Source of the DNA: Gordonia sp. KTR9
Lineage (GTDB): Bacteria; Actinomycetota; Actinomycetes; Mycobacteriales; Mycobacteriaceae
DNA: 64,000 nucleotides
Assembly (NCBI RefSeq): GCF_000143885.2
Contig: NC_018581.1
Location: forward strand, 1,860,001 to 1,924,000
Direction: 5' to 3'
The notes below the pieces were generated by a model. It saw only the letters and a list, made by a program, of their open reading frames with translations, was not told the origin of the DNA and made no database searches. The position numbers were made by a program, and so were the translations under genes. Below are positions 1 to 64,000 of the stretch, piece by piece. Every line of letters begins with the position of its first letter. Within the stretch, counting starts at the first letter, position 1.

Positions 1-2616
1 ACCGGATCGGGGAAGTCGGAGTTCCTGCGCACTCTCGTGCTGGCCATGCTGGCGACCCATTCGCCGTCCGAGCTGAATCTCGTACTCGTCGACTTCAAGG
101 GCGGCGCGACGTTCCTCGGTCTGGAATCCGCTCCCCACGTCGCCGCGATCATCACCAACCTCGAGCAGGAACTGTCGATGGTCGACCGCATGAAGGACGC
201 ACTCTCCGGTGAGATGAACCGGCGCCAGGAGGTGCTGCGCGCGGCGGGCAACTACGCCAATGTCGCCGACTACGAGCGCGCACGCGCATCCGGGGTGCGC
301 CTCGATCCGCTGCCCGCGCTGTTCATCGTCGTCGACGAGTTCTCCGAACTGCTCGCGCAGAAGCCGGATTTCGCCGAGCTGTTCGTCGCGATCGGCCGCC
401 TGGGCCGCTCGCTGCACATCCACCTGCTCCTCGCCTCGCAACGTCTGGAAGAAGGCAAGCTCCGCGGCCTGGACTCGCACCTGTCCTATCGGATCGGTCT
501 GAAGACCTTCTCCGCCAACGAGTCCCGGTCGGTTCTCGGTGTTCCCGACGCGTACCACCTGCCGAGTGTTCCGGGTTCGGCGTACCTCAAGTGCGACTCG
601 GCCGACCCGATCCGGTTCAACACGTCCTACGTGTCGGGGGCCTACTACTCGCCGACGGTCACCGAATCGTCGGACCCGGGCACCACCGCGTCGCCGGGGC
701 GCGGAAACCTGAAAGTGTTCACCGCGCTTCCGGTCCCGCTGGACGAGGGTGCGTCCCGGTCCCTGCTCGACCAGGCCGAGAGCCTGCTCGACGAGGAACC
801 GCCCGCTCCCGAGGCGCCCGCCGACTTCGAACCCGTCTCGGCGCCGGTGCCCACTCTCATGGAGACGATCGTCGAACGCATCGCAGGCGCCGGCCCGCCC
901 GCTCACCGCGTCTGGCTGCCGCCGCTGGACTCCTCGCCGACCGTCGAACACCTTCTCGGCGAGCGGGATTGGTCCCACCCGGCGGAGCCGGGCGATCTCA
1001 CCGTCCCGATCGGCATCGTCGACCGGCCCTACGACCAGCGACGTGACCCGCTGGTCATCGACCTCGCGGGCGCCGCGGGCAACGTGGCGGTGGTCGGCGG
1101 TCCGCAGTCGGGCAAGTCGACGACTCTGCGCACGATCATCATGTCGGCCGCGGCGTCCCACACGCCCGAGCAGGTGCAGTTCTACTGTCTGGACTTCGGC
1201 GGCGGCAGTCTGGCCGGCCTCGCCGGACTCCCGCATGTCGGTTCGGTCGCCTCGCGCGGCGACATGGACGCCGTCCGCCGCACGGTTGCCGAGGTCGCGG
1301 CCGTGGTCCGGTCCCGCGAACTGCTGTTCACCCGCCTGGGGGTCGAGTCGATGCGCGACTACCGGGCCCGTCGCGCGTCCTGGTTCCGGTCCGGCGTCAC
1401 CTCGTCGGCGGCCGACCCGCTGGCCCAGGATCGGTTCGGGGACGTGTTCCTCGTCCTCGACGGCATGAACGTGCTGCGTACGGAACTGGAATCGCTCGAG
1501 GAACAGATCACCGCGATCGTGGCGCAGGGGTTGAGCTACGGCGTCCACGTCATGGTCACCGCGTCCCGGTGGGCAGAGGTGCGCCCGGCCGTCCGCGATC
1601 TCATGGGCACCCGGATCGAGCTGCGGCTGGGCGATCCGATGGATTCCGACATGGGCCGCCGCGCTGCCGCGCTGGTCCCGCAGAACCGTCCCGGTCGTGG
1701 CCTGACCGGGCAGGAACTGCACATGCTGATCGCGTTGCCGCGATTGGACCCGGTCAGCAGTGCCGAGTCGCTACCCGCCGGCGTCGCCCAGTCGGTGGAG
1801 AAGCTGACCGCCGCCTACCCGGGCCGTTCGGCGATGGCCGTGCGGAAACTGAGCACCGAGATCGACTACGCGTCGGTGCAGCGCGCCGTCGCCGACGCCG
1901 GGTTGACGCTGGCGCCCAACCAGGTGGCGATCGGTGTCGGTGAGCTCGAACTCGCGCCGGTGGTCCTCGACTTCACCGCGCAGCCCCACTTCATGGCGTT
2001 CGCCGACGTCGAGCACGGCAAGACCAACCTGCTGCGGACGATCGTCACCGGGCTGGTCGCCGGTGCCTCGCCGGAGCAGGTGCGAATCGTCTTCGTCGAC
2101 TACCGCCGCACGATGCTGGGAATCATCGACGGTGATCATCTGGCCGGTTATGCGAGTTCACCGGACCGGGCGGCGTCGATGATGACGGAGCTGGCGGCCT
2201 ACCTGAAGAACCGGATGCCACCGGAGGACGTGACGGTTGCCCAGCTGCGGGACCGCACCTGGCTCGAGGGCCAGCCCGAGGTGTATGTCGTGGTCGACGA
2301 CTACGACATGGTGGTCACCTCGACGGGGAACCCGATGCTGCCGATCGTCGAACTGGCCTCCCATGCGCGCGACATCGGGCTGCACGTCGTGCTCGCCCGC
2401 CGTTCCGGTGGTCTGGGACGGGCGATGTTCGATCCGCTGATCGCCCGCCTCAAGGACCTGTCGTCGGACATCCTGTTGATGAGCGGGGACCGGGACGAGG
2501 GATTCATCACCGGACGGTCGCGCCTGCAGTCGCTGGTGCCCGGCCGGGGCGAGCTCGTGTCGCGGGTCCGGCCGCAGGAGATGATCCAGGTCGCCCATCT
2601 CCCGATCGGCGACTAG
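1..2616 (+). CDS. eccC4: ESX-4 type VII secretion ATPase EccC (5' end outside window)
   Basis: C-terminal 871 residues of EccC, the membrane-anchored FtsK/SpoIIIE-type motor of type VII secretion. The first bases of the window already encode the Walker A motif TGSGKSE of the first ATPase domain, with Walker B FIVVDEF near residue 111. A second domain carries GGPQSGKST near residue 365. The third has a P-loop reading ADVEHGKTN near 667 and VVVDDYD as Walker B. Family members run about 1200-1350 residues, so roughly 350 residues including the N-terminal membrane segments are missing. The downstream order (T7SS-associated protein, rplM, rpsI, glmM) is that of mycobacterial ESX-4, which is why I choose the C4 paralogue. 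The reading frame is intact to its TAG stop. Confidence 0.95.
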   Translation, partial: TGSGKSEFLRTLVLAMLATHSPSELNLVLVDFKGGATFLGLESAPHVAAIITNLEQELSMVDRMKDALSGEMNRRQEVLRAAGNYANVADYERARASGVRLDPLPALFIVVDEFSELLAQKPDFAELFVAIGRLGRSLHIHLLLASQRLEEGKLRGLDSHLSYRIGLKTFSANESRSVLGVPDAYHLPSVPGSAYLKCDSADPIRFNTSYVSGAYYSPTVTESSDPGTTASPGRGNLKVFTALPVPLDEGASRSLLDQAESLLDEEPPAPEAPADFEPVSAPVPTLMETIVERIAGAGPPAHRVWLPPLDSSPTVEHLLGERDWSHPAEPGDLTVPIGIVDRPYDQRRDPLVIDLAGAAGNVAVVGGPQSGKSTTLRTIIMSAAASHTPEQVQFYCLDFGGGSLAGLAGLPHVGSVASRGDMDAVRRTVAEVAAVVRSRELLFTRLGVESMRDYRARRASWFRSGVTSSAADPLAQDRFGDVFLVLDGMNVLRTELESLEEQITAIVAQGLSYGVHVMVTASRWAEVRPAVRDLMGTRIELRLGDPMDSDMGRRAAALVPQNRPGRGLTGQELHMLIALPRLDPVSSAESLPAGVAQSVEKLTAAYPGRSAMAVRKLSTEIDYASVQRAVADAGLTLAPNQVAIGVGELELAPVVLDFTAQPHFMAFADVEHGKTNLLRTIVTGLVAGASPEQVRIVFVDYRRTMLGIIDGDHLAGYASSPDRAASMMTELAAYLKNRMPPEDVTVAQLRDRTWLEGQPEVYVVVDDYDMVVTSTGNPMLPIVELASHARDIGLHVVLARRSGGLGRAMFDPLIARLKDLSSDILLMSGDRDEGFITGRSRLQSLVPGRGELVSRVRPQEMIQVAHLPIGD

Positions 2617-2628
2617 GTCGGGGCCGGG

Positions 2629-4005
2629 ATGACTGGAGCGGGCGGGGCGCAGGGATCGGACGCGGGACCCGCGCACCTGACAGAACAGGGGAACCCCCGC
2701 CCGACCGTCGTCGATCTGGCGTTCGGGACGCCGCTGGTCTGGGAGCCGGACCTCGGTCTGCGGCGGGTGGATCGCGACGTGCGCACGTTGCTCGAGTCGG
2801 TGGACCAGACGAGCGTCGTGGTCGACGGTCGGCGCGATCACGTGCGGCAGGTGTGGCGGCGGGTCTTCGCCGATCTCGGCCTGCCCGCGGGACGACCGAT
2901 GATCGTCGGGCACCCGAGCACGTGGGGACCACGGCGTGCGTCGATTCTCGCCGATGTCGGCGACGCGCGCTCATCGGTGGAGCTGGTGCCGCGGGCGGTG
3001 CTCGTCGCACGAAGCCATGCCGACCTGACCGTGCAGCGGTGTGCCGTCGTCGAGACCACCCATCTACCGCGGCCGCCCGCCGATCCCGCCCGTCCGCGTC
3101 CGTCGTGGTGGGACGTGCAGATCGTGGGTCGCGGTCCCGACGGGTGGGCCGTCGAGCGTTCGGGGGTCATCCGGCCCGGTCCCGGTGATCGGTCGCACTC
3201 CTCGGTCGTCGTCGACGGAATCGACGTCATCGACGACTCGGTCGAGGCGGTGTTCGTCGACGGGGATCGTCGCGACGAGGTGTCCGCGGCGATCGATCTC
3301 GTCTCGGCTCACGCGGTCGCGGGGCGGGTCGTCGCCGTCGACCGTGATCTGGGTGTCCGGCTCGGTCACCGCACCGGCGGCGCCGCCGATGACGCGGTGG
3401 CCCCCGTACGTGATCCCGGCCCGCCGGGTGCGGTACCGGCAGGCGGTACACGCCGACAGCCACGATCACTGGTCGCCGCCGCCGTCGTGGCGGCTCTGGT
3501 CGTGAGCGGGGCGGTCGGGGTGGGGCTCTGGCAGCGCGACCCCGCGTCGGGTACGTCGTCGACGGATGTCCGGCTCGGCCGCGCGACGCTGACCGTGCCG
3601 GGGGACTGGCGACAGACCGAACAGGAGACCCCGAGCGACGCGGCCGACGACCCGTCGACCACCCGCGCGGTGTTCGTGGACCCCGACGACGGCCGGCGGA
3701 TCATCGCCGTCCTCACCGAGGTACGCGAGGGCTCCACGCCGGCGTCGGTGGCGGACAGCCTCCGTAACAGGATCGAGCAGCGCGGCGACGACGTGGTCAC
3801 CGAGTTCTCCGCCACCACCCGCTTCGCCGGCCGCGATGTGATCGGCTACCGGGAGTCGCCGGCGTCGGGCGGGGCGATCCGCTGGTACGTCGTCGTCGAC
3901 GACGGCCTGCAGGTCTCGATCGGCTGCCAGGCGGGTACCGCGGCCGAGCCCACCGACGCCGAATGCGCGGAGGCGGTGCGCAGTGTCCGGGTGTCGCCGT
4001 CGTAG
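2629..4005 (+). CDS. type VII secretion-associated protein (Rv3446c-like)
   Basis: A 458-residue protein 12 bases downstream of eccC4. Its N-terminal half (about 25-230) resembles the actin-fold-like region of the type VII secretion-associated family found beside ESX-4 ATPases. A single membrane segment lies at about residues 280-300, preceded by a basic stretch (RRQPR) and followed by a roughly 150-residue outer domain. That domain has the pattern seen in small secreted ESX accessory domains (LTVPGDW near its start, two cysteines near the end). Predicted topology is cytoplasmic N-terminus, one transmembrane helix, extracytoplasmic C-terminus. Assignment rests on position and architecture; the biochemical role is not known to me. 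Confidence 0.8.
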
Positions 4006-4219
4006 GCGGGTGGCCGCCGGTGGCGGGGCCGGCGTCGGTGCCGACGCCGTCTGTTTTGACCCTGACCAGCACGGTCGCGTAGCCTGGATCGCTGGTGCTC
4101 GGCACCTGGTCCGCATCAGCGTGTCCAGGTCAGCGGAGGCCCGGGTCCCCACTGGTCGCCGGGAACAACCTCTGCCGTGCACCCGACCAGCACCCACAAG
4201 ACAAGAGTTGAGGACAACT
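4006..4219. other. ESX-4/rplM intergenic region without esxU/esxT
   Basis: In M. tuberculosis the small secreted-protein genes esxU and esxT sit between the Rv3446c homologue and rplM. Here this 214-base gap has no reading frame of WXG100 size. It holds only the rplM promoter and leader. Confidence 0.6.
4056..4085 (+). promoter_or_regulatory. putative rplM-rpsI promoter
   Basis: TTGACC (-35 like) and TAGCCT (-10 like) are separated by 18 bases and lie about 135 bases before the rplM start. This fits a housekeeping sigma factor promoter with a leader of about 130 nt. Inferred from sequence pattern only. Confidence 0.55.
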
Positions 4220-4659
4220 GTGCCTACCTACACCCCGAAGGCCGGTGACATCACGCGTACGTGGCATGTCATCGACGCCGAGAACGTGGTGCTCGGCCGG
4301 CTGGCCGTGCAGGTCGCGAACCTGCTCCGCGGCAAGCACAAGCCGACCTACGCCCCGCACATGGACGGCGGCGACTTCGTCGTCGTCATCAACGCGGAGA
4401 AGGTTGCGCTGACCAGCAACAAGGCGGATCGCAAGCTGAACTACACCCACTCGGGGCATCCCGGTGGCCTGAAGTCCCGCACCACGACCGAGCTGCTCGC
4501 GACCTACCCCGAGCGCGTCATCGAGAAGGCCGTCAAGGGCATGCTGCCGTCGACCAAGCTCGGCCGCGCCATGGCGTCGAAGCTGAAGGTCTACGCCGGC
4601 CCGAATCATCCGCACGCGGCCCAGCGCCCCGTCCCCTTCGAGATCAAGCAGGTGGCCCA

Positions 4660-4663
<4 letters not shown>
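4220..4663 (+). CDS. rplM: 50S ribosomal protein L13
   Basis: A 147-residue L13, the same length as in mycobacteria. It begins [11 protein letters not shown] at a GTG and contains the family's [10 protein letters not shown] and [11 protein letters not shown] segments. L13 is an early-assembling 23S rRNA binding protein of the large subunit. I chose the GTG because a GAGG Shine-Dalgarno sequence lies 6 bases upstream and the length matches; the frame is open further upstream but that extension runs across the promoter. Its TGA overlaps the rpsI GTG start (GTGA), the usual L13-S9 coupling. Confidence 0.97.
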
Positions 4664-5205
<542 letters not shown>

Positions 5206-5207
5206 TC

Positions 5208-6554
5208 TTGGCACGCCTTTTCGGAACCGACGGCGTCCGAGGCCTGGCCAACGCCGAGCTCACTCCCGAGCTCGCGTTGCGCCTGGCCTCGGCCGCCGCG
5301 GTCGTTTTCGCAGAGAGTTCGGCGACCGACTCCCACCGGCGCCCGCGTGCGGTGGTCGGACGCGATCCGCGCGCATCCGGCGAGATGCTGGAGGCCGCGG
5401 TGTGCGCGGGGCTGGCCGCCACCGGAGTCGACGCCATCTGCGTCGGCACCGTGCCGACCCCGGCGGTCGCATTCCTTACCGCGGACTACCGCGCCGACTT
5501 CGGGGTGATGATCTCCGCATCGCACAACCCCATGCCCGACAACGGGATCAAATTCTTCTCCGCCGGCGGGCACAAACTCGACGACGACGTCGAGGACCGC
5601 ATCGAGGCGGCGATGGGCGATGACCTCATCCGTCCGATCGGTGCCGCGGTGGGGCGCATCGTCGCGGCGCCCGACGCCGGCGACCGTTACCGGCAGCACC
5701 TCGCGCAGGCCATCGACACCCGGCTGGACGGGCTGACCGTGGTCGTCGACTGCGCGCACGGCGCAGCGTCGGAGCTCGCGCCGCTGGCCTACGCCGACGC
5801 CGGCGCGACCGTCATCGCGATCCACGCCGAGCCGGACGGTCTGAACATCAACGCCGACTGCGGGTCCACGCACATGGACAAGCTGCAGGCGGCGGTCCTC
5901 GAGCACGGAGCCGACCTCGGACTGGCGCACGACGGTGACGCAGACCGTTGTCTCGCAGTCGATTCCACCGGTCAGATCGTCGACGGTGATGCCATCATGG
6001 CCGTGCTCGCGACGTCGTTGAAGGACCAGGGAAGGCTTCGGGAGGACGTGCTCGTGGCCACGGTCATGAGCAACCTCGGACTGCACATCGCGATGCGTGA
6101 CGCCGGGATCACCGTGCACACCACCGCGGTCGGGGACCGGTACGTCCTCGAGGAGCTGCGCCGGGGCGGTTATTCGATCGGCGGGGAGCAGTCCGGCCAC
6201 ATCGTCGTCCCGGGTTCGGGCACGACGGGTGACGGCATCCTGACCGGGCTGATGCTCATGGCCCGCATGGCCGCCACCACGGCACGCCTCGCCGACCTGG
6301 CCGGCATCGTCACCGTGCTGCCCCAGGAACTGATCAACGTGCGCGTCGCCGACAAGCATGCGGTGTCGCAGTCGCAAGCGGTCCGCGACGCGGTCGCGGT
6401 CGCCGAGACGGAACTGGGCGAGACCGGCCGAGTCCTGTTGCGGCCGTCGGGAACCGAGCAGCTCGTTCGCGTCATGGTGGAGGCCGCGACCGCCGACCAG
6501 GCGTTGTCGGTGGCCGGCCGTCTGGCCGAGGTCGTCCAGGGCGCGGGGGCATGA
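5208..6554 (+). CDS. glmM: phosphoglucosamine mutase
   Basis: Converts glucosamine-6-phosphate to glucosamine-1-phosphate on the route to UDP-GlcNAc. This 448-residue protein has the full four-domain plan: N-terminal [10 protein letters not shown], the phosphoserine loop [13 protein letters not shown] (catalytic Ser105), the metal-binding DGDADR near residue 246, the sugar-binding GGEQSGH, and the C-terminal phosphate loop [14 protein letters not shown]. The start is a TTG directly after the rpsI stop, which gives the conserved [10 protein letters not shown]-terminus. It precedes glmS, the enzyme for the previous step, which is 3.8 kb downstream. The last 4 bases overlap the next gene (ATGA). 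Confidence 0.97.
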
Positions 6555-7255
6555 CCGGTACGACGCCGCGGGCGGTGCTGTTCGACTTCTCCGGCACGCT
6601 GTTCCGCTTCGAGGCCCGCGGCGAGTGGTTCGCCGACCTGCGCGACGACTCCGGCGCCGAGTTCGACCGTGACCGCCAGGCCGACATCATCCGGCGGATG
6701 GTCGCACCCGTCGGCCTGCCGGACGGCATCGTCGGTGACGATCGACACGCCTGGGAATCCCGGGATCTCGATCCGGCGCTGCATCGAACCGGCTATCTGG
6801 CCCTGTTGCGTGCGGCGGGGATGAGTGACCCCGACCAGGCGAACTCGCTCTACAACCGAGTCCTCGATCCGTCGTCCTGGGTGCCGTTCGCCGACACCGT
6901 GGCGGTGCTCCGGAAGCTCGGTGCGGCACACGTCCCGGTCGGGATCGTCAGCAACATCGCCTTCGACCTGCGCAAGGTCCTGGCGCTGCACGACGTCGAG
7001 GACCTCGTGGGCGCGTTCGCGCTGTCCTACGAGGTGGGGGCGATCAAACCCGACCCCCGGATCTTCCACGCCGCCCTCGACCCGCTGGGTGTGCCGGCGG
7101 AGGAGGTGCTGATGATCGGGGACAGCGAGACCGCCGACGGCGGTGCGCGTGCCCTTGGTTGCTCCTTCGCGCTGGTACACGACGTCCCGCCGGCCGACCG
7201 GCCCACCGCGTTGCTCGACGCGGTGACCTCGCACGGCGTCGAACTGCGCGGCTGA
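6551..7255 (+). CDS. HAD-family hydrolase
   Basis: A 234-residue haloacid dehalogenase superfamily protein. Motif I is FDFSGTLF (Asp12 nucleophile). Motif II is the serine/threonine in IVSN, motif III the lysine of IKPDPRIF, and motif [16 protein letters not shown]. Position 14, usually Asp and the acid/base in HAD phosphatases, is Ser, so classical phosphatase chemistry may be altered. An alpha-helical cap lies between motifs I and II (about 30-120). The start overlaps glmM by 4 bases, implying translational coupling. Substrate unknown; it is not part of the M. tuberculosis glmM locus as I know it. Confidence 0.8.
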
Positions 7256-7356
7256 GTCCAGCCTTCGCGCGACGCGGGCACTGGCGGCACGGGCCCGCGT
7301 ACGCGACAATTCCCTGCGGGTTCGCACACACACGGAACCGAACCGCGCCGTCCTGC

Positions 7357-7401
7357 GTCCAAGTGTGCAGGGTCCAAGTGTGCAGGGTCCGAATGTGCGG
7401 G
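7357..7401. repeat. three 15-bp tandem repeats
   Basis: Two exact copies of GTCCAAGTGTGCAGG and a third diverged copy (GTCCGAATGTGCGGG) lie in the gap before the ESX-effector-like gene. Spacing is exactly 15 bases. Function unknown; possibly binding sites or replication slippage. Confidence 0.75.
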
Positions 7402-7467
7402 ATTCACCAGGCGCGGGATCACGGCGGACCGGCAGCGGTTCGGCTGAGCAGGTCGGGGAGGGATGGC

Positions 7468-7848
7468 ATGGACGGCAACGGTGCGGACGATGTCGTGTCG
7501 CGCCGGATCTCGATGGACACCGCCCAGGTGTCCGCGGTGTCGGCGTACTACCGCAGGTCCTCGCTGGTGCTGTCGGCGGTCGCCGACGACCTGGCCACGC
7601 GCGACTTCGGGACCTGGGCGCGCGATTCCGGTGTACCGGACGGGAATTCGGTCGCCTTCGGCCCGCTCGCCGCCGCGTACGCCGGGATGAGCACGGCCCT
7701 GTCGCGCCGCCTGCGGGTGCAGGCCGCGGCGGCCGCGGCACTGGCCGACTCGCTGCGCAACAGTGCGCTGGCCATGGCGGACGGCGACGGCCGGGCGGCG
7801 GTCGAGATCGCGCGAGCATTGCCCGCCTCGGCGAAGGACGTCAGGTGA
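7468..7848 (+). CDS. small EspC/WXG100-like helical protein (Rv3440c-like)
   Basis: A 126-residue, alanine-rich, cysteine-free protein, predicted almost entirely helical. The start ATG has a strong GGAGGG Shine-Dalgarno 5 bases upstream. Two helical halves (about 17-50 and 60-115) flank a loop containing VAFGPLAAAYAGM, a pattern like the EspC/WXG100 proteins exported by ESX systems. Position after glmM corresponds to Rv3440c of M. tuberculosis. Its stop overlaps the next gene's GTG start, so the two are probably made together. A role as an ESX-4 substrate or chaperone is inference from fold and locus. Confidence 0.6.
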   Translation: MDGNGADDVVSRRISMDTAQVSAVSAYYRRSSLVLSAVADDLATRDFGTWARDSGVPDGNSVAFGPLAAAYAGMSTALSRRLRVQAAAAAALADSLRNSALAMADGDGRAAVEIARALPASAKDVR

Positions 7849-9005
7849 GACGAGGCACCGACTCGCTGTCGGTTCTGAGATCCGACGCCCGGGGCGGTGT
7901 CGAGACACTGATCGAGCTCGTATCGGCCGGCCGTCTGATGGGGGTGGGAGCACCCGACGACGCCACCATCCGCAACGGACTCCGCGTCGTCGACGCTTTC
8001 GACATAGCGGCGCTGTCCGCGGACAGCCACGCCCTGGAGTCGGCGCATCGGGCCGTCTCCGAACAGCTTCACCACCTTCCCGAACAGCAGGTCCGCCTCG
8101 ACGACGGCTGGAACAGTGAGTCCGCGACCGTGGCGATCGCGACGGTCATCGATCATCAGCGTCGTGCCGAGTCGGATCTGCACATCCTTCGCACCCTCAC
8201 CGACGCGACCTCGGCCGCGGCGTCGGGTATCGACCGCCTGCTCCGCACCTTCTATCTGACGCTCGCACGGTTGTCGGCGCCGACCGCAGCGGGCGTGCCA
8301 CCGGCCGAGCTCCCGCAGGCCGTGCTCACCGGCCGGGTACCGATCGGGGTGGCGGTCGAGGACATCTCGTCGCGGCTCGCGCTGTTCAGCACGTCGCTCG
8401 AGACCACGACCCGCGGTATCGCCGGGATCCTCGACCTCCTGAACCGGTCCGTCGACGGCATCGACGACGAGGCCTATCCGGTGGAGGCCGAGATGGCGGA
8501 CGATCGTCCGGTCGCGCCGCCGGACCGGCCGGCCATGGCGACATCCGTGGAGATCGGTGCCGCTCCCACTCCGGTCACCCGGACCTGGCTCGCCGAATCC
8601 ACCACGGACGACCGGCCGCCGGAGATCGGGGCCGCCACCGCGTCCGCGGTGACCGGCTCATCTGTGACCGGCTCATCTGTAACGGAGCCGGCCGGATCCG
8701 CTCCGCCACCCGATCCCGTCGAGGCCGCACGCGTCGACCGCGAACCCGACGACGGCATCGACATCCCGTTCCGGCTGGGCGGCACCGAGGGGCACGACGC
8801 ACCCGCCACCCCTCCAACCGTAGGTCCGGCCTCCGCCGACGGCGTGACCGGGGCGAGTGCGGTGACCACCGGAACCGAAGAGCGCGAAGCGGATTCGACG
8901 GGACCGGCTTCGTCGGGACCGGCTTCCGCGCCGGACTCGGGGACGTCCTCGGACGCACCGTCGGACAGGTCGTCGGGGGATCTGGCTCTGGCAGGTGACC
9001 AGTGA
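7845..9005 (+). CDS. ESX-linked hypothetical protein with disordered tail (Rv3439c-like)
   Basis: 386 residues starting at a GTG that overlaps the upstream stop (GTGA). The first roughly 210 residues are predicted helical and contain DDGWNSESA, reminiscent of the turn of WXG proteins, followed by long amphipathic helices. The remaining 170 residues are a low-complexity Pro/Ala/Ser/Thr/Asp tail with a short internal duplication (VTGSS repeated, encoded near 8650-8680). No signal peptide or clear membrane segment is visible. Position and size match Rv3439c, a mycobacterial Ala/Pro-rich protein of unknown function. Probably works with the preceding small helical protein. Confidence 0.6.
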   Translation: MRRGTDSLSVLRSDARGGVETLIELVSAGRLMGVGAPDDATIRNGLRVVDAFDIAALSADSHALESAHRAVSEQLHHLPEQQVRLDDGWNSESATVAIATVIDHQRRAESDLHILRTLTDATSAAASGIDRLLRTFYLTLARLSAPTAAGVPPAELPQAVLTGRVPIGVAVEDISSRLALFSTSLETTTRGIAGILDLLNRSVDGIDDEAYPVEAEMADDRPVAPPDRPAMATSVEIGAAPTPVTRTWLAESTTDDRPPEIGAATASAVTGSSVTGSSVTEPAGSAPPPDPVEAARVDREPDDGIDIPFRLGGTEGHDAPATPPTVGPASADGVTGASAVTTGTEEREADSTGPASSGPASAPDSGTSSDAPSDRSSGDLALAGDQ

Positions 9006-9262
9006 ACCTCGCCGACCAGATCGAGGCGCTGGCCCGCTCCTGCACCGCCGGTGTCGCGGAGGCGTCACACCGCTTCTCCGCGCGGCAGCGGGACCTCGAA
9101 CTCGCGATGGACGACCACCGTCGCACCGCGGTGCGGTCGGAGACGCAGCAGATGCGCGACGACCTCGAGAACGCGGCCGACGCCGCCGACGCCACCCCGG
9201 GCATCATGTTGCCGGCCGACGTGGCCGACGCCAGTCCCCATCTGCCGCCGCCGAACACATAG
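9002..9262 (+). CDS. small hypothetical helical protein
   Basis: An 86-residue protein coupled to the preceding gene by a GTGA overlap. It is charged and predicted to form one or two long helices (about 1-60: LADQIEALAR, RFSARQRDLELAMDDHR), ending in a Pro-rich tail. No family recognised. The three-gene overlap chain suggests one complex. Its TAG stop coincides with the -10-like element of the next gene. Confidence 0.55.
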   Translation: MNLADQIEALARSCTAGVAEASHRFSARQRDLELAMDDHRRTAVRSETQQMRDDLENAADAADATPGIMLPADVADASPHLPPPNT

Positions 9263-9265
9263 GCT
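9260..9265 (+). promoter_or_regulatory. -10-like element of a leaderless gene
   Basis: TAGGCT lies 7 bases before the GTG start of the hydrolase gene, the spacing expected if transcription starts at the start codon. It overlaps the stop codon of the upstream gene. Confidence 0.4.
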
Positions 9266-9272
9266 GTCTGCT

Positions 9273-10262
9273 GTGCCAGGCAAGAAGCAGCAGAAGCCGA
9301 CGCAGTCGCCCGCGAAGCTGATGTCCGCGCTCGCCCGACGCGGGCCCCATCGCGTGTTGCGCGGTGACCTCGGGATCGTCGGGACACCGGGTGTCGTGTT
9401 CACTCCCGCCGAGGGCGAACGACTCCCGGCCGTCGCATTCGGCCACGGGTGGATGACGTCGGTGGAGCGCTACCGCGATCTGTGTCACCACCTCGCGTCC
9501 TGGGGCATCGTCGTCGCTGTGCCCGCGGGTCAGCGAGGTCTGCTGGCGTCCGACGACACGATGGCCGCCCAGTTGCGCTCGGCACTGTCCATCGTGACCC
9601 GAGTGCCGCTCGGCTTCGGCGACATCACCGTCGACCCGCGCAAGATCGGGTTCGCCGGCCACGGCTTCGGTGCCGCCGCCGCGGTGCTGGCCGCGTCGGA
9701 GGGAGTGCTGCACGGCCAGCCGCAACCGCAGGCTCGCGGGGTGGTCGCGCTGTTCCCGGCGCCGACGACCGGCGCACTGCTGCCCGCGGCCCGGCGGGTG
9801 AGTGCGCCCGGACTCATCGTGTCGGCGATCGGTGAACTCGACACCCTCGACGGCAACGCGCTTCCGCTGGCACAGGCCTACGGAACCGAGTCGGCCGCCG
9901 ACCCCCGTCCCGCCGCCGTGCTGCGCACCCCGCCGGGTGCCACCTCTCGTGGACTGATCGAGCACCGGTCCATCAAGTCCCTGCTCGGCAGCAACGGCGC
10001 CGACAAGAAGACCCACACCGCGGCACGCGCCCTGACCACCGGGTTCCTGCTGCACACGCTCGACGACGACAGTCGGTACGAGGTCTTCGCCGACGCCGAC
10101 ACCGAGCTGGGGAAGGTGCCCGCGGTGGATCTGGACGATCCGCCGGAGGCCCAGGACAAGATCGCCAAGTTGCTCGGCGCGAAGGATCGCAAACGACGCC
10201 GCGCCGCGAGCCCGGTTCCGTCCGGCCTGCCGAACGCAGTGGTACCCGACACCATCGAGTGA
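9273..10262 (+). CDS. alpha/beta-hydrolase-fold protein lacking the nucleophile serine (Rv3438-like)
   Basis: 329 residues with a dienelactone hydrolase/chlorophyllase-like alpha/beta fold: AVAFGHGWMTS forms the oxyanion-hole strand (about 50-60) and KIGFAGHGFGAAAAVL the nucleophile elbow. At the elbow the usual GHSxG is GHGFG, with glycine (residue 131) replacing the catalytic serine. That suggests a non-catalytic or altered protein. The N-terminus is basic (KKQQK) with no signal peptide. Position equals Rv3438 of M. tuberculosis. The GTG start gives a compact N-terminus and fits the -10-like element upstream; the frame is open further upstream but overlaps the preceding gene. Confidence 0.65.
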   Translation: MPGKKQQKPTQSPAKLMSALARRGPHRVLRGDLGIVGTPGVVFTPAEGERLPAVAFGHGWMTSVERYRDLCHHLASWGIVVAVPAGQRGLLASDDTMAAQLRSALSIVTRVPLGFGDITVDPRKIGFAGHGFGAAAAVLAASEGVLHGQPQPQARGVVALFPAPTTGALLPAARRVSAPGLIVSAIGELDTLDGNALPLAQAYGTESAADPRPAAVLRTPPGATSRGLIEHRSIKSLLGSNGADKKTHTAARALTTGFLLHTLDDDSRYEVFADADTELGKVPAVDLDDPPEAQDKIAKLLGAKDRKRRRAASPVPSGLPNAVVPDTIE

Positions 10263-10347
10263 CGGCCGTGTGACCGGACCCGACCGGGGTCTGTTGTGAC
10301 CCGGCGCGGGACCCGACGCGCCGCGCTGCCACTCCCGCGTCCGCAGG

Positions 10348-10353
10348 TACGCT
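10348..10353 (+). promoter_or_regulatory. -10-like element of glmS
   Basis: TACGCT ends 8 bases before the glmS ATG and no Shine-Dalgarno is present between them. This suggests a leaderless glmS mRNA. Confidence 0.4.
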
Positions 10354-10361
10354 GACTAGCT

Positions 10362-12224
10362 ATGTGTGGAATCGTGGGATACGTGGGGCGACGCGATGCC
10401 CTGGACATCGTCGTCGACGCGCTGCGACGGATGGAATACCGCGGGTACGACTCGGCGGGCGTCGCGATCCTCGACGGCGAGGGAAACACCGCGATCCAGA
10501 AGAAGGCGCTCCGGCTGGAGAATCTCGAGAAGCAGATCGCCACGGTCGGTCGCGAGTCGCTGGCCGGAACGACCGGCATCGGACACACGCGGTGGGCGAC
10601 GCACGGCAAGCCGACCGATCGCAACGCGCACCCGCACGCCAGTGACGACGGCAAGCTCGCCGTCGTGCACAACGGAATCATCGAGAACTACGCGGAACTC
10701 CGCGCCGAACTCGAGGAGGACGGCGTCGAGTTCGCGTCCGAGACCGACACCGAGACCGCCGTGCACCTGGTGTCCAAGTACTACGCGCTGGGTCCGACCG
10801 CCGGCGACTTCGTGGCGAGCGCCTACGCCGCGCTGCGTCGTCTCGAGGGAGCCTTCACCCTCGTGTTCACCCACGCCGACCACGCGGACACCATCGTCGC
10901 GGCGCGGCGGTCGACACCGCTCGTGGTCGGTGTCGGCAAGGGCGAGATGTTCCTCGCGTCGGACGTGACGGCATTCATCGAACACACCCGGGATGCGGTG
11001 GAACTCGGCCAGGACGAGGTCGTGGTGATCACCGCCGACTCGTACACGGTCAGCGACTTCGACCAGAACGTCCGCGCGGGCAAGCCCTTTCACATCGACT
11101 GGGATCTCGCGGCCGCGGAGAAGGGCGGTTACGACTTCTTCATGCTCAAGGAGATCGCCGAGCAGCCGCGGGCGATCGCCGACACCCTCCTCGGGCATCT
11201 GCAGAACGGCCGGATCGTGCTCGACGAGCAGCGCCTGACCGACGACGACCTGCGCGACGTCGACAAGGTGTTCGTGGTGGCCTGTGGGACCGCCTACCAT
11301 GCCGGACTTCTCGCCAAGTACGCGATCGAGCACTGGACCCGGCTCCCGGTCGAGATCGAGCTCGCCAGCGAGTTCCGCTATCGCGACCCGGTGCTCGACC
11401 GCTCGACGCTGGTCGTGGCGATCTCGCAGTCCGGTGAGACGGCCGACACGCTCGAGGCGGTCCGGCACGCGAAGGATCAGAAGGCCCGCGTCCTGGCCAT
11501 CTGCAACACCAACGGCGCGCAGATCCCGCGCGAGTCCGACGCGGTTCTCTACACGCACGCCGGCCCCGAGATCGGCGTCGCGTCGACCAAGTGTTTCCTC
11601 GCGCAGATCGTCGCCGCCTACCTCCTGGGGCTCGCGCTGGCACAGGCCCGGGGCACCAAGTACGCCGACGAGGTCGCCCGCGAGTTCGCGGCGATCGAGG
11701 CGATGGCCGACTCGGTCGCGCAGGTGCTCGGCACGATGGAGCCGGTGCGGGAACTCGCACGCTCGCTGGCGCACCACAACACGGTGCTGTTCATCGGCCG
11801 TCACGTCGGCTACCCGGTCGCGCTCGAGGGCGCGCTGAAACTCAAGGAACTGGCGTACATGCACGCCGAGGGCTTCGCTGCGGGGGAGCTCAAGCACGGA
11901 CCGATCGCGCTGATCGAGGATGGGCTGCCGGTGATCACGGTCATGCCGTCCCCGGACGGGCGCGCGGTGCTGCATTCCAAGATGGTCAGCAACATCCGGG
12001 AGATCCAGGCCCGCGGTGCCCGCACGATCGTCATCGCCGAACCCGACGACGCGGCCGCCCGCGCCGTCGCCGACGAGTTCATCCCGATCCCGAAGACGCC
12101 GACGCTCCTGCAGCCGCTGGTCTCGACCGTGCCGCTGCAGGTGTTCGCGGCGAGCGTCGCGCAGGCCCGTGGCTACGACGTCGACAAACCGCGGAACCTG
12201 GCCAAGTCGGTGACCGTCGAATAG
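10362..12224 (+). CDS. glmS: glutamine-fructose-6-phosphate transaminase (isomerizing)
   Basis: Makes glucosamine-6-phosphate from fructose-6-phosphate and glutamine, the entry step to UDP-GlcNAc. The N-terminal Ntn glutaminase domain (about 1-235) begins MCGIVGYVGRR, with Cys2 as the nucleophile after Met removal. Two SIS isomerase domains follow (AISQSGETADTLEA near 350; GELKHGPIALI near 510), and the C-terminal loop ends KSVTVE. At 620 residues it is full length. No glmS ribozyme is visible in the short upstream gap. nnr follows 9 bases downstream. Confidence 0.97.
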   Translation: MCGIVGYVGRRDALDIVVDALRRMEYRGYDSAGVAILDGEGNTAIQKKALRLENLEKQIATVGRESLAGTTGIGHTRWATHGKPTDRNAHPHASDDGKLAVVHNGIIENYAELRAELEEDGVEFASETDTETAVHLVSKYYALGPTAGDFVASAYAALRRLEGAFTLVFTHADHADTIVAARRSTPLVVGVGKGEMFLASDVTAFIEHTRDAVELGQDEVVVITADSYTVSDFDQNVRAGKPFHIDWDLAAAEKGGYDFFMLKEIAEQPRAIADTLLGHLQNGRIVLDEQRLTDDDLRDVDKVFVVACGTAYHAGLLAKYAIEHWTRLPVEIELASEFRYRDPVLDRSTLVVAISQSGETADTLEAVRHAKDQKARVLAICNTNGAQIPRESDAVLYTHAGPEIGVASTKCFLAQIVAAYLLGLALAQARGTKYADEVAREFAAIEAMADSVAQVLGTMEPVRELARSLAHHNTVLFIGRHVGYPVALEGALKLKELAYMHAEGFAAGELKHGPIALIEDGLPVITVMPSPDGRAVLHSKMVSNIREIQARGARTIVIAEPDDAAARAVADEFIPIPKTPTLLQPLVSTVPLQVFAASVAQARGYDVDKPRNLAKSVTVE

Positions 12225-12233
12225 TCCGTCGGC

Positions 12234-13709
12234 ATGCCGATCCGGTATCTGACGGCTGACGAGGTCCGCGACGCCGAGCGGGCCACGGGTGACCTGCTCA
12301 CCGGCGGCGTCCTGATGCGCCTGGCGGCGCACGGCGTCGCCGGGGTGGTCGCGGCGGAGCTGAACCGGACCGGCGGCTGCTACGGACGGTCGGTCTGTCT
12401 CGTCGTCGGTGCGGGGGACAACGGGGGCGACGCGCTCTTCGCCGGCGCCGAACTGCGACGTCGTGGTGTGCGGGTCGACGCGGTCCTGCTCGCCCCGGAC
12501 AAGGCCCACGCCGCGGGGCTGGCCGCATTCCGCGCTGCCGGCGGACGGACCGTCGAGCGGCCACCCGACGGACCCGACGTGATCGTCGACGGAGTGGTCG
12601 GGCTCGGCGGCCGCGGTCCGCTGCGGACGAACGCCGCAGAGATCTTCGCGGCCACCGGTCCGGAGACCACCGTCGTCGCCGTCGATCTGCCGTCGGGTGT
12701 CGATGCCGACACCGGCGAGGTCCACGACCCGGCGGTCCGTGCCGACATCACGGTCACCTTCGGGGTCCGGCGCCGCGCGCATCTGCTCGCCGCGCCGCAG
12801 TGCGGGCGAGTCGTTCTCGTCGACATCGGCCTCGGCGATCTCGTCGACCGATCGGGTGGAACCGCCGAGCCGACGCTCAGCTCCCTCGACGATGATGAAA
12901 TCGATTGGCCCACACCAGGTCCGGCCGACGACAAGTACACGCAGGGGGTCGTCGGGGTCATCGCCGGATCGCATCGGTACCCCGGCGCCGCCGTCCTCGC
13001 CACCGGCGCGGCGGTGACCGCGACCTCGGGGATGACCCGGTTCGTCGGATCGGCGCATGCCGAGGTGGTGGCGCAGTGGCCGGAGGTGGTCGCCACGCCC
13101 GAACTCGCCGACGCCGGCCGCGTCCAGGCATGGGTTCTCGGCCCCGGCATGGGTACCGACGGTGCGGCTAGGGCGACCCTGCGCACGGTCCTGGGTACCG
13201 ACCTGCCGGTTCTCGCCGATGCCGACGCCCTGACCCTGATCGCGCGCGATCCGGGGCTGGTCGACGGGCGGGCGGCGCCGACGCTGCTGACACCGCATGC
13301 CGGCGAGTTCGCCCGGCTGACCGGCACCGAGCTGGGGGCCGACCGTCTCACCGCCGTCGCCGGCCTCGCCGCGAGGTGGGGTGTCACGGTGCTGCTCAAG
13401 GGGCGCATCACGCTGGTCGCCGACCCCACGGGTCACGTCCTCGGCAACGATGCCGGGTCGTCGTGGGCGGCGACCGCCGGCGCAGGCGACGTGCTGTCGG
13501 GTGTCGCCGGGGCGCTGCTCGCCGCCGGGAGATCACCGCAGATCGCCGGTGCGGCGGCGGCGCGCGTACACGCCCGGGCGGCCGAGCTCGCGAGTCGCGG
13601 CGCGCCGATCGGGGCGTCGGCGCTGCTGTCGGCGCTGCGTCCGGCGATCCGCGAGTTCACCACGCGGTCAGCACGAACACGAGCGGATACAGAGCCGTCA
13701 GCGCGGTGA
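12234..13709 (+). CDS. nnr: bifunctional NAD(P)HX epimerase / ADP-dependent dehydratase
   Basis: Repairs hydrated NADH and NADPH. The N-terminal YjeF epimerase domain (about 1-215) contains VGAGDNGGDALFAG. The C-terminal ribokinase-fold dehydratase domain (about 220-480) contains LGPGMGTDG and the signature AGAGDVLSGVAGALL. At 491 residues it is the expected size of the fused enzyme (Rv3433c-like). It lies immediately after glmS, so it is probably cotranscribed. Its 3' end overlaps the convergent membrane protein gene by 53 bases. Confidence 0.95.
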   Translation: MPIRYLTADEVRDAERATGDLLTGGVLMRLAAHGVAGVVAAELNRTGGCYGRSVCLVVGAGDNGGDALFAGAELRRRGVRVDAVLLAPDKAHAAGLAAFRAAGGRTVERPPDGPDVIVDGVVGLGGRGPLRTNAAEIFAATGPETTVVAVDLPSGVDADTGEVHDPAVRADITVTFGVRRRAHLLAAPQCGRVVLVDIGLGDLVDRSGGTAEPTLSSLDDDEIDWPTPGPADDKYTQGVVGVIAGSHRYPGAAVLATGAAVTATSGMTRFVGSAHAEVVAQWPEVVATPELADAGRVQAWVLGPGMGTDGAARATLRTVLGTDLPVLADADALTLIARDPGLVDGRAAPTLLTPHAGEFARLTGTELGADRLTAVAGLAARWGVTVLLKGRITLVADPTGHVLGNDAGSSWAATAGAGDVLSGVAGALLAAGRSPQIAGAAAARVHARAAELASRGAPIGASALLSALRPAIREFTTRSARTRADTEPSAR

Positions 13710-14148
13710 ACGCGGTGACCGACGACAACACGATCACGTCGGCGATCGTTCCCGCGCGCCGCAGCGCGCCGTGCCGGATCCGCTGGGTGAACGAGACGGC
13801 CAGCGCCGCGCAGGCGGCGATCGTCGCGAGCACCGCGACGCCGAAGGCGATCAGGGCCGCGACTCCGTAGCCATCCGCGGGTTCATCGGCCATCGCGTGC
13901 CCGAGGGCGAGCAGGAAGAGCACCCCGGCGGTGACGAACGCCACCCATGCGACGGTGTTGGCCGCCCACGACACCAACGATGCGCGCAGGCCCGGGCGGG
14001 CGGGGACGGTGGGCGGGTCGACGGGCGAGAAGTGGGCGAGGTCGTGGGCGTCGTGGTCGTGGTCACCGAAGTCGTGGTCGGGGGCCGGGGGCGCGAGGCG
14101 GGTGGGGACGACGACGGCGTTGTCCTGCGGATTCGAGGTGGCGTACAT
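13657..14148 (-). CDS. hypothetical membrane protein with His/Asp-rich N-terminus
   Basis: 163 residues. A cytosolic N-terminal stretch rich in His and Asp (DHDFGDHDHDAHDLAH, about 22-37) precedes three predicted membrane helices (about 57-80, 89-113, 130-158). The start has GGAAG 8 bases upstream; a longer open frame would extend into the alr side without a ribosome site. The histidine cluster could bind metal, which is inference. It is convergent with nnr, overlapping its 3' end, and divergent from alr. No named family recognised. Confidence 0.65.
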   Translation of the reverse strand: MYATSNPQDNAVVVPTRLAPPAPDHDFGDHDHDAHDLAHFSPVDPPTVPARPGLRASLVSWAANTVAWVAFVTAGVLFLLALGHAMADEPADGYGVAALIAFGVAVLATIAACAALAVSFTQRIRHGALRRAGTIADVIVLSSVTAFTALTALYPLVFVLTAW

Positions 14149-14324
14149 GGTCACTTCCGGGGTTGCGGCGACGGATCGGGAACTGCGATGGGGTCCACTC
14201 AACCGTCCGGACGGACGGCCCGCATCGGTGTGACTACTCACTCCACGTCCGCAAGACGACGCCCCGCTCTCACTGCGGGCAGCCGGGACGAGCCGGACCA
14301 GGCGATCTGGGACAATGGGCGACG

Positions 14325-15509
14325 ATGACTTCCCCTGCTCTGACCGCGACCGTCGACCTCGGCGCGATCGCCCACAACGTCGACGTGCTGCGTGCCGCCT
14401 CGGGTGCCGACGTGATGGCGGTCGTGAAAGCCGACGCCTACGGCCATGGGGCGCTACCGGTGGCGCGTGCGGTCCTCGCCGCGGGTGCCACCGAACTCGG
14501 TGTCGCCCACCTCACCGAGGCCGCGGCACTGCGGGCGGCCGGCATCGACGCCCCGATCACCGCCTGGCTGCACACACCGGGTGCCGACTTCGCGGGTGCG
14601 ATCACCGACCGCATCGACATCGCGCTCTCGTCGATCTCGCAGCTCGACGCGGTCATCGCCGCGGCGCGGCGCATCGGACAGACCGCCCTCGTGACGGCCA
14701 AGGTCGACACCGGCCTCAACCGCAGCGGTGTCGCCGTGGACGAATGGGCGGACTTCGCCGAGCGGGTCGCGAAAGCGCATGCGGACGGGTCGGTGACCCT
14801 GCGTGCGGTGATGTGCCACCTCGCGCGCGGCGACGAACCCGATCACCCGCTCAACGATGCCCAGGCGCAGCGGCTCGACCTCGCCGTGGCCGACCTGGTC
14901 CGTCTCGGCGCCGCGCCCCAGGTGGTGCACATCGCCAATTCACCCGCGGCACTGACCCGTCCGGATCTCGCCCGTGACCTCGTCCGGCCCGGGATCGCCG
15001 TCTACGGCCGCACCCCGGTACCCGCGCGGGGCGACTTCGGGCTGATCCCGGCGATGACCCTGACCGCGCGTATCGCGCTCGTGAAGAAGGTGGCCGCGGG
15101 ACAGGGCGTGTCCTACAGCGAGACGTGGATCGCGCCGCGCGACACGGTGGTGGCCGTGGTCGCCGCCGGATACGCCGACGGCGTACCGCGACTGCTGTCG
15201 GGCCGGATCCGGGTACGGATCGGAGACCGGCTGTTCGACGGTGTGGGCCGGATCTGCATGGATCAGCTGGTCGTCGACCTCGGACCGGACGGCGCAGGAG
15301 TCCGCGAGGGTGACGAGGCCGAACTCTTCGGCACCGGGGCCTCCGGTGGCCCGACCGCGAAGGACTGGGCGGACACGATCGGCACCATCGACTACGAGAT
15401 CGTTTCCCAGGTCGGGCAGCGAGTGGTCCGTCGTTACCTCGGCGCGGGGGCCACCGGGGTAGATTCCGAGGACACGGTGACACCCGAGAACGCGGGGACC
15501 GGACAGTGA
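14325..15509 (+). CDS. alr: alanine racemase
   Basis: PLP enzyme making D-alanine for peptidoglycan. 394 residues. The PLP lysine is Lys35 in AVVKADAYGHG, and the second catalytic base is Tyr264 in GVSYSETW. The C-terminal beta domain includes GRICMDQLVVDLG. I chose the ATG giving MTSPALTATVDLGAI because GACAAT lies 8 bases upstream as a possible -10 and there is no ribosome site; upstream codons in the same frame give non-homologous sequence. It heads a run of six genes, each overlapping the next by 4 bases. Confidence 0.96.
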   Translation: MTSPALTATVDLGAIAHNVDVLRAASGADVMAVVKADAYGHGALPVARAVLAAGATELGVAHLTEAAALRAAGIDAPITAWLHTPGADFAGAITDRIDIALSSISQLDAVIAAARRIGQTALVTAKVDTGLNRSGVAVDEWADFAERVAKAHADGSVTLRAVMCHLARGDEPDHPLNDAQAQRLDLAVADLVRLGAAPQVVHIANSPAALTRPDLARDLVRPGIAVYGRTPVPARGDFGLIPAMTLTARIALVKKVAAGQGVSYSETWIAPRDTVVAVVAAGYADGVPRLLSGRIRVRIGDRLFDGVGRICMDQLVVDLGPDGAGVREGDEAELFGTGASGGPTAKDWADTIGTIDYEIVSQVGQRVVRRYLGAGATGVDSEDTVTPENAGTGQ

Positions 15510-16645
15510 GCGGGGCACCACTGGTGGACGATTCCGAACGCGTCGGACTGCTGGCCGGGGTGGCGGGAATCGCGGCCCTCGGCGGGATGGCAGCCGTCGG
15601 AGCGGCGCGCAACATCGCTCGCAAGAGCGTGGTGGGCCGCGCGGACCCCTACGCCGACGTCGATCTGACCGAGCTCTACGGCGAGCGCGCCACCACCGTC
15701 ACCACCGACGACGGTCTGGAACTCGCGGTGCGGATCGTCGATCTGGGGACGGTGACGGCGGACACCGCACCCGACCTGACGATCGTGTTCGTGCACGGCT
15801 TCAGCCTTCGGTTGTCGAGCTGGCACTTCCAGCGAGAACAACTCGCCGCCGAGTGGCACGACCGCAACTATCGTCTGGTGTTCTTCGACCATCGGGGTCA
15901 CGGTGAGAGCGATCCCGCACCGACCGAGACGTGCACGATCGCCCAGCTCGCCGACGACGCGGCAGCCGTGGTCCGTGCCACCGTCCCGGTCGGACCCGTT
16001 GTCCTCGTGGGTCATTCGATGGGTGGCATGACGCTGATGGGCCTCGCGCGCCGCCACCCGGCGCTGTTCTCGACCCATGGCCCGGTGGCCGGGGTGGGTC
16101 TCGTGGCGACGGCGTCGCGCGGTCTCACCGACGCCGGACTCGGTGAGGGACTGCGTAATCCGGTGGTGGACGCCTTCCGGATGAGTGTGCGCCGCGCGCC
16201 ACGCCTGGTGCAGGCCGGGCGCGGACTGACCCGCTCCGCACTCGAACCGGTGCTCGTCGCAGCGAGTTTCGGGCCGACGTTCTACAGTCCGGCGCTCGGT
16301 GCCGCGGTGGACAAGATGATCCAGAGCACGCCCATCGAGACCATCGTGAACTTCCTGCACGCCTTGGAGATCCACGACGAGTCGACAGCCCTGCCGGTGA
16401 TCGCGCAGGTTCCGACCACGGTCGTGTGCGGCGACCGGGACCGCCTCACGCCCCTGCGCAACTCGGTGCGGATGTACTCACAACTCGGTGCCGATTCGCG
16501 TCTGGTCGTCGCCAAGGGCGCCGGGCACATGGTCCAGATGGAGGAGCCGGGTCTGGTGAGCGACGCGATCGCCGAACTGGTGGATCGGGCGCGGGTCGCG
16601 CTGCCGGCTCCCCGCCGACGCTGGTGGAAGCGGGGCCGCGGATGA
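15506..16645 (+). CDS. alpha/beta hydrolase
   Basis: 379 residues. An N-terminal Ala/Gly-rich hydrophobic stretch (about 13-35) could anchor or target it. The catalytic domain has FVHGFSLRLSSWHFQ (oxyanion region), the nucleophile elbow VLVGHSMGGMTL, the acid in CGDRDRLTPL and the histidine in GAGHMVQMEEP, so the triad is complete. GTG start overlapping the alr stop. Substrate unknown; hydrolases of this type sit between alr and tsaE in related actinobacteria. Confidence 0.85.
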   Translation: MSGAPLVDDSERVGLLAGVAGIAALGGMAAVGAARNIARKSVVGRADPYADVDLTELYGERATTVTTDDGLELAVRIVDLGTVTADTAPDLTIVFVHGFSLRLSSWHFQREQLAAEWHDRNYRLVFFDHRGHGESDPAPTETCTIAQLADDAAAVVRATVPVGPVVLVGHSMGGMTLMGLARRHPALFSTHGPVAGVGLVATASRGLTDAGLGEGLRNPVVDAFRMSVRRAPRLVQAGRGLTRSALEPVLVAASFGPTFYSPALGAAVDKMIQSTPIETIVNFLHALEIHDESTALPVIAQVPTTVVCGDRDRLTPLRNSVRMYSQLGADSRLVVAKGAGHMVQMEEPGLVSDAIAELVDRARVALPAPRRRWWKRGRG

Positions 16646-17118
16646 ATGGGTTGGGTTCCGCCGGTACCCGCGAACTCCCCGACGTCGCCGACACCGAGGC
16701 CTTCGGCGCCGAGCTGGGGTCGACCCTGGCCGCGGGGGACGTCGTCATCCTCGACGGCCCGCTGGGTGCGGGGAAGACGGCGCTCGCCCGCGGGATCGGG
16801 GCCGGGCTCGGCATCGTGGGACGGGTGACCTCGCCGACGTTCATCATTGCGCGCGAACACCGACCGGGCCGGCCGGGCCGGCCGGGGATGGTCCACGTCG
16901 ACGCGTACCGACTCGGCGGGGCCGGGAACGGTTCCGGAGTCCTCGACGAGCTCGACGCCCTGGATCTGGACTCCGACCTGGACGAGGCGGTCGTCGTCGT
17001 CGAGTGGGGCGAGGGGGTGGCCGAGCGGCTGGCCGAGCGGCATCTCGTCGTCCGGCTGCGCCGGGACCCCGATACCGATGTGCGACAAGTGGAGTGGGAA
17101 TGGGTGAGTCCCGAATGA
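16642..17118 (+). CDS. tsaE: tRNA t6A biosynthesis ATPase TsaE
   Basis: ATPase partner of TsaB-TsaD in making N6-threonylcarbamoyladenosine on ANN-decoding tRNAs. 158 residues with Walker A DGPLGAGKTALARG (about 36-49), the VTSPTF switch, and VEWGEGV near 120. A small Arg-Pro-Gly repeat (RPGRPGRPG), encoded by short GC repeats, interrupts the region before VHVDAYRL. ATGA overlaps join it to both neighbours. Confidence 0.93.
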   Translation: MNGLGSAGTRELPDVADTEAFGAELGSTLAAGDVVILDGPLGAGKTALARGIGAGLGIVGRVTSPTFIIAREHRPGRPGRPGMVHVDAYRLGGAGNGSGVLDELDALDLDSDLDEAVVVVEWGEGVAERLAERHLVVRLRRDPDTDVRQVEWEWVSPE

Positions 17119-17873
17119 GTGTGACGCCGGGTGACGGACCGGGCAACGGGGGCGCGCGGCTGGTGCTGGCGGTCGACACGGCCACCGATTCGGTGGTGAC
17201 CGGTGTGGCCGCGCTGCGCTCCGACCCCGGGCCCTCCGGGTCGGACATCCGGGTGCTCGCCGAACGCGTGGTCACCGACCATCGTCGGCATGCGGAACTG
17301 CTCACCAGCCTCATCGCCGAGTGTCTCACCGAATCCGGCACCGCCCGAACCGATCTGGCCGCGGTCGTGGTCGGTTGCGGCCCCGGTCCGTTCACCGGGT
17401 TACGGGTCGGGATGGCGACCGGCGCCGCGTTCGCCGACGCGCTCGGAATCCCGGCGTACGGCGTGTGCTCGCTGGATGCTCTTGCCGCCGAAGCCGTTCC
17501 GGGCGTCGACGCCACGTCACGGATGCTCGTGGTGACCGATGCGCGCCGGCGTGAGGTGTATTGGGCGGTGTACGAGGGCGACCGGCGCCTGCGCGGTCCC
17601 GAGGTGGCCGCGCCCGCGGTGGTGGCCGAGGAACTCGCCGCCGACCTCGACGAGGGCCGGATCGGTGCGGTCGCGGGTTCGGCGGCCCACCTCGAACTCG
17701 CCGGCTGGACCGGTGGGGCTCCCGCGATCACGGTTCCGACGGTGCGGGGGCTGATCGAGGCGGCGCAGGCCGACATCGTCGCCGACCGGGAACCCGAACC
17801 GCTTGTCCCGCTGTATCTCCGGCGCCCCGACGCCGTCGAGCAGAAGGCCCGCCGGGCGGGTGTGGCGCGATGA
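17115..17873 (+). CDS. tsaB: tRNA t6A biosynthesis protein TsaB
   Basis: Catalytically inactive ASKHA-fold partner that binds TsaD and TsaE. 252 residues. It has LAVDTATDSVV at the N-terminus, the GCGPGPFTGLRVGMATG segment, and the VVTDARRREVYW strand typical of TsaB. Start chosen at the ATG overlapping the tsaE stop; the C-terminus overlaps rimI. Confidence 0.94.
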   Translation: MSVTPGDGPGNGGARLVLAVDTATDSVVTGVAALRSDPGPSGSDIRVLAERVVTDHRRHAELLTSLIAECLTESGTARTDLAAVVVGCGPGPFTGLRVGMATGAAFADALGIPAYGVCSLDALAAEAVPGVDATSRMLVVTDARRREVYWAVYEGDRRLRGPEVAAPAVVAEELAADLDEGRIGAVAGSAAHLELAGWTGGAPAITVPTVRGLIEAAQADIVADREPEPLVPLYLRRPDAVEQKARRAGVAR

Positions 17874-18379
17874 CAACGCCCGAGCTGGTGATCGACGCCC
17901 TCACCTACGGTGACATCCCGCGCTGCGCGGCCCTGGAGCGGCAGATGTTCGCCGACGACTCGCCGTGGCCGGCCGCCGCTTTCCGGGCCGAGCTCAACGC
18001 GCCGTACAACACCTATTTCGCGGCGCGGGAACGCGCCGGAGCCGATGTCATCGGCTACGCCGGCATCTCCCTGCTCGGCCAGCCCGACGCCTGGGAGTGC
18101 GAGATCCACACCATCGCCGTCGACCCAGACCGTCGGGGTCGGGGAGTGGGCAAGGCGCTGCTCGAGGCCATGCTCACCGTCGCCGACGAGAACGACGCCC
18201 CGGTGTTCCTCGAGGTGCGCACCGACAACGACGTGGCGATCGCGCTGTACTCGCGGCACGGGTTCAGCACCGCGGGCCTTCGACGCAACTACTATCAGCC
18301 GTCCGGCGCGGATGCCTACACGATGTTGCGGCTCCCGGTGTCGGGCCGGCCGCTCGAACCCGAGGAGGGCCCGGCGTGA
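17870..18379 (+). CDS. rimI: ribosomal protein S18-alanine N-acetyltransferase
   Basis: GNAT acetyltransferase of 169 residues. The acetyl-CoA loop is [15 protein letters not shown] (about 85-99), preceded by [10 protein letters not shown], and the C-terminal strand has [19 protein letters not shown], where the Tyr is the usual general acid. RimI lies between tsaB and tsaD in many actinobacteria. The target may be S18 or other N-termini. Coupled by 4-base overlaps on both sides. Confidence 0.9.
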
Positions 18380-19422
18380 TAGTCATGGGTATCGAGAGTT
18401 CCTGCGACGAGACCGGTGTCGGCATCGTCCGGTGGACGCCGGGCGAGGGAGACACCCCGGGATTCGCGACGATGCTGGCCGACGAGGTGGCGTCCAGCGT
18501 GGACGAGCACGCCCGGTTCGGCGGCGTGGTCCCCGAGATCGCCTCGCGCGCGCATCTGGAGGCGATCGTCCCCACCATGCGCCGGGCGCGGGAGGCGGCC
18601 GGGATCGACCGTCCCGACGCCATCGCCGTCACCATCGGGCCGGGCCTGGCCGGTGCGTTGCTCGTCGGTGTCGCCGCGGCGAAGGCCTACGCCCTCGCCT
18701 GGGATGTGCCGCTGTATGCGATGAACCATCTCGGCGGTCACGTCGCGGTGGACACCCTCGAGCACGGACCCATGCCGGAATGCGTCGCACTGCTGGTGTC
18801 CGGCGGGCACACACACCTGCTGCACGTCACCGATCTCGCCGAGCCCATCGTCGAACTGGGCACCACGGTCGACGACGCGGCCGGGGAGGCGTTCGACAAG
18901 GTCGCCCGCCTGCTGGGTCTCGGCTTCCCGGGCGGGCCGGCGCTCGATCGTGCTGCCCGCGAAGGTGATCCGGGTGCGATCGCCTTCCCGCGCGGGATGA
19001 CCGGTCCCCGCGACTCGCGGCACGACTTCTCCTTCAGCGGGCTGAAGACGGCGGTCGCACGGTACGTGGAGAAATGCGAGCGCGACGGTGCGGAGGTCCC
19101 CGTGGCGGACGTGGCGGCGTCGTTCCAGGAGGCGGTCGCCGACGTGCTGACGATGAAGGCGGTCCGGGCGTGCGGTGACCTCGGGGTGGAAACGCTGGTT
19201 CTCGGTGGAGGTGCCACCGCGAATTCGCGTATCCGGTCGCTGGCGGAGGAACGCTGTGCGGCCGCCGGGATCGACCTGCGGGTGCCGAAGCCGCGGTTGT
19301 GCACCGACAACGGGGTCATGATCGCGACACTGGGCGCCCACGTGATCGGCGGGGGAGCGCGCCCCTCGCCACTGACCGTGGCGTCGGACCCGGCGATGTC
19401 GGTACGCGTCAGCCAGCTGTAG
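18376..19422 (+). CDS. tsaD: tRNA N6-adenosine threonylcarbamoyltransferase
   Basis: Catalytic subunit of t6A synthesis. 348 residues starting at GTG ([14 protein letters not shown]), close to the 344 of M. tuberculosis. The metal-binding NHLGGH motif is near residue 118, SGGHTHL near 142 and the [10 protein letters not shown] segment near 217; C-terminal [12 protein letters not shown]. The frame is open upstream but the GTG overlaps the rimI stop as GTGA, matching the chain. Last gene of the alr-to-tsaD run. Confidence 0.96.
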
Positions 19423-19491
19423 CGGACCGACCCCCGGTGGATACGCGAGGAGCGAACACGTCCGGGTTTTTGCAGCCTCCACCCTTGAGTG

Positions 19492-19518
19492 CTGGCACTC
19501 GCATGTATAGAGTGCTAG
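19492..19518 (+). promoter_or_regulatory. CIRCE operator of groES/groEL1
   Basis: CTGGCACTC, nine bases, then GAGTGCTAG: the HrcA-binding inverted repeat (consensus TTAGCACTC-N9-GAGTGCTAA) with a mismatch at the first bases of the left arm. About 100 bases before groES. Indicates heat-shock repression by HrcA. Confidence 0.9.
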
Positions 19519-19616
19519 TTGGCACTGACTGAAGCCTCGGAACCCGCGACGACGGGGTTTTGCAGGGCCGTGAACGTGCAGATTCTTTCTCAGTACGAAA
19601 GTTGAGGACTCACATC

Positions 19617-19916
19617 GTGGCGAGCGTGAACATCAAGCCGCTTGAGGACAAGATCCTGGTGCAGGCCGTCGAGGCCGAGACGACCACCGCCTCGGGCCTG
19701 GTCATCCCGGACTCCGCCAAGGAGAAGCCGCAGGAAGGCACCGTCATCGCGGTCGGCGAGGGTCGGGTCACCGAGCAGGGCAACCGCGTCCCCGTGGACG
19801 TCAAAGAGGGCGACACCGTCATCTACAGCAAGTACGGCGGCACCGAGATCAAGTACGCCGGCGAGGAATACCTGATCCTCTCGGCGCGCGACGTCCTCGC
19901 CGTCATCGGCAAGTAG
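19617..19916 (+). CDS. groES: co-chaperonin GroES
   Basis: 99-residue heptameric lid of the chaperonin. Contains [11 protein letters not shown], the mobile loop around [18 protein letters not shown], and the C-terminal [12 protein letters not shown]. The GTG start gives [16 protein letters not shown] lies 8 bases upstream. The next gene is groEL1 after a 134-base gap containing a strong stem-loop. Confidence 0.97.
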
Positions 19917-19970
19917 GACCGGTACCGAGAACTCCGGCCGAGTCAGACCCCGCGAGCCTTTTTCGCGTCT

Positions 19971-20013
19971 CACATCGCCCCGGCGCCCCGTGCAGGGGTA
20001 CCGGGGCGATGTG
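19971..20013 (+). other. groES-groEL1 intercistronic stem-loop
   Basis: A perfect 13-bp inverted repeat (CACATCGCCCCGG and its complement) encloses a further CCCC/GGGG pairing around a GTGCA loop. A smaller CGCGA/TCGCG hairpin around a T run lies just upstream (19951-19967). No T run follows the large stem. Possible processing site, mRNA stabiliser or attenuator setting the GroES:GroEL1 ratio. Confidence 0.7.
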
Positions 20014-20047
20014 CGTTGCGGCGACCGGCTCCCGTTGCAGAAAGTAA

Positions 20048-21667
<1,620 letters not shown>

Positions 21668-21703
21668 CGTAGACCCCTCGAGGTCACGAAGTCGACGAGA
21701 ACA

Positions 21704-21741
21704 CGAGAGCCGGGCATCCTTTCGGGGATGCCCGGCTCTCG
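21704..21741. terminator. bidirectional terminator between groEL1 and whiB3
   Basis: A 16-bp perfect GC-rich stem with a 6-base loop, between the convergent ends of groEL1 and whiB3. There is no strong T run on either side. Confidence 0.75.
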
Positions 21742-21771
21742 CCGCTGTCGGGTGGGCTCGACGCCCTGGAC

Positions 21772-22068
21772 TCAGCTGGCCATACGGCGGCCGACGCCGC
21801 GCTTCATCAAGATGCTGCGCTCGGATTCGGAGAGACCGCCCCAGATGCCGTACGGCTCCGCGACCGCGAGGGCGTGCTCCCGGCACTGCGCGATGACCGG
21901 GCACTGGTGACACATTTCTTTGGCTCGCCGCTCGCGCTGCGCTCGGGCCCGGCCGCGTTCGCCGTCCGGATGGAAGAACATCGACGAGTCGACGCCGCGG
22001 CAGAGTCCTGACATCTGCCAGTCCCAGATGTCAGCGTTGGGGCCGGGGAGATGATTGGGCTGAGGCAT
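21772..22068 (-). CDS. whiB3: WhiB-family iron-sulfur transcription regulator WhiB3
   Basis: 98 residues. The four iron-sulfur cysteines are Cys23, Cys53, Cys56 and Cys62 (GLCRG, EMCHQC, QCREH), followed by the GIWGGLSESER turn and a basic tail (KRGVGRR). N-terminal MPQPNHLPGPNADIW closely matches mycobacterial WhiB3, which responds to redox state and binds the housekeeping sigma factor. The start has AAGGAG 9 bases upstream. It lies between groEL1 and the Rv3415c-like gene and sigD, the mycobacterial order. Confidence 0.95.
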   Translation of the reverse strand: MPQPNHLPGPNADIWDWQMSGLCRGVDSSMFFHPDGERGRARAQRERRAKEMCHQCPVIAQCREHALAVAEPYGIWGGLSESERSILMKRGVGRRMAS

Positions 22069-22462
22069 GACAGCTACTCCTTGTCGTGGGCCGCACCGAG
22101 GTGCTCGGTGAGAAACGTCGATTTCCTGCAACGCTGAACTCACATTAAGCGGGCCTGAGAAATGGCGTCAATAGGCCCCAAATGGGACATGATTGCCGCG
22201 AAAGTCTCAGAAATGTTAACGGCGGGTTAGTTCGTCTCTGCCGGATAGCACAGCTGTGACCAGACATTCCGTTGCCCCCCGAATCAGGTAACTCCACCCC
22301 ATTTGAGCTGGGTATTCACTCGACATGACGTAGTATTTTCCCGGTCTGCGGAGCGTGAGGGTGTGGTGACGTCGATCGAACCGATTTACACGTCGGAAAT
22401 CTTCCGATGATGCACCCGTGATCTGTCCGGAGAATTAACGTTGGGAATCGTTCGTTAAATTC
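22069..22462. other. whiB3 / Rv3415c-like divergent intergenic region
   Basis: 394 bases, visibly less GC-rich than the rest of the window. It must hold the whiB3 promoter with its leader and the promoter of the divergent hypothetical gene. A TAGTAT hexamer at 22331 is a possible -10 on the + strand. No convincing gene inside; a 73-codon frame on the minus strand looks accidental. Confidence 0.5.
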
Positions 22463-23437
22463 ATGCAAACCAAAAGAGTTCGAGTGACCAAGAACACCTG
22501 GCAGGCGTTCGAGAACGCCGTTGAGCTGCGTCGACACCCGTCGATCGAGCCCGCGGTGGCTCCGCTGTTTCGGGCCTGGGCCGCCGCGGTCTCATCGGGT
22601 GGGCGCGGGGAGTACGCCGGCGCGCTCACGGCACTGGCAGAGCTGGAGAGGGTGATCGGTCCGCCGACGGGCCCGGCGGCGTCTCTCGCCCCGGAGACCG
22701 CACTGCTGTCGCTGTGTCAGAGCACCCGTGCGTCGCTGGTTCGCCAGGCCGGGCGTCACCGGATCGCCTCCGGAATCGACGGCCGGTCCCTCCTCACCGT
22801 CGGCATCCCGGACAGCCGGCCGTCGACGGGCTCGCCGGACCCGGCCGAGGTGTCGCTGACGCGAGCCGCGGTCGCGGACGGACTCGTCGGGCTCGCGGCC
22901 GACAATCTGGGTCTGCTGAGGTTCGGTGCCGCGCGCCGGCTGCTCGACCGGGCGAGAGCGGTGCTCGACCCCGTGGACGGTCCATCGTCGGGAACGACCC
23001 CCGACGGTTGGTCGTGGCGGCCGGCGGACGCGGACTGGACGACGGCGACCCGCTGCCGACTGCGCTGGGAATGGGTGAGCGCCGAACTCGGTCTGTATCG
23101 CGGTGACGTCTCGACCGGGCTCGACCATGCCCGGGCGGGGGCCTCGCTGATCCGGGAGATGCACGACGCGGGGACTCCGGTCCCGGCCCGGCATCGCATC
23201 AAGACCGCGCTCATCGCCGCTGCCGCCACCGCCGGTGGAGGGGACAGGGGCGGCGCGGCCACGGTTGCGCGGGATGTCGTCGCCGACGCTCGCGACGAGG
23301 GTCTGCTCCCGCTGGAGTGGGCGGCGATGAGCCTGCTGCTGGGTACCGGAGCGGCGTCCGAGGGCGACATCGCGCGCCACCGCGAGCTCCGCGCCACGCT
23401 GATCGGCAAGGGCATGGCGCTGATGCCGGGGGGTTGA
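22463..23437 (+). CDS. hypothetical protein (Rv3415c-like)
   Basis: 324 residues, Ala/Arg-rich, predicted helical throughout with a repeat rhythm suggestive of TPR-like helices (LFRAWAAAVSSGGRGEYAGA; TLALL-type pairs near 60-90 and 120-170). No membrane segment or catalytic motif. Sits between whiB3 and sigD as Rv3415c does. Start uncertain: ATG here or an in-frame GTG at 22484, neither with a good ribosome site. Function unknown. Confidence 0.65.
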   Translation: MQTKRVRVTKNTWQAFENAVELRRHPSIEPAVAPLFRAWAAAVSSGGRGEYAGALTALAELERVIGPPTGPAASLAPETALLSLCQSTRASLVRQAGRHRIASGIDGRSLLTVGIPDSRPSTGSPDPAEVSLTRAAVADGLVGLAADNLGLLRFGAARRLLDRARAVLDPVDGPSSGTTPDGWSWRPADADWTTATRCRLRWEWVSAELGLYRGDVSTGLDHARAGASLIREMHDAGTPVPARHRIKTALIAAAATAGGGDRGGAATVARDVVADARDEGLLPLEWAAMSLLLGTGAASEGDIARHRELRATLIGKGMALMPGG

Positions 23438-23611
23438 TCGCTAAGGTGTGTTGGGGTCTGCCACGTCATCGCCGCCGGGACGTCGGAGAACGCTGCTCGC
23501 CAGTCGCGTTCCACGACGGTCGCCACCGGCGGCGTCACCGTGCTGGGGCCCGTACCAGGACTGGCGGCGAGGCCGGTTGGCCGATCTGTAACACGGGGAT
23601 TCCTACGCGCG

Positions 23612-24199
23612 ATGAAATTGACAGGTGGTGAGTTGAACGACGCCGTCCGGGCCGCGGGCCAAGGCGATCGTGCCGCTCTCACGTCAGTTCTCGAAAGCGT
23701 GCAGGAGCCGATCCTGCGCTACTGCCGAGGACGCATCGGGGTCGGGGAACGTCATCTGTTCTCCGCCGACGACATCGCGCAGGAGGCTTTGATGGCGGTG
23801 ATGACCGCATTGCCCCGTTACCGGGACCAGGGCAAACCGTTCATGGCCTTCGTCTACGGCATCGCGTCGCACAAGGTTGCCGACGCCATGCGGGTGGCGG
23901 CGCGGGTGAAGTCGGACCCGGTCGAGGAGATCCCCGAGGTCTCGCACGTGACCGGCGGTCCCGAGCAGTTCGCCATCGACGCCGACGGCAGCAGGCGGAT
24001 GAGAGCCCTGCTGGGCATCCTGCCCGAGAAACAGCGCGAGGTGCTGGTCCTGCGGCTGATCGTCGGTATGTCGGCGGAGGAGACCGCCCAGGCCATCGGC
24101 AGCACCGCCGGAGCGGTGCGAGTCGCCCAGCACAGGGCATTGGCGAAGTTGAAAGACGAGTTGAGACGGACAGGAGGTCACGATGAGCGGACAGTCTGA
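23612..24199 (+). CDS. sigD: ECF RNA polymerase sigma factor SigD
   Basis: 195 residues. Region 2 contains ADDIAQEALMAVMTALPRYR, closely matching mycobacterial SigD, followed by GKPFMAFVYGIASHKVADA. Region 4 has PEKQREVLVLRLIVGMSAEE and a helix-turn-helix ending AVRVAQHRALAKLKDE. SigD of M. tuberculosis takes part in stationary-phase and ribosomal/lipid gene control. Start at the ATG giving MKLTGGEL; upstream in-frame codons are possible but lack homology. Its 3' end overlaps rsdA by 17 bases, typical of sigma/anti-sigma pairs. Confidence 0.93.
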   Translation: MKLTGGELNDAVRAAGQGDRAALTSVLESVQEPILRYCRGRIGVGERHLFSADDIAQEALMAVMTALPRYRDQGKPFMAFVYGIASHKVADAMRVAARVKSDPVEEIPEVSHVTGGPEQFAIDADGSRRMRALLGILPEKQREVLVLRLIVGMSAEETAQAIGSTAGAVRVAQHRALAKLKDELRRTGGHDERTV

Positions 24200-25265
24200 T
24201 TGGCGTAGACGCCGTGTCGTCGGCGGTGACCAGCCGAATCGACCCGGCCAGCCACCGGTCCATCGGCGTGCGCCCGGTTCGAGCGGTCCGGCGCCCACCG
24301 GCCCCGGACCCCTGGACCCGGTCCCGTCGGGCGCGAATCCCGCGTTCGATCCAGCCGCCCACGATTTTTCCGCAGCCGACGACTCGCTGGACCTCTCCGA
24401 GGTCAATTTCGACGAGAACTTCCTCGACGCGCTCACCCGGGACGTGCCTGTGCCGACCCGGGACGCCGCGGAGTACCAGCTGGCCGAGATGCTGTCGGGC
24501 TGGAAGTCCGAGATCATGTCCACCCCCGAGCCGGAGCTGGTCTCCGTCGACGACGTCGAGCGCGCGATCGGGACCACCGAGCGGGCGAGCCGCGGACGCC
24601 GCATGGTGCGGCACCTACGCGTCGTGTCGGGTGCGGCCGCGATCGTCATTGTCGCCGCTGCCGGTCTGACCGTGCTCTCCGAGGGCTCGCAACCCGGCGA
24701 TCCGCTGTGGGGCATCAAGCAGGTCGTGTTCTCCGAGGCCGCGTCGCAGACGCAGGCGGCGCACGACGTCCGTACGAATCTCGAGCGTGCCGAGGCCGCG
24801 ATCGCGGCGGGTGATCCGGTCGCGGCCGCCAGTCTGCTGGCCGAGGCGAAGGACCGCATGGGTCCCATGGGCGACAACGAGATGCGCGACGAGATGACCG
24901 ACTGGATGAACCGCATTCGCGCGGGCGCGGGTCTGCCGACGGAGGTCACCGATCCCACGACGCCGGGCGGCGCGGAGCAACCGGCCACGACAGAGCCGAC
25001 TGGACCCGATCTGACCAGCCGTGAGGACGATCCGTCGGCACCAGGCGAGTCGACCCCGCCCGGTGGCGGGTCCGACGATCCGACCGCGCCGTCCGAGGAG
25101 ACGAGCGAGCCGGAGGTCCCGTCGTCCGCACCGCCGTCGAGCGGACCGGCTCAGCCGTCCGCGCCGTCGTCGAGCACCAAGGTCACGCGTTTCCCGGCCG
25201 AGATCCCCGGGATTCCGTGGACCCCGCCGCCCGGCGTGGACGCGTCGGGTCGGCCGATCGGCTGA
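24183..25265 (+). CDS. rsdA: membrane anti-sigma-D factor RsdA
   Basis: 360 residues. The cytosolic part has the sigma-binding segment LDLSEVNFDENFLDAL (about 69-84) and an EYQLAEMLSGWKSEI helix. It has no HxxxCxxC zinc motif, as in RsdA of M. tuberculosis (Rv3413c). One membrane helix lies at about 147-166, then an outer Ala/Glu helical region and a long Pro/Ser/Thr/Glu-rich tail. Release of SigD by regulated proteolysis is known for the mycobacterial protein and inferred here. Overlap with sigD implies coupled synthesis. Confidence 0.9.
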   Translation: MSGQSDWRRRRVVGGDQPNRPGQPPVHRRAPGSSGPAPTGPGPLDPVPSGANPAFDPAAHDFSAADDSLDLSEVNFDENFLDALTRDVPVPTRDAAEYQLAEMLSGWKSEIMSTPEPELVSVDDVERAIGTTERASRGRRMVRHLRVVSGAAAIVIVAAAGLTVLSEGSQPGDPLWGIKQVVFSEAASQTQAAHDVRTNLERAEAAIAAGDPVAAASLLAEAKDRMGPMGDNEMRDEMTDWMNRIRAGAGLPTEVTDPTTPGGAEQPATTEPTGPDLTSREDDPSAPGESTPPGGGSDDPTAPSEETSEPEVPSSAPPSSGPAQPSAPSSSTKVTRFPAEIPGIPWTPPPGVDASGRPIG

Positions 25266-25307
25266 CCGGACTCCGCAACGACCGGTCGCCGATCACGAGC
25301 CCGGATT

Positions 25308-25352
25308 CACGAGTGAGGCCCCGCACCGGACCGGTGCGGGGCCTCACTCGTG
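25308..25352. terminator. terminator after rsdA
   Basis: A perfect 22-bp inverted repeat centred on one base, between the convergent ends of rsdA and the DUF5319 gene. Very stable GC-rich hairpin without a T run; probably works in both directions. Confidence 0.8.
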
Positions 25353-25389
25353 GTTGTGACGTCGGGGAGTCGGCGGATCGCCGGGTTCG

Positions 25390-25779
25390 TCAGCGTTCGT
25401 CGTCGAGATGGCTACGCGCGTCGGCGTAGCCGCGGCAGTAGTCCCACGTGACGTAAGCGTCGGGGCGTGGGTCCACGGCCGGCTCATGGGGCCGCACGGT
25501 GCCATCGATGAGAAGCTGGATCAGATTGGCGCGCAGCATGTCCCAGTCGTGGTAGTGATCCTCGTGGCAGTCCTCGCAGACCACGACGAGACCGCGCACA
25601 CCGCGATTGGTCAGCAACGCCTCGTACAGTGCGAGATCGGCGAGATCCTCTTCGACCGCGAGCCGCTCGTTCTCGTCCAGCGGGATACCCGGCTCCACGC
25701 TGTCCAGTGCGGATGCGGGGTCGCTGGGATCGTCGGCGAACGGATCCGGCGGGAGGCCGGGTGGCAGGTGGTCACGCAC
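25390..25779 (-). CDS. DUF5319 protein (Rv3412-like)
   Basis: 129 residues, acidic, strongly similar to Rv3412: MRDHLPPGLPPDPFADD at the N-terminus, then VVVCEDCHEDHYHDWDMLR and a C-terminal YVTWDYCRGYADARSHLD. The CxxC followed by HxxHxHxWD looks like a metal-binding site. Start is a GTG that gives the conserved N-terminus; a longer open frame runs into guaB2 without homology. Conserved across Mycobacteriales next to guaB2; function unknown. Confidence 0.85.
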   Translation of the reverse strand: MRDHLPPGLPPDPFADDPSDPASALDSVEPGIPLDENERLAVEEDLADLALYEALLTNRGVRGLVVVCEDCHEDHYHDWDMLRANLIQLLIDGTVRPHEPAVDPRPDAYVTWDYCRGYADARSHLDDER

Positions 25780-25891
25780 ATCACCACCGTAGCCGATCCG
25801 CGGCTGGTCGCGCCGCAGGCATTCACCGGTCCCGGACGCCGGTGATGCGGACGGGTCGGGCCGTCTCACCGGCACGAAGACGCCTGTGTGA

Positions 25892-27439
<1,548 letters not shown>

Positions 27440-27523
27440 ACTCCCCGAGGTCGTTCCCGCCGGATTCGTCCGGCGGGCCAGGCCGTATGGTCGTTGTGCA
27501 GCTGAACCCCGCAGAAAGGCGCA

Positions 27524-28684
27524 GTGGTGCGTGACCTCGTCGAAATCGGCATGGGCCGGACGGCCCGACGGACCTACGAACTGGGCGACATCAGCATCGT
27601 CCCCTCCCGTCGGACCCGTTCGTCCAAGGACGTCTCCACGGCGTGGCAGATCGATGCCTACCGTTTCTCCTCACCGATCCTGAGTCATCCGACCGATGCG
27701 CTGGTGTCGCCGTCGGTCGCGATCGAGCTAGGCAGGCTCGGTGCGCTCGGTGTTCTGAACGGTGAGGGGCTGTGGGCCCGTCACCGCGACGTCGAGGCGA
27801 AGATCGAGGAACTGGTCGCGATCGCGGCCGGGGATCCGGATCCCTATGCGGCGGTTCGGCATCTGCAGAAGCTGCATGCGGCTCCGCTCGACAGCGGGCT
27901 GTTGGGCGAGGCCGTGGCGCAGGTCCGCGAGGCCGGCGTCACCACGGCCGTTCGGGTCAGCCCCCAGCACGCGCCGGAGCTGACCCCGGCTCTGTTGGCC
28001 GCCGGGGTGGAGATCCTGGTGGTACACGGGACGATCATCTCGGCCGAGCACGTGGCGCAGGTCGACGCCGACGGCACCCAGCGGGAGCCGTTGAACCTGA
28101 AGACCTTCATCGCCGATCTCGACGTACCCGTCATCGCGGGCGGCGTGCACGACCATCGCACCGCGCTGCACCTCATGCGGACGGGCGCGGCGGGCGTGAT
28201 CGTCGGATACGGTTCGGCCGCCGGGGCCACGACGACCGGCGAGGTCCTCGGCATCGGTGTCCCGATGGCGACCGCCATCGCCGACGCCGCCGCCGCGCGT
28301 CGCGACTACCTGGACGAGACGGGTGGTCGCTACGTGCACGTCATCGCCGACGGCGACATCCACAGCTCGGGCGACCTGATCAAGGCGATCGCCTGCGGAG
28401 CCGACGCCGCGGTGCTCGGAACCTCGCTCGCCACAACGAGTTCGGCACCCGGCAACGGCTGGTACTGGCCGTCGGCCGCCGCGCACCCCGACACCCCGCG
28501 CGGTGCCCTTCTGCAGGTCGCCGCGGGTGAGGACCGTCCGAGTCTCGAGCGGGTCCTCAACGGGCCCTCCGACGATCCGTACGGCGAGCTCAACGTCGTC
28601 GGTGCGTTGCGTCGCGCCATGGCGAAGGCCGGGTACTGCGATCTGAAGGAGTTCCAGCGCGTGGGGTTGTCCGTCCACGCCTGA
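27524..28684 (+). CDS. guaB3: GuaB3 family IMP dehydrogenase-related protein
   Basis: 386-residue TIM-barrel protein without CBS domains. The loop that holds the IMPDH cysteine reads GYGSAAGATTTGE, with no Cys, so it is not a classical IMPDH. Conserved N-terminal segment MGRTARRTYELGDISIVPSRRTRS identifies the actinobacterial GuaB3 family; some GuaB3-type proteins have been reported as GMP reductases or regulators of purine balance, which I cannot decide here. GTG start with AAAGG upstream. Confidence 0.92.
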   Translation: MVRDLVEIGMGRTARRTYELGDISIVPSRRTRSSKDVSTAWQIDAYRFSSPILSHPTDALVSPSVAIELGRLGALGVLNGEGLWARHRDVEAKIEELVAIAAGDPDPYAAVRHLQKLHAAPLDSGLLGEAVAQVREAGVTTAVRVSPQHAPELTPALLAAGVEILVVHGTIISAEHVAQVDADGTQREPLNLKTFIADLDVPVIAGGVHDHRTALHLMRTGAAGVIVGYGSAAGATTTGEVLGIGVPMATAIADAAAARRDYLDETGGRYVHVIADGDIHSSGDLIKAIACGADAAVLGTSLATTSSAPGNGWYWPSAAAHPDTPRGALLQVAAGEDRPSLERVLNGPSDDPYGELNVVGALRRAMAKAGYCDLKEFQRVGLSVHA

Positions 28685-28695
28685 TCTCCGTACCC

Positions 28696-28856
28696 GCTCC
28701 CTGAGGTGCGAGGAGCGCCAGCGCAGCCTCGCCTGCTCCCTGAGGTGCGAGGAGCGAAGCGCAGCCTCGCCTGCTCCCTGAGGTGCGAGGAGCGCTAGCG
28801 CAGCCACGCCCTGCTCCCTGAGGTGCGAGGAGCGCTGGCGACGAGCCTCGAAGGGT
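28696..28856. repeat. four-unit degenerate tandem repeat after guaB3
   Basis: GCTCCCTGAGGTGCGAGGAG recurs at 28696, 28735, 28773 and 28813, followed by a variable AGCGCAGCCTCGCCT-like stretch. The last unit ends GAGCCTCGAAGGG. Units are 38-40 bases, so it is not CRISPR. The motif looks like a genome-wide dispersed repeat of Gordonia-type genomes. Confidence 0.85.
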
Positions 28857-28893
28857 TAGGGTGACCTGGGTCTCTTTATGTGACAATGCACGT

Positions 28894-28899
28894 TAGTAT
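28894..28899 (+). promoter_or_regulatory. -10-like element of choD
   Basis: TAGTAT lies 7 bases before the ATG chosen for choD. Supports transcription starting at that ATG, and argues against the in-frame start codons further upstream. Confidence 0.4.
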
Positions 28900-28906
28900 G
28901 GTCGCC

Positions 28907-30676
28907 ATGGGTTTCGACAGGTCCACCGAACGCGCCACCGACTTCGACGTCCTGATCGTCGGCTCCGGCTTCGGCGGCAGTGTGAGTGCGTTGCGTCTCG
29001 TGGAGAAGGGGTATCGCGTCGGCGTCGTCGAGGCGGGTCGTCGTTTCGAGGACGAGGACTTCGCCAAGACCAGCTGGCGCCTCAACCGGTGGTTGTGGGC
29101 CCCGAAGCTGGGTCTGTACGGCATTCAGCGCATTCACGCGCTCAAGGACGTGATGATCCTGGCCGGCGCTGGGGTCGGCGGCGGATCGCTCAACTACGCC
29201 AACACCCTGTACAAGCCCCCGACACCGTTCTTCACCGATCCCCAGTGGAACCACATCACCGACTGGGAGGACGAGCTCGGTCCGTACTACGACCAGGCGC
29301 GCCGGATGCTCGGTGTGGTCACCAACCCGACGGTCACCGCCTCCGACCGCGTGGTCGCCGAAGTCGCCGCCGAGATGGGTGTTGGCGACACGGTGACCCC
29401 GACCCCGGTCGGTGTGTTCTTCGGTGCGAAGACGGGTCTGGCCGGGGCGCCCGGTGAGACCGTCCGCGACCCGTATTTCGGCGGTGCGGGCCCGGACCGA
29501 ACCGCCTGCACCGAATGCGGAGCGTGCATGACCGGGTGCCGGGTGGGCGCCAAGAACACCCTGCTGAAGAACTACCTCGGTCTCGCAGAACGCAACGGCG
29601 CCACCATCATCGACCGCACCACGGTGGACTCTCTGCACCAGCGCGCCGACGGTGTCTGGGAGGTGGGCACACATCACTCGTCCTCGTGGGGGCCGCTCGG
29701 ACGTCGTCGGCGCACGATCACCGCTGGTCAGGTGATCCTGGCGGCCGGCACGTTCAACACCCAACGACTGCTGCACCACGCGAAACTCGGTTCGCTGCCC
29801 CGGATCTCGGATGCGATGGGCAGGCTCACGCGGACCAACTCGGAGTCGATCCTGGGTGCGATGGGTTCGCGGATCGACCCGGAGAACGACTACTCGCGCG
29901 GTGTCGCGATCACCTCGTCGTTCTATCCCGAGCCGAACACGCACATCGAGCCGGTGCGATATGGCAAGGGCTCCAACGCGATCGCGTACCTGCAGACCCT
30001 GCTCACCGACGGGGGGAGCCGGCGTGACCGGTTCGGCCAGTTCCTGCGGCAGGTCGCCCGCAACCCGTTCCTGCTGGTGCGGTTGCTCGTGGTGCGGCAG
30101 TGGAGCGAGCGGACCGTGATCGCGCTCGTCATGCAGAACAACAACAATTCGTTGACCACGTTCGTCCGCAAGCGCGGACCGCTGCGGTATGTCACCAGCA
30201 AGCAGGGTCACGGCGAGCCCAACCCGACGTGGATTCCCAAGGGCAACGAGGCAACTCGCCGGATCGCGGCGAAACTGAACGGCGGCGTCGCCGGCGGGAC
30301 CTGGGGTGACATCGTCAACATGCCGCTGACCGCGCACTATCTCGGCGGGTGCGCGATCTCCGACGACCCGGACAACGGCGTCATCGACCCCTACCAGCGC
30401 GTGTGGAACTACCCGACGCTGCACATCGCCGACGGTGCGTCGGTGTCGGCGAACCTCGGTGTCAACCCGTCGCTGACGATCTGTGCGCAGGCGGAGCGGG
30501 CGGCGGCCCTGTGGCCGAACAAGGGTGAACAGGATCGTCGTCCGGCGCAGGGCGAGCCGTACCGCCGCATCGAGCCGATCACGCCGACGTCGCCGGTGGT
30601 CCCAGCCGACGCACCGGGCGCTCTGCGGTTGCCGATCATCCCGCTCACACCGGTCACCGCCCAGCGGATCTCGTAG
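28907..30676 (+). CDS. choD: ChoD-like GMC-type flavin oxidoreductase
   Basis: 589 residues, strongly similar to Rv3409c. The FAD-binding motif is LIVGSGFGGSVSALRL, then AGAGVGGGSLNYANTLY. A cysteine-rich CTECGACMTGCRVGAKNT resembles a 4Fe-4S ligand set but is a conserved feature of this family. The C-terminal DGASVSANLGVNPSLT is the second FAD motif. Annotated in M. tuberculosis as cholesterol oxidase, though that activity is disputed. In-frame starts also exist at 28880, 28886 and 28898; I chose 28907 for its homology limit and the -10-like element. No secretion signal seen. Confidence 0.88.
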   Translation: MGFDRSTERATDFDVLIVGSGFGGSVSALRLVEKGYRVGVVEAGRRFEDEDFAKTSWRLNRWLWAPKLGLYGIQRIHALKDVMILAGAGVGGGSLNYANTLYKPPTPFFTDPQWNHITDWEDELGPYYDQARRMLGVVTNPTVTASDRVVAEVAAEMGVGDTVTPTPVGVFFGAKTGLAGAPGETVRDPYFGGAGPDRTACTECGACMTGCRVGAKNTLLKNYLGLAERNGATIIDRTTVDSLHQRADGVWEVGTHHSSSWGPLGRRRRTITAGQVILAAGTFNTQRLLHHAKLGSLPRISDAMGRLTRTNSESILGAMGSRIDPENDYSRGVAITSSFYPEPNTHIEPVRYGKGSNAIAYLQTLLTDGGSRRDRFGQFLRQVARNPFLLVRLLVVRQWSERTVIALVMQNNNNSLTTFVRKRGPLRYVTSKQGHGEPNPTWIPKGNEATRRIAAKLNGGVAGGTWGDIVNMPLTAHYLGGCAISDDPDNGVIDPYQRVWNYPTLHIADGASVSANLGVNPSLTICAQAERAAALWPNKGEQDRRPAQGEPYRRIEPITPTSPVVPADAPGALRLPIIPLTPVTAQRIS

Positions 30677-30711
30677 CAACAGTGCGCAAATAGCGCGCAC
30701 TGTGACTACGA
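30671..30711. terminator. bidirectional terminator choD/bioN
   Basis: CAGTGCGC and GCGCACTG form an 8-bp stem around AAATAGC, extended by outer TCGTAG/CTACGA pairing after a small internal loop. It spans the choD stop codon and lies between convergent genes. Confidence 0.75.
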
Positions 30712-30725
30712 AATCCCGGGTCGCG

Positions 30726-31328
30726 TCAGTCCAGTCCGCGCGCGGTCAGCGTGTCGGCGAAGCCGTCGGCGGTACGCAGCGCGGCGAGTACGACCGGGGC
30801 GACGAGGATGCGCGGACCCGGCCGCAGCCCGCGCGCCTTGCGCGCTTCGTCGACCTCCCGCACCACCTCGACCATCAGCGGGATCGCCCGGATGGTCAAC
30901 GCCAGTGCGAGGGCGATGAGGTCGACGCGCACCCCGAGACGGGCGAGGGGACCGAGCGCGCGGACGATCGTGTCGAGCATGTCGGTGGTGCGGGTGGTCA
31001 GCGAGACGACCGCCGCGAGCGCGACCGACAGTGCGAGCACGCCGCAGACGACCACCGCCCGTCGCCAGTCGGTGAAGACGACCTGGAAGGCGAAGATGAA
31101 CAGCAGCAGCCACAGCAGCGGTCGCAACTGACGCCAGGCCTCGCGGGGTCCGATGCCTCCCAGCGCGTAGACGCACGCGACTCCGACCGTGGCGATGCCG
31201 AGCGCGGTCAGCGAGCGGACCGTCAGTGACAGCACCAGGATCAGCACGCCCATCGCGACGAACTTGACGCCCGCCGGCAGGCGGTGCAGCACGGTGGTGC
31301 CTGGGCGGTAGACGCCGAGGACGTTCAC
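30726..31328 (-). CDS. bioN: biotin ECF transporter transmembrane subunit
   Basis: 200-residue EcfT-type membrane protein with about five helices (for example FVAMGVLILVLSLTV and LWLLLFIFAFQVVF) and the two Ala-Arg-Gly coupling motifs (ARKARG and TARGLD) that contact the ATPases. Last gene of the bioY-bioM-bioN operon; it overlaps bioM by 4 bases. Takes up biotin with its partners; whether it serves other S components is unknown. Confidence 0.88.
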   Translation of the reverse strand: MNVLGVYRPGTTVLHRLPAGVKFVAMGVLILVLSLTVRSLTALGIATVGVACVYALGGIGPREAWRQLRPLLWLLLFIFAFQVVFTDWRRAVVVCGVLALSVALAAVVSLTTRTTDMLDTIVRALGPLARLGVRVDLIALALALTIRAIPLMVEVVREVDEARKARGLRPGPRILVAPVVLAALRTADGFADTLTARGLD

Positions 31329-31999
31329 GACATCATCTCGCGGTAGGCGGCGAGCGCGGGTCGGGGTTCGTCGTCGGCGACGACACGTCCCTCGTCGACG
31401 ACGATGACGCGGTCGAAATCGGCCAGGATGTCGAGGTCGTGACTGACGACGACTAGTTGCTCGTCGAGTGTCGCGAACACGTCGGTGAGCATGCGGGTGT
31501 TGCGCAGGTCGAGCAGGGTGGTGGGCTCGTCGGCGACGATGATCGCGGGGTCGGTCACGAAGATCGAGGCCAGGGCGAGGAGTTGCTTCTGTCCGCCCGA
31601 CAGCCGCTGCGCGGGATGGTCGGCGTGGTCGCCGAGTCCGAAGCGCGCGAGTACCTCGAGGGCCCGGTCGGCGCGTGCGACCTTGCCGAGATCGGTTCGG
31701 CGGAGCGACAGTTCGATGTCCTCGCGGACGGTCGGCATGATGATCTGACGGTCGGGGTCGGAGAAGATGAACCCCACCCGGCGCCGGATCTCGCGCTTGT
31801 TCTTCGCGACGGTGAGCCCGTCGACGGTGACGGTCCCGGAGTCCGGGATGACGAGGGCGTTGATCATCCGCGCCAGCGTCGACTTGCCGCTCCCGTTGGC
31901 GCCGACGATGCCGATCCGCCTCTCCGCCAACGTCAGTGAGACCTCGCGCAGGACGACGCGGTCGCCGTAGGCGTGGGAGACGTCGGTGAACTCGATCAT
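31325..31999 (-). CDS. bioM: biotin ECF transporter ATPase
   Basis: 224-residue ABC ATPase. Walker A GANGSGKST, Q-loop region FSDPDRQIIMPTV as in ECF ATPases, signature LSGGQKQLLALA, Walker B AIIVADEPT, and H-loop VVSHDLDIL. Starts 19 bases after the bioY stop. Only one ATPase gene is present, so it probably works as a homodimer, as known for BioMNY. Confidence 0.92.
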   Translation of the reverse strand: MIEFTDVSHAYGDRVVLREVSLTLAERRIGIVGANGSGKSTLARMINALVIPDSGTVTVDGLTVAKNKREIRRRVGFIFSDPDRQIIMPTVREDIELSLRRTDLGKVARADRALEVLARFGLGDHADHPAQRLSGGQKQLLALASIFVTDPAIIVADEPTTLLDLRNTRMLTDVFATLDEQLVVVSHDLDILADFDRVIVVDEGRVVADDEPRPALAAYREMMS

Positions 32000-32018
32000 C
32001 GCCGGCGGGGCGGGACGG

Positions 32019-32666
32019 TCAACCGGCCACAGAGCCGGCGCGGCGCGGGCGCAGGGGTTCGATGAGACCGGGGCGGCCGCGGTGGACCTGCGCGGCGACC
32101 AGGGCTGCGATGACGACCTTGGCGATGTCGCCGGGGATGAACGGGCCGTTGGTGGTGATCGCCGCCCACACGGTCAGGTCGGTGCGGATGAGCAGGCCGA
32201 GGACCCCGCACGCGTACAGCACGACGATGCCGCCGAGCGCGTTGATGCCGATGCCCCACAGCACGCGGTACTTGCCGGAGCCCGCCTTTCCGCCGGTTGA
32301 GCCTGTCGAAACCATGATCGCGGTCAGCACGCCGATGACGATCACCGCAGGCAGGAACCCGATGAAGTATCCGGCGGTCGGGGACGACAGCGCGGTCAGA
32401 CCGTTGCGCCCGCCGGACAGGATCGGGAGCCCGGCGATCGCGAGGACCATGAAGATGATCACGGCCAGCGTGCCCTTCTTCGGGCCCAGGACGGCGCCGG
32501 CGAGGATGACCCCGAGCGATTGGAGGGTGATGGGCACACCGCTGGTGCCGATGTTGATGGTTCCCGGCAGACCGAGCGCGGCGATCAGTGCGGCGAACAC
32601 GGCGGCCTGGGTGAGGTCGCCGATGCTCAGCGACCAGCGGTTGGGGGATTTCGGCGATGCAGTCAT
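32019..32666 (-). CDS. bioY: biotin transporter substrate-binding subunit BioY
   Basis: 215 residues, six predicted membrane helices, and the GTSGVPITLQSLGVILAGAV segment typical of BioY. N-terminus MTASPKSPNRWSL; an in-frame GTG seven codons upstream is an alternative start. A cytosolic loop (STGSTGGKAG) is encoded by a 19-base dispersed-repeat-like sequence (see repeat entry). First gene of the bioYMN operon, divergent from guaA. Confidence 0.92.
   Translation of the reverse strand: MTASPKSPNRWSLSIGDLTQAAVFAALIAALGLPGTINIGTSGVPITLQSLGVILAGAVLGPKKGTLAVIIFMVLAIAGLPILSGGRNGLTALSSPTAGYFIGFLPAVIVIGVLTAIMVSTGSTGGKAGSGKYRVLWGIGINALGGIVVLYACGVLGLLIRTDLTVWAAITTNGPFIPGDIAKVVIAALVAAQVHRGRPGLIEPLRPRRAGSVAG
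32295..32313. repeat. dispersed-repeat-like sequence inside bioY
   Basis: GGTTGAGCCTGTCGAAACC is kept in frame within a BioY loop. It shares GGTTGAGCC and a GTCGAA element with the repeat fragment in imuB. Confidence 0.6.
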
Positions 32667-32750
32667 GTCGATTCCGGAGTATTTCACGCGGGCATCGCGG
32701 GTCCGCACCCGCCGGGCGGGGTGACCAGGTACGGACCCCGGCACGCCCAC

Positions 32751-32756
32751 TAGACT
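32751..32756 (+). promoter_or_regulatory. -10-like element of guaA
   Basis: TAGACT ends 7 bases before the guaA GTG with no ribosome site between. Probable leaderless start. Confidence 0.45.
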
Positions 32757-32763
32757 CGGCCCG

Positions 32764-34374
32764 GTGACAGACACTTCTTCTGCGAACTCGTCCTCTGCCG
32801 AGGATTTCCTCGAGGGCCCGCGGCCGGTGCTCGTCGTCGACTTCGGGGCGCAGTACGCGCAGCTGATCGCCCGCCGGGTGCGCGAGGCGCGCATCTACTC
32901 CGAGGTGATCTCCCACGACGTCCCGATCGAGAAGATCCAGGAGAAGGACCCGGTCGCGATCATCCTGTCGGGCGGTCCGTCGTCGGTGTACGCCGAGGAC
33001 GCACCCGACCTCGATCCCGCCCTCTTCGACCTCGACGTCCCGGTGTTCGGCATCTGCTACGGGTTCCAGGCGATGGCGGACACGCTGGGCGGCGAGGTCG
33101 CCAACACCGGCGGACGCGAGTTCGGTCGCACGACGCTGACGGCCAACGGCGAAGGCGTGCTCCATCAGGGTCTCTCGGAAACCCAGCCGGTGTGGATGAG
33201 CCACAACGACGCCGTCCAGAGCGCGCCCGAGGGATTCACCGTCACCGGATCGACCCCCGGCGCGCCGGTGGCGTCCTTCGAGAACCTGAAGCGCCGCATG
33301 GCCGGTGTGCAGTACCACCCCGAGGTGCTGCACACGCCGCACGGCCAGCAGATTCTCACGCGCTTCCTCTACGAGATCGCCGGCCTCGAGGCCACCTGGA
33401 CCGCCGCCAACATCGCCGATGCCCTGATCGACGCGGTCGCCGATCAGATCGGTGACGGACGGGCCATCTGCGGGCTCTCCGGCGGTGTGGACTCCGCGGT
33501 CGCGGCGGCGCTCGTGCAACGGGCCATCGGCGACCGGCTGACATGCGTCTTCGTCGATCACGGGTTGCTGCGTGCGGGTGAGCGCGAGCAGGTGCAGCAC
33601 GACTTCGTGGGCGCTACCGGCGCCAAACTCGTGACCGTCGACGCCGCGGACACGTTCCTGCGTGAGCTGTCCGGCGTGAGCGACCCCGAGACCAAGCGCA
33701 AGATCATCGGCCGGGAGTTCATCCGGTCGTTCGAGGGTGCGGTCAGCGAGGTCCTCGGCGAGGAGGCCGAGGCGGGGGAGAAGGTCGAGTTCCTGGTGCA
33801 GGGAACGCTCTATCCCGACGTCGTCGAGTCCGGCGGCGGGAGCGGAACCGCGAACATCAAGAGCCATCACAACGTCGGCGGTCTGCCCGATGACCTCGAG
33901 TTCAGCCTGGTCGAACCGCTGCGGCTGCTCTTCAAGGACGAGGTGCGCGCGGTCGGTCGCGAACTGGGACTCCCCGAGGAGATCGTCGCGCGTCAGCCGT
34001 TCCCCGGGCCCGGCCTGGCGATCCGGATCGTCGGCGAGGTCACCGGCGACCGTCTGGAGACGTTGCGCAAGGCCGATCTGATCGCACGCGAGGAACTCAC
34101 CGCCGCCGGACTCGACTCCCAGATCTGGCAGTGCCCGGTGGTGCTGCTCGCCGACGTGCGCAGCGTGGGCGTCCAGGGCGACGGCCGGACCTACGGTCAC
34201 CCGATCGTCCTGCGCCCGGTGTCGAGCGAGGACGCGATGACGGCCGATTGGACCCGTGTGCCCTACGAGGTGCTGGAGATCATCTCGACCCGCATCACCA
34301 ACGAGGTGGCCGAGGTCAATCGCGTGGTCCTGGACGTGACGAGCAAACCGCCGGGCACCATCGAGTGGGAATGA
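32764..34374 (+). CDS. guaA: GMP synthase (glutamine-hydrolysing)
   Basis: 536 residues. The N-terminal class I glutaminase (about 20-210) has catalytic Cys98 in GICYGFQAM and the His-Glu pair in [10 protein letters not shown]. The ATP pyrophosphatase domain carries the P-loop [13 protein letters not shown], and the C-terminal dimerisation domain ends [13 protein letters not shown]. Converts XMP from GuaB2 to GMP. GTG start fits the leaderless-type -10 element. Confidence 0.98.
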
Positions 34375-34384
34375 CCCGAACGAG

Positions 34385-34417
34385 AGCGGCCGGTGGCATC
34401 TGCCACCGGCCGCTTTT
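34385..34417 (+). terminator. rho-independent terminator of guaA
   Basis: A 14-bp perfect GC stem (GCGGCCGGTGGCA arm), a TC loop and a following TTTT run, 10 bases after the guaA stop. The best intrinsic terminator in the window. Confidence 0.9.
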
Positions 34418-34453
34418 CTGACTGCCCGCCTCGAGTCCGGCGGCGAGTCGAGG

Positions 34454-34708
34454 TCAGCCTCGAGATCGCGTCCCCGACACGATCAGCACGATCCCGACGA
34501 GCAGGCCGATCCCGACCGCGACCCACCCGAGGTCGGCGGCATCGGGTAGTGCCGGCCCGTCGGCGAGTCCCCATCCGGCCACCGCGAGGGCGGCGATTCC
34601 CAAGAGCCCCAGACCCGGCGCGCGATGAGTGGACACGCATCCCTGGTGATCAGCGGTGTCGGCGGCCGCCGGGTTGTCCGCGCCGTAGGCGTCGTCGTGG
34701 GTGTTCAT
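34454..34708 (-). CDS. small two-helix membrane protein
   Basis: 84 residues with two predicted membrane helices (about 31-48 and 60-79) and a short His/Asp-rich N-terminus. It overlaps the upstream PspC gene by 4 bases (ATGA) and ends in basic residues. No family recognised. Likely an accessory of the PspC envelope-stress locus. Confidence 0.6.
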   Translation of the reverse strand: MNTHDDAYGADNPAAADTADHQGCVSTHRAPGLGLLGIAALAVAGWGLADGPALPDAADLGWVAVGIGLLVGIVLIVSGTRSRG

Positions 34709-36108
34709 CGCAGGACCTGAACCTCTCCCATCCCGGTGCGGGCATCGATCTGCAGGACCGGGCCGTCGGTGCCGTCACGCCCGCCGTCGAGTCCGGTGGG
34801 GCAGGTGTAGTCACCGATGCCGGTCTGGCAGTCGGCGCGTACGTTCATCGTGTCCGGGACGTGGACCTTGATCGTCCCGACACCGGTCTCGAGTCGCACC
34901 GTGCGGTCGGCGGTGAGGTCCACCTCGCGCAGATCCAGGGTCATCTCACCCACGCCGAGTGTGTACTCGGCCTCGATGTCTTTCTCGCTCAATGGTTTCC
35001 ACTCGCGGTCGCCGGCTCCGCCGGGCGGTAGGGGACTGGACAGGCCGTTCACACCCGAGATCACGGTGGTGACGACGACGGCTGCCCCGAGGGTGACCGC
35101 GATCGGCACGAGGCCGGTGCTGTGCTCGCCGGTTCGGCGCCGGATGAACGCCGCGACCAGGAGTCCCGCGCCGACGACGGCGAGGGAGAGCGACAGGATG
35201 TGCGGCACGGTGAACCAGTCGACGCCCATCTGGTGCAGGCCCGCGCCGACGGCGCCCACGATGATCGCGAGACCGATCACGATCAGGGTGAGAGGTGAGC
35301 GCCGGCGCCTGCGGACGGCGGGGTCGGCCGGGGTGGTCGGCTCGGGCAGGTCCCAGGCGAACCGTGCCGCCCCCAGCGGATCCCACGCCGGCGGGGTCGC
35401 GTCGAGTGCTGCGCTCTTCTCGAGGTCGACCCGTGGCGCTGCTGTGGCCGGGTGTTCGGCGGACGAGTCCCCGGTGGTCGGGGATGTGGTCGGTGTTCCC
35501 GTCATGGGCGCTCCTGATGTCTGGAGACCGGGCGCGGTGACGGACCCACCGCCGGTCGGGTTGGTCATGGCTCGCGGCACCCACCGCTCGAACTGGCCGG
35601 CCGCCGGTGGCGGGACGACGATGTCGGTGACCGCCGCCGTGTCGATGCTGGTGCCGACCGGTGGGGTCGGGGTCCGCAGGTACAGCAGGAACCAGCCGCC
35701 GAGCATCAGGATCGCGCCGACGAGTCCGCCCGACCCCCAGGTGCGGTTGGGCCCGATGGAGGTGACGATGACGATCGCGAGGACGGCCAGCACGATGACC
35801 TGCGGGTTGCCCAGTCCGTGCATCGAGTTGTGCGACGCGGTGTGGCCGGCGCGAGAGGAATATGCGCGGAGCGCGTCGGCGCGAGCGCGACCGGCGCCCG
35901 GGAACGCGACCCAGGCCGCGAGATAGAGGATGAGTCCGCTGCCGCCGAAGAACGCCGCCACCACGAATGCGACCTTCACCAGGGTCGGGTCGACGCGGTA
36001 GCGAGCGGCTATGCCGGTGCACACGCCGGCGATCGTCCGATCGTCGCGCCGGTACGGGCGGGTCGACCACAAGCCCTGGAGCTGCTGCTGGAACTGCTTC
36101 GTGTCCAT
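34705..36108 (-). CDS. PspC-domain membrane protein
   Basis: 467 residues. The PspC domain is at the N-terminus (about 15-75: RTIAGVCTGIAARYRVDPTL, then a membrane helix to WVAFPG). Further helices occur near 95-135, and again near 270-355, separated by a Pro/Thr/Ala-rich linker. The C-terminal 90 residues (GVGEMTLDLREVDLTADRTV; GVGTIKVHVPD) resemble the LiaF-like beta-roll domain seen in LiaF/PspC-type proteins. Start ATG giving MDTKQFQQQLQG; an ATG three codons upstream is equally possible. Divergent from a PspC-fused histidine kinase, implying a signalling partnership. Confidence 0.8.
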   Translation of the reverse strand: MDTKQFQQQLQGLWSTRPYRRDDRTIAGVCTGIAARYRVDPTLVKVAFVVAAFFGGSGLILYLAAWVAFPGAGRARADALRAYSSRAGHTASHNSMHGLGNPQVIVLAVLAIVIVTSIGPNRTWGSGGLVGAILMLGGWFLLYLRTPTPPVGTSIDTAAVTDIVVPPPAAGQFERWVPRAMTNPTGGGSVTAPGLQTSGAPMTGTPTTSPTTGDSSAEHPATAAPRVDLEKSAALDATPPAWDPLGAARFAWDLPEPTTPADPAVRRRRRSPLTLIVIGLAIIVGAVGAGLHQMGVDWFTVPHILSLSLAVVGAGLLVAAFIRRRTGEHSTGLVPIAVTLGAAVVVTTVISGVNGLSSPLPPGGAGDREWKPLSEKDIEAEYTLGVGEMTLDLREVDLTADRTVRLETGVGTIKVHVPDTMNVRADCQTGIGDYTCPTGLDGGRDGTDGPVLQIDARTGMGEVQVLR

Positions 36109-36288
36109 GACGATCATCGTGCCGCTCGCACGCCCCCGGACACATCGGGTGATCCCCTGAATTGTCCCCCGGAAGAACCCGGTTCGTGGGGGTGGTGAAG
36201 CGACACACCCTGAGATCGAGACCCATGAACCGGGGTTGACCCCGATGTCGCGGAGCCGAACGCATGGGACGATCGAGGAGTGAATCGA

Positions 36289-37566
36289 ATGGAGGTCGAG
36301 CCGGTCCCCAGGCTGGTGCGCCGGGACGGCGGCCGCGTGGTCGCCGGTGTCGCCGGTGGAATCGCCGATCATCTCGGGGTCGAGGTGTTCCGCGTGCGGA
36401 TCGTCTTCGTGGTCCTGGCCGCGCTGGCCGGTGCCGGGGTCGCCGCCTACGGACTGCTCTGGTTCTTCTGCCCGCAGGGCGATGACACCGCCTCGCCGGC
36501 GCGGGGTGAACGCCGGCAATCCCTCGGCCTCGCGATGATCGGGCTGGTGGCGATGGCCGTGGTGGGCTTCGCGGCGTCGGGGACCCCGGCGGAATACCTG
36601 GTCCCGTTCGTCTTCATCGCGCTCGGTGCCAGCCTGGTGTGGCGCGAGTTCGACACGTCCCCTCGGGCACCGCGCACCCCGGCGCTCACCTGGACCCGGC
36701 TGATCGGTGGGGTCGCGCTCGTTGTCGGGGGACTGGTCGTCGTGGTGGTGGCGGGGGACCGCAGCTTCGGCGGACTCAACTCCACGATCCTCGCGGTCGG
36801 GGCGACGCTCATCGGCGTCGTCCTGCTGACCGTGCCGCTGTGGATGCGGTTGCTGCGCACCCTCGACGAGGAGCGCGCCGCCCGGATCCGGAACGCCGAG
36901 CGTGAGGAGATCGCGTCGCATCTCCACGACTCGGTCCTGCAGACCCTGGCGCTGATACAGAAGAAGGCCGGCCGGCCCGAGGAGGTGGCGCGGCTGGCCC
37001 GGAGCCAGGAACGCGAACTGCGGGCGTGGCTGTTCGGCGACCCGGCGACCGAACGAGGTTCCCTCGCGGCAGCGCTGCGCAGTGTGGGAGCCGAGGTCGA
37101 GGACGCCTACGGAATCGAGGTGGAGATCATCACCGTCGGCGATCTGCGCCCCACCAACACCCGGGACGCCAGACGCTGGGCGGCCCTCGTCGGCGCGACC
37201 CGTGAAGCGTTGGTCAACGCCGCCAAGCACTCCGGCGAGCGCACGGTGGACGTGTACGGCGAGATCACCGACGACGAGGTGGAGGTGTATGTGCGCGACC
37301 GCGGGGTCGGCTTCGACCCCGAGATCGTCGACGACGACCGCCAGGGCATCTCGCGCTCGATCCGCGCGCGTGTGGAACGCATGGGCGGACACGTGCGGAT
37401 CACCTCGAGTCCCGAACGCGGAACCAACGTCGGTCTCATGATGCCGCGCGGTGACGGCGGTTCGATCGAGGATCGACCGGACGCGGAGAAATCGGAACAC
37501 GCCGAGCGCACGACCGAGATGACCATGCAGGCAGTGGCCCCGACCGACAACAGGAAGGCACGATGA
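36289..37566 (+). CDS. PspC-fused sensor histidine kinase
   Basis: 425 residues. An N-terminal PspC domain (about 10-60: RVVAGVAGGIADHLGV) leads to four or five more membrane helices, then a HisKA_3 dimerisation helix with SHLHDSVLQTLALI (phosphorylated His) and a HATPase domain (REALVNAAKHSG, VRDRGVGFDPE, GTNVGLMMPRG). I chose the ATG with GAGGAG 8 bases upstream; a GTG three codons earlier is possible. It overlaps the response regulator gene by 4 bases. Probable envelope-stress or LiaRS-like sensor. Confidence 0.9.
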   Translation: MEVEPVPRLVRRDGGRVVAGVAGGIADHLGVEVFRVRIVFVVLAALAGAGVAAYGLLWFFCPQGDDTASPARGERRQSLGLAMIGLVAMAVVGFAASGTPAEYLVPFVFIALGASLVWREFDTSPRAPRTPALTWTRLIGGVALVVGGLVVVVVAGDRSFGGLNSTILAVGATLIGVVLLTVPLWMRLLRTLDEERAARIRNAEREEIASHLHDSVLQTLALIQKKAGRPEEVARLARSQERELRAWLFGDPATERGSLAAALRSVGAEVEDAYGIEVEIITVGDLRPTNTRDARRWAALVGATREALVNAAKHSGERTVDVYGEITDDEVEVYVRDRGVGFDPEIVDDDRQGISRSIRARVERMGGHVRITSSPERGTNVGLMMPRGDGGSIEDRPDAEKSEHAERTTEMTMQAVAPTDNRKAR

Positions 37567-38342
37567 CAGCGAGTTCGACGAGTCCCGACCCCTCCGGTCC
37601 CGTGACCGTCTACCTGGTCGACGACCATGCGGTCTTCCGCTCCGGGGTCCGTGCCGAACTGGCCGACGAGCCGGGTCTGCGCGTCGTCGGCGAGGCGGGT
37701 GCGGTGCCCGAGGCGATCGACGGGATCGTCTCGACGGCTCCGGACGTGGTCCTGCTCGACGTGCACATGCCGGCGGGCGGCGGGGTGGCGGTGCTGCGCG
37801 GTGTGCTCGATCGGATCGCCTCGGCCACAACAGCTTCGGCCACAACAGCTTCGGCCTTACCAGCTTCGGCCGCACCGGGTTCGACACGGCCCGGTTCGAC
37901 ACGGCCCGGTTCGACACCGCCGGTGTTCCTCGCGTTGAGTGTGTCCGACGCCGCCGAGGACGTCATCGCGACGATCCGTGCCGGCGCCCGGGGTTACGTG
38001 ACCAAGACGATCGCCGGGCCTGAACTAGCCGACGCGGTCCGGCGGGTCGCCGACGGCGACGCGGTGTTCAGTCCGCGGCTCGCGGGTTTCGTCCTCGACT
38101 CGTTCACCGGGAAGTCGTCGGCCCCCGAACCGCCCCTCGACCCCGAACTCGACTCGCTGACCAGGCGAGAGCTCGAGGTGTTGCGTCTGCTCGCGCGCGG
38201 ATACACCTATCGCGAGATCGCCGAGGAGCTGTTCATCTCGATCAAGACTGTCGAGACACATGCGTCGAATGTCCTGCGCAAGACCCAGCAGTCCAACCGC
38301 AACGCGCTCACGCGGTGGGCGGCCACCCGTCACATCGGTTGA
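37563..38342 (+). CDS. LuxR-type response regulator with repeat insertion
   Basis: 259 residues. The receiver domain has acidic pocket VDDH and phospho-acceptor Asp66 (VLLDVHMP); the C-terminal NarL/LuxR helix-turn-helix is TRRELEVLRLLARGYTYREI, IKTVETHASNVLRK. Between Asp66 and the fourth strand, about residues 87-121 are an Ala/Ser/Thr/Pro/Gly-rich insert encoded by 15-bp DNA repeats. Ordinary NarL-type regulators are about 210-225 residues, so the insert explains the excess. Coupled to the kinase by ATGA overlap. Confidence 0.92.
   Translation: MTASSTSPDPSGPVTVYLVDDHAVFRSGVRAELADEPGLRVVGEAGAVPEAIDGIVSTAPDVVLLDVHMPAGGGVAVLRGVLDRIASATTASATTASALPASAAPGSTRPGSTRPGSTPPVFLALSVSDAAEDVIATIRAGARGYVTKTIAGPELADAVRRVADGDAVFSPRLAGFVLDSFTGKSSAPEPPLDPELDSLTRRELEVLRLLARGYTYREIAEELFISIKTVETHASNVLRKTQQSNRNALTRWAATRHIG
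37821..37925 (+). repeat. seven 15-bp repeats inside the response regulator gene
   Basis: Units of 15 bases: two exact TCGGCCACAACAGCT, a diverged TCGGCCTTACCAGCT, a hybrid TCGGCCGCACCGGGT, two exact TCGACACGGCCCGGT, and a last diverged unit. All are in frame, encoding SATTA/SALPA and STRPG pentapeptides. Confidence 0.9.
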
Positions 38343-38362
38343 CGGGCCACCGCTCTCGCACC

Positions 38363-39628
38363 TCAGCGCAACAGCGCGATGGCGAGGACGACGACGACCG
38401 CGAGTACCGCGAAGAAGACGAAGATCGATACCGCGAGTGCGGTGCTCGACGTGCCCGGCGGCTGCGGGGGCGGATTGTACGATGGCTGTCGCCGATCAAA
38501 CGGTTGTGACTGTCCGACAGGTGGTCTCGATGTGGACGAGTGTGGTTGCGGCGTCGACATGAGAGTCGGGGACATGCCCTGACGAGTGCGCGGGAGGTCG
38601 CGGGAGCCGCGATCGGCGGACATCGTCGGGGCGTACGGCGGCAGGGTGGCTGCGGCGGGGCGGTGTGTACCGGTCGTCGAGGACCGGTTGGTCCGCTGCG
38701 ACCACACCGGCGTTCCCGTCCCCGGTCGGGTGATGAGGCCGGTCAGGACCTGGTCGCGGGTGCCGCGTGAGCCGGCCGCGAACGAGGTGAGCAGGTCTCG
38801 TGCCTGACTCATCGTGGGGCGTTTGGTGGGACTGGGTTCGAGAAGTCGCAGCAGGACCGGCTCGAGTTCGGCGGCGTTCTTCATGGGAGTGATGCGGGCA
38901 CGCGCGACCTTGTGCAGCAGGGCGATCGAATTGTCGTCGACACCGAACGGCGGCTGACCCTCGACCATCGTGTAGATGGTCGCACCCAGCGAGTACACGT
39001 CCGACGCCTCCTGCGGATCGGCTCCGCGCGCGACCTCGGGGGCGAAATATGCCGGTGTCCCGGTGATCACGCCGGTCTGGGTGAGCGTGACATCGTCCTT
39101 CGCCCGCGAGATCCCGAAGTCGGTGATCTTGACCAGTCCCGTGTGGCGGCCGCCCTCGGCGATCAGGATGTTGCCCGGCTTGATGTCGCGGTGCACGATC
39201 CCCGCGGCGTGGGCCTCGACCATCGCATCGGCCACCTGAGCGCCGATCTGGGCGGCTTCGGCAGGCGTGAGAGTCTGTGTGGCATGGAGGATCTGGGCGA
39301 CGCTGCGCGAGGGTAGGTATTCCATGACCAGCCAGGGCTCACCCCGGTCGAGCGCGACATCGTGCATGGCGATCGCATTGCGATGGGAGAGCTTCGCGGC
39401 GATGCGTCCCTCTCGCATCGCCCGCTGACGCACGTTGTCCGCGGATTCCTCGGTGAGACCCTCGGTGGAGACGACCTGCTTGACGGCGACGTCGCGGTCG
39501 AGGAGCTGGTCGCGTGCGAGCCACACGGTTCCCATGCCGCCCCCGCCGATCCGCGACTTCAGGCGGTATCGGCCGGCCACCAGGTACTGGGGACCTGGTG
39601 CATGACGGTGTCCGGCGGTGGTCGACAT
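38363..39628 (-). CDS. membrane Ser/Thr protein kinase
   Basis: 421-residue Hanks-type kinase. Glycine loop IGGGGMGTVW, catalytic Lys50 in VAVKQVV, HRDIKPGNIL, DFG in ITDFGISR, and APE region YFAPEVARG. A Pro/Ser/Thr/Gln-rich juxtamembrane linker (about 285-390) precedes one helix (about 393-418) that ends the protein, so there is no outer sensor domain. TATCAT lies 6 bases before the ATG, suggesting a leaderless start; an open upstream frame extends antisense into the radical SAM gene and is not used. Convergent with the response regulator. Confidence 0.9.
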   Translation of the reverse strand: MSTTAGHRHAPGPQYLVAGRYRLKSRIGGGGMGTVWLARDQLLDRDVAVKQVVSTEGLTEESADNVRQRAMREGRIAAKLSHRNAIAMHDVALDRGEPWLVMEYLPSRSVAQILHATQTLTPAEAAQIGAQVADAMVEAHAAGIVHRDIKPGNILIAEGGRHTGLVKITDFGISRAKDDVTLTQTGVITGTPAYFAPEVARGADPQEASDVYSLGATIYTMVEGQPPFGVDDNSIALLHKVARARITPMKNAAELEPVLLRLLEPSPTKRPTMSQARDLLTSFAAGSRGTRDQVLTGLITRPGTGTPVWSQRTNRSSTTGTHRPAAATLPPYAPTMSADRGSRDLPRTRQGMSPTLMSTPQPHSSTSRPPVGQSQPFDRRQPSYNPPPQPPGTSSTALAVSIFVFFAVLAVVVVLAIALLR

Positions 39629-39634
39629 AGGGCG

Positions 39635-39640
39635 ATGATA
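39635..39640 (-). promoter_or_regulatory. -10-like element of the Ser/Thr kinase gene
   Basis: TATCAT on the minus strand, 6 bases before the kinase ATG, about 45 bases from the LexA-type box that lies upstream of it. Confidence 0.4.
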
Positions 39641-39682
39641 GCGGCGAGTCCATCGGGGCGGGCACCGCACTTGACAGCCGTC

Positions 39683-39698
39683 TCGTACGTATGTTCGA
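39683..39698. promoter_or_regulatory. LexA (SOS) box before radical SAM gene
   Basis: TCGTAC-GTAT-GTTCGA matches the actinobacterial SOS box TCGAAC-N4-GTTCGA at 11 of 12 positions. A TTGACA hexamer starts at 39671. The box lies 8 bases before the radical SAM ATG. Confidence 0.75.
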
Positions 39699-39706
39699 CT
39701 CGCTCC

Positions 39707-40732
39707 ATGCGATGGTCCGATCAGGCGGTGGGGGTCGACGACGGGTCGCTTCCCGGGTTGAGCCGCTCGGGCCTGGTGCGGTCGGTGCGTACGCCCGACT
39801 TCGAGGGCATCACCTTCCACGAGGTGCTGGCCAAGAGTGCGCTCAATCGCATCCCGGAGGCCTCGCAGCTCCCGTTCCAGTTCACGGTCAACACCTTTCG
39901 CGGGTGTACGCATGCCTGCCGCTACTGTTTCGCCCGGCCGACGCACGAGTACCTGGACCTCGACGCGGGCAACGACTTCGACACCCAGGTGGTGGTGAAG
40001 CTCAACGTCGCGGCGGTGTTGCGCAAGGAGCTCAAACGCCGGTCGTGGACCCGGGAGACGGTGGCGCTGGGGACCAACACCGATCCCTACCAGCGCGCCG
40101 AGGGGCGTTATCGGCTCATGCCGGGGGTGATCTCCGCGCTCGCCGAGTCCCGGACGCCGTTCTCGATCCTCACCAAGGGCACGTTGATCCGTCGTGATCT
40201 GCCGCTGTTGCGCCAGGCCGCGGGCGAGGTGTCGGTCAGCGTCGGGATCTCGCTGGCGATCCTCGATCCGGATCTGCAGAAGAAGATCGAGCCGGGGACA
40301 CCTTCGCCGCAGGCGCGGCTCGCGCTGATCCGGGATCTGGCCGATGCCGGCATCGCGCCGCATGTGATGGTGGCCCCCGTCATCCCCTACCTCACCGACT
40401 CGACCTCGCACCTCGATTCGTTGCTCGAGGCCCTCGCCGAGGCGGGCGCCTCGGGTGTGACCGCGTTCCCGATGCACCTGCGATCCTCGACCAAGCCGTG
40501 GTTCCTCGAATGGCTGGCCGAGGAACATCCGGCGCTCATCCGCCGCTACCGGGGTTTGTACGGACGTGGTGCCTACGTCACCCCCGAGTATTCGTCGTGG
40601 CTGCGTGACCGGATGAAACCTCTCGTGCACCGGCACGGCCTGGCGGGGTCCGGTGGTCTCCGGCAGTCGGGCCGGGACGCGCCGGCGACGGTCGCCGAGC
40701 CCGAGTTGCAGCACGCACTCACCCTGTTCTGA
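39707..40732 (+). CDS. Rv2578c-family radical SAM protein
   Basis: 341 residues. The iron-sulfur/SAM motif is CTHACRYC (Cys67, Cys71, Cys74; a Cx3Cx2C spacing), with the preceding VNTFRGC as in the Rv2578c and spore-photoproduct-lyase-related radical SAM groups. TNTDPYQRAEG and the C-terminal YVTPEYSSWL segments are typical of the family. Rv2578c is listed in the LexA regulon of M. tuberculosis, but lies far from imuA' there. Here it has its own SOS box and sits directly before the imuA' promoter. Reaction unknown; a DNA-damage function is likely. Confidence 0.85.
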   Translation: MRWSDQAVGVDDGSLPGLSRSGLVRSVRTPDFEGITFHEVLAKSALNRIPEASQLPFQFTVNTFRGCTHACRYCFARPTHEYLDLDAGNDFDTQVVVKLNVAAVLRKELKRRSWTRETVALGTNTDPYQRAEGRYRLMPGVISALAESRTPFSILTKGTLIRRDLPLLRQAAGEVSVSVGISLAILDPDLQKKIEPGTPSPQARLALIRDLADAGIAPHVMVAPVIPYLTDSTSHLDSLLEALAEAGASGVTAFPMHLRSSTKPWFLEWLAEEHPALIRRYRGLYGRGAYVTPEYSSWLRDRMKPLVHRHGLAGSGGLRQSGRDAPATVAEPELQHALTLF

Positions 40733-40823
40733 TCACTGCCGTTCTGAACCGGCACCGCGCTGATCTGCGTCGATTCGACGTGGGATCGCACATGCTCTGT
40801 CGTACAACGGATCTCGTCTTCGT

Positions 40824-40853
40824 TTGACGCTTGTCGGTGGTTGGTTCTACTCT
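40824..40853 (+). promoter_or_regulatory. imuA' promoter
   Basis: TTGACG and TACTCT separated by 18 bases. The SOS box begins 7 bases after the -10-like hexamer, so LexA would sit at the transcription start. Confidence 0.65.
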
Positions 40854-40860
40854 CGAATCA

Positions 40861-40876
40861 TCGAAACTGTGTTCGA
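40861..40876. promoter_or_regulatory. LexA (SOS) box of imuA'-imuB
   Basis: TCGAAA-CTGT-GTTCGA, 11 of 12 consensus positions, just downstream of the predicted promoter. The leader from there to the imuA' start is about 120 bases. Confidence 0.85.
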
Positions 40877-40994
40877 ACGATCTGCGGCCGAGGGTGACCC
40901 TCGGGATCACTTCGGAGGACAGTTCGAGAACCCTGATGCGCGCACCTTCCCGGCTCGCTCGAGTACCTCATGTCGACTGGAGGGTGTCCGGAAA

Positions 40995-41825
40995 ATGGAT
41001 GTGTCAGCTGGTGTTGCCGTGACCGATGTCGCGACCCGTGGCAGGGCGGACGAGCTGGCGGGGTTGCGCCGGCGGATGGCGGCCATGTCCGGCCGGCCCG
41101 ACCAGCGGGTGGTCGAGGTCCGCGATCAGGCGGTGGGCGTACTCCCCATGCCGGAATCGCTGTCGGAGGTGCTGCCGCACAACGGGATTCCTCGCGGTAC
41201 GGTCGTCCGGCTCGACGGTGCCCGCTCGGTGCTGGTCGCGATGATCGCAGCGGTGACCCGTGCGGGTGGGCAGGTGGGGATCGTCGGGTTGCCACGGTTG
41301 AGTCTGTTGTCGGCGGCGGAGATGGGTGCCGACCTATCCCGTATCGCCACCATCCCCGAGCCCGGCCCCGATCCGGTCGAGGTGGCGGCGGTTCTGCTCG
41401 ACGGTATGGACCTGGTGATCCTGGACCTTGCAAGCGACGGGGAGGGGACACGCCCGCGGGGCGAGACGGTGGCCCCGTCGCGTGCGCGGGTGGTCATGGG
41501 CCGCGTGCGCAAGCAGTCGTCGGTGCTGCTGGTGACCGGTGGCACCTGGCCGGGTGCGCAGCTGGCCGTCGAAGCCCGTGTCCTCACCTACCGGCACAGT
41601 CCACACCTGCCCGGCCGGTCCGCTTCCCGCGCAGCCGGTCTCGATTCCGCACGCAGTGGCTACGGCCGCATCGGCGGGATGCGGTTGCAGGTCACGGTGT
41701 CCGGCCGCGGCCGGCGATCCGAGAGCACCGAGGTCGAGCTCCGGGCGGTGGGGCACGGCCCCGATCGCACGGTCGAGATGGTCGCGGCGGCGAGTGCCTC
41801 ACCGGTGCTCGCGGTGGCGAACTGA
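40995..41825 (+). CDS. imuA': mutasome protein ImuA'
   Basis: 276 residues with a RecA-like core: GTVVRLDGARSVLVAMIAAV where RecA has its P-loop (no GKS/GKT here), then VGIVGLPRLSLLS and LVILDLAS. The missing Walker A agrees with ImuA' being a non-ATP-hydrolysing RecA-fold adaptor. In mycobacteria ImuA' and ImuB recruit DnaE2 for damage-induced mutagenesis. GGAGGG lies 12 bases upstream of the ATG. One base overlap with imuB (TGATG). Confidence 0.88.
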   Translation: MDVSAGVAVTDVATRGRADELAGLRRRMAAMSGRPDQRVVEVRDQAVGVLPMPESLSEVLPHNGIPRGTVVRLDGARSVLVAMIAAVTRAGGQVGIVGLPRLSLLSAAEMGADLSRIATIPEPGPDPVEVAAVLLDGMDLVILDLASDGEGTRPRGETVAPSRARVVMGRVRKQSSVLLVTGGTWPGAQLAVEARVLTYRHSPHLPGRSASRAAGLDSARSGYGRIGGMRLQVTVSGRGRRSESTEVELRAVGHGPDRTVEMVAAASASPVLAVAN

Positions 41826-43549
41826 TGCCCCCCGGGGAGCCGGGGTCCCGGCGTATCCTCGCGCTCTGGTGCCCGGACTGGCCGGCGATGGCGGCATCGG
41901 CCGAGGCGGATCTACCCCCACTGCATCCGGTGGCGGTGCTGTCGGCGAATCGGGTGGTGGCCTGTTCGGCGTCGGCCCGGGCGGCCGGTGTCCGTCGCGG
42001 GATGCGCAAGCGTCAGGCGCAGGCGGCGTGTACGGAGATGACCGTGGTCACCGCCGACGAGAACCGGGACGGACGGTTGTTCGAACCGGTGGTCGCCGCG
42101 GTCGCCGAGGTGATACCCGCTCTCGAAGTGCTCCGGCCAGGTCTCCTGGTGATCGCCGGCGACCGTGCGGCCCGTTATTTCGGGGGGATGGAGTCCCTCG
42201 CGGAGGAGCTCGTCGACGTGGTGTCGGCATGTGGCATCGAGTCGCAGGTCGGCATCGCCGACGAGATCTTCACCGCCGTCCTCGCCGCCCGGCACGGACA
42301 TCAGGTGGAGCCCGGCGGCGACCGGGAGTACCTCGCCGGCCGGCCCGTCGCCGATCTCGCCGTCGAACCCAGCATGAGCGATCCGTCCCGCGCCGATCTC
42401 GTCGAGTTGCTGCGCCGACTGGGGATCGGCACGATCGGGGCCTTCGCCGACATGTCCGTCACCGATGTCGCCACTCGGTTCGCCAGGGATGCGGTCGTCG
42501 CGCATCGGCTCGCCAACGCGTTGCCGGGGCGCGTCCCGTCGTCCCGCGGTGTGCCTGCCGAACTCGACGTCGACCACACCTGCGACCCTCCGGTCGACCG
42601 CATCGACGTCGCGGCGTTCATCGGCCGTACCCTCGCCGACGCGCTGCACCGACGCCTGCGTGATGCCGCAGTGGCCTGTACACGACTCACCATCATCGCG
42701 ACCACCGAACGCGGACAACAGCATTCGCGAACCTGGCGCTGTGCCCAGCCGCTGACGCCGGAGACGACCGCGGACCGCATCCGATGGCAACTGGAGGGGT
42801 GGCTGACCGGCGCGGCGCGGCCTACCCCGCGGGTTGAGCCGGCACCGAGCGCAGCGAGGAGCCGAGTCGAAGCCCCCTACGGAGGCAAAGCGCAGGGGAG
42901 AAGGGCCCGGGACACCCGGCCCGACTCGCCGATCGTCCGGTTGCGCCTCGAGCCGGTCGAGGTCGTCGAGGCCGGTGCCCTGCACTACCAGCTCACCGAC
43001 GATCTCGCCCGTGGCGGGTCGGCGGGTGAGCCCGACGTGGAGGAGCGCGCCCGGCGTTCACTGGTGCGGATACAGGGGTTGCTGGGCGGGGACGCGGTCC
43101 GCATTCCCGTGCTGAGCGGTGGTCGCGGTCCCGCCGAACGGATCACGATGGTCTCCCTGGGCGACGAGCCGGCTCCTCGCCGGGATCCGCTGGCGCCGTG
43201 GCCCGGGCGTCTGCCGCAACCCAGCCCGACGGTGCTGGTGGAAACCGCGATCCACGTGCTCGACGCCACAGGACAACCGGTGAAGGTGACCGAGCGCGGG
43301 GCGTTCACCGCCGAGCCGGTGACCGTGGCGCTGGCATCGTCCCGGGGCCGCCGATCGAGCTGGGGTCTGTACTGGTGGGCCGGGCCGTGGCCGGTCGGGA
43401 GCGCCGACCGCCCCGCCGGCGCGCCGGTGTCGGCCGGAGCCGGCGAGACGGGACTGATCGCCCGGGCGCAGGTGCTGCTCGACGATTCACGAGCCCTGTT
43501 GCTGTGCTACCGCGCCGGAGAATGGATCGTCGAGGGGGTCTATGAGTGA
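41825..43549 (+). CDS. imuB: mutasome adaptor ImuB (inactive Y-family polymerase)
   Basis: 574 residues. Y-family fold: RILALWCPDWP at the position of the first catalytic Asp strand, then SANRVVACSASARAAGVRRG (finger domain), and LRPGLLVIAG where active enzymes have the SIDEAYLD acid pair. The metal-binding acids are therefore absent, as in mycobacterial ImuB, which binds the beta clamp and DnaE2. The little-finger region follows to about 340; residues about 336-360 are a Pro/Ala/Arg-rich insert encoded by a dispersed repeat fragment. Longer than the roughly 525 residues of M. tuberculosis. Confidence 0.92.
   Translation: MPPGEPGSRRILALWCPDWPAMAASAEADLPPLHPVAVLSANRVVACSASARAAGVRRGMRKRQAQAACTEMTVVTADENRDGRLFEPVVAAVAEVIPALEVLRPGLLVIAGDRAARYFGGMESLAEELVDVVSACGIESQVGIADEIFTAVLAARHGHQVEPGGDREYLAGRPVADLAVEPSMSDPSRADLVELLRRLGIGTIGAFADMSVTDVATRFARDAVVAHRLANALPGRVPSSRGVPAELDVDHTCDPPVDRIDVAAFIGRTLADALHRRLRDAAVACTRLTIIATTERGQQHSRTWRCAQPLTPETTADRIRWQLEGWLTGAARPTPRVEPAPSAARSRVEAPYGGKAQGRRARDTRPDSPIVRLRLEPVEVVEAGALHYQLTDDLARGGSAGEPDVEERARRSLVRIQGLLGGDAVRIPVLSGGRGPAERITMVSLGDEPAPRRDPLAPWPGRLPQPSPTVLVETAIHVLDATGQPVKVTERGAFTAEPVTVALASSRGRRSSWGLYWWAGPWPVGSADRPAGAPVSAGAGETGLIARAQVLLDDSRALLLCYRAGEWIVEGVYE
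42832..42876. repeat. dispersed repeat fragment within imuB
   Basis: Begins GGTTGAGCC, contains GAGCGCAGCGAGGAGCCGAG and ends GTCGAAGCCCC. Shares its ends with the bioY repeat, and GCGAGGAGC with the array after guaB3. Inserted in frame without a stop. Confidence 0.65.
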
Positions 43550-43633
43550 CTACGTCTCGCGGAGTGGCCTTCGGGAAGAAACGCCCGAGGACAAAAGCGT
43601 GCGTCTTTGCCTCGAAGATGCCAGTCTCGACGC

Positions 43634-44863
43634 ATGGCGCGCACGTGGTTGTCGGTGACCGTGGAACTGCTCGGTGGTCGTGGTATTGAGTTGTGGCCCT
43701 GGCCCGGAAGGGTTTTCGCGGTCGGACCGTCGCACACCTTCAAGGATCTGGCGACCGCCGTCGATGACGCGTTCGCTAGATGGGATCGTTCCCATCTGTC
43801 ACTTTTCACTCTGGACGACGGCAGGGTGGTCGCCGACGCTGCGCTCGGTGCCGACCTGGCCGGTGGTATCGGCGGCCCGATCTCCGAGCCCGTGGACATC
43901 GCCACGGCCAAGGTCTCCCGGTTCGTCGAGCCGGGTGCCGAGTTCCAGTACACCTTCGACCTCGGCGACGAGTGGACACACCGGTGCGTCGTGGGGGATC
44001 TGAAGGTCGACCCGGAGGAGGTATTGGGCGTCCGACCGAAGGCGCCCCTCGCGTACTTCGGCTGGGGCGACATCCCGGATCAGTACGGTCGACGGACGGC
44101 CGATGATGACGACGCGACGCCACCACGCCCCACCGTTCCCCATCCGATGCTCGTCGGCCAGTGGCCCGCGCAGAAAGAGATACGCGAACTCGATCTGGGC
44201 GAGGTGCGCGGGGCGATCAGATCCGCAGATGCCGATCGTTTCCTGGATGCCGTCATCGGATGCGATCTGCACGACGCACTCCAGCAGGTCGGCCCCGGGG
44301 TGTCGATGGCACTGCAGAAGCGCCGCGAGCGAGCCGAACCGGTGGCCGTGTCGATCGTCGAACAACTCAACCGACGGGGAGAGTCCGGCGACGCCGAACT
44401 CGCCGAGGAACTACTCGCGATCCTGCGCGGAGAACCCGCGCCGGGACGGCCGATCGCGGTGGATCTCGAGATGCTCAGCGACGAGATGGAGGGTGATCCG
44501 AACCGGTCAACCGGCGGACTCATCGACCTGAGCACCGGCTTCGTGTACAACGACGAGATGCTCGACCCGGGCGTGCTCGATGAGGAGATCGACGTCGAGG
44601 AGGACCCGGACCGCTGGCTGCGCTTCGACTGCATCGGTTCGCGCGACAGCTGGCGGGACATGGCCGATTTCGCCACGCGCACCACCGATCCCGACCTGCG
44701 AAACCGTCTGGAGCGCGCGATCGAGGGACGCGGCGCGTTCCGCAGGTTCCGGGACGTCGTCCACGAAGCGGGTGTGAGTCAGCGCTGGTACGCGTTCTCC
44801 ACCGACCGCAAGTTCGGACGGGCACGCAAATTCCTGGTCCGGCAAGGAATCCGACCCGTCTGA
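43634..44863 (+). CDS. pRiA4b ORF-3-like / UPF0158 fusion protein
   Basis: 409 residues. The N-terminal about 180 residues match the plasmid pRiA4b ORF-3 type domain (FTYTFDLGDEW-like FQYTFDLGDEWTHRCVV, then APLAYFGWGDIPDQYG). The C-terminal about 150 match UPF0158 (DRWLRFDCIGSRDSWRDMADF, RWYAFSTDRKFGRARKFL). A helical linker joins them. Both parts are of unknown biochemistry. Follows imuB on the same strand with an 84-base gap; ends one base short of the convergent racemase-fold gene. Confidence 0.75.
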   Translation: MARTWLSVTVELLGGRGIELWPWPGRVFAVGPSHTFKDLATAVDDAFARWDRSHLSLFTLDDGRVVADAALGADLAGGIGGPISEPVDIATAKVSRFVEPGAEFQYTFDLGDEWTHRCVVGDLKVDPEEVLGVRPKAPLAYFGWGDIPDQYGRRTADDDDATPPRPTVPHPMLVGQWPAQKEIRELDLGEVRGAIRSADADRFLDAVIGCDLHDALQQVGPGVSMALQKRRERAEPVAVSIVEQLNRRGESGDAELAEELLAILRGEPAPGRPIAVDLEMLSDEMEGDPNRSTGGLIDLSTGFVYNDEMLDPGVLDEEIDVEEDPDRWLRFDCIGSRDSWRDMADFATRTTDPDLRNRLERAIEGRGAFRRFRDVVHEAGVSQRWYAFSTDRKFGRARKFLVRQGIRPV

Positions 44864-44864
44864 C

Positions 44865-45947
44865 TCAGCTGTTGCGTCCCCGCGCGATGACCGGCCACCG
44901 GCTGTCCGATCCGTCGATCGCCACCAGTTCGTCGACGAGGTTGACCGCGGTGCAGACATGGTTCGGTACCACCCGGACCACGTCGCCCAACCGCGGGACC
45001 GGCGTCGAGTCCGCCGGGAAGTCGACGACGGCATGGTGTTCGGACAACTGCACGACACGGGCGTCGGGGTGGTCGAGGAGCCGTCCGTGCCCGGTGGCCC
45101 AGGTAGCTCGGTCGGCGCCGAGGATCTTGCTGCCGGCATCGACGACGATTCGTCCGGGCTCGCTGCGTACCACGGTCGCGACCGCGGTCAGCGCGACGTC
45201 GTCGAATCCGCAGGCGCCGATCTCGACCTGCTGGGCGTCGTTGAGGGGGTACACGCCCGGACGGACCTCGGTGAGCACGCCCGCGTGAGCCGGGTCGCCG
45301 ACGAATTCGATGGTGGGCGTGGACCCGCCGCTGCGTACGCGCGGATCGATCCCGTGCTCCCGGAGACTCTCCGCGGCCGCGCGAAGCGCCGCCACCTCCT
45401 GCTCCGCGGCACGCCGTCGGGTGTCGCCGAGGCCGTAGCCGTGGCCGGGGAAGGTGAACACGCCGACGACGTCGAGTCCGGCTGCCGTTCCTGCGGCCGC
45501 GACCTCGCCGGCACCCCCGGGCGTCACCCCGGTGCGGTGCTGCCCGGAGTCGACCTCGACGAGAGCCTCGATCCGCCGCCCATCGAGCAGAGCCCCGAGA
45601 TGCCGGGCGCCCTCGACCGACTCGACACCCACCCGCAGCGACACCCGGGCCGCCAGAGCACGCAACCGGGCGGCCTTCGCCGGGGTCGGCCAGACGGGGT
45701 AGGCGATGAAGATGTCGGTGCACGAGGTGATCTCGGCGGCGTCGGCGAAGGCCTCGGCCTCGCCGATGGTCGCCACCGCCAGGCCCACGGCGCCGACATC
45801 GATCTGCATGCGGGCGATCTCGGCGCTCTTGTGGGTCTTGGCGTGCGGGCGCACCTCGACGCCGGTCGATCGCGCACGATCGGCGAGCGACGCGAGGTTA
45901 CGCGTCATGCGATCGACGTCGACCTCGAGATAAGGGGTGTCGATCAC
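44865..45947 (-). CDS. D-threonine aldolase / D-serine dehydratase-like PLP enzyme
   Basis: 360 residues, alanine-racemase-type barrel with PLP lysine in RPHAKTHKS (Lys37) and a C-terminal metal site VPNHVCTAVNL (His, Cys). These features define the metal-activated D-threonine aldolase/eukaryote-type D-serine dehydratase family. Likely cleaves or dehydrates a D-hydroxy amino acid; exact substrate open. Start is GTG overlapping the acrA1 stop (GTGA), so the two genes are coupled. Confidence 0.85.
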   Translation of the reverse strand: MIDTPYLEVDVDRMTRNLASLADRARSTGVEVRPHAKTHKSAEIARMQIDVGAVGLAVATIGEAEAFADAAEITSCTDIFIAYPVWPTPAKAARLRALAARVSLRVGVESVEGARHLGALLDGRRIEALVEVDSGQHRTGVTPGGAGEVAAAGTAAGLDVVGVFTFPGHGYGLGDTRRRAAEQEVAALRAAAESLREHGIDPRVRSGGSTPTIEFVGDPAHAGVLTEVRPGVYPLNDAQQVEIGACGFDDVALTAVATVVRSEPGRIVVDAGSKILGADRATWATGHGRLLDHPDARVVQLSEHHAVVDFPADSTPVPRLGDVVRVVPNHVCTAVNLVDELVAIDGSDSRWPVIARGRNS

Positions 45948-47887
45948 GTGTCGCGCCTGTCGGCGCCGTGGTCCGAACGACCGAGGGCTGCCGCCGATTC
46001 GCCGAACACGAGATACTCCTGGTGCAGGATGCGGGTGGTCAGTCCGGGCGTGATCCGATGCCCGATCTCGGCGACCAGCCCGACGAGCGAGTCGACCCGT
46101 TTGGGCCGGTCGACGATGGCGTGCAGGACGCGCGCCGCGGCGCGGTCGACGTTCCAGGCGCCGGGTTGGTTGTCGTAGGCCTCGGTGGGTGCGATCATCC
46201 GCGTCTTCACCAGGGGCAGACGAACATTGGAGAAAGTGACGTGGTCGGAGACCGTCTCGGTGCCGGTCACGTCGCTGAAGGCCTCGAGGGCGGCCTTCGA
46301 CGCCGCGTACGCCCCGAATCGCGGCCCCCGTGACTGCACCGCGACCGAGGTCACGTTCACCACGTGGCCCGCCTGCCTGGCGACCATGTGCGGCAACAGT
46401 CCGAGGACGAGGTTGACCGCGCCGAAGTAGTTGACCGCCATCACCCGGTGGTAGTCATGTGACCGGTCCACGGAATTGAGCGTGGCGCGGCGGATCGACC
46501 GGCCGGCGTTGTTGACCAGCACGTCCACATGGCCGTGTGCGGCCAGGACGGTCTTGACGAGCGCGTTGACCGATTCCTCGTCGGTGATGTCGCACTGGTA
46601 CGAGGTCACCTGGCCTGGCGGAATTCCCTTCTTGCTCGTCGTCGAGTTCAATTCCTCTGTCGCCGAATCGAGTTCCGCGGCATTGCGGGCGACGATGATG
46701 ACGTTGGCCCCGCGGGCGACACACATCCGGGCGGTGGCCTTGCCGATGCCGCTCGACCCACCGGTGATGAGGATGTTCTTGCCGACCAGGGGGCCGCGCG
46801 GATCGGTGCGACGGTTGCGCGCCCGGTCGAGATGCCGTGACCAGTAGGTCCACAGCCGCGGGGCGTATTCGGTGAAGTCGGGGATCGTGATGCCGAGGTC
46901 GTGCAGGACCGCGACGGTGGTGTCGGCGCGGAAGTCGACCGGCAGCGTCACCGCGTCGAGCAGTGCCCCGGGAATGCCCTGCTGAGCGGCGACGAGGTTG
47001 CGTCCGACACGCGCGATCCCCATGCCGGACAACGCCATCACGGGTTCGACCGCGGAGCGCGGGATGGCATCGAAGCCCTTGGGGGCGTCGAATGCCGGTG
47101 CGAGGGCGTTGTACATCTCGGTGGTGGTGAGCGACTTCGGGTCGCTGAGATGGAACACCAGCCCGCTGCGTGTGGGATTGACGCCGATGAGGGCGACCAT
47201 CGCGGCGGCGACGTAGTCGACGGGCACGATGTTGAGCGTGCCCAGGTCGGGCATCGGCAGCCGCAGCATCGAGGGCAACCGGCCGAGCATCCCGAGATGA
47301 CCGAAGAAGTAGTACGGGCCGTCGATCTTGTCCATCTCCCCGGTTCTGGAGTCGCCGACCACGACCGACGGCCGGTAGACGCGCCAGCGGAGTCCCTCGC
47401 GTTCGCGGACGACGCGTTCGGCCTCGAACTTGGTGCGGTGGTAGGGGGTCGGGAACCCTTGTCCGACTTCGAAGTCCATCTCGGTGAAGCGACCGCGGTG
47501 GTCGCCGGCCACCGCGATCGACGAGACGTGGTGGAACAGCGCGTCGTGCGCGATCGCGAAGTCGGCGGCGCGCGAGGTCCCGACGACGTTGGCGGCGCGC
47601 TGTGACTCCGCGTCGGCGGCCATGTCGTAGATGGCGGCGAGGTGGATGGCATGGTCGATCGCGGGTACGGCGTCCGGTGCGATGCCGAGTCCCGGCGCGG
47701 TCAGGTCTCCGACCACGGGGGTCACCCGGTCGCCGGCGTCCAGGTCGTCGAGCATGGCGACGAAGGCCGCCAGCGACGACTCGCGTACCAGCGCGTGGAC
47801 CGTGGCGTCGGGAGTGACGGTCAAGAGACGTTCGAGAACGCGTCGCCCGATGAACCCGCTGCCCCCGGTGATGAAGTAGCTCGTCAT
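45944..47887 (-). CDS. acrA1: bifunctional SDR acyl-CoA reductase AcrA1-like
   Basis: 647 residues with two dehydrogenase modules. The N-terminal extended SDR (about 1-350) starts YFITGGSGFIGRRVLERLL and resembles fatty acyl reductases. The C-terminal classical SDR (about 370-640) has ILITGGSSGIGKATARM, NNAGRS, and the catalytic YAASK. Same size and plan as Rv3391 of M. tuberculosis (acyl-CoA reductase), which lies near Rv3394c imuB there too. Reduces a fatty acyl thioester, likely toward wax or lipid synthesis. Confidence 0.88.
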   Translation of the reverse strand: MTSYFITGGSGFIGRRVLERLLTVTPDATVHALVRESSLAAFVAMLDDLDAGDRVTPVVGDLTAPGLGIAPDAVPAIDHAIHLAAIYDMAADAESQRAANVVGTSRAADFAIAHDALFHHVSSIAVAGDHRGRFTEMDFEVGQGFPTPYHRTKFEAERVVREREGLRWRVYRPSVVVGDSRTGEMDKIDGPYYFFGHLGMLGRLPSMLRLPMPDLGTLNIVPVDYVAAAMVALIGVNPTRSGLVFHLSDPKSLTTTEMYNALAPAFDAPKGFDAIPRSAVEPVMALSGMGIARVGRNLVAAQQGIPGALLDAVTLPVDFRADTTVAVLHDLGITIPDFTEYAPRLWTYWSRHLDRARNRRTDPRGPLVGKNILITGGSSGIGKATARMCVARGANVIIVARNAAELDSATEELNSTTSKKGIPPGQVTSYQCDITDEESVNALVKTVLAAHGHVDVLVNNAGRSIRRATLNSVDRSHDYHRVMAVNYFGAVNLVLGLLPHMVARQAGHVVNVTSVAVQSRGPRFGAYAASKAALEAFSDVTGTETVSDHVTFSNVRLPLVKTRMIAPTEAYDNQPGAWNVDRAAARVLHAIVDRPKRVDSLVGLVAEIGHRITPGLTTRILHQEYLVFGESAAALGRSDHGADRRDT

Positions 47888-48009
47888 GTGAGAGATCCCA
47901 TCAGATGGGCGGGCCGATGACCCGCCGGCTGTCCGCGCCCGCAGGGTTGCGGATTTGTCTGGTACTCAGAGTGACACTAACTTGCGGCGAAGGCAATGAC
48001 CGCGCCTCC

Positions 48010-48072
48010 GTCGACCGTGCGTCCAAACACGTCGACTGTGCGCCCGATCACGTCGACTGTGCGCCCGACCAC
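48010..48072. repeat. three 21-bp tandem repeats across the ctpJ 3' end
   Basis: Units GTCGACTGTGCGCCCGAYCAC with the first copy more diverged, exactly 21 bases apart. The ctpJ stop codon arises within the middle copy. Confidence 0.85.
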
Positions 48073-49985
48073 GCCGACCGCCGGAGCAGGCGCGCGCCGT
48101 TGAGTGCGACGAGCACGGTGGAACCCTCGTGGCCGGCGACGGCCAGCGGGAGGGGAAGGGTTCCGACGAGATCCCAGGTCACGAGGGTGATGATCATGGT
48201 GCCCGCGATGCAGAGGTTCGCGATCACGTAGCGGCGAGCGAGCCGGGACAGCCGGATCAGCGCGGCGACCGCGGTGAGGTCGTCGCGCACGATGATCGCG
48301 TCGGCCGTCTGGACCGCGAGGTCCGCGCCCCGACGACCCATGGCGACGCCGGTGCCGGCCGCCGTGAGGGCCGGTGCGTCGTTGATGCCGTCGCCGACCA
48401 CGAGAACGTGGCCGCCGGTCTCGCCGACTATTCGGACCTTGTCCTCGGGCAGGAGGTCGGCGTGTACCGCCTCGATTCCGGTCCGGTCTGCCACATCCGC
48501 CGCGACGGACGGGCGGTCGCCGGTCAGCAGCAGGACCGGCCCGGAGGTCACGTCGCCGATCAGCCGCACTGCTTCGGCGGCGTCGTCCCGAAGACGGTCG
48601 ACGAGTTCGATCCGGCCGACCTCCGATCCGTCGACGAGCACGCCCACCACGGTTCCGGTCGAGTCGGCGACGGCGCGCTCGACGGTGATCCGGTGACCGC
48701 GCACGGCACCGGTCACGCCGCGGCCGGGAAGTGCCCGGAAGTCCTCGACCGTCTCGATGTCCAGCCCACGGTCGATCGCGGCCGCCACGATCGCGCGTCC
48801 CAGCGGGTGTTCGCTGGGGTGTTCGACGGCCGCGGCGAGCGCCAGCACCTCCGACGGCTCGCGTCCGTCGAGTGCTGTCACGTCGACGACCTGCGGGCGT
48901 CCCTCGGTCAGGGTGCCGGTCTTGTCGAAGGCGACGACATTGGTCCGTCCGACGGACTCCATCACCGCGGCGGACTTGACCAGCACGCCGTGACGACCGG
49001 CGTTGGCGATCGACGCCAGCAGCGGCGGCATCGTCGACAGGACGACGGCGCAGGGTGAGGCCACGATCATGAACACGATGGCTCGAAGCAGCGCCTCGTC
49101 GAAGGTGTTGTCGAACAACACCATCGGAACGCCCAATACCAGAAGCGTGGCGACCACGACGGTGACGGAGTACGCCTGCTCGACCTTTTCGAGGAAGAGC
49201 TGGGTCGGGGCCTTCGTCTCGGAGGCCTCGGCGACGAGTGTCGCGATCCGGGCGATCACCGACTCCGACGCCGGGCGGGCGACTTCGACGATCAGCGCGC
49301 CGGTGCCGTTGACGGTGCCGGACAGCACGTCGTCACCCGCGTCGCGCACGACGGGGATCGACTCGCCGGTCACGGCCTGCTGGTCGACCTCGCTGCGCCC
49401 CCGGAGGACCACTCCGTCGGCACCGATCCGCTCGCCGGGTCGGACGAGGATGCGTTGTCCCACTTCGAGATCGCGGCAGTCGATCTCGACGGTGGAACCG
49501 TCGTCGTGGTACCGGGTCGCCCGTTCGGGAGCCAGGCCGAGGAGGGCGGTCACCGAGTCCGCGGTGCGCTGGGTGACGACGACCTCCAGCGCGCCCGAGG
49601 TCGCGAAGATCACGATCAGCAGCGCGCCGTCGAAGACCTGCCCGATCGACGCGGCGGCGATGGCGGCGACGATCATGAGCAGGTCGACGTCGAGTCGTCG
49701 TTGCCGCAGTTCCTGCAGGCCGGACCGGGTCGGTTCCCATCCGCCGCTCAGGTAGCACACGAGATACGCGGTCCACCAGGCCCATTCGGGTGCCTCGCAG
49801 AGCTGAAGCAGCCATCCGGCGAGGAACAGTGCCAGCGCGATGCCCGCCCAGCGCACCTCGGGTAGTCGGAGCCCGGTCCGGAAGATCGATCGCGGGGCGG
49901 TGATCCCGCGTTCGCCTCCCGGTCTCGGGACGGTGTCACGCGCCGCCCTGTCCGTCGCGCCGGTCGCCTCCGCCGTGTCCATCAT
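48048..49985 (-). CDS. ctpJ: P1B-4-type metal efflux ATPase (CtpJ/NmtA-like)
   Basis: 645 residues. Six or so membrane helices, no N-terminal metal-binding domain. TGES in the actuator domain, SPC in helix 4 (VASPCAVVLST), phosphorylated DKTGTLTEG, GDGINDAPAL, and HEGST in helix 6. SPC plus HEG(S/G)T marks the P1B-4 (Co/Ni/Zn) group. The start has GGGAG 3 bases before the double ATG; in-frame ATGs at 50048 and 50069 lie in or beyond the operator. Divergent nmtR matches the M. tuberculosis nmtR-ctpJ pair. Confidence 0.88.
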   Translation of the reverse strand: MMDTAEATGATDRAARDTVPRPGGERGITAPRSIFRTGLRLPEVRWAGIALALFLAGWLLQLCEAPEWAWWTAYLVCYLSGGWEPTRSGLQELRQRRLDVDLLMIVAAIAAASIGQVFDGALLIVIFATSGALEVVVTQRTADSVTALLGLAPERATRYHDDGSTVEIDCRDLEVGQRILVRPGERIGADGVVLRGRSEVDQQAVTGESIPVVRDAGDDVLSGTVNGTGALIVEVARPASESVIARIATLVAEASETKAPTQLFLEKVEQAYSVTVVVATLLVLGVPMVLFDNTFDEALLRAIVFMIVASPCAVVLSTMPPLLASIANAGRHGVLVKSAAVMESVGRTNVVAFDKTGTLTEGRPQVVDVTALDGREPSEVLALAAAVEHPSEHPLGRAIVAAAIDRGLDIETVEDFRALPGRGVTGAVRGHRITVERAVADSTGTVVGVLVDGSEVGRIELVDRLRDDAAEAVRLIGDVTSGPVLLLTGDRPSVAADVADRTGIEAVHADLLPEDKVRIVGETGGHVLVVGDGINDAPALTAAGTGVAMGRRGADLAVQTADAIIVRDDLTAVAALIRLSRLARRYVIANLCIAGTMIITLVTWDLVGTLPLPLAVAGHEGSTVLVALNGARLLRRSAWSGAQST

Positions 49986-50027
49986 GTCTCCCGTCGTGTT
50001 GCGGACCGTCAGCCCCGACAGTAACAG

Positions 50028-50052
50028 TTCATATGAAGAGGTTTTCATGTGA
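50028..50052. promoter_or_regulatory. ArsR-family operator between ctpJ and nmtR
   Basis: TTCATATGAA, six bases, then TTCATGTGA form an imperfect inverted repeat typical of ArsR/SmtB sites. Lies between the divergent starts, so NmtR would repress both. Confidence 0.75.
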
Positions 50053-50077
50053 TGGTGAACCGGTAGCATCTCGCTGC

Positions 50078-50440
50078 ATGGGACACGGCATCGACGAGGG
50101 GATGCGGCCGGCTGCGCGGCTCGATCCGGAATCGGCCGTGCATGTCGCCACCACGCTGCAGGCGCTGGCGACCCCGAGCCGGTTGCTCATCCTCACCGAG
50201 CTGCGGTCCGGTCCGCGCTCGGTCACCGATCTCGCCGACGCCGTCGGCATGGAGCAGTCCGCGGTGTCCCATCAGCTCCGGCTGCTGCGCAATCTCGGGC
50301 TGGTCACCGGCACTCGTTCCGGGCGGTCGATCAGTTACAGCCTCTATGACAGCCATGTCGCCCAACTGCTCGACGAGGCCGTCTACCACAGCGAACACCT
50401 GCGTCTCGGGCTCGCCGAGCGCCCGAAGTCCGCCGGCTGA
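50078..50440 (+). CDS. nmtR: nickel/cobalt-sensing ArsR repressor NmtR
   Basis: 120 residues, the same size as M. tuberculosis NmtR and closely similar: MGHGIDEG at the N-terminus, winged helix with DLADAVGMEQSAVSHQLRLLRN. Metal ligands Gly2/His3, Asp91, His93, His104 and His107 are kept (LYDSHVAQ, YHSEHL). His109 and His116 of the M. tuberculosis protein are Arg and Pro here. The ATG is the one giving the GHG start; longer in-frame start codons fall within the operator. Confidence 0.93.
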   Translation: MGHGIDEGMRPAARLDPESAVHVATTLQALATPSRLLILTELRSGPRSVTDLADAVGMEQSAVSHQLRLLRNLGLVTGTRSGRSISYSLYDSHVAQLLDEAVYHSEHLRLGLAERPKSAG

Positions 50441-50467
50441 GGCCGATCCACCGGCCGCGGGTGCCCA

Positions 50468-50483
50468 TCGAACGGATGTTCGA
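50468..50483. promoter_or_regulatory. LexA (SOS) box of dnaE2
   Basis: TCGAAC-GGAT-GTTCGA, a perfect match to the actinobacterial SOS consensus. It abuts the TAAGCT -10-like hexamer (50484-50489), which is 6 bases before the dnaE2 GTG, so LexA binding would block a leaderless promoter. Confidence 0.92.
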
Positions 50484-50489
50484 TAAGCT
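50484..50489 (+). promoter_or_regulatory. -10-like element of dnaE2
   Basis: TAAGCT with 6 bases to the GTG start. Directly follows the SOS box. Supports a leaderless SOS-induced transcript. Confidence 0.5.
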
Positions 50490-50495
50490 CGGGGT

Positions 50496-53400
50496 GTGGG
50501 CTGGGATCAAGGACCACCGACGTGGTCGGAGATGGAGCGGGTGCTCGCAGGTCGAGCGCCCGGCAGCACCGACCGGCCCGGCACCGAATTCGGCCCCGAC
50601 CTCAGTGAATGGGCGCCGTTCCCCGGCGACGGCGGCGACAGCCCGGCCTGGTCGCGCAAGCGCGGGGCCTATCAGGCCGAAGACATCTCCCGTGGCTCCT
50701 CGGCGGTGCCCTATGCCGAACTCCACGCGCACAGTTCGTACAGCTTCCTCGACGGTGCGTCGATGCCCGAAGAACTGGTCGAGGAGGCGCAACGACTCGG
50801 GCTCCGCGCCCTGGCCGTCACCGATCACGACGGGTTCTACGGCATCGTGCGCTTCGCCGAGGCGGCCCGCGAGTTCGGGATGCCGACGGTCTTCGGTGCC
50901 GAGCTGTCACTGGAGCCCGACGTCGCGCGGACGGGTCAGAACGATCCGCCGGGAGAGCACCTGCTGGTTCTCGCCCGAGACGGGGAGGGTTATAGGCGCC
51001 TGTCCCGGACCATCGCCGACGCGCACATGGTCGCCGGGGAGAAGGGATTGCTCCGCTATGACCGCGAGGCCCTGGCCGGTGCCGGCGACGGACACTGGCT
51101 CATCCTCACCGGTTGCCGGAAGGGCGCACTCCGTCGCGCCCTCGATCGCGGCGGCGTCCCGGCCGCCGAGCAGGCGCTGCGGGAACTGATCGAGACCTAC
51201 GGCCACGACAACGTCGTCGTCGAGCTGACCGCGCAGGGCATGGCCGACGACGACGAACGCAACGCGGTGCTCGCCGGCCTCGCCGCCGGAGCGGGCGTGC
51301 CGGCCGTGGCCACCACCGGCGCGCACTTCGCCGCGCCCCGGCGCCGACGCCTGGCGATGGCCATGGCCGCCGTTCGGGCCCGCACCGACATCGACACCAT
51401 CTCCGGGTGGATGCCGGGGGTTGCCGGAGCGCACCTGCGCAGCGGCGACGAGATGGCCCGGTTGTTGCCCGCGCATCCCGACGCCATCGACAACGCGGTG
51501 GGCATCGCCGCGGACTGTGCATTCCATCTGGGCCTCATCGCGCCGCAGTTGCCGCCCTTCGACGTTCCCGACGGTCACACCGAGGCGAGCTGGCTGCGCG
51601 AACTCACCATGACCCGGGCACGCCGGCGGTACGGCACCCCGGCCGAACATCCCCAGGCCTATCGGCAGATCGAGCACGAACTAGCCATCATCGAGGCGCT
51701 CACCTTTCCCGGCTACTTCCTCGTGGTCGCAGACATCGTCGACTTCTGCAAGGCCAACGACATCCTGTGTCAGGGCCGGGGGAGTGCGGCCAACTCGGCC
51801 GTCTGCTACGCCCTCGGCATCACCAATGTCGACCCGGTCGCCAACACCCTGCTCTTCGAACGGTTCCTGGCCCCGGAACGCGACGGTCCGCCCGACATCG
51901 ACGTCGACATCGAATCCGATCGTCGCGAGGAGGCCATCCAGTACGTCTACCGCCACTACGGCCGGGACCGCAGCGCGCAGGTCGCCAATGTGATCACCTA
52001 CCGCGGGAAGTCGGCGATCCGGGACATGGCCCGGGCGCTCGGGTACGCGCCCGGCCAGCAGGACGCCTGGGCCAAGATGCCCGACACGGCACCGTCCGAC
52101 GTCGCCGAGCTGGCCGGTGAGATCCTCGGTATGCCAAGGCATCTGGGTATCCACTCCGGCGGTATGGTGATCTGCGACCGGCCGATCGCCGATGTCTGCC
52201 CCACGGAGTGGGCGCGGATGGAGAACCGCAGCGTGCTGCAGTGGGACAAGGACGACTGCGCCGCCATCGGCCTGGTCAAGTTCGACATGCTGGGACTCGG
52301 CATGCTCTCCGCGCTGCACTACGCGATCGACCTGGTCGCCGAACACAAGGGGATCGACGTCGACCTCGCCACCCTGGACCTCGGCGAACCGGCCGTGTAT
52401 GAGATGCTCTGTCGCGCAGACTCGGTCGGCGTGTTCCAGGTGGAGTCACGCGCGCAGATGGCCACACTTCCGCGGCTCAAGCCGCGCTGCTTCTACGACC
52501 TCGTCGTCGAGGTGGCCCTGATCCGGCCCGGCCCCATCCAGGGCGGCTCGGTGCATCCGTTCATCAAGCGGCGCAACGGGGAGGAGGCGGTGACGGTCGA
52601 GCACCCGTCGATGAGCAAGGCGCTCGAGCGCACCCTGGGTGTGCCGCTGTTCCAGGAGCAGCTGATGCAGCTGGCCGTCGACGTGGCCGGATTCGACGCC
52701 TCCGAGGCCGATCAGTTGCGCCGGGCGATGGGTTCCAAACGGTCGCCGGAGAAGATGGAACGCCTGCGGCAGCGCTTCTACGAAGGCATGGAGAACCTGC
52801 ACGGCATCACCGGGGACACCGCCGACCGCATCTTCGAGAAGATGGCGGCGTTCGCCAATTTCGGTTTCCCGGAGAGCCATTCGCAGAGCTTCGCGTCACT
52901 GGTGTTCTACTCGTCGTGGTTCAAGCTGCACCATCCCGCGGCATTCTGCGCCGCGTTGCTACGGGCTCAGCCGATGGGGTTCTACTCACCGCAGACCTTG
53001 GTCGCCGATGCCCGGCGGCACGGTGTCGCGGTCCATCGTCCCGACATCAACGCTTCGCTCGCGCACGCCACCCTGGAGAACGAGGGGCTCGACGTCCGGC
53101 TGGGTCTCGACGGGGTGCGCGGGGTCGGAACGGAGACGGCGGAGCGCATCGTCGAACGACGGGCCGAGGGACCGTATCTCGACATCACCGATCTCTCCCG
53201 CCGCGCCCGGCTGACGACCAAGGAACTCGAGGGACTCGCCGGCGCCGGCGCCTTCGACGGATTCGGTCTCAGCCGGCGTCAGGCCCTGTGGGAGGCGGGC
53301 GCCGCGGCGACGGTGCGCGACGACCAGCTCGCCCTGGAGTCGGCGCAGGCGACGCCCACGCTCCCGGGGCTCTCCGACGTCGAGCTCGCGGCCACCGACG

Positions 53401-53783
53401 CGTGGGCCACCGGGATCACGCCCACGTCGTACCCGACACAGTTCCTGCGTCCCCGGCTCGACGCGATGGGCGTTCTGGCCGCCGACCGGCTCCTGTCGGT
53501 GCCCGACGGTTCGCGGGTGCTGATCGGCGGGGCGGTGACCCATCGCCAACGACCGGCCACCGCGTCCGGGGTGACGTTCATCAACCTCGAGGACGAGACC
53601 GGGATGGTCAACGTGGTGTGTTCGGTCGGCTTGTGGGCGCGGTACCGTGTACTGGCCCAGACGGCACCCGCACTGCTGGTCCGCGGACGGGTGCAGAACG
53701 CCGAAGGTGCTGTGACCGTCGTCGCAGATCGTCTGCAGCGCATGGATCTTCGGGTGGGGAGCAGATCCAGGGACTGGCAGTGA
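50496..53783 (+). CDS. dnaE2: error-prone DNA polymerase DnaE2
   Basis: 1095-residue C-family polymerase. N-terminal PHP domain (ELHAHSSYSFLDGASMPEEL; TDHDGFYGI), palm with the catalytic acids in PDIDVDIESDRREE, helix-hairpin-helix and OB domains near the C-terminus (VNVVCSVGLWARYR). Length and the MGWDQGPPTWSEMERVL start agree with mycobacterial DnaE2. It does the error-prone synthesis for the ImuA'/ImuB mutasome, whose genes are 9 kb upstream. GTG start immediately downstream of a perfect SOS box. Confidence 0.97.
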   Translation: MGWDQGPPTWSEMERVLAGRAPGSTDRPGTEFGPDLSEWAPFPGDGGDSPAWSRKRGAYQAEDISRGSSAVPYAELHAHSSYSFLDGASMPEELVEEAQRLGLRALAVTDHDGFYGIVRFAEAAREFGMPTVFGAELSLEPDVARTGQNDPPGEHLLVLARDGEGYRRLSRTIADAHMVAGEKGLLRYDREALAGAGDGHWLILTGCRKGALRRALDRGGVPAAEQALRELIETYGHDNVVVELTAQGMADDDERNAVLAGLAAGAGVPAVATTGAHFAAPRRRRLAMAMAAVRARTDIDTISGWMPGVAGAHLRSGDEMARLLPAHPDAIDNAVGIAADCAFHLGLIAPQLPPFDVPDGHTEASWLRELTMTRARRRYGTPAEHPQAYRQIEHELAIIEALTFPGYFLVVADIVDFCKANDILCQGRGSAANSAVCYALGITNVDPVANTLLFERFLAPERDGPPDIDVDIESDRREEAIQYVYRHYGRDRSAQVANVITYRGKSAIRDMARALGYAPGQQDAWAKMPDTAPSDVAELAGEILGMPRHLGIHSGGMVICDRPIADVCPTEWARMENRSVLQWDKDDCAAIGLVKFDMLGLGMLSALHYAIDLVAEHKGIDVDLATLDLGEPAVYEMLCRADSVGVFQVESRAQMATLPRLKPRCFYDLVVEVALIRPGPIQGGSVHPFIKRRNGEEAVTVEHPSMSKALERTLGVPLFQEQLMQLAVDVAGFDASEADQLRRAMGSKRSPEKMERLRQRFYEGMENLHGITGDTADRIFEKMAAFANFGFPESHSQSFASLVFYSSWFKLHHPAAFCAALLRAQPMGFYSPQTLVADARRHGVAVHRPDINASLAHATLENEGLDVRLGLDGVRGVGTETAERIVERRAEGPYLDITDLSRRARLTTKELEGLAGAGAFDGFGLSRRQALWEAGAAATVRDDQLALESAQATPTLPGLSDVELAATDAWATGITPTSYPTQFLRPRLDAMGVLAADRLLSVPDGSRVLIGGAVTHRQRPATASGVTFINLEDETGMVNVVCSVGLWARYRVLAQTAPALLVRGRVQNAEGAVTVVADRLQRMDLRVGSRSRDWQ

Positions 53784-53836
53784 TCCCCGACCGGGGAATG
53801 CGCCGGGGTGTTCGAGACGAATCAAGGAAAGAACCG

Positions 53837-54064
53837 ATGCCGCAACAGGTCGTGGTGACCGTCAAACCGAAGAGCAGCAAGGGCCCGTTGGTCGAGACGG
53901 GTCCCGACGGCGCGATCACCATCTACGTCCGTGAGCCCGCCACGGAGGGCAGGGCGAACAGGGCCGTCTCCGAACTGCTCGCCGCCCACCTCGGGGTTCC
54001 GAAGAGCAAGGTCGCGCTCATCGGCGGCGCCACGGCACGCACGAAGCGCTACCGCGTCGGCTGA
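53837..54064 (+). CDS. DUF167 (YggU-family) protein
   Basis: 75 residues; VVVTVKPKSSKGPLV, then the conserved EGRANRAVSELLAAHLGVPKSKV and TARTKRYRV that define DUF167. AAGGAAAG lies 5 bases upstream of the ATG, a strong ribosome site. Function unknown. 53 bases after dnaE2, so perhaps read with it; its stop is 4 bases from the convergent trmL. Confidence 0.9.
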   Translation: MPQQVVVTVKPKSSKGPLVETGPDGAITIYVREPATEGRANRAVSELLAAHLGVPKSKVALIGGATARTKRYRVG

Positions 54065-54068
54065 CAAG

Positions 54069-54533
54069 TCAGACAGCACCGGCGAAGCCGTGCTGTCGCC
54101 ACGCCTCGTAGACGACGATGCTCGCGGCGTTGGCGAGGTTGTGCGAACGACGACCGGCGAGCATGGGGATGCGCACCCGGTCGGTCACCTCGGGTTCGTC
54201 GAGGACCTCCGCCGGCAGTCCGGTCGGTTCGGGGCCGAACAGCAACACGTCGCCGGGCTGATAGTCGACGTCGGTGTGGAAGCGTTCGGCGTGGGCGGTG
54301 AACGCGAAGACCCGCTCCGGCTTCAGCGTCGTCCAGGCGGTCACCAGGTTGGGATGCACCGTGACGTTGGCCATCTCGTGGTAGTCGAGTCCCGCGCGTT
54401 TGACCTGCGCGTCGGACATCGAGAAACCGAGCGGTTCGATGAGGTGGAGTTCGCACCCGGTGTTGGCGGCCAGCCGGATCGCATTGCCCGTGTTCGGCGG
54501 GATGCACGGCTGGTAGAACATGATTCGGAACAT
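54069..54533 (-). CDS. trmL: tRNA (cytidine/uridine-2'-O)-methyltransferase TrmL
   Basis: 154-residue SPOUT methyltransferase that modifies the wobble base of certain leucine tRNAs in characterised members. Trefoil-knot motifs: PPNTGNAIRLAANTG, LLFGPEPTGL, and IPMLAGRRSHNLANAASIVVYEAWRQ. Matches Rv3366 (annotated spoU) in length and in the C-terminal HGFAGAV. A TACGCT hexamer about 9 bases before the ATG may be its -10. An ATG four codons downstream is an alternative start. Confidence 0.94.
   Translation of the reverse strand: MFRIMFYQPCIPPNTGNAIRLAANTGCELHLIEPLGFSMSDAQVKRAGLDYHEMANVTVHPNLVTAWTTLKPERVFAFTAHAERFHTDVDYQPGDVLLFGPEPTGLPAEVLDEPEVTDRVRIPMLAGRRSHNLANAASIVVYEAWRQHGFAGAV
54072..54098. 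terminator. hairpin overlapping the trmL 3' end
   Basis: GACAGCA/TGCTGTC arms continued by CGGC/GCCG around a GAA loop, with one bulge. Encodes the last codons of TrmL on the minus strand and could end DUF167 transcription on the plus strand. Confidence 0.5.
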
Positions 54534-54588
54534 GATGGTGCCAGCGTAGTCGGTGCCATGCGGAGCAGATCTCGCCCGACCGTGTTCC

Positions 54589-55530
54589 TCACACCGCCAA
54601 CGTGGTGTTGGCCCCGCACAGCACGATGCACAGCGTCGAATCGGGTTGCGGTCGAATCCGTCCCGAGACCACGCCGGCGACCGCGGTGGCGGTGCCGTGT
54701 TCGACGAGGATGCGGTGGGAATCCCAGAGCATCCGCCGTGCCGCGATGATCTGGTCGTCGGTGACCAGCACGCTGTCGACGGCCGGGTTCCCGGCGACGG
54801 CGTCCCAGCACAGATCCCCGACCCGGGTCGCGCCGAGGGAGTCGGCGGCCACGCTCTCGAGTTCGACGGGAACGGGAGTCCCCGCGGCGAGTGCCTGATG
54901 CAGACTCGACGCACCGAGCGGTTCGACGCCGACGAGGCGGTCGCCCGGGCGCAGCGTCGCGGTCAGGCCGGCCAGCAGTCCGCCGCCGCCGACACAGACG
55001 ACCGTCGTGAGCGGACCGGGTACGTCGTCGATGATCTCGAGACCGATCGTTCCGGCGCCGGCGACGACGTCGGGGAGATCGTAGGCGTGCAGCGCGAGCG
55101 CGCCGGTCTGCTCCGCGAGTTCCTCGGCCGCGTCGGCGGCTTCCTGATAGCGCTGTCCGATGAGATGGATCCGCGCACCCGCGGCGCGCAGCGCGTCGAT
55201 CTTGACCGGTGGTGCCGTCTCGGGGATCACCACGGTCACCGGCACACCGACGATCCGCGCGGCGACCGTGGCACCGATCGCGGCATTGCCGCCGGAGGCG
55301 ACGAGGACACCGGCGTCGGTCAGGACACCCTGATCGCGCGCGTGCAGGGTCGCCCACAGACTGCCGCGCGGTTTGAAGCACCCGCCGAGCTGCGTGTACT
55401 CGAGTTTGAGGACCACCTCGAGCGGGCCGTCGACGGTGTCGATTACCGTGCGCAGCGTCGGCGTACGACGGAGATGGGGAGTGATCGCCGCGCGGGCGAG
55501 ATCGATGTCGACGGGCACCACGGTCACCAC
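54589..55530 (-). CDS. threonine/serine dehydratase-like PLP enzyme
   Basis: 313-residue fold-type II PLP enzyme. PLP lysine is in [10 protein letters not shown], the substrate loop ASGGNAAIG (usually SSGNHAQ in threonine deaminase), and the phosphate loop VGGGGLLAG. No C-terminal ACT domain, so catabolic or non-regulated. Substrate could be threonine, serine or another beta-hydroxy amino acid. Start is one of two adjacent GTGs; TAGTGT just upstream may be a -10. Divergent from folD. Confidence 0.82.
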
Positions 55531-55647
55531 TCCGACACTAGTGGTCGGCCGCCCGAGGGCGGCGAAACGTCGATCGCGGGCGGCGGTGAACGGCGGGTCC
55601 ATCCGCCGATGTCGGAAACCGCGGGGACGAGTGGAAGAATGTCGGGC

Positions 55648-56523
55648 GTGACCGCGATACGACTCGATGGGAAGACCACGCGCGACGAGATCTTCGCCGA
55701 TCTGGCCGAGCGGGTGGAGAAGCTCCGGCTGGCGGGTGTCACCCCTGGTCTGGGGACCGTTCTGGTCGGCGACGATCCGGGCTCGCACTCCTACGTCAAG
55801 GGCAAGCACGCCGACTGCGCCCGCATCGGTGTCGCCTCGATCCGCAAGGATCTCCCGGCCGATGCCACCACCGAACAGCTCAACTCCGCGATCGACGAAC
55901 TCAACGCGGATCCCGCCTGCACCGGCTACATCGTGCAGTTGCCGCTGCCGCGGCAGCTCGACGAGAACGCCGCCCTCGAGCGGATCGACCCGCTCAAGGA
56001 TGCCGACGGCCTCCACCCGATCAACCTCGGGCGACTGGTGCTGGGAAAGGAGTCGACCCTGCCCTGCACCCCCCGCGGTGTCATCCATCTGCTGCGTCGC
56101 TACGACGTCCCGCTGGCCGGCGCCCGGGTGACCGTCGTCGGTCGCGGGGTCACCATCGGCAGGCCCATCGGTCTGCTCCTGACCCGCCGCAGCGAGAACG
56201 CCACGGTCACCCTGTGCCACACCGGCACCACCGATCTGGCCTCCGAGATCGAGCGCGCCGACATCGTGATCGCGGCCGCGGGAGTGCCGCATCTCATCAC
56301 CGCGGACATGGTCAAGCCGGGTGCCGCGGTGGTCGACGTGGGTGTCAGCCGCACCGACGAGGGTCGTCTCGTCGGTGACGTGCATCCCGATGTCTGGGAG
56401 GTGGCGGGCCACGTTTCGCCGAATCCCGGTGGGGTGGGGCCGCTGACCCGTGCGTTCCTGCTCGTCAACGTCGTCGAACGCGCGGAGCAGATGCTCGCCT
56501 CCGGGAGCGGCAGCGGCGCGTGA
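55648..56523 (+). CDS. folD: methylenetetrahydrofolate dehydrogenase/cyclohydrolase
   Basis: 291-residue bifunctional one-carbon enzyme. Catalytic Lys in [12 protein letters not shown]-loop region [22 protein letters not shown], and the NADP-binding [17 protein letters not shown]-terminal [17 protein letters not shown] chose the GTG giving VTAIRLDGK because GGAAG lies 10 bases upstream and homologues begin there; an ATG three codons earlier is possible. The stop overlaps the DUF3017 gene. Confidence 0.95.
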
Positions 56524-56897
56524 CCCGAGACGAGCACCAGAGTGAGTCCGCTCACTCCGAGCCGCGCGGTGCCGACCGATCCCGTCCAGGAGGCCGGAAA
56601 CACGGTTCCACCGACGGCACGCGTCTGCGGGCGGTGCTCGTCCAACTCCCATATCTGCTGGTGATGGCCGGTGTGCTGGCCGCAGCGCTGCTCGTGATGT
56701 TCGACCGCTGGCGGCGCGGATCCTTCGTCTTCGGGGCGGCACTGCTCGTCGGCGCCGTGCTTCGCGCCTTCATCCCGTCATCGCAGGCCGGGTTGCTGCA
56801 GGTCAGGGGCAAGCCGTTCGACGTCACGGTGATGGCGACAGTCGGCGCCGTGATGCTGTGGCTGGCAGCGTCGATCGACTCTTTGGGCACGGATTGA
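56520..56897 (+). CDS. DUF3017 membrane protein
   Basis: 125 residues. A charged, Ser/Arg-rich N-terminus of about 35 residues precedes three predicted membrane helices ([53 protein letters not shown]). GTG start overlaps the folD stop by 4 bases. Conserved next to folD across actinobacteria; function unknown. Confidence 0.85.
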
Positions 56898-56898
56898 T

Positions 56899-56904
56899 TA
56901 CAAT
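56899..56904 (+). promoter_or_regulatory. -10-like element in front of the actin-fold gene
   Basis: TACAAT, near consensus, in the gap after the DUF3017 gene. Transcription would start near 56911, giving a leader of about 113 bases before the next GTG. Confidence 0.4.
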
Positions 56905-57023
56905 AGAGACCTGAGCGTGACCTGACAGATGGTCGTTCGCTCAACCAGGCACTTTTCCGCTGCCCTGCCGCAGACGCACCGACCGCTGGAGTTTGTATCA
57001 CTGCATCACCAACCGACGACACC

Positions 57024-58625
57024 GTGAGTGAAGTGACGTCCATGGGCGTGTCAGCAGGTGCTGGCATGATCCATTACGTCCTCCTGACACGTGACGATCT
57101 CGGTCGCAGTGTGATCGACTCGCGTGTCATCGACGTCGACCCCACCGACGGTCTCGACTCCGCCGGCCGCGTGAACGCAGGCGTCGACGTGATGCTGACC
57201 GCCGCCCGCGAGACCGGGACGAGGGTGGGCCCGATCGGGGTCGCCGCACGCACGGGCAGCCAGCGTCGGCAGTTGCGCTCGAGGGGCAGTGGCCCGCGAC
57301 GTCAGGTCCGTCTCGTCGGTGAGGACGAGGCCGTCCTCGCCTACCTCGCCGACACCGGGGAGATCGACCGCTTCTCGGCCGCCGTCGTCGTCGACTGTGG
57401 CGACACCGGCATGTCGCTCTACACCGTCGACCCCCGCGAGGGCAGGATCGGCAATCCCGAGCACTCGACGGTCCTGAGTGGGCGTCATCTCGACCGGTCG
57501 ATCGTCAATCAGCTGACCGCCGACCACCCGGCCCTCGGCGAGGCCACCCGAACACGTGCCGATCGCAGTGAACTGCGCAGCGCCTGCCGGACCGCGAAGG
57601 AGGAGCTCGCCTACGGCGGTTCCGCCACCGAGTCCGTGGTCGCGGTGTCGGCGAACACCGAACGCGTGTCGCTGTCGGCCACGCATGTCGAGCAGGCGAT
57701 CGAGCCGATGATCCGTGACGCGCGAGAAGTGTTCGCCCGGTACGTCGCGGCCGCCCGGTCGCGGGGCGTGCAACCGGACGCCGTGGTGTTCATCGGCGGA
57801 CTCGCCAATCTTCCCGCGGTGCGCGCGATCGCGTCGGAGCATGATCTGGAGGTAGTCAGTCCGACGGCTCCGGAGCTGGTCGTGGCCACCGGTGCGGCCC
57901 TGCTCGCCCTCGAGAGCTACTCGGGCGCAGCACGTCTCGCCTTCATCGGCGGCAAACCGCAACGTGAATGGCTTTCCGCGACACCCATCGCGGTGGCCGG
58001 GGCCGTCATCGCCGCCACGCTGATGACGATCTATGCGGTGAGCTCGTCCTTCGCCGATCGGCCGACCGTCGATCCGCAGCCCGCGGTGAGCAGCGTGCCG
58101 CCGGCCGCGGCGACCAGTGACACCGAGCCGGTCACCCCGACGCCGACCTCTCAGCCGATCACCCGTATCCCGGCCGAACCCGTCGAGCCGACCGTCGTGG
58201 ATCCTGTTCCCACACAACAACCGTTACCGCAGACCGGGTCGAACGACCCGCCGGCATGGGCGACCACGGAGTTGCCGCCGACGCGACCCTCGACGGGTAC
58301 CAGCACCCGCACGCTGTCGCCGTTCCCATGGCCGGACCTGGCGTTCCCGCCGGGCTCGACGCCGACGATACCGCAGGACCTGTTGCCGCCGGGGTTGCGT
58401 CCGCCCAGTGCGGCGCCCACGCCACCCCCGCCGACGTACTCGACGTCGACACCGGCGCCTCCGCGCGGTGGCTCGGTGCGGCCGAGCAGCACGCGCGCAC
58501 AGGGGTCGACTCAGCTCCCCGCCGCTCCCGAATCAGGGAAAACCGTTGTCACGGAAGGGGAGTCGCAGGTTCCGCCGCCGCCCCCGCCCAGCAGTCCGGT
58601 CCCGACGGTTCCCGCGCCGCGCTGA
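57024..58625 (+). CDS. actin-fold (Hsp70-like) membrane protein with Pro-rich tail
   Basis: 533 residues. The first about 295 form an actin/Hsp70-type ATPase core: AAVVVDCGDTGMSLYTVD (phosphate-2-like), ATRTRADRSELR, and VVFIGGLANLPAVRAI (adenosine-like). A membrane helix lies at about 322-344 (IAVAGAVIAATLMTIYAV), followed by about 190 outer residues rich in Pro, Thr and Ser (PPPPPPSSP near the end). No substrate-binding Hsp70 domain. Start is a GTG; an internal GTG at 57036 and ATGs are alternatives. Function unknown; cell-envelope or secretion role is inference. Confidence 0.65.
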   Translation: MSEVTSMGVSAGAGMIHYVLLTRDDLGRSVIDSRVIDVDPTDGLDSAGRVNAGVDVMLTAARETGTRVGPIGVAARTGSQRRQLRSRGSGPRRQVRLVGEDEAVLAYLADTGEIDRFSAAVVVDCGDTGMSLYTVDPREGRIGNPEHSTVLSGRHLDRSIVNQLTADHPALGEATRTRADRSELRSACRTAKEELAYGGSATESVVAVSANTERVSLSATHVEQAIEPMIRDAREVFARYVAAARSRGVQPDAVVFIGGLANLPAVRAIASEHDLEVVSPTAPELVVATGAALLALESYSGAARLAFIGGKPQREWLSATPIAVAGAVIAATLMTIYAVSSSFADRPTVDPQPAVSSVPPAAATSDTEPVTPTPTSQPITRIPAEPVEPTVVDPVPTQQPLPQTGSNDPPAWATTELPPTRPSTGTSTRTLSPFPWPDLAFPPGSTPTIPQDLLPPGLRPPSAAPTPPPPTYSTSTPAPPRGGSVRPSSTRAQGSTQLPAAPESGKTVVTEGESQVPPPPPPSSPVPTVPAPR

Positions 58626-58721
58626 CCGAACCGCCCTGTCAGAACCGCGCCTGCGAGGCCGCTGATCACACCGGCTGACCCCGACTCGCTGACGAGAGCG
58701 GCCGAACTGTCGGAGGCGCGG

Positions 58722-59870
58722 TCAGGCGTCGCGACGTGCGAGCTCGACCGTGCGCTTGAGCAGATCGCTGATGGCGTCGAACTCGGTCAGGAATCCGTCG
58801 TGGCCGGTGTCGGAATGGACGACCTGGAGACCCCCGACGCAGTTGCCCAGCTCGTCGGCGAGTTCGACCTGCAGCCGAATCGGGTAGAGGCGATCGGAGT
58901 CGATGCCCCCGACGATCACCGGAACGGTGCATTCGTTGAGCGCCTTCGCGACTCCGCCGCGACCGCGACCGACATCATGGTGGTTGAGGACCTCGGTGAG
59001 GACGACATAGCTCGCCGGGTCGAAGCGGGACATCAGCTTCGACGCCTGGTGGTCGAGGTAGCTCTGCACGGCGTAACGCCCGCCGGTCAGGGGATTCTCG
59101 TCGCCCTGGGCGTCATTGGCGAATCGACTGTCGAGCTCGGGCTCGCTGCGATACATGAGGTGGGCGATTCGGCGGGCGATTCCCATGCCTTGCAACGGAG
59201 TTCGTCCGGTGCCGTGGTAGTCGCCGCCGCACCAGTCCGGATCGGCCTTGATCGCGGCGATCTGTGCGGACTGGATACCGATCTGGTCGGCGGTCGCGCG
59301 GGCACCGACGGCGAGGACGAGTGCGCTGCGCACCCGGTCGGGGTATTCGATGGCCCATTCGAGCGCGCGGGCGCCACCCATCGAGCCACCGAGAACCGCT
59401 CCGACGCTGCGGATTCCGAGTCGGTCCAGCAATGCCACCTCGGCGCGGACCTGATCGAGCACGGTGATCTGCGGAAAGCGTGATCCCCACGGACGGCCGT
59501 CGGGGGCGAGGGACGCCGGACCCGTGGATCCCTTGCATCCGCCGAGAACGTTGGCCGAGATGACGCACCACTCGTCGGTGTCGATCGCCTGACCGGGTCC
59601 GATCAGCCCGTCCCACCACCCGGCCGAGTCGTGGTCGGCATCGGCGGGTCCGGTGACGTGCGAGTCGCCGGTGAGCGCATGGAGCGTGAGGATCACGTTG
59701 TCGCGGGAGGGCGACAACGTCCCCCAGCGCTGGAACGCCAGGGTGACGTCGTCGATCCGTGCTCCGCTGTCGAGAGGCAGCGATCCGATGGGGATGCCGA
59801 CGAGTTCCCCGTCCGGGAGTGACTCCCAGTCGGGCTGATCAGACGCTGTCGCGTTCAGGTCGATACTCAC
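58722..59870 (-). CDS. metXA: homoserine O-acetyltransferase
   Basis: Activates homoserine with acetyl-CoA for methionine synthesis. 382-residue alpha/beta hydrolase fold: [12 protein letters not shown], the nucleophile elbow [15 protein letters not shown], the acid in [10 protein letters not shown] and the histidine in [14 protein letters not shown] start chosen; a TTG two codons upstream is possible. It lies 22 bases after metY, so the metY-metXA operon shares the SAM-IV riboswitch. Confidence 0.96.
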
Positions 59871-59892
59871 CGACAAAGCTGCCTCACCTGTT

Positions 59893-61230
59893 TCACTTGG
59901 CCGCCGCGAATCCCTGTTCGAGATCGGCCAAGATGTCGTCGATTCCCTCGATGCCCACGGCCAGGCGCACCAGTCCGGGGGTCACGCCGGCGGCGAGCTG
60001 TTCCTCGGGGGTCAGCTGGCTGTGCGTCGTCGAGGCCGGATGGATGACCAGCGACCGCACGTCGCCGATGTTGGCGACGTGGCTGTGGAGGCTCAGTGCG
60101 TCCACGAACTTCTTGCCCGCGTCGACGCCGCCGGTGATCTCGAAACCGATGATCGCGCCCTGACCCTTGGGGGCGAGCTCCTGACCGCGCTTGAACCACG
60201 GCGAGGACTCGAGGCCGGCGTAGGCGACGGACTCGACCTGGTCGTGCTTCTCCAGGAACGCGGCGACCTTCTGTGCGTTGGCGACGTGGCGCTCGATGCG
60301 CAGGCTCAGGGTCTCCAGGCCCTGGGCGAGCAGGAACGCGTTGAACGGCGAGATGGCCGCACCGGTGTCGCGCAGCCACTGGACGCGCGCCTTGAGCGCG
60401 TACGCCGGTGCGCCGAGGTCGGCGAAGACCGCACCGTGGTAGCTCGGGTCAGGGGTGGTGAAGCCGGGGAACAGGTCTTTCCCGTCACGCTGGACCCGCC
60501 AGTCGAAGGTGCCGCCGTCGACGATCACGCCGCCGATCGCGGTGCCGTGTCCGCCGATGTACTTGGTGGCCGAGTGCACGACGATGTCGGCGCCGTGGGC
60601 GAGCGGGTTGATCAGGTACGGGGTGGCGACGGTGTTGTCGATGATGAGCGGTACGCCGTTGCGGTGCGCGACCTCTGAGATGCCCTTGATGTCCAGGATC
60701 TCGTTGTTGGGGTTGGAGATCGACTCACCGAAGAACGCACGGGTGTTGTCCTTGACCGCGGCCTGCCACGACGCCGGATCCTCGGGATCCTCGACGAAGC
60801 TCACCTCGACGCCGAGCTTGGGCAACGTGTAGTGGAAGAGGTTGAAGGTGCCGCCGTACAGCCGCGGACTCGACACCACGTGACCGCCGGTCTCGACGAT
60901 GTTGAGGATCGAGTAGGTCTCTGCGGCCTGACCCGATGCCACCAGCAATGCGGCGACGCCGCCTTCGAGCGCGGCGATCCGCTGCTCGACGGCATCCTGT
61001 GTCGGGTTCATGATGCGGGTGTAGATGTTGCCCGGTTCGGCGAGTCCGAAGAGGTTCGCCGCGTGCTGCGTGTCGTTGAAGACGTACGACGTCGTCTGGT
61101 AGATCGGCAGCGCCCGGGCGTTCGTCACCGCGTCGGCGGCCTGTCCGGCGTGGATCTGCTTGGTCTCGAAGCTCCAGTTGTCCGCTGGATTGGTGCCGTC
61201 GGCGAGAGTGCCGTCAGGGGCATCAGACAT
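59893..61230 (-). CDS. metY: O-acetylhomoserine sulfhydrylase
   Basis: 445-residue Cys/Met metabolism PLP enzyme that makes homocysteine from O-acetylhomoserine and sulfide. Active-site tyrosine/arginine region [19 protein letters not shown] Lys in [13 protein letters not shown], and the [10 protein letters not shown] segment. [21 protein letters not shown] is the typical N-terminus. Upstream leader contains the riboswitch. Annotated metC (Rv3340) in M. tuberculosis; metY is the functional name. Confidence 0.95.
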
Positions 61231-61278
61231 GGCGATTGATCACTTTCTACGGTCGGCAGGGCCCACTCGACCCTGTTG

Positions 61279-61297
61279 GGGTCCGACCTTCGGACCC
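61279..61297 (-). other. hairpin in the metY leader
   Basis: GGGTCCG and CGGACCC around a 5-base loop, between the riboswitch and the metY start. Possible part of the expression platform. Confidence 0.5.
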
Positions 61298-61299
61298 GC

Positions 61300-61413
61300 G
61301 CTTGCCGGGGATCGTCAGCGCGATCCCGCAACCCGGTCATCACCCGGAGCACCCCACCGCGGATGGAGGGTTGCCGATCAGCCAGCCGGGGCTTGACGCT
61401 GATACTCATGACC
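61300..61413 (-). promoter_or_regulatory. SAM-IV riboswitch
   Basis: On the minus strand the leader reads GGTCATGAGTATCAGCGTCA, then AGCCCCGGCTGGCTG, CGGCAACCCTCC, CGCGGTGGGGTGC and GGGTGATGACC, the ordered conserved blocks of SAM-IV with outer GGTCAT/ATGACC pairing (61335-61413) and a downstream pseudoknot arm. Senses S-adenosylmethionine and turns down metY-metXA. The 3' boundary is approximate. TTATAT near 61423-61428 (minus strand) may be the promoter -10. Confidence 0.92.
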
Positions 61414-61679
61414 TGGCGACAAGGATATAACACGGATGTGAGGGCCTGAGAACCGTCCCGGTCAGGCCGCGCCCAACACTTGAGAAGGCCGGCGCGAGGG
61501 TGGAGTGTGCTGTCCTTTGACCGAGTGAAATCAGGCGTGGTCAGATCAATAGTGCCTGGTCACGGTCGTTAGCGGCCCTCAGTGTGCTGTCGGTTCCCCG
61601 ATCGCGGATCTAGCGTCGAACCAGCCCCGGCTGCGTCGGAACGTTCCGATCGGGTGGTCCGGGTTCGCCCAGGAGCGCC
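61414..61679. other. metY / cutinase-like gene intergenic region
   Basis: 266 bases upstream of both divergent genes. Apart from the metY -10-like TTATAT at its left end and the AGGAG ribosome site of the next gene at its right end, no gene or repeat is apparent. Confidence 0.5.
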
Positions 61680-63473
61680 ATGTCCGCGATCGCTCACCTC
61701 CGAACCCGACGCACCTCGCTCGTGATCGCCGCCGTCACCGCCGTCGCCGTCGCGGCGGCTCTCAGTCTGTCGGGTACCGCCCCGGCGGCGGCTGCCGAGT
61801 GCAGCGAGTCGGGCGCGGTGGTCATCGTCGCCGGTACCAACGACCCGGAGAGCGCCCATCTCGTCGGGGTCGAGCAGCGCTACACCGGGAAGATGCCGAC
61901 GGTGCGCGACGGTGAGGTGGTCGTCGTCGACGACCCCGGTAGTGCTTACCTCGCAGAGCCGAAAGACGTGATCTACGTCGATTACCCGACCACACTGTGG
62001 CCATTGGGTGCCGCGGGGTACGACGACAGCACCGCCCAGGGCAGGAGTGCGACGGCGTCGGCGATCGCGGGGTACCAGAAGCGATGCGGCGCCGAGTCCG
62101 ACATCGTGGTCGCCGGCTACTCACAGGGCGCCCGTGTCGCCGGCGACGTCCTCGCAGCCATCGGCAACGGCCGGAATGTCGACGAGGTCGTCGCGACCGA
62201 CGAGAACGGCGAGGTCATGCTCGACGAGAACGGCGCTCCGGTCCTCGTCACCATCGATTCGGACGGGATCTCCGGCGAGCTCTACGCCGACCCTCGACAA
62301 GCCGGTGACAAGACGGGGCGCGGCATCGAGCTGTCGTTGATCGGGATCATCCCCGGTCTGACGATGGCGGGGTCGCGAGGCGGGTCCGAGACCGACGGCG
62401 GGTTCGGGGAGCTCGAGGGCAGGGTGGTGTCCGTGTGCATCGACGGCGATCCCATCTGTGATCTGCCGGACCCGATCCACGACCCGATCGGCGCCATCGA
62501 CGGCCTCCTCGGCTACTTCACCAAGCACAACCTGTACCCGTTCCAGATGTATCGGGACCCGCGCACACCCGCCTGGAACGACGGGCGGAGCGTCCGATGC
62601 GAGCCGGAGTCAGCGGTCTGTATGGTCGCCGCGGATTCCGCGTTCGCCGAACTCGTGCGGGACTGGGCGCGCGATGCCGGGTACGGCGGCGTCATTGGGG
62701 ACTTCCTGTCCGGGCGTCCGACGATCGAGCTGCCGTACGGGATCGAACTCGCGAAGCTGCAGCCGGTGGTCAGGCTCGTGCAGGGTCTGCTGCCGCCGTT
62801 GCCGAAACTCGGGTACGGCGCCTACCTACCGGACCTCTTCGTCTTCGAGGACATCCTCCAGGGGATTCTCACGCTGTCGCCGGCGCGGTTCGTCGACGGT
62901 GCGACCGCACTGGCTGCGAGCCTCCGCAGCATCGTCTGGTTGCCGGTGAACTTCGTGCGGTACTGGGCGGGCGCGATCGTCGGGCCGGTGACACCGCGGG
63001 CCGGCACGGTCACGGTCCTCGCGGCGGATACGACGAGCCTGCGATCGTCCACGTTCGCACGGCTCGCGACCGCGACCGACGACGCCGCCGAGCCGGTTCG
63101 CGCCGGCTCGCCGACCGGGTCCGGTGCCCCGGCTGCACCGGTGACCGCGCAGCCCGGCCCGACCGATCCGGCTCCGGCGGTCGACCCGGCCGCCGATCCG
63201 TCCGGTGCGCCCGCCGACGCCTCCGGGAGCGACGAGCCCGGAGAGGAGCCCGCTCCGCCCTCGCGCGCCGACGAGGTTCCGGCCGCCACCGATCCGTCGG
63301 CGGACAACCCGACGGTGGACGATCCGTCAGCGGAGGACACCTCAGGAGACAACACCTCAGAACATGACACCTCGGGGGGCGAGACGTCGGGGAACGAGCC
63401 GGAGCCGTCCGGGCAGGGTGCCGGCGGGGAGCGCAGTGACCTCGAGGCCACGGGGTCCGAGGGCGGAGCCTGA
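61680..63473 (+). CDS. secreted cutinase/PE-PPE-domain-type esterase with disordered tail
   Basis: 597 residues. Signal peptide of about 39 residues (RTRRTSLVIAAVTAVAVAA, cleavage after AAAA). Serine-hydrolase core with the elbow VAGYSQGARVAG (Ser148), a candidate acid in CIDGDPICD and histidine in KHNLYPF, as in the cutinase-like and PE-PPE-domain esterases of mycobacteria. The last about 150 residues are Pro/Ala/Asp/Ser/Glu-rich and probably disordered. AGGAG lies 4 bases before the ATG. Likely acts on lipids or esters outside the cell. Confidence 0.8.
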   Translation: MSAIAHLRTRRTSLVIAAVTAVAVAAALSLSGTAPAAAAECSESGAVVIVAGTNDPESAHLVGVEQRYTGKMPTVRDGEVVVVDDPGSAYLAEPKDVIYVDYPTTLWPLGAAGYDDSTAQGRSATASAIAGYQKRCGAESDIVVAGYSQGARVAGDVLAAIGNGRNVDEVVATDENGEVMLDENGAPVLVTIDSDGISGELYADPRQAGDKTGRGIELSLIGIIPGLTMAGSRGGSETDGGFGELEGRVVSVCIDGDPICDLPDPIHDPIGAIDGLLGYFTKHNLYPFQMYRDPRTPAWNDGRSVRCEPESAVCMVAADSAFAELVRDWARDAGYGGVIGDFLSGRPTIELPYGIELAKLQPVVRLVQGLLPPLPKLGYGAYLPDLFVFEDILQGILTLSPARFVDGATALAASLRSIVWLPVNFVRYWAGAIVGPVTPRAGTVTVLAADTTSLRSSTFARLATATDDAAEPVRAGSPTGSGAPAAPVTAQPGPTDPAPAVDPAADPSGAPADASGSDEPGEEPAPPSRADEVPAATDPSADNPTVDDPSAEDTSGDNTSEHDTSGGETSGNEPEPSGQGAGGERSDLEATGSEGGA

Positions 63474-63602
63474 CCCGCCGCTCGAAGCCACTGCGTGATT
63501 CGACGCCGGCCGGCGCCGGGACCACCTCGCGGGTATGGGCCTGTGAATGAACTCACCGGCGGGTGAGGAATCAGTGCCGGCCGGCCAGGGTTGGCATGAA
63601 CC

Positions 63603-64000
63603 GTGTCTGACGCTCTTTCGACCACCGATGCCCCGGCCGACGTCTCGCTGACGAATCGGTCCACCGCCCCGGAGGCCAACCCCGGGGGTACCGTCTCGGG
63701 CGGCGTGTCCCGGCGGGTGCGTCGCTGGACGATTCTCGCCCTCGCGCTGGGTGGTTTCGGGATCGGCACGACAGAGTTCGTCGCGATGGGGCTGCTGCCC
63801 AACATCGCCGGATCGCTGGGGGTGTCCGAACCGACTGCCGGACACGTCATCTCGGCATACGCGATGGGTGTGGTGGTGGGCGCTCCGCTGATCGCGGCGC
63901 TCACGGCGAGGATGTCGCGACGCACGCTGCTGATCGGACTGATGGTGGCGTTCACCGTGGGTAACCTGGCCACGGTCCTCGCGCCGGACTACGGACTGCT
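63603..64000 (+). CDS. MFS transporter, 3' end outside window
   Basis: First about 132 residues of a major facilitator. A Ser/Thr/Ala-rich N-terminus of about 40 residues precedes helix 1 (LALALGGFGIGTTEFVAMGLL), helix 2 (HVISAYAMGVVVGAPLIAAL), the motif-A-like RMSRRT loop, and helix 3. TTEFVAMGLLPNIA is typical of the DHA1/AraJ-type efflux family. GTG start without a clear ribosome site. The reading frame is open to the window edge. Substrate unknown. Confidence 0.82.
   Translation, partial: MSDALSTTDAPADVSLTNRSTAPEANPGGTVSGGVSRRVRRWTILALALGGFGIGTTEFVAMGLLPNIAGSLGVSEPTAGHVISAYAMGVVVGAPLIAALTARMSRRTLLIGLMVAFTVGNLATVLAPDYGL

What the first reader, a model, noticed from the sequence alone, without database searches (positions are those of the whole stretch)
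39671..53783. SOS mutasome region with three LexA boxes, including an SOS radical SAM protein
Boxes at 39683, 40861 and 50468 (the last a perfect TCGAAC-N4-GTTCGA) precede the radical SAM gene, imuA'-imuB and dnaE2. In M. tuberculosis these functions are also LexA-linked, but the radical SAM homologue Rv2578c is remote. Here it is next to imuA', which suggests a working link with mutasome lesion bypass, for example processing of a base lesion before or after synthesis.
Basis: partly seen in the sequence, partly recalled or inferred. Interest (0 to 1): 0.72.

Follow-up and report, generated by a model that had tools for sequence, protein, structure and literature searches.

The report
SOS radical-SAM protein with clamp-binding tail
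A DNA-damage-induced protein that looks like a DNA-repair enzyme sits beside the error-prone replication genes in Gordonia bacteria and ends in a tail that looks made to grip the replication clamp, and some relatives have lost their catalytic metal centre yet keep the tail and the damage switch, which hints at a job beyond chemistry.

Summary

Two things look new. (1) After a disordered linker many members end in a beta-clamp-type peptide: QLxLF-like in 118 of 120 distant homologues, QLSLF-like ends in Proteobacteria, xLTLF here. (2) In 11 of 59 Gordonia genomes the only copy, near imuA', has lost the CX3CX2C loop and other near-invariant residues, yet keeps LexA box and LTLF end under purifying selection. 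A second clusterless case lies in another genus.

My reading: a clamp-tethered SOS factor whose non-catalytic role can outlive its radical chemistry. Clamp binding is inferred from sequence. Gordonia ImuB lacks the usual clamp motif (0 of 58), but so do genera where this gene was not found, so replacement is not shown.

The parts
39671..39676 (+). TTGACA, -35-like element of the radical SAM gene
   Evidence: read; a TTGAC stands before the box in the 16 related loci printed; inferred promoter, no transcription data
39683..39698 (+). LexA (SOS) box 1, 8 bp before the radical SAM start
   Evidence: 1 mismatch; same spacing in 58 of 58 genus loci
39707..40732 (+). Rv2578c-family radical SAM gene, 341 aa
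39905..39928 (+). CX3CX2C cluster motif (C67, C71, C74), deleted in the clusterless relatives
40709..40729 (+). C-terminal QHALTLF, clamp-type peptide after a low-confidence (disordered) linker
   Evidence: statistics on relatives
40861..40876 (+). LexA box 2, before imuA'
   Evidence: 1 mismatch; a box near the imuA' start in 54 of 54 loci
40912..40927 (+). weaker LexA-like site (2 mismatches) between box 2 and imuA'
40995..41825 (+). imuA' (start inferred)
   Evidence: NF058630; ATG
41825..43549 (+). imuB (start inferred), overlapping imuA' by one base
   Evidence: Pfam IMS
42983..43006 (+). HYQLTDDL in ImuB, where many other genera have QLGLWG or QLPLWG; clamp site diverged
50468..50483 (+). 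LexA box 3 (perfect), 12 bp before dnaE2
50496..53783 (+). dnaE2
   Evidence: NF004225 1541 bits

Best explanation
The gene encodes an SOS-controlled protein with the spore photoproduct lyase fold that is tethered to the beta sliding clamp by a C-terminal peptide on a flexible linker, so it acts at stalled forks where ImuA'-ImuB-DnaE2 also acts. Shown: the genes, the SOS boxes, the fold (predicted), the conserved tail, and natural clusterless versions kept under selection. Inferred: that the tail binds the clamp; that the full protein uses its radical on damaged DNA; that a second, non-catalytic role (occupying or handing over the clamp, or holding damaged DNA or a mutasome partner) is what persists in the clusterless lineages.
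For: Tail: all 58 genus proteins end in TLF; 119 of the 120 listed best homologues end in TLF, the exception being a record named partial; many Nocardia relatives have QLALF plus one residue. Of 120 distant homologues close to P0228 (mostly unnamed metagenome proteins; named ones are Sulfotelmatobacter and Dormibacteraeota) 118 have Q[LMIPA]x[LMI][FLWY] in the last 30 residues against a shuffled mean of 2.0 and maximum of 7. Across 79 loci of several phyla 40 (strict) or 56 (loose pattern) have it in the last 40 residues against shuffled means of 1.1 and 3.0, and 1 and 6 of 526 windows elsewhere in the same proteins. Proteobacteria read: DQLSLF, VQLSLL, DQLTMF, EQLRLF; the fifth, Sphingomonas, ends GELF. 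Tail pLDDT about 40-50, core mostly over 90. DnaE1 of the same genome has QFDLFG. SOS boxes. Clusterless forms: 11 of 59 genomes, each with no other match; 0 of 23 database proteins have CX3CX2C and 23 of 23 end in LTLF; dN/dS 0.07-0.25 in the six closest pairs. A second case in another genus keeps a 2-mismatch box and a QPALF end at the syntenic place. Both lineages lost the same residues outside the loop (13 shared, Fisher p 5e-5; inflated if they share ancestry). All 12 clusterless genomes keep imuA' and imuB.
Against: No interaction, expression or activity data exist here. The window's own tail lacks Q at the canonical first position (QHALTLF), so it fails the strict pattern. The motif is not universal: strict 23 of 40 actinobacterial and 17 of 39 other loci, loose 34 of 40 and 22 of 39. 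The full protein also occurs without the mutasome (3 genomes lack imuA' and a DnaE2 over cut-off), and the mutasome without it (imuA' in 242, this family in 189, of them 177 over cut-off, of 251 genomes). The imuA' adjacency is essentially one lineage's event. Median dN/dS of all 55 clusterless pairs is 0.43 (dS near saturation) against 0.18 for full forms: weaker constraint. Independence of the second loss is favoured but not proven: AU p 0.77 with its own genus, 0.37 with six of the Gordonia forms.
Confidence: 0.6

Rival explanations
1. A stand-alone SOS repair enzyme of SPL type reverses a DNA lesion by radical chemistry; the clamp only delivers it, and its place next to imuA' is co-regulation without a joint function.
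Against: It does not explain clusterless versions that keep box and tail; spore photoproduct itself is not expected in non-spore-formers (general knowledge).
Confidence: 0.28
2. The clusterless genes are decaying remnants that happen to be intact.
For: Faster evolution than the full forms; in one genome of another genus (G180) loop loss goes with a truncated frame, no imuB beside imuA' and no DnaE2 over cut-off.
Against: 11 of 11 genomic and 23 of 23 database copies keep the LTLF end (the sets overlap); low dN/dS in close pairs; 51 of 103 near-invariant residues kept in at least 90%; box kept 11 of 11.
Confidence: 0.08
3. The conserved end is not a clamp motif but another C-terminal signal, such as a degron or a contact to a different partner.
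For: In Gordonia and Rhodococcus the Q is often missing and the motif is strictly terminal.
Against: In Nocardia, Acidobacteria and others extra residues follow (QLALFA, QLSLFAV, QLALFPLQ), and distant forms are textbook QLxLF; three radical SAM relatives outside this group lack it.
Confidence: 0.12

Closest known systems
Rv2578c family radical SAM protein (NF038135) and PA0069 family (NF033668)
   Same: Same family by curated cut-off (512 against 430 bits); SOS box before the gene, as reported for radical SAM/SplB proteins in several phyla (PMC8565304, PMC7739468, PMC9380542; passages)
   Different: Neighbour of imuA'-imuB in Gordonia; C-terminal clamp-type peptide not found described in our searches; clusterless versions in one Gordonia clade
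Spore photoproduct lyase (PDB 4fhc and others)
   Different: 15% identity; TIGR04070 did not match; LexA box before the gene and an added tail
Mycobacterial ImuA'-ImuB-DnaE2 mutasome
   Same: All three genes present behind LexA boxes; ImuB-clamp contact is essential in mycobacteria (PMC10421592, passages)
   Different: Gordonia ImuB lacks the QLPLWG-type motif (0 of 58; variation of this motif between ImuB groups is reported in PMC12926913, passages); a fourth SOS gene sits alongside
Stand-alone ImuB-C / SplB-like operons (PMC3765255, passages)
   Same: An earlier gene-neighbourhood link between SplB-like radical SAM proteins and mutasome-type parts
   Different: There the partner is a solo ImuB-C domain; no clamp peptide or clusterless form appears in the passages read

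Membership tests
Rv2578c family radical SAM | curated HMM cut-off | tested here: met
   512.1 against 430 bits
Rv2578c family radical SAM | CX3CX2C cluster motif | tested here: met
   C67, C71, C74 in the window; absent in 11 of 58 genus homologues
Spore photoproduct lyase | TIGR04070 model | tested here: not met
   no match at E up to 0.001; three of ten distant relatives match weakly
Spore photoproduct lyase | SPL fold | tested here: met
Spore photoproduct lyase | cleavage of spore photoproduct | not testable with these tools
   needs an assay
Beta-clamp-binding proteins | QLxLF-type peptide | tested here: inconclusive
   clear in many relatives; the window's QHALTLF keeps LxLF but not the first Q
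Beta-clamp-binding proteins | physical binding to DnaN | not testable with these tools
   none
ImuA'-ImuB-DnaE2 mutasome | imuA', imuB, dnaE2 behind LexA boxes | tested here: met
ImuA'-ImuB-DnaE2 mutasome | ImuB clamp motif | tested here: not met
   0 of 58 Gordonia ImuB; 17 of 23 other-genus loci have it at the aligned site

The most novel reading that the evidence does not exclude
The SOS radical SAM protein is an overlooked, clamp-tethered fourth member of the mutasome pathway: its structural role (holding the clamp or the damaged template for ImuB-DnaE2) is primary enough that one Gordonia clade and at least one other lineage discarded the iron-sulfur chemistry and kept the rest, in lineages where ImuB's own clamp motif has diverged.
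Probability: 0.3. Interest if true: 0.87.

Novelty: new variant of a known kind. Interest (0 to 1): 0.72.

Why it matters
SplB-like radical SAM proteins belong to SOS regulons in many phyla, but their job outside spores is unknown. A clamp-type tail says where they may act, and natural clusterless versions give a clean way to separate chemistry from scaffolding. ImuB's clamp contact is a proposed target for limiting induced mutation (PMC10421592, passages), so an extra SOS clamp ligand, and lineages whose ImuB motif has diverged, bear on how mutasomes are recruited.

Tried and rejected
The 11 sub-threshold profile matches were first taken for intein or split genes; reading the loci showed intact, clusterless frames instead.

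'The radical SAM tail simply replaces ImuB's lost clamp motif' was considered and not adopted. ImuB also diverges in sampled genomes of g12 and g18, where no radical SAM match over cut-off was seen, and in sister genera g7 and g16, where the gene is present but remote. Two g13 ImuB proteins that failed the pattern have QRGLFGG, close to canonical, so the pattern undercounts. The g31 ImuB (L247) did not align at this site.

P0193 could not be placed firmly (long branch). Mutasome neighbours in distant phyla: 1 of 80 loci has a dnaE homologue, possibly the replicative one. Homologues in phages are weak (3 records, none covering 80%). G058, the one genus genome without a match, holds N stretches, so its absence is not counted as a loss.

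Rows dropped: L176 (open end) before the tail count; 14 near-duplicate Gordonia rows before the tree; a reduced set of 38 rows, with 6 of 11 clusterless forms; P0143 before the residue count (76 full and 22 clusterless proteins used); partial or weak loci (L117-L124, L128, L139) before the count of 29 other-genus boxes. The survey lists were capped, so adjacency outside the genus was counted only on the 20 genomes. DnaE2 of the 11 clusterless Gordonia genomes was not searched.
Full report
What is there. Three LexA boxes are real: 39683 and 40861 with one mismatch, 50468 perfect. The genome holds 6 perfect places (reversed control 0) and 64 places at up to one mismatch (reversed control 7). The genes are an Rv2578c-family radical SAM gene, imuA', imuB and dnaE2. 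The radical SAM start codon is ATG 39707, 8 bp after its box, with a TTGACA at 39671; the small distance suggests a leaderless SOS promoter, which is inference.

SOS control is conserved and not new. In all 58 Gordonia loci holding the gene a box with at most 2 mismatches ends 8-9 bp before the start (32 with one mismatch, 26 with two). In 29 loci of other genera, 26 have a box with at most 2 mismatches in the 60 bp before the start; the 3 without one are the g30 loci. Papers already list such proteins in SOS regulons: PMC8565304 (SplB, COG1533), PMC7739468 (a radical SAM protein in the core Gram-positive SOS regulon), PMC9380542 (a Streptomyces radical SAM gene induced about 20-fold by mitomycin C; its subfamily was not checked here). 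I read matching passages only.

Adjacency. Of 59 genus genomes, 58 have a radical SAM match (47 over cut-off) and 58 have imuA' over cut-off. In 54 of the 58 both genes lie on the fetched locus: 51 within 2 kb and 3 at 3.9-7.4 kb. In 4 they are remote or on another contig. Of 20 genomes of 15 other genera re-examined, 16 have both a family-level radical SAM gene and imuA', and 0 of 16 have them as neighbours. Three of these pairs share a contig and lie more than 1 Mb apart; the rest are on different contigs, which is weaker evidence. Each gene keeps its own box (54 of 54), so this is two adjacent SOS promoters rather than one operon. The four non-adjacent genomes form one group in the tree.

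The tail. All 58 Gordonia proteins end in TLF (53 LTLF, 4 PTLF, 1 QTLF). Among the 120 listed best database homologues 119 end in TLF; the exception is a record named partial. More distant relatives show the full pentapeptide: many Nocardia proteins have QLALF followed by one residue; of 120 proteins close to P0228 (mostly unnamed metagenome sequences, three rows named Sulfotelmatobacter, one Dormibacteraeota) 118 match the strict pattern in the last 30 residues (shuffled tails mean 2.0, maximum 7). In a scan of named genomes, 80 best loci were kept (79 after dropping one open end): 40 match the strict and 56 the loose pattern in the last 40 residues (shuffled means 1.1 and 3.0; other windows of the same proteins 1 and 6 of 526). 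By group: strict 23 of 40 actinobacterial and 17 of 39 other loci, loose 34 of 40 and 22 of 39; so the tail is common but not universal. Of five Proteobacteria read by hand four end in DQLSLF, VQLSLL, DQLTMF or EQLRLF and Sphingomonas ends GELF; four of four alphaproteobacteria have GTTCN7GTTC upstream of this gene and nowhere else in the locus, and Aeromonas has CTGTATATATAAACAG. Three radical SAM relatives outside this group (Paenibacillus, Runella, Haloarcula) have neither the tail nor the box types tested. The pentapeptide QL[S/D]LF as the bacterial clamp-binding consensus is recalled knowledge; the mycobacterial ImuB example QLPLWG is from PMC10421592 (passages). The window's own QHALTLF keeps only the hydrophobic half. 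The model shows a confident core and a disordered end. Searches for a printed link between such proteins and the clamp found none (listings), nor any paper on Gordonia ImuB or a radical SAM pseudoenzyme in DNA damage, within an open-licence library.

Clusterless relatives. In 11 of 59 Gordonia genomes the radical SAM profile matches only its second two thirds. The loci show intact frames of 302-324 aa, 41-45% identical to the window protein, from which the loop with CX3CX2C is deleted. No second match was found in these genomes. The database search lists 23 such proteins, 0 of 23 with CX3CX2C and 23 of 23 ending in LTLF; named sources include G. spumicola, G. zhaorongruii, G. humi, G. neofelifaecis, G. 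hydrophobica and G. phthalatica, several labelled 'sam dependent methyltransferase'. The 11 form one clade nested in the Gordonia tree (SH-aLRT 97). Purifying selection: dN/dS 0.07-0.25 in the six closest pairs, median 0.43 over all 55 pairs with dS near saturation, against 0.18 in full forms. Of 103 near-invariant residues of full forms, 51 are kept, 29 lost and 23 mixed; among the lost are C67, C71, C74, R77, N124, T125 and K157. All 11 keep a box with 2 mismatches, and imuA' lies 0.6-1.5 kb downstream with a perfect box (11 of 11).

A second case. A genome of genus g13 (81% complete, 270 contigs; a close protein, P0193, comes from a metagenome source) has a clusterless homologue at the place where its relatives have the full gene (flanks align on both sides). 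By hand, a 2-mismatch box ends 8 bp before a GTG start, and the protein ends in QPALF (the automatic start choice missed this box). It lost largely the same residues (13 shared outside the loop, Fisher p 5e-5). A tree with it inside its own genus is 4.3 log units better than the free tree; one with it among six Gordonia forms is 1.3 worse; neither is rejected. A third genome (G180) has lost the loop and the frame, has no imuB beside its imuA' and no DnaE2 over cut-off, which looks like decay.

ImuB. 0 of 58 Gordonia ImuB proteins have Q[LMIPA]x[LMIF][FLWY] anywhere; 17 of 23 loci of other genera do, at the aligned site. The divergence is shared with g7, g10, g12, g16 and g18. The g13 genome with the clusterless protein also lost the motif, while four relatives keep it or QRGLFGG. 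Because g12 and g18 showed no radical SAM gene over cut-off, replacement is only a suggestion. That ImuB groups differ in their clamp motifs is reported in PMC12926913 (passages).

Mechanism and verdict. Most likely the protein is induced by SOS, docks on the clamp through its tail, and acts at lesions alongside the mutasome. The full form probably does radical chemistry on DNA (inferred from fold and cluster motif); the clusterless forms show that another function can be kept without it. Clamp binding is the strongest inference, mutasome partnership a weaker one.

Noticed in passing
window 38801-39568, minus strand: A Ser/Thr protein kinase domain (Pfam Pkinase) lies divergently to the radical SAM gene; its open frame overlaps that gene, the domain does not.
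   Followed up: no
window 43607-50069: 6.9 kb separate imuB from dnaE2 here and hold a PRiA4_ORF3/UPF0158 protein, an unassigned frame, an SDR oxidoreductase and a heavy-metal P-type ATPase.
   Followed up: no
L021, L024, L031, downstream of the clusterless gene: A hydrophobic frame of 267-284 aa lies between the clusterless gene and imuA'.
   Followed up: partly
L118, L139, L140 (G180): A genome of genus g9 has no DnaE2 over cut-off and no imuB beside its imuA' relative, and its radical SAM gene has lost the cluster loop and its frame.
   Followed up: partly
L243, L244, L094, L099, L100, L250: ImuB of several genera shares a diverged clamp site with an insertion in place of QLxLWG.
   Followed up: partly
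L254 3802-5522: A Sphingomonas replicon carries an annotated dnaE convergent with its PA0069-family radical SAM gene, with a small hypothetical gene between.
   Followed up: no
P0125, P0127-P0131, P0139, P0143: Database names 'sam dependent methyltransferase' for clusterless radical SAM relatives look wrong.
   Followed up: no
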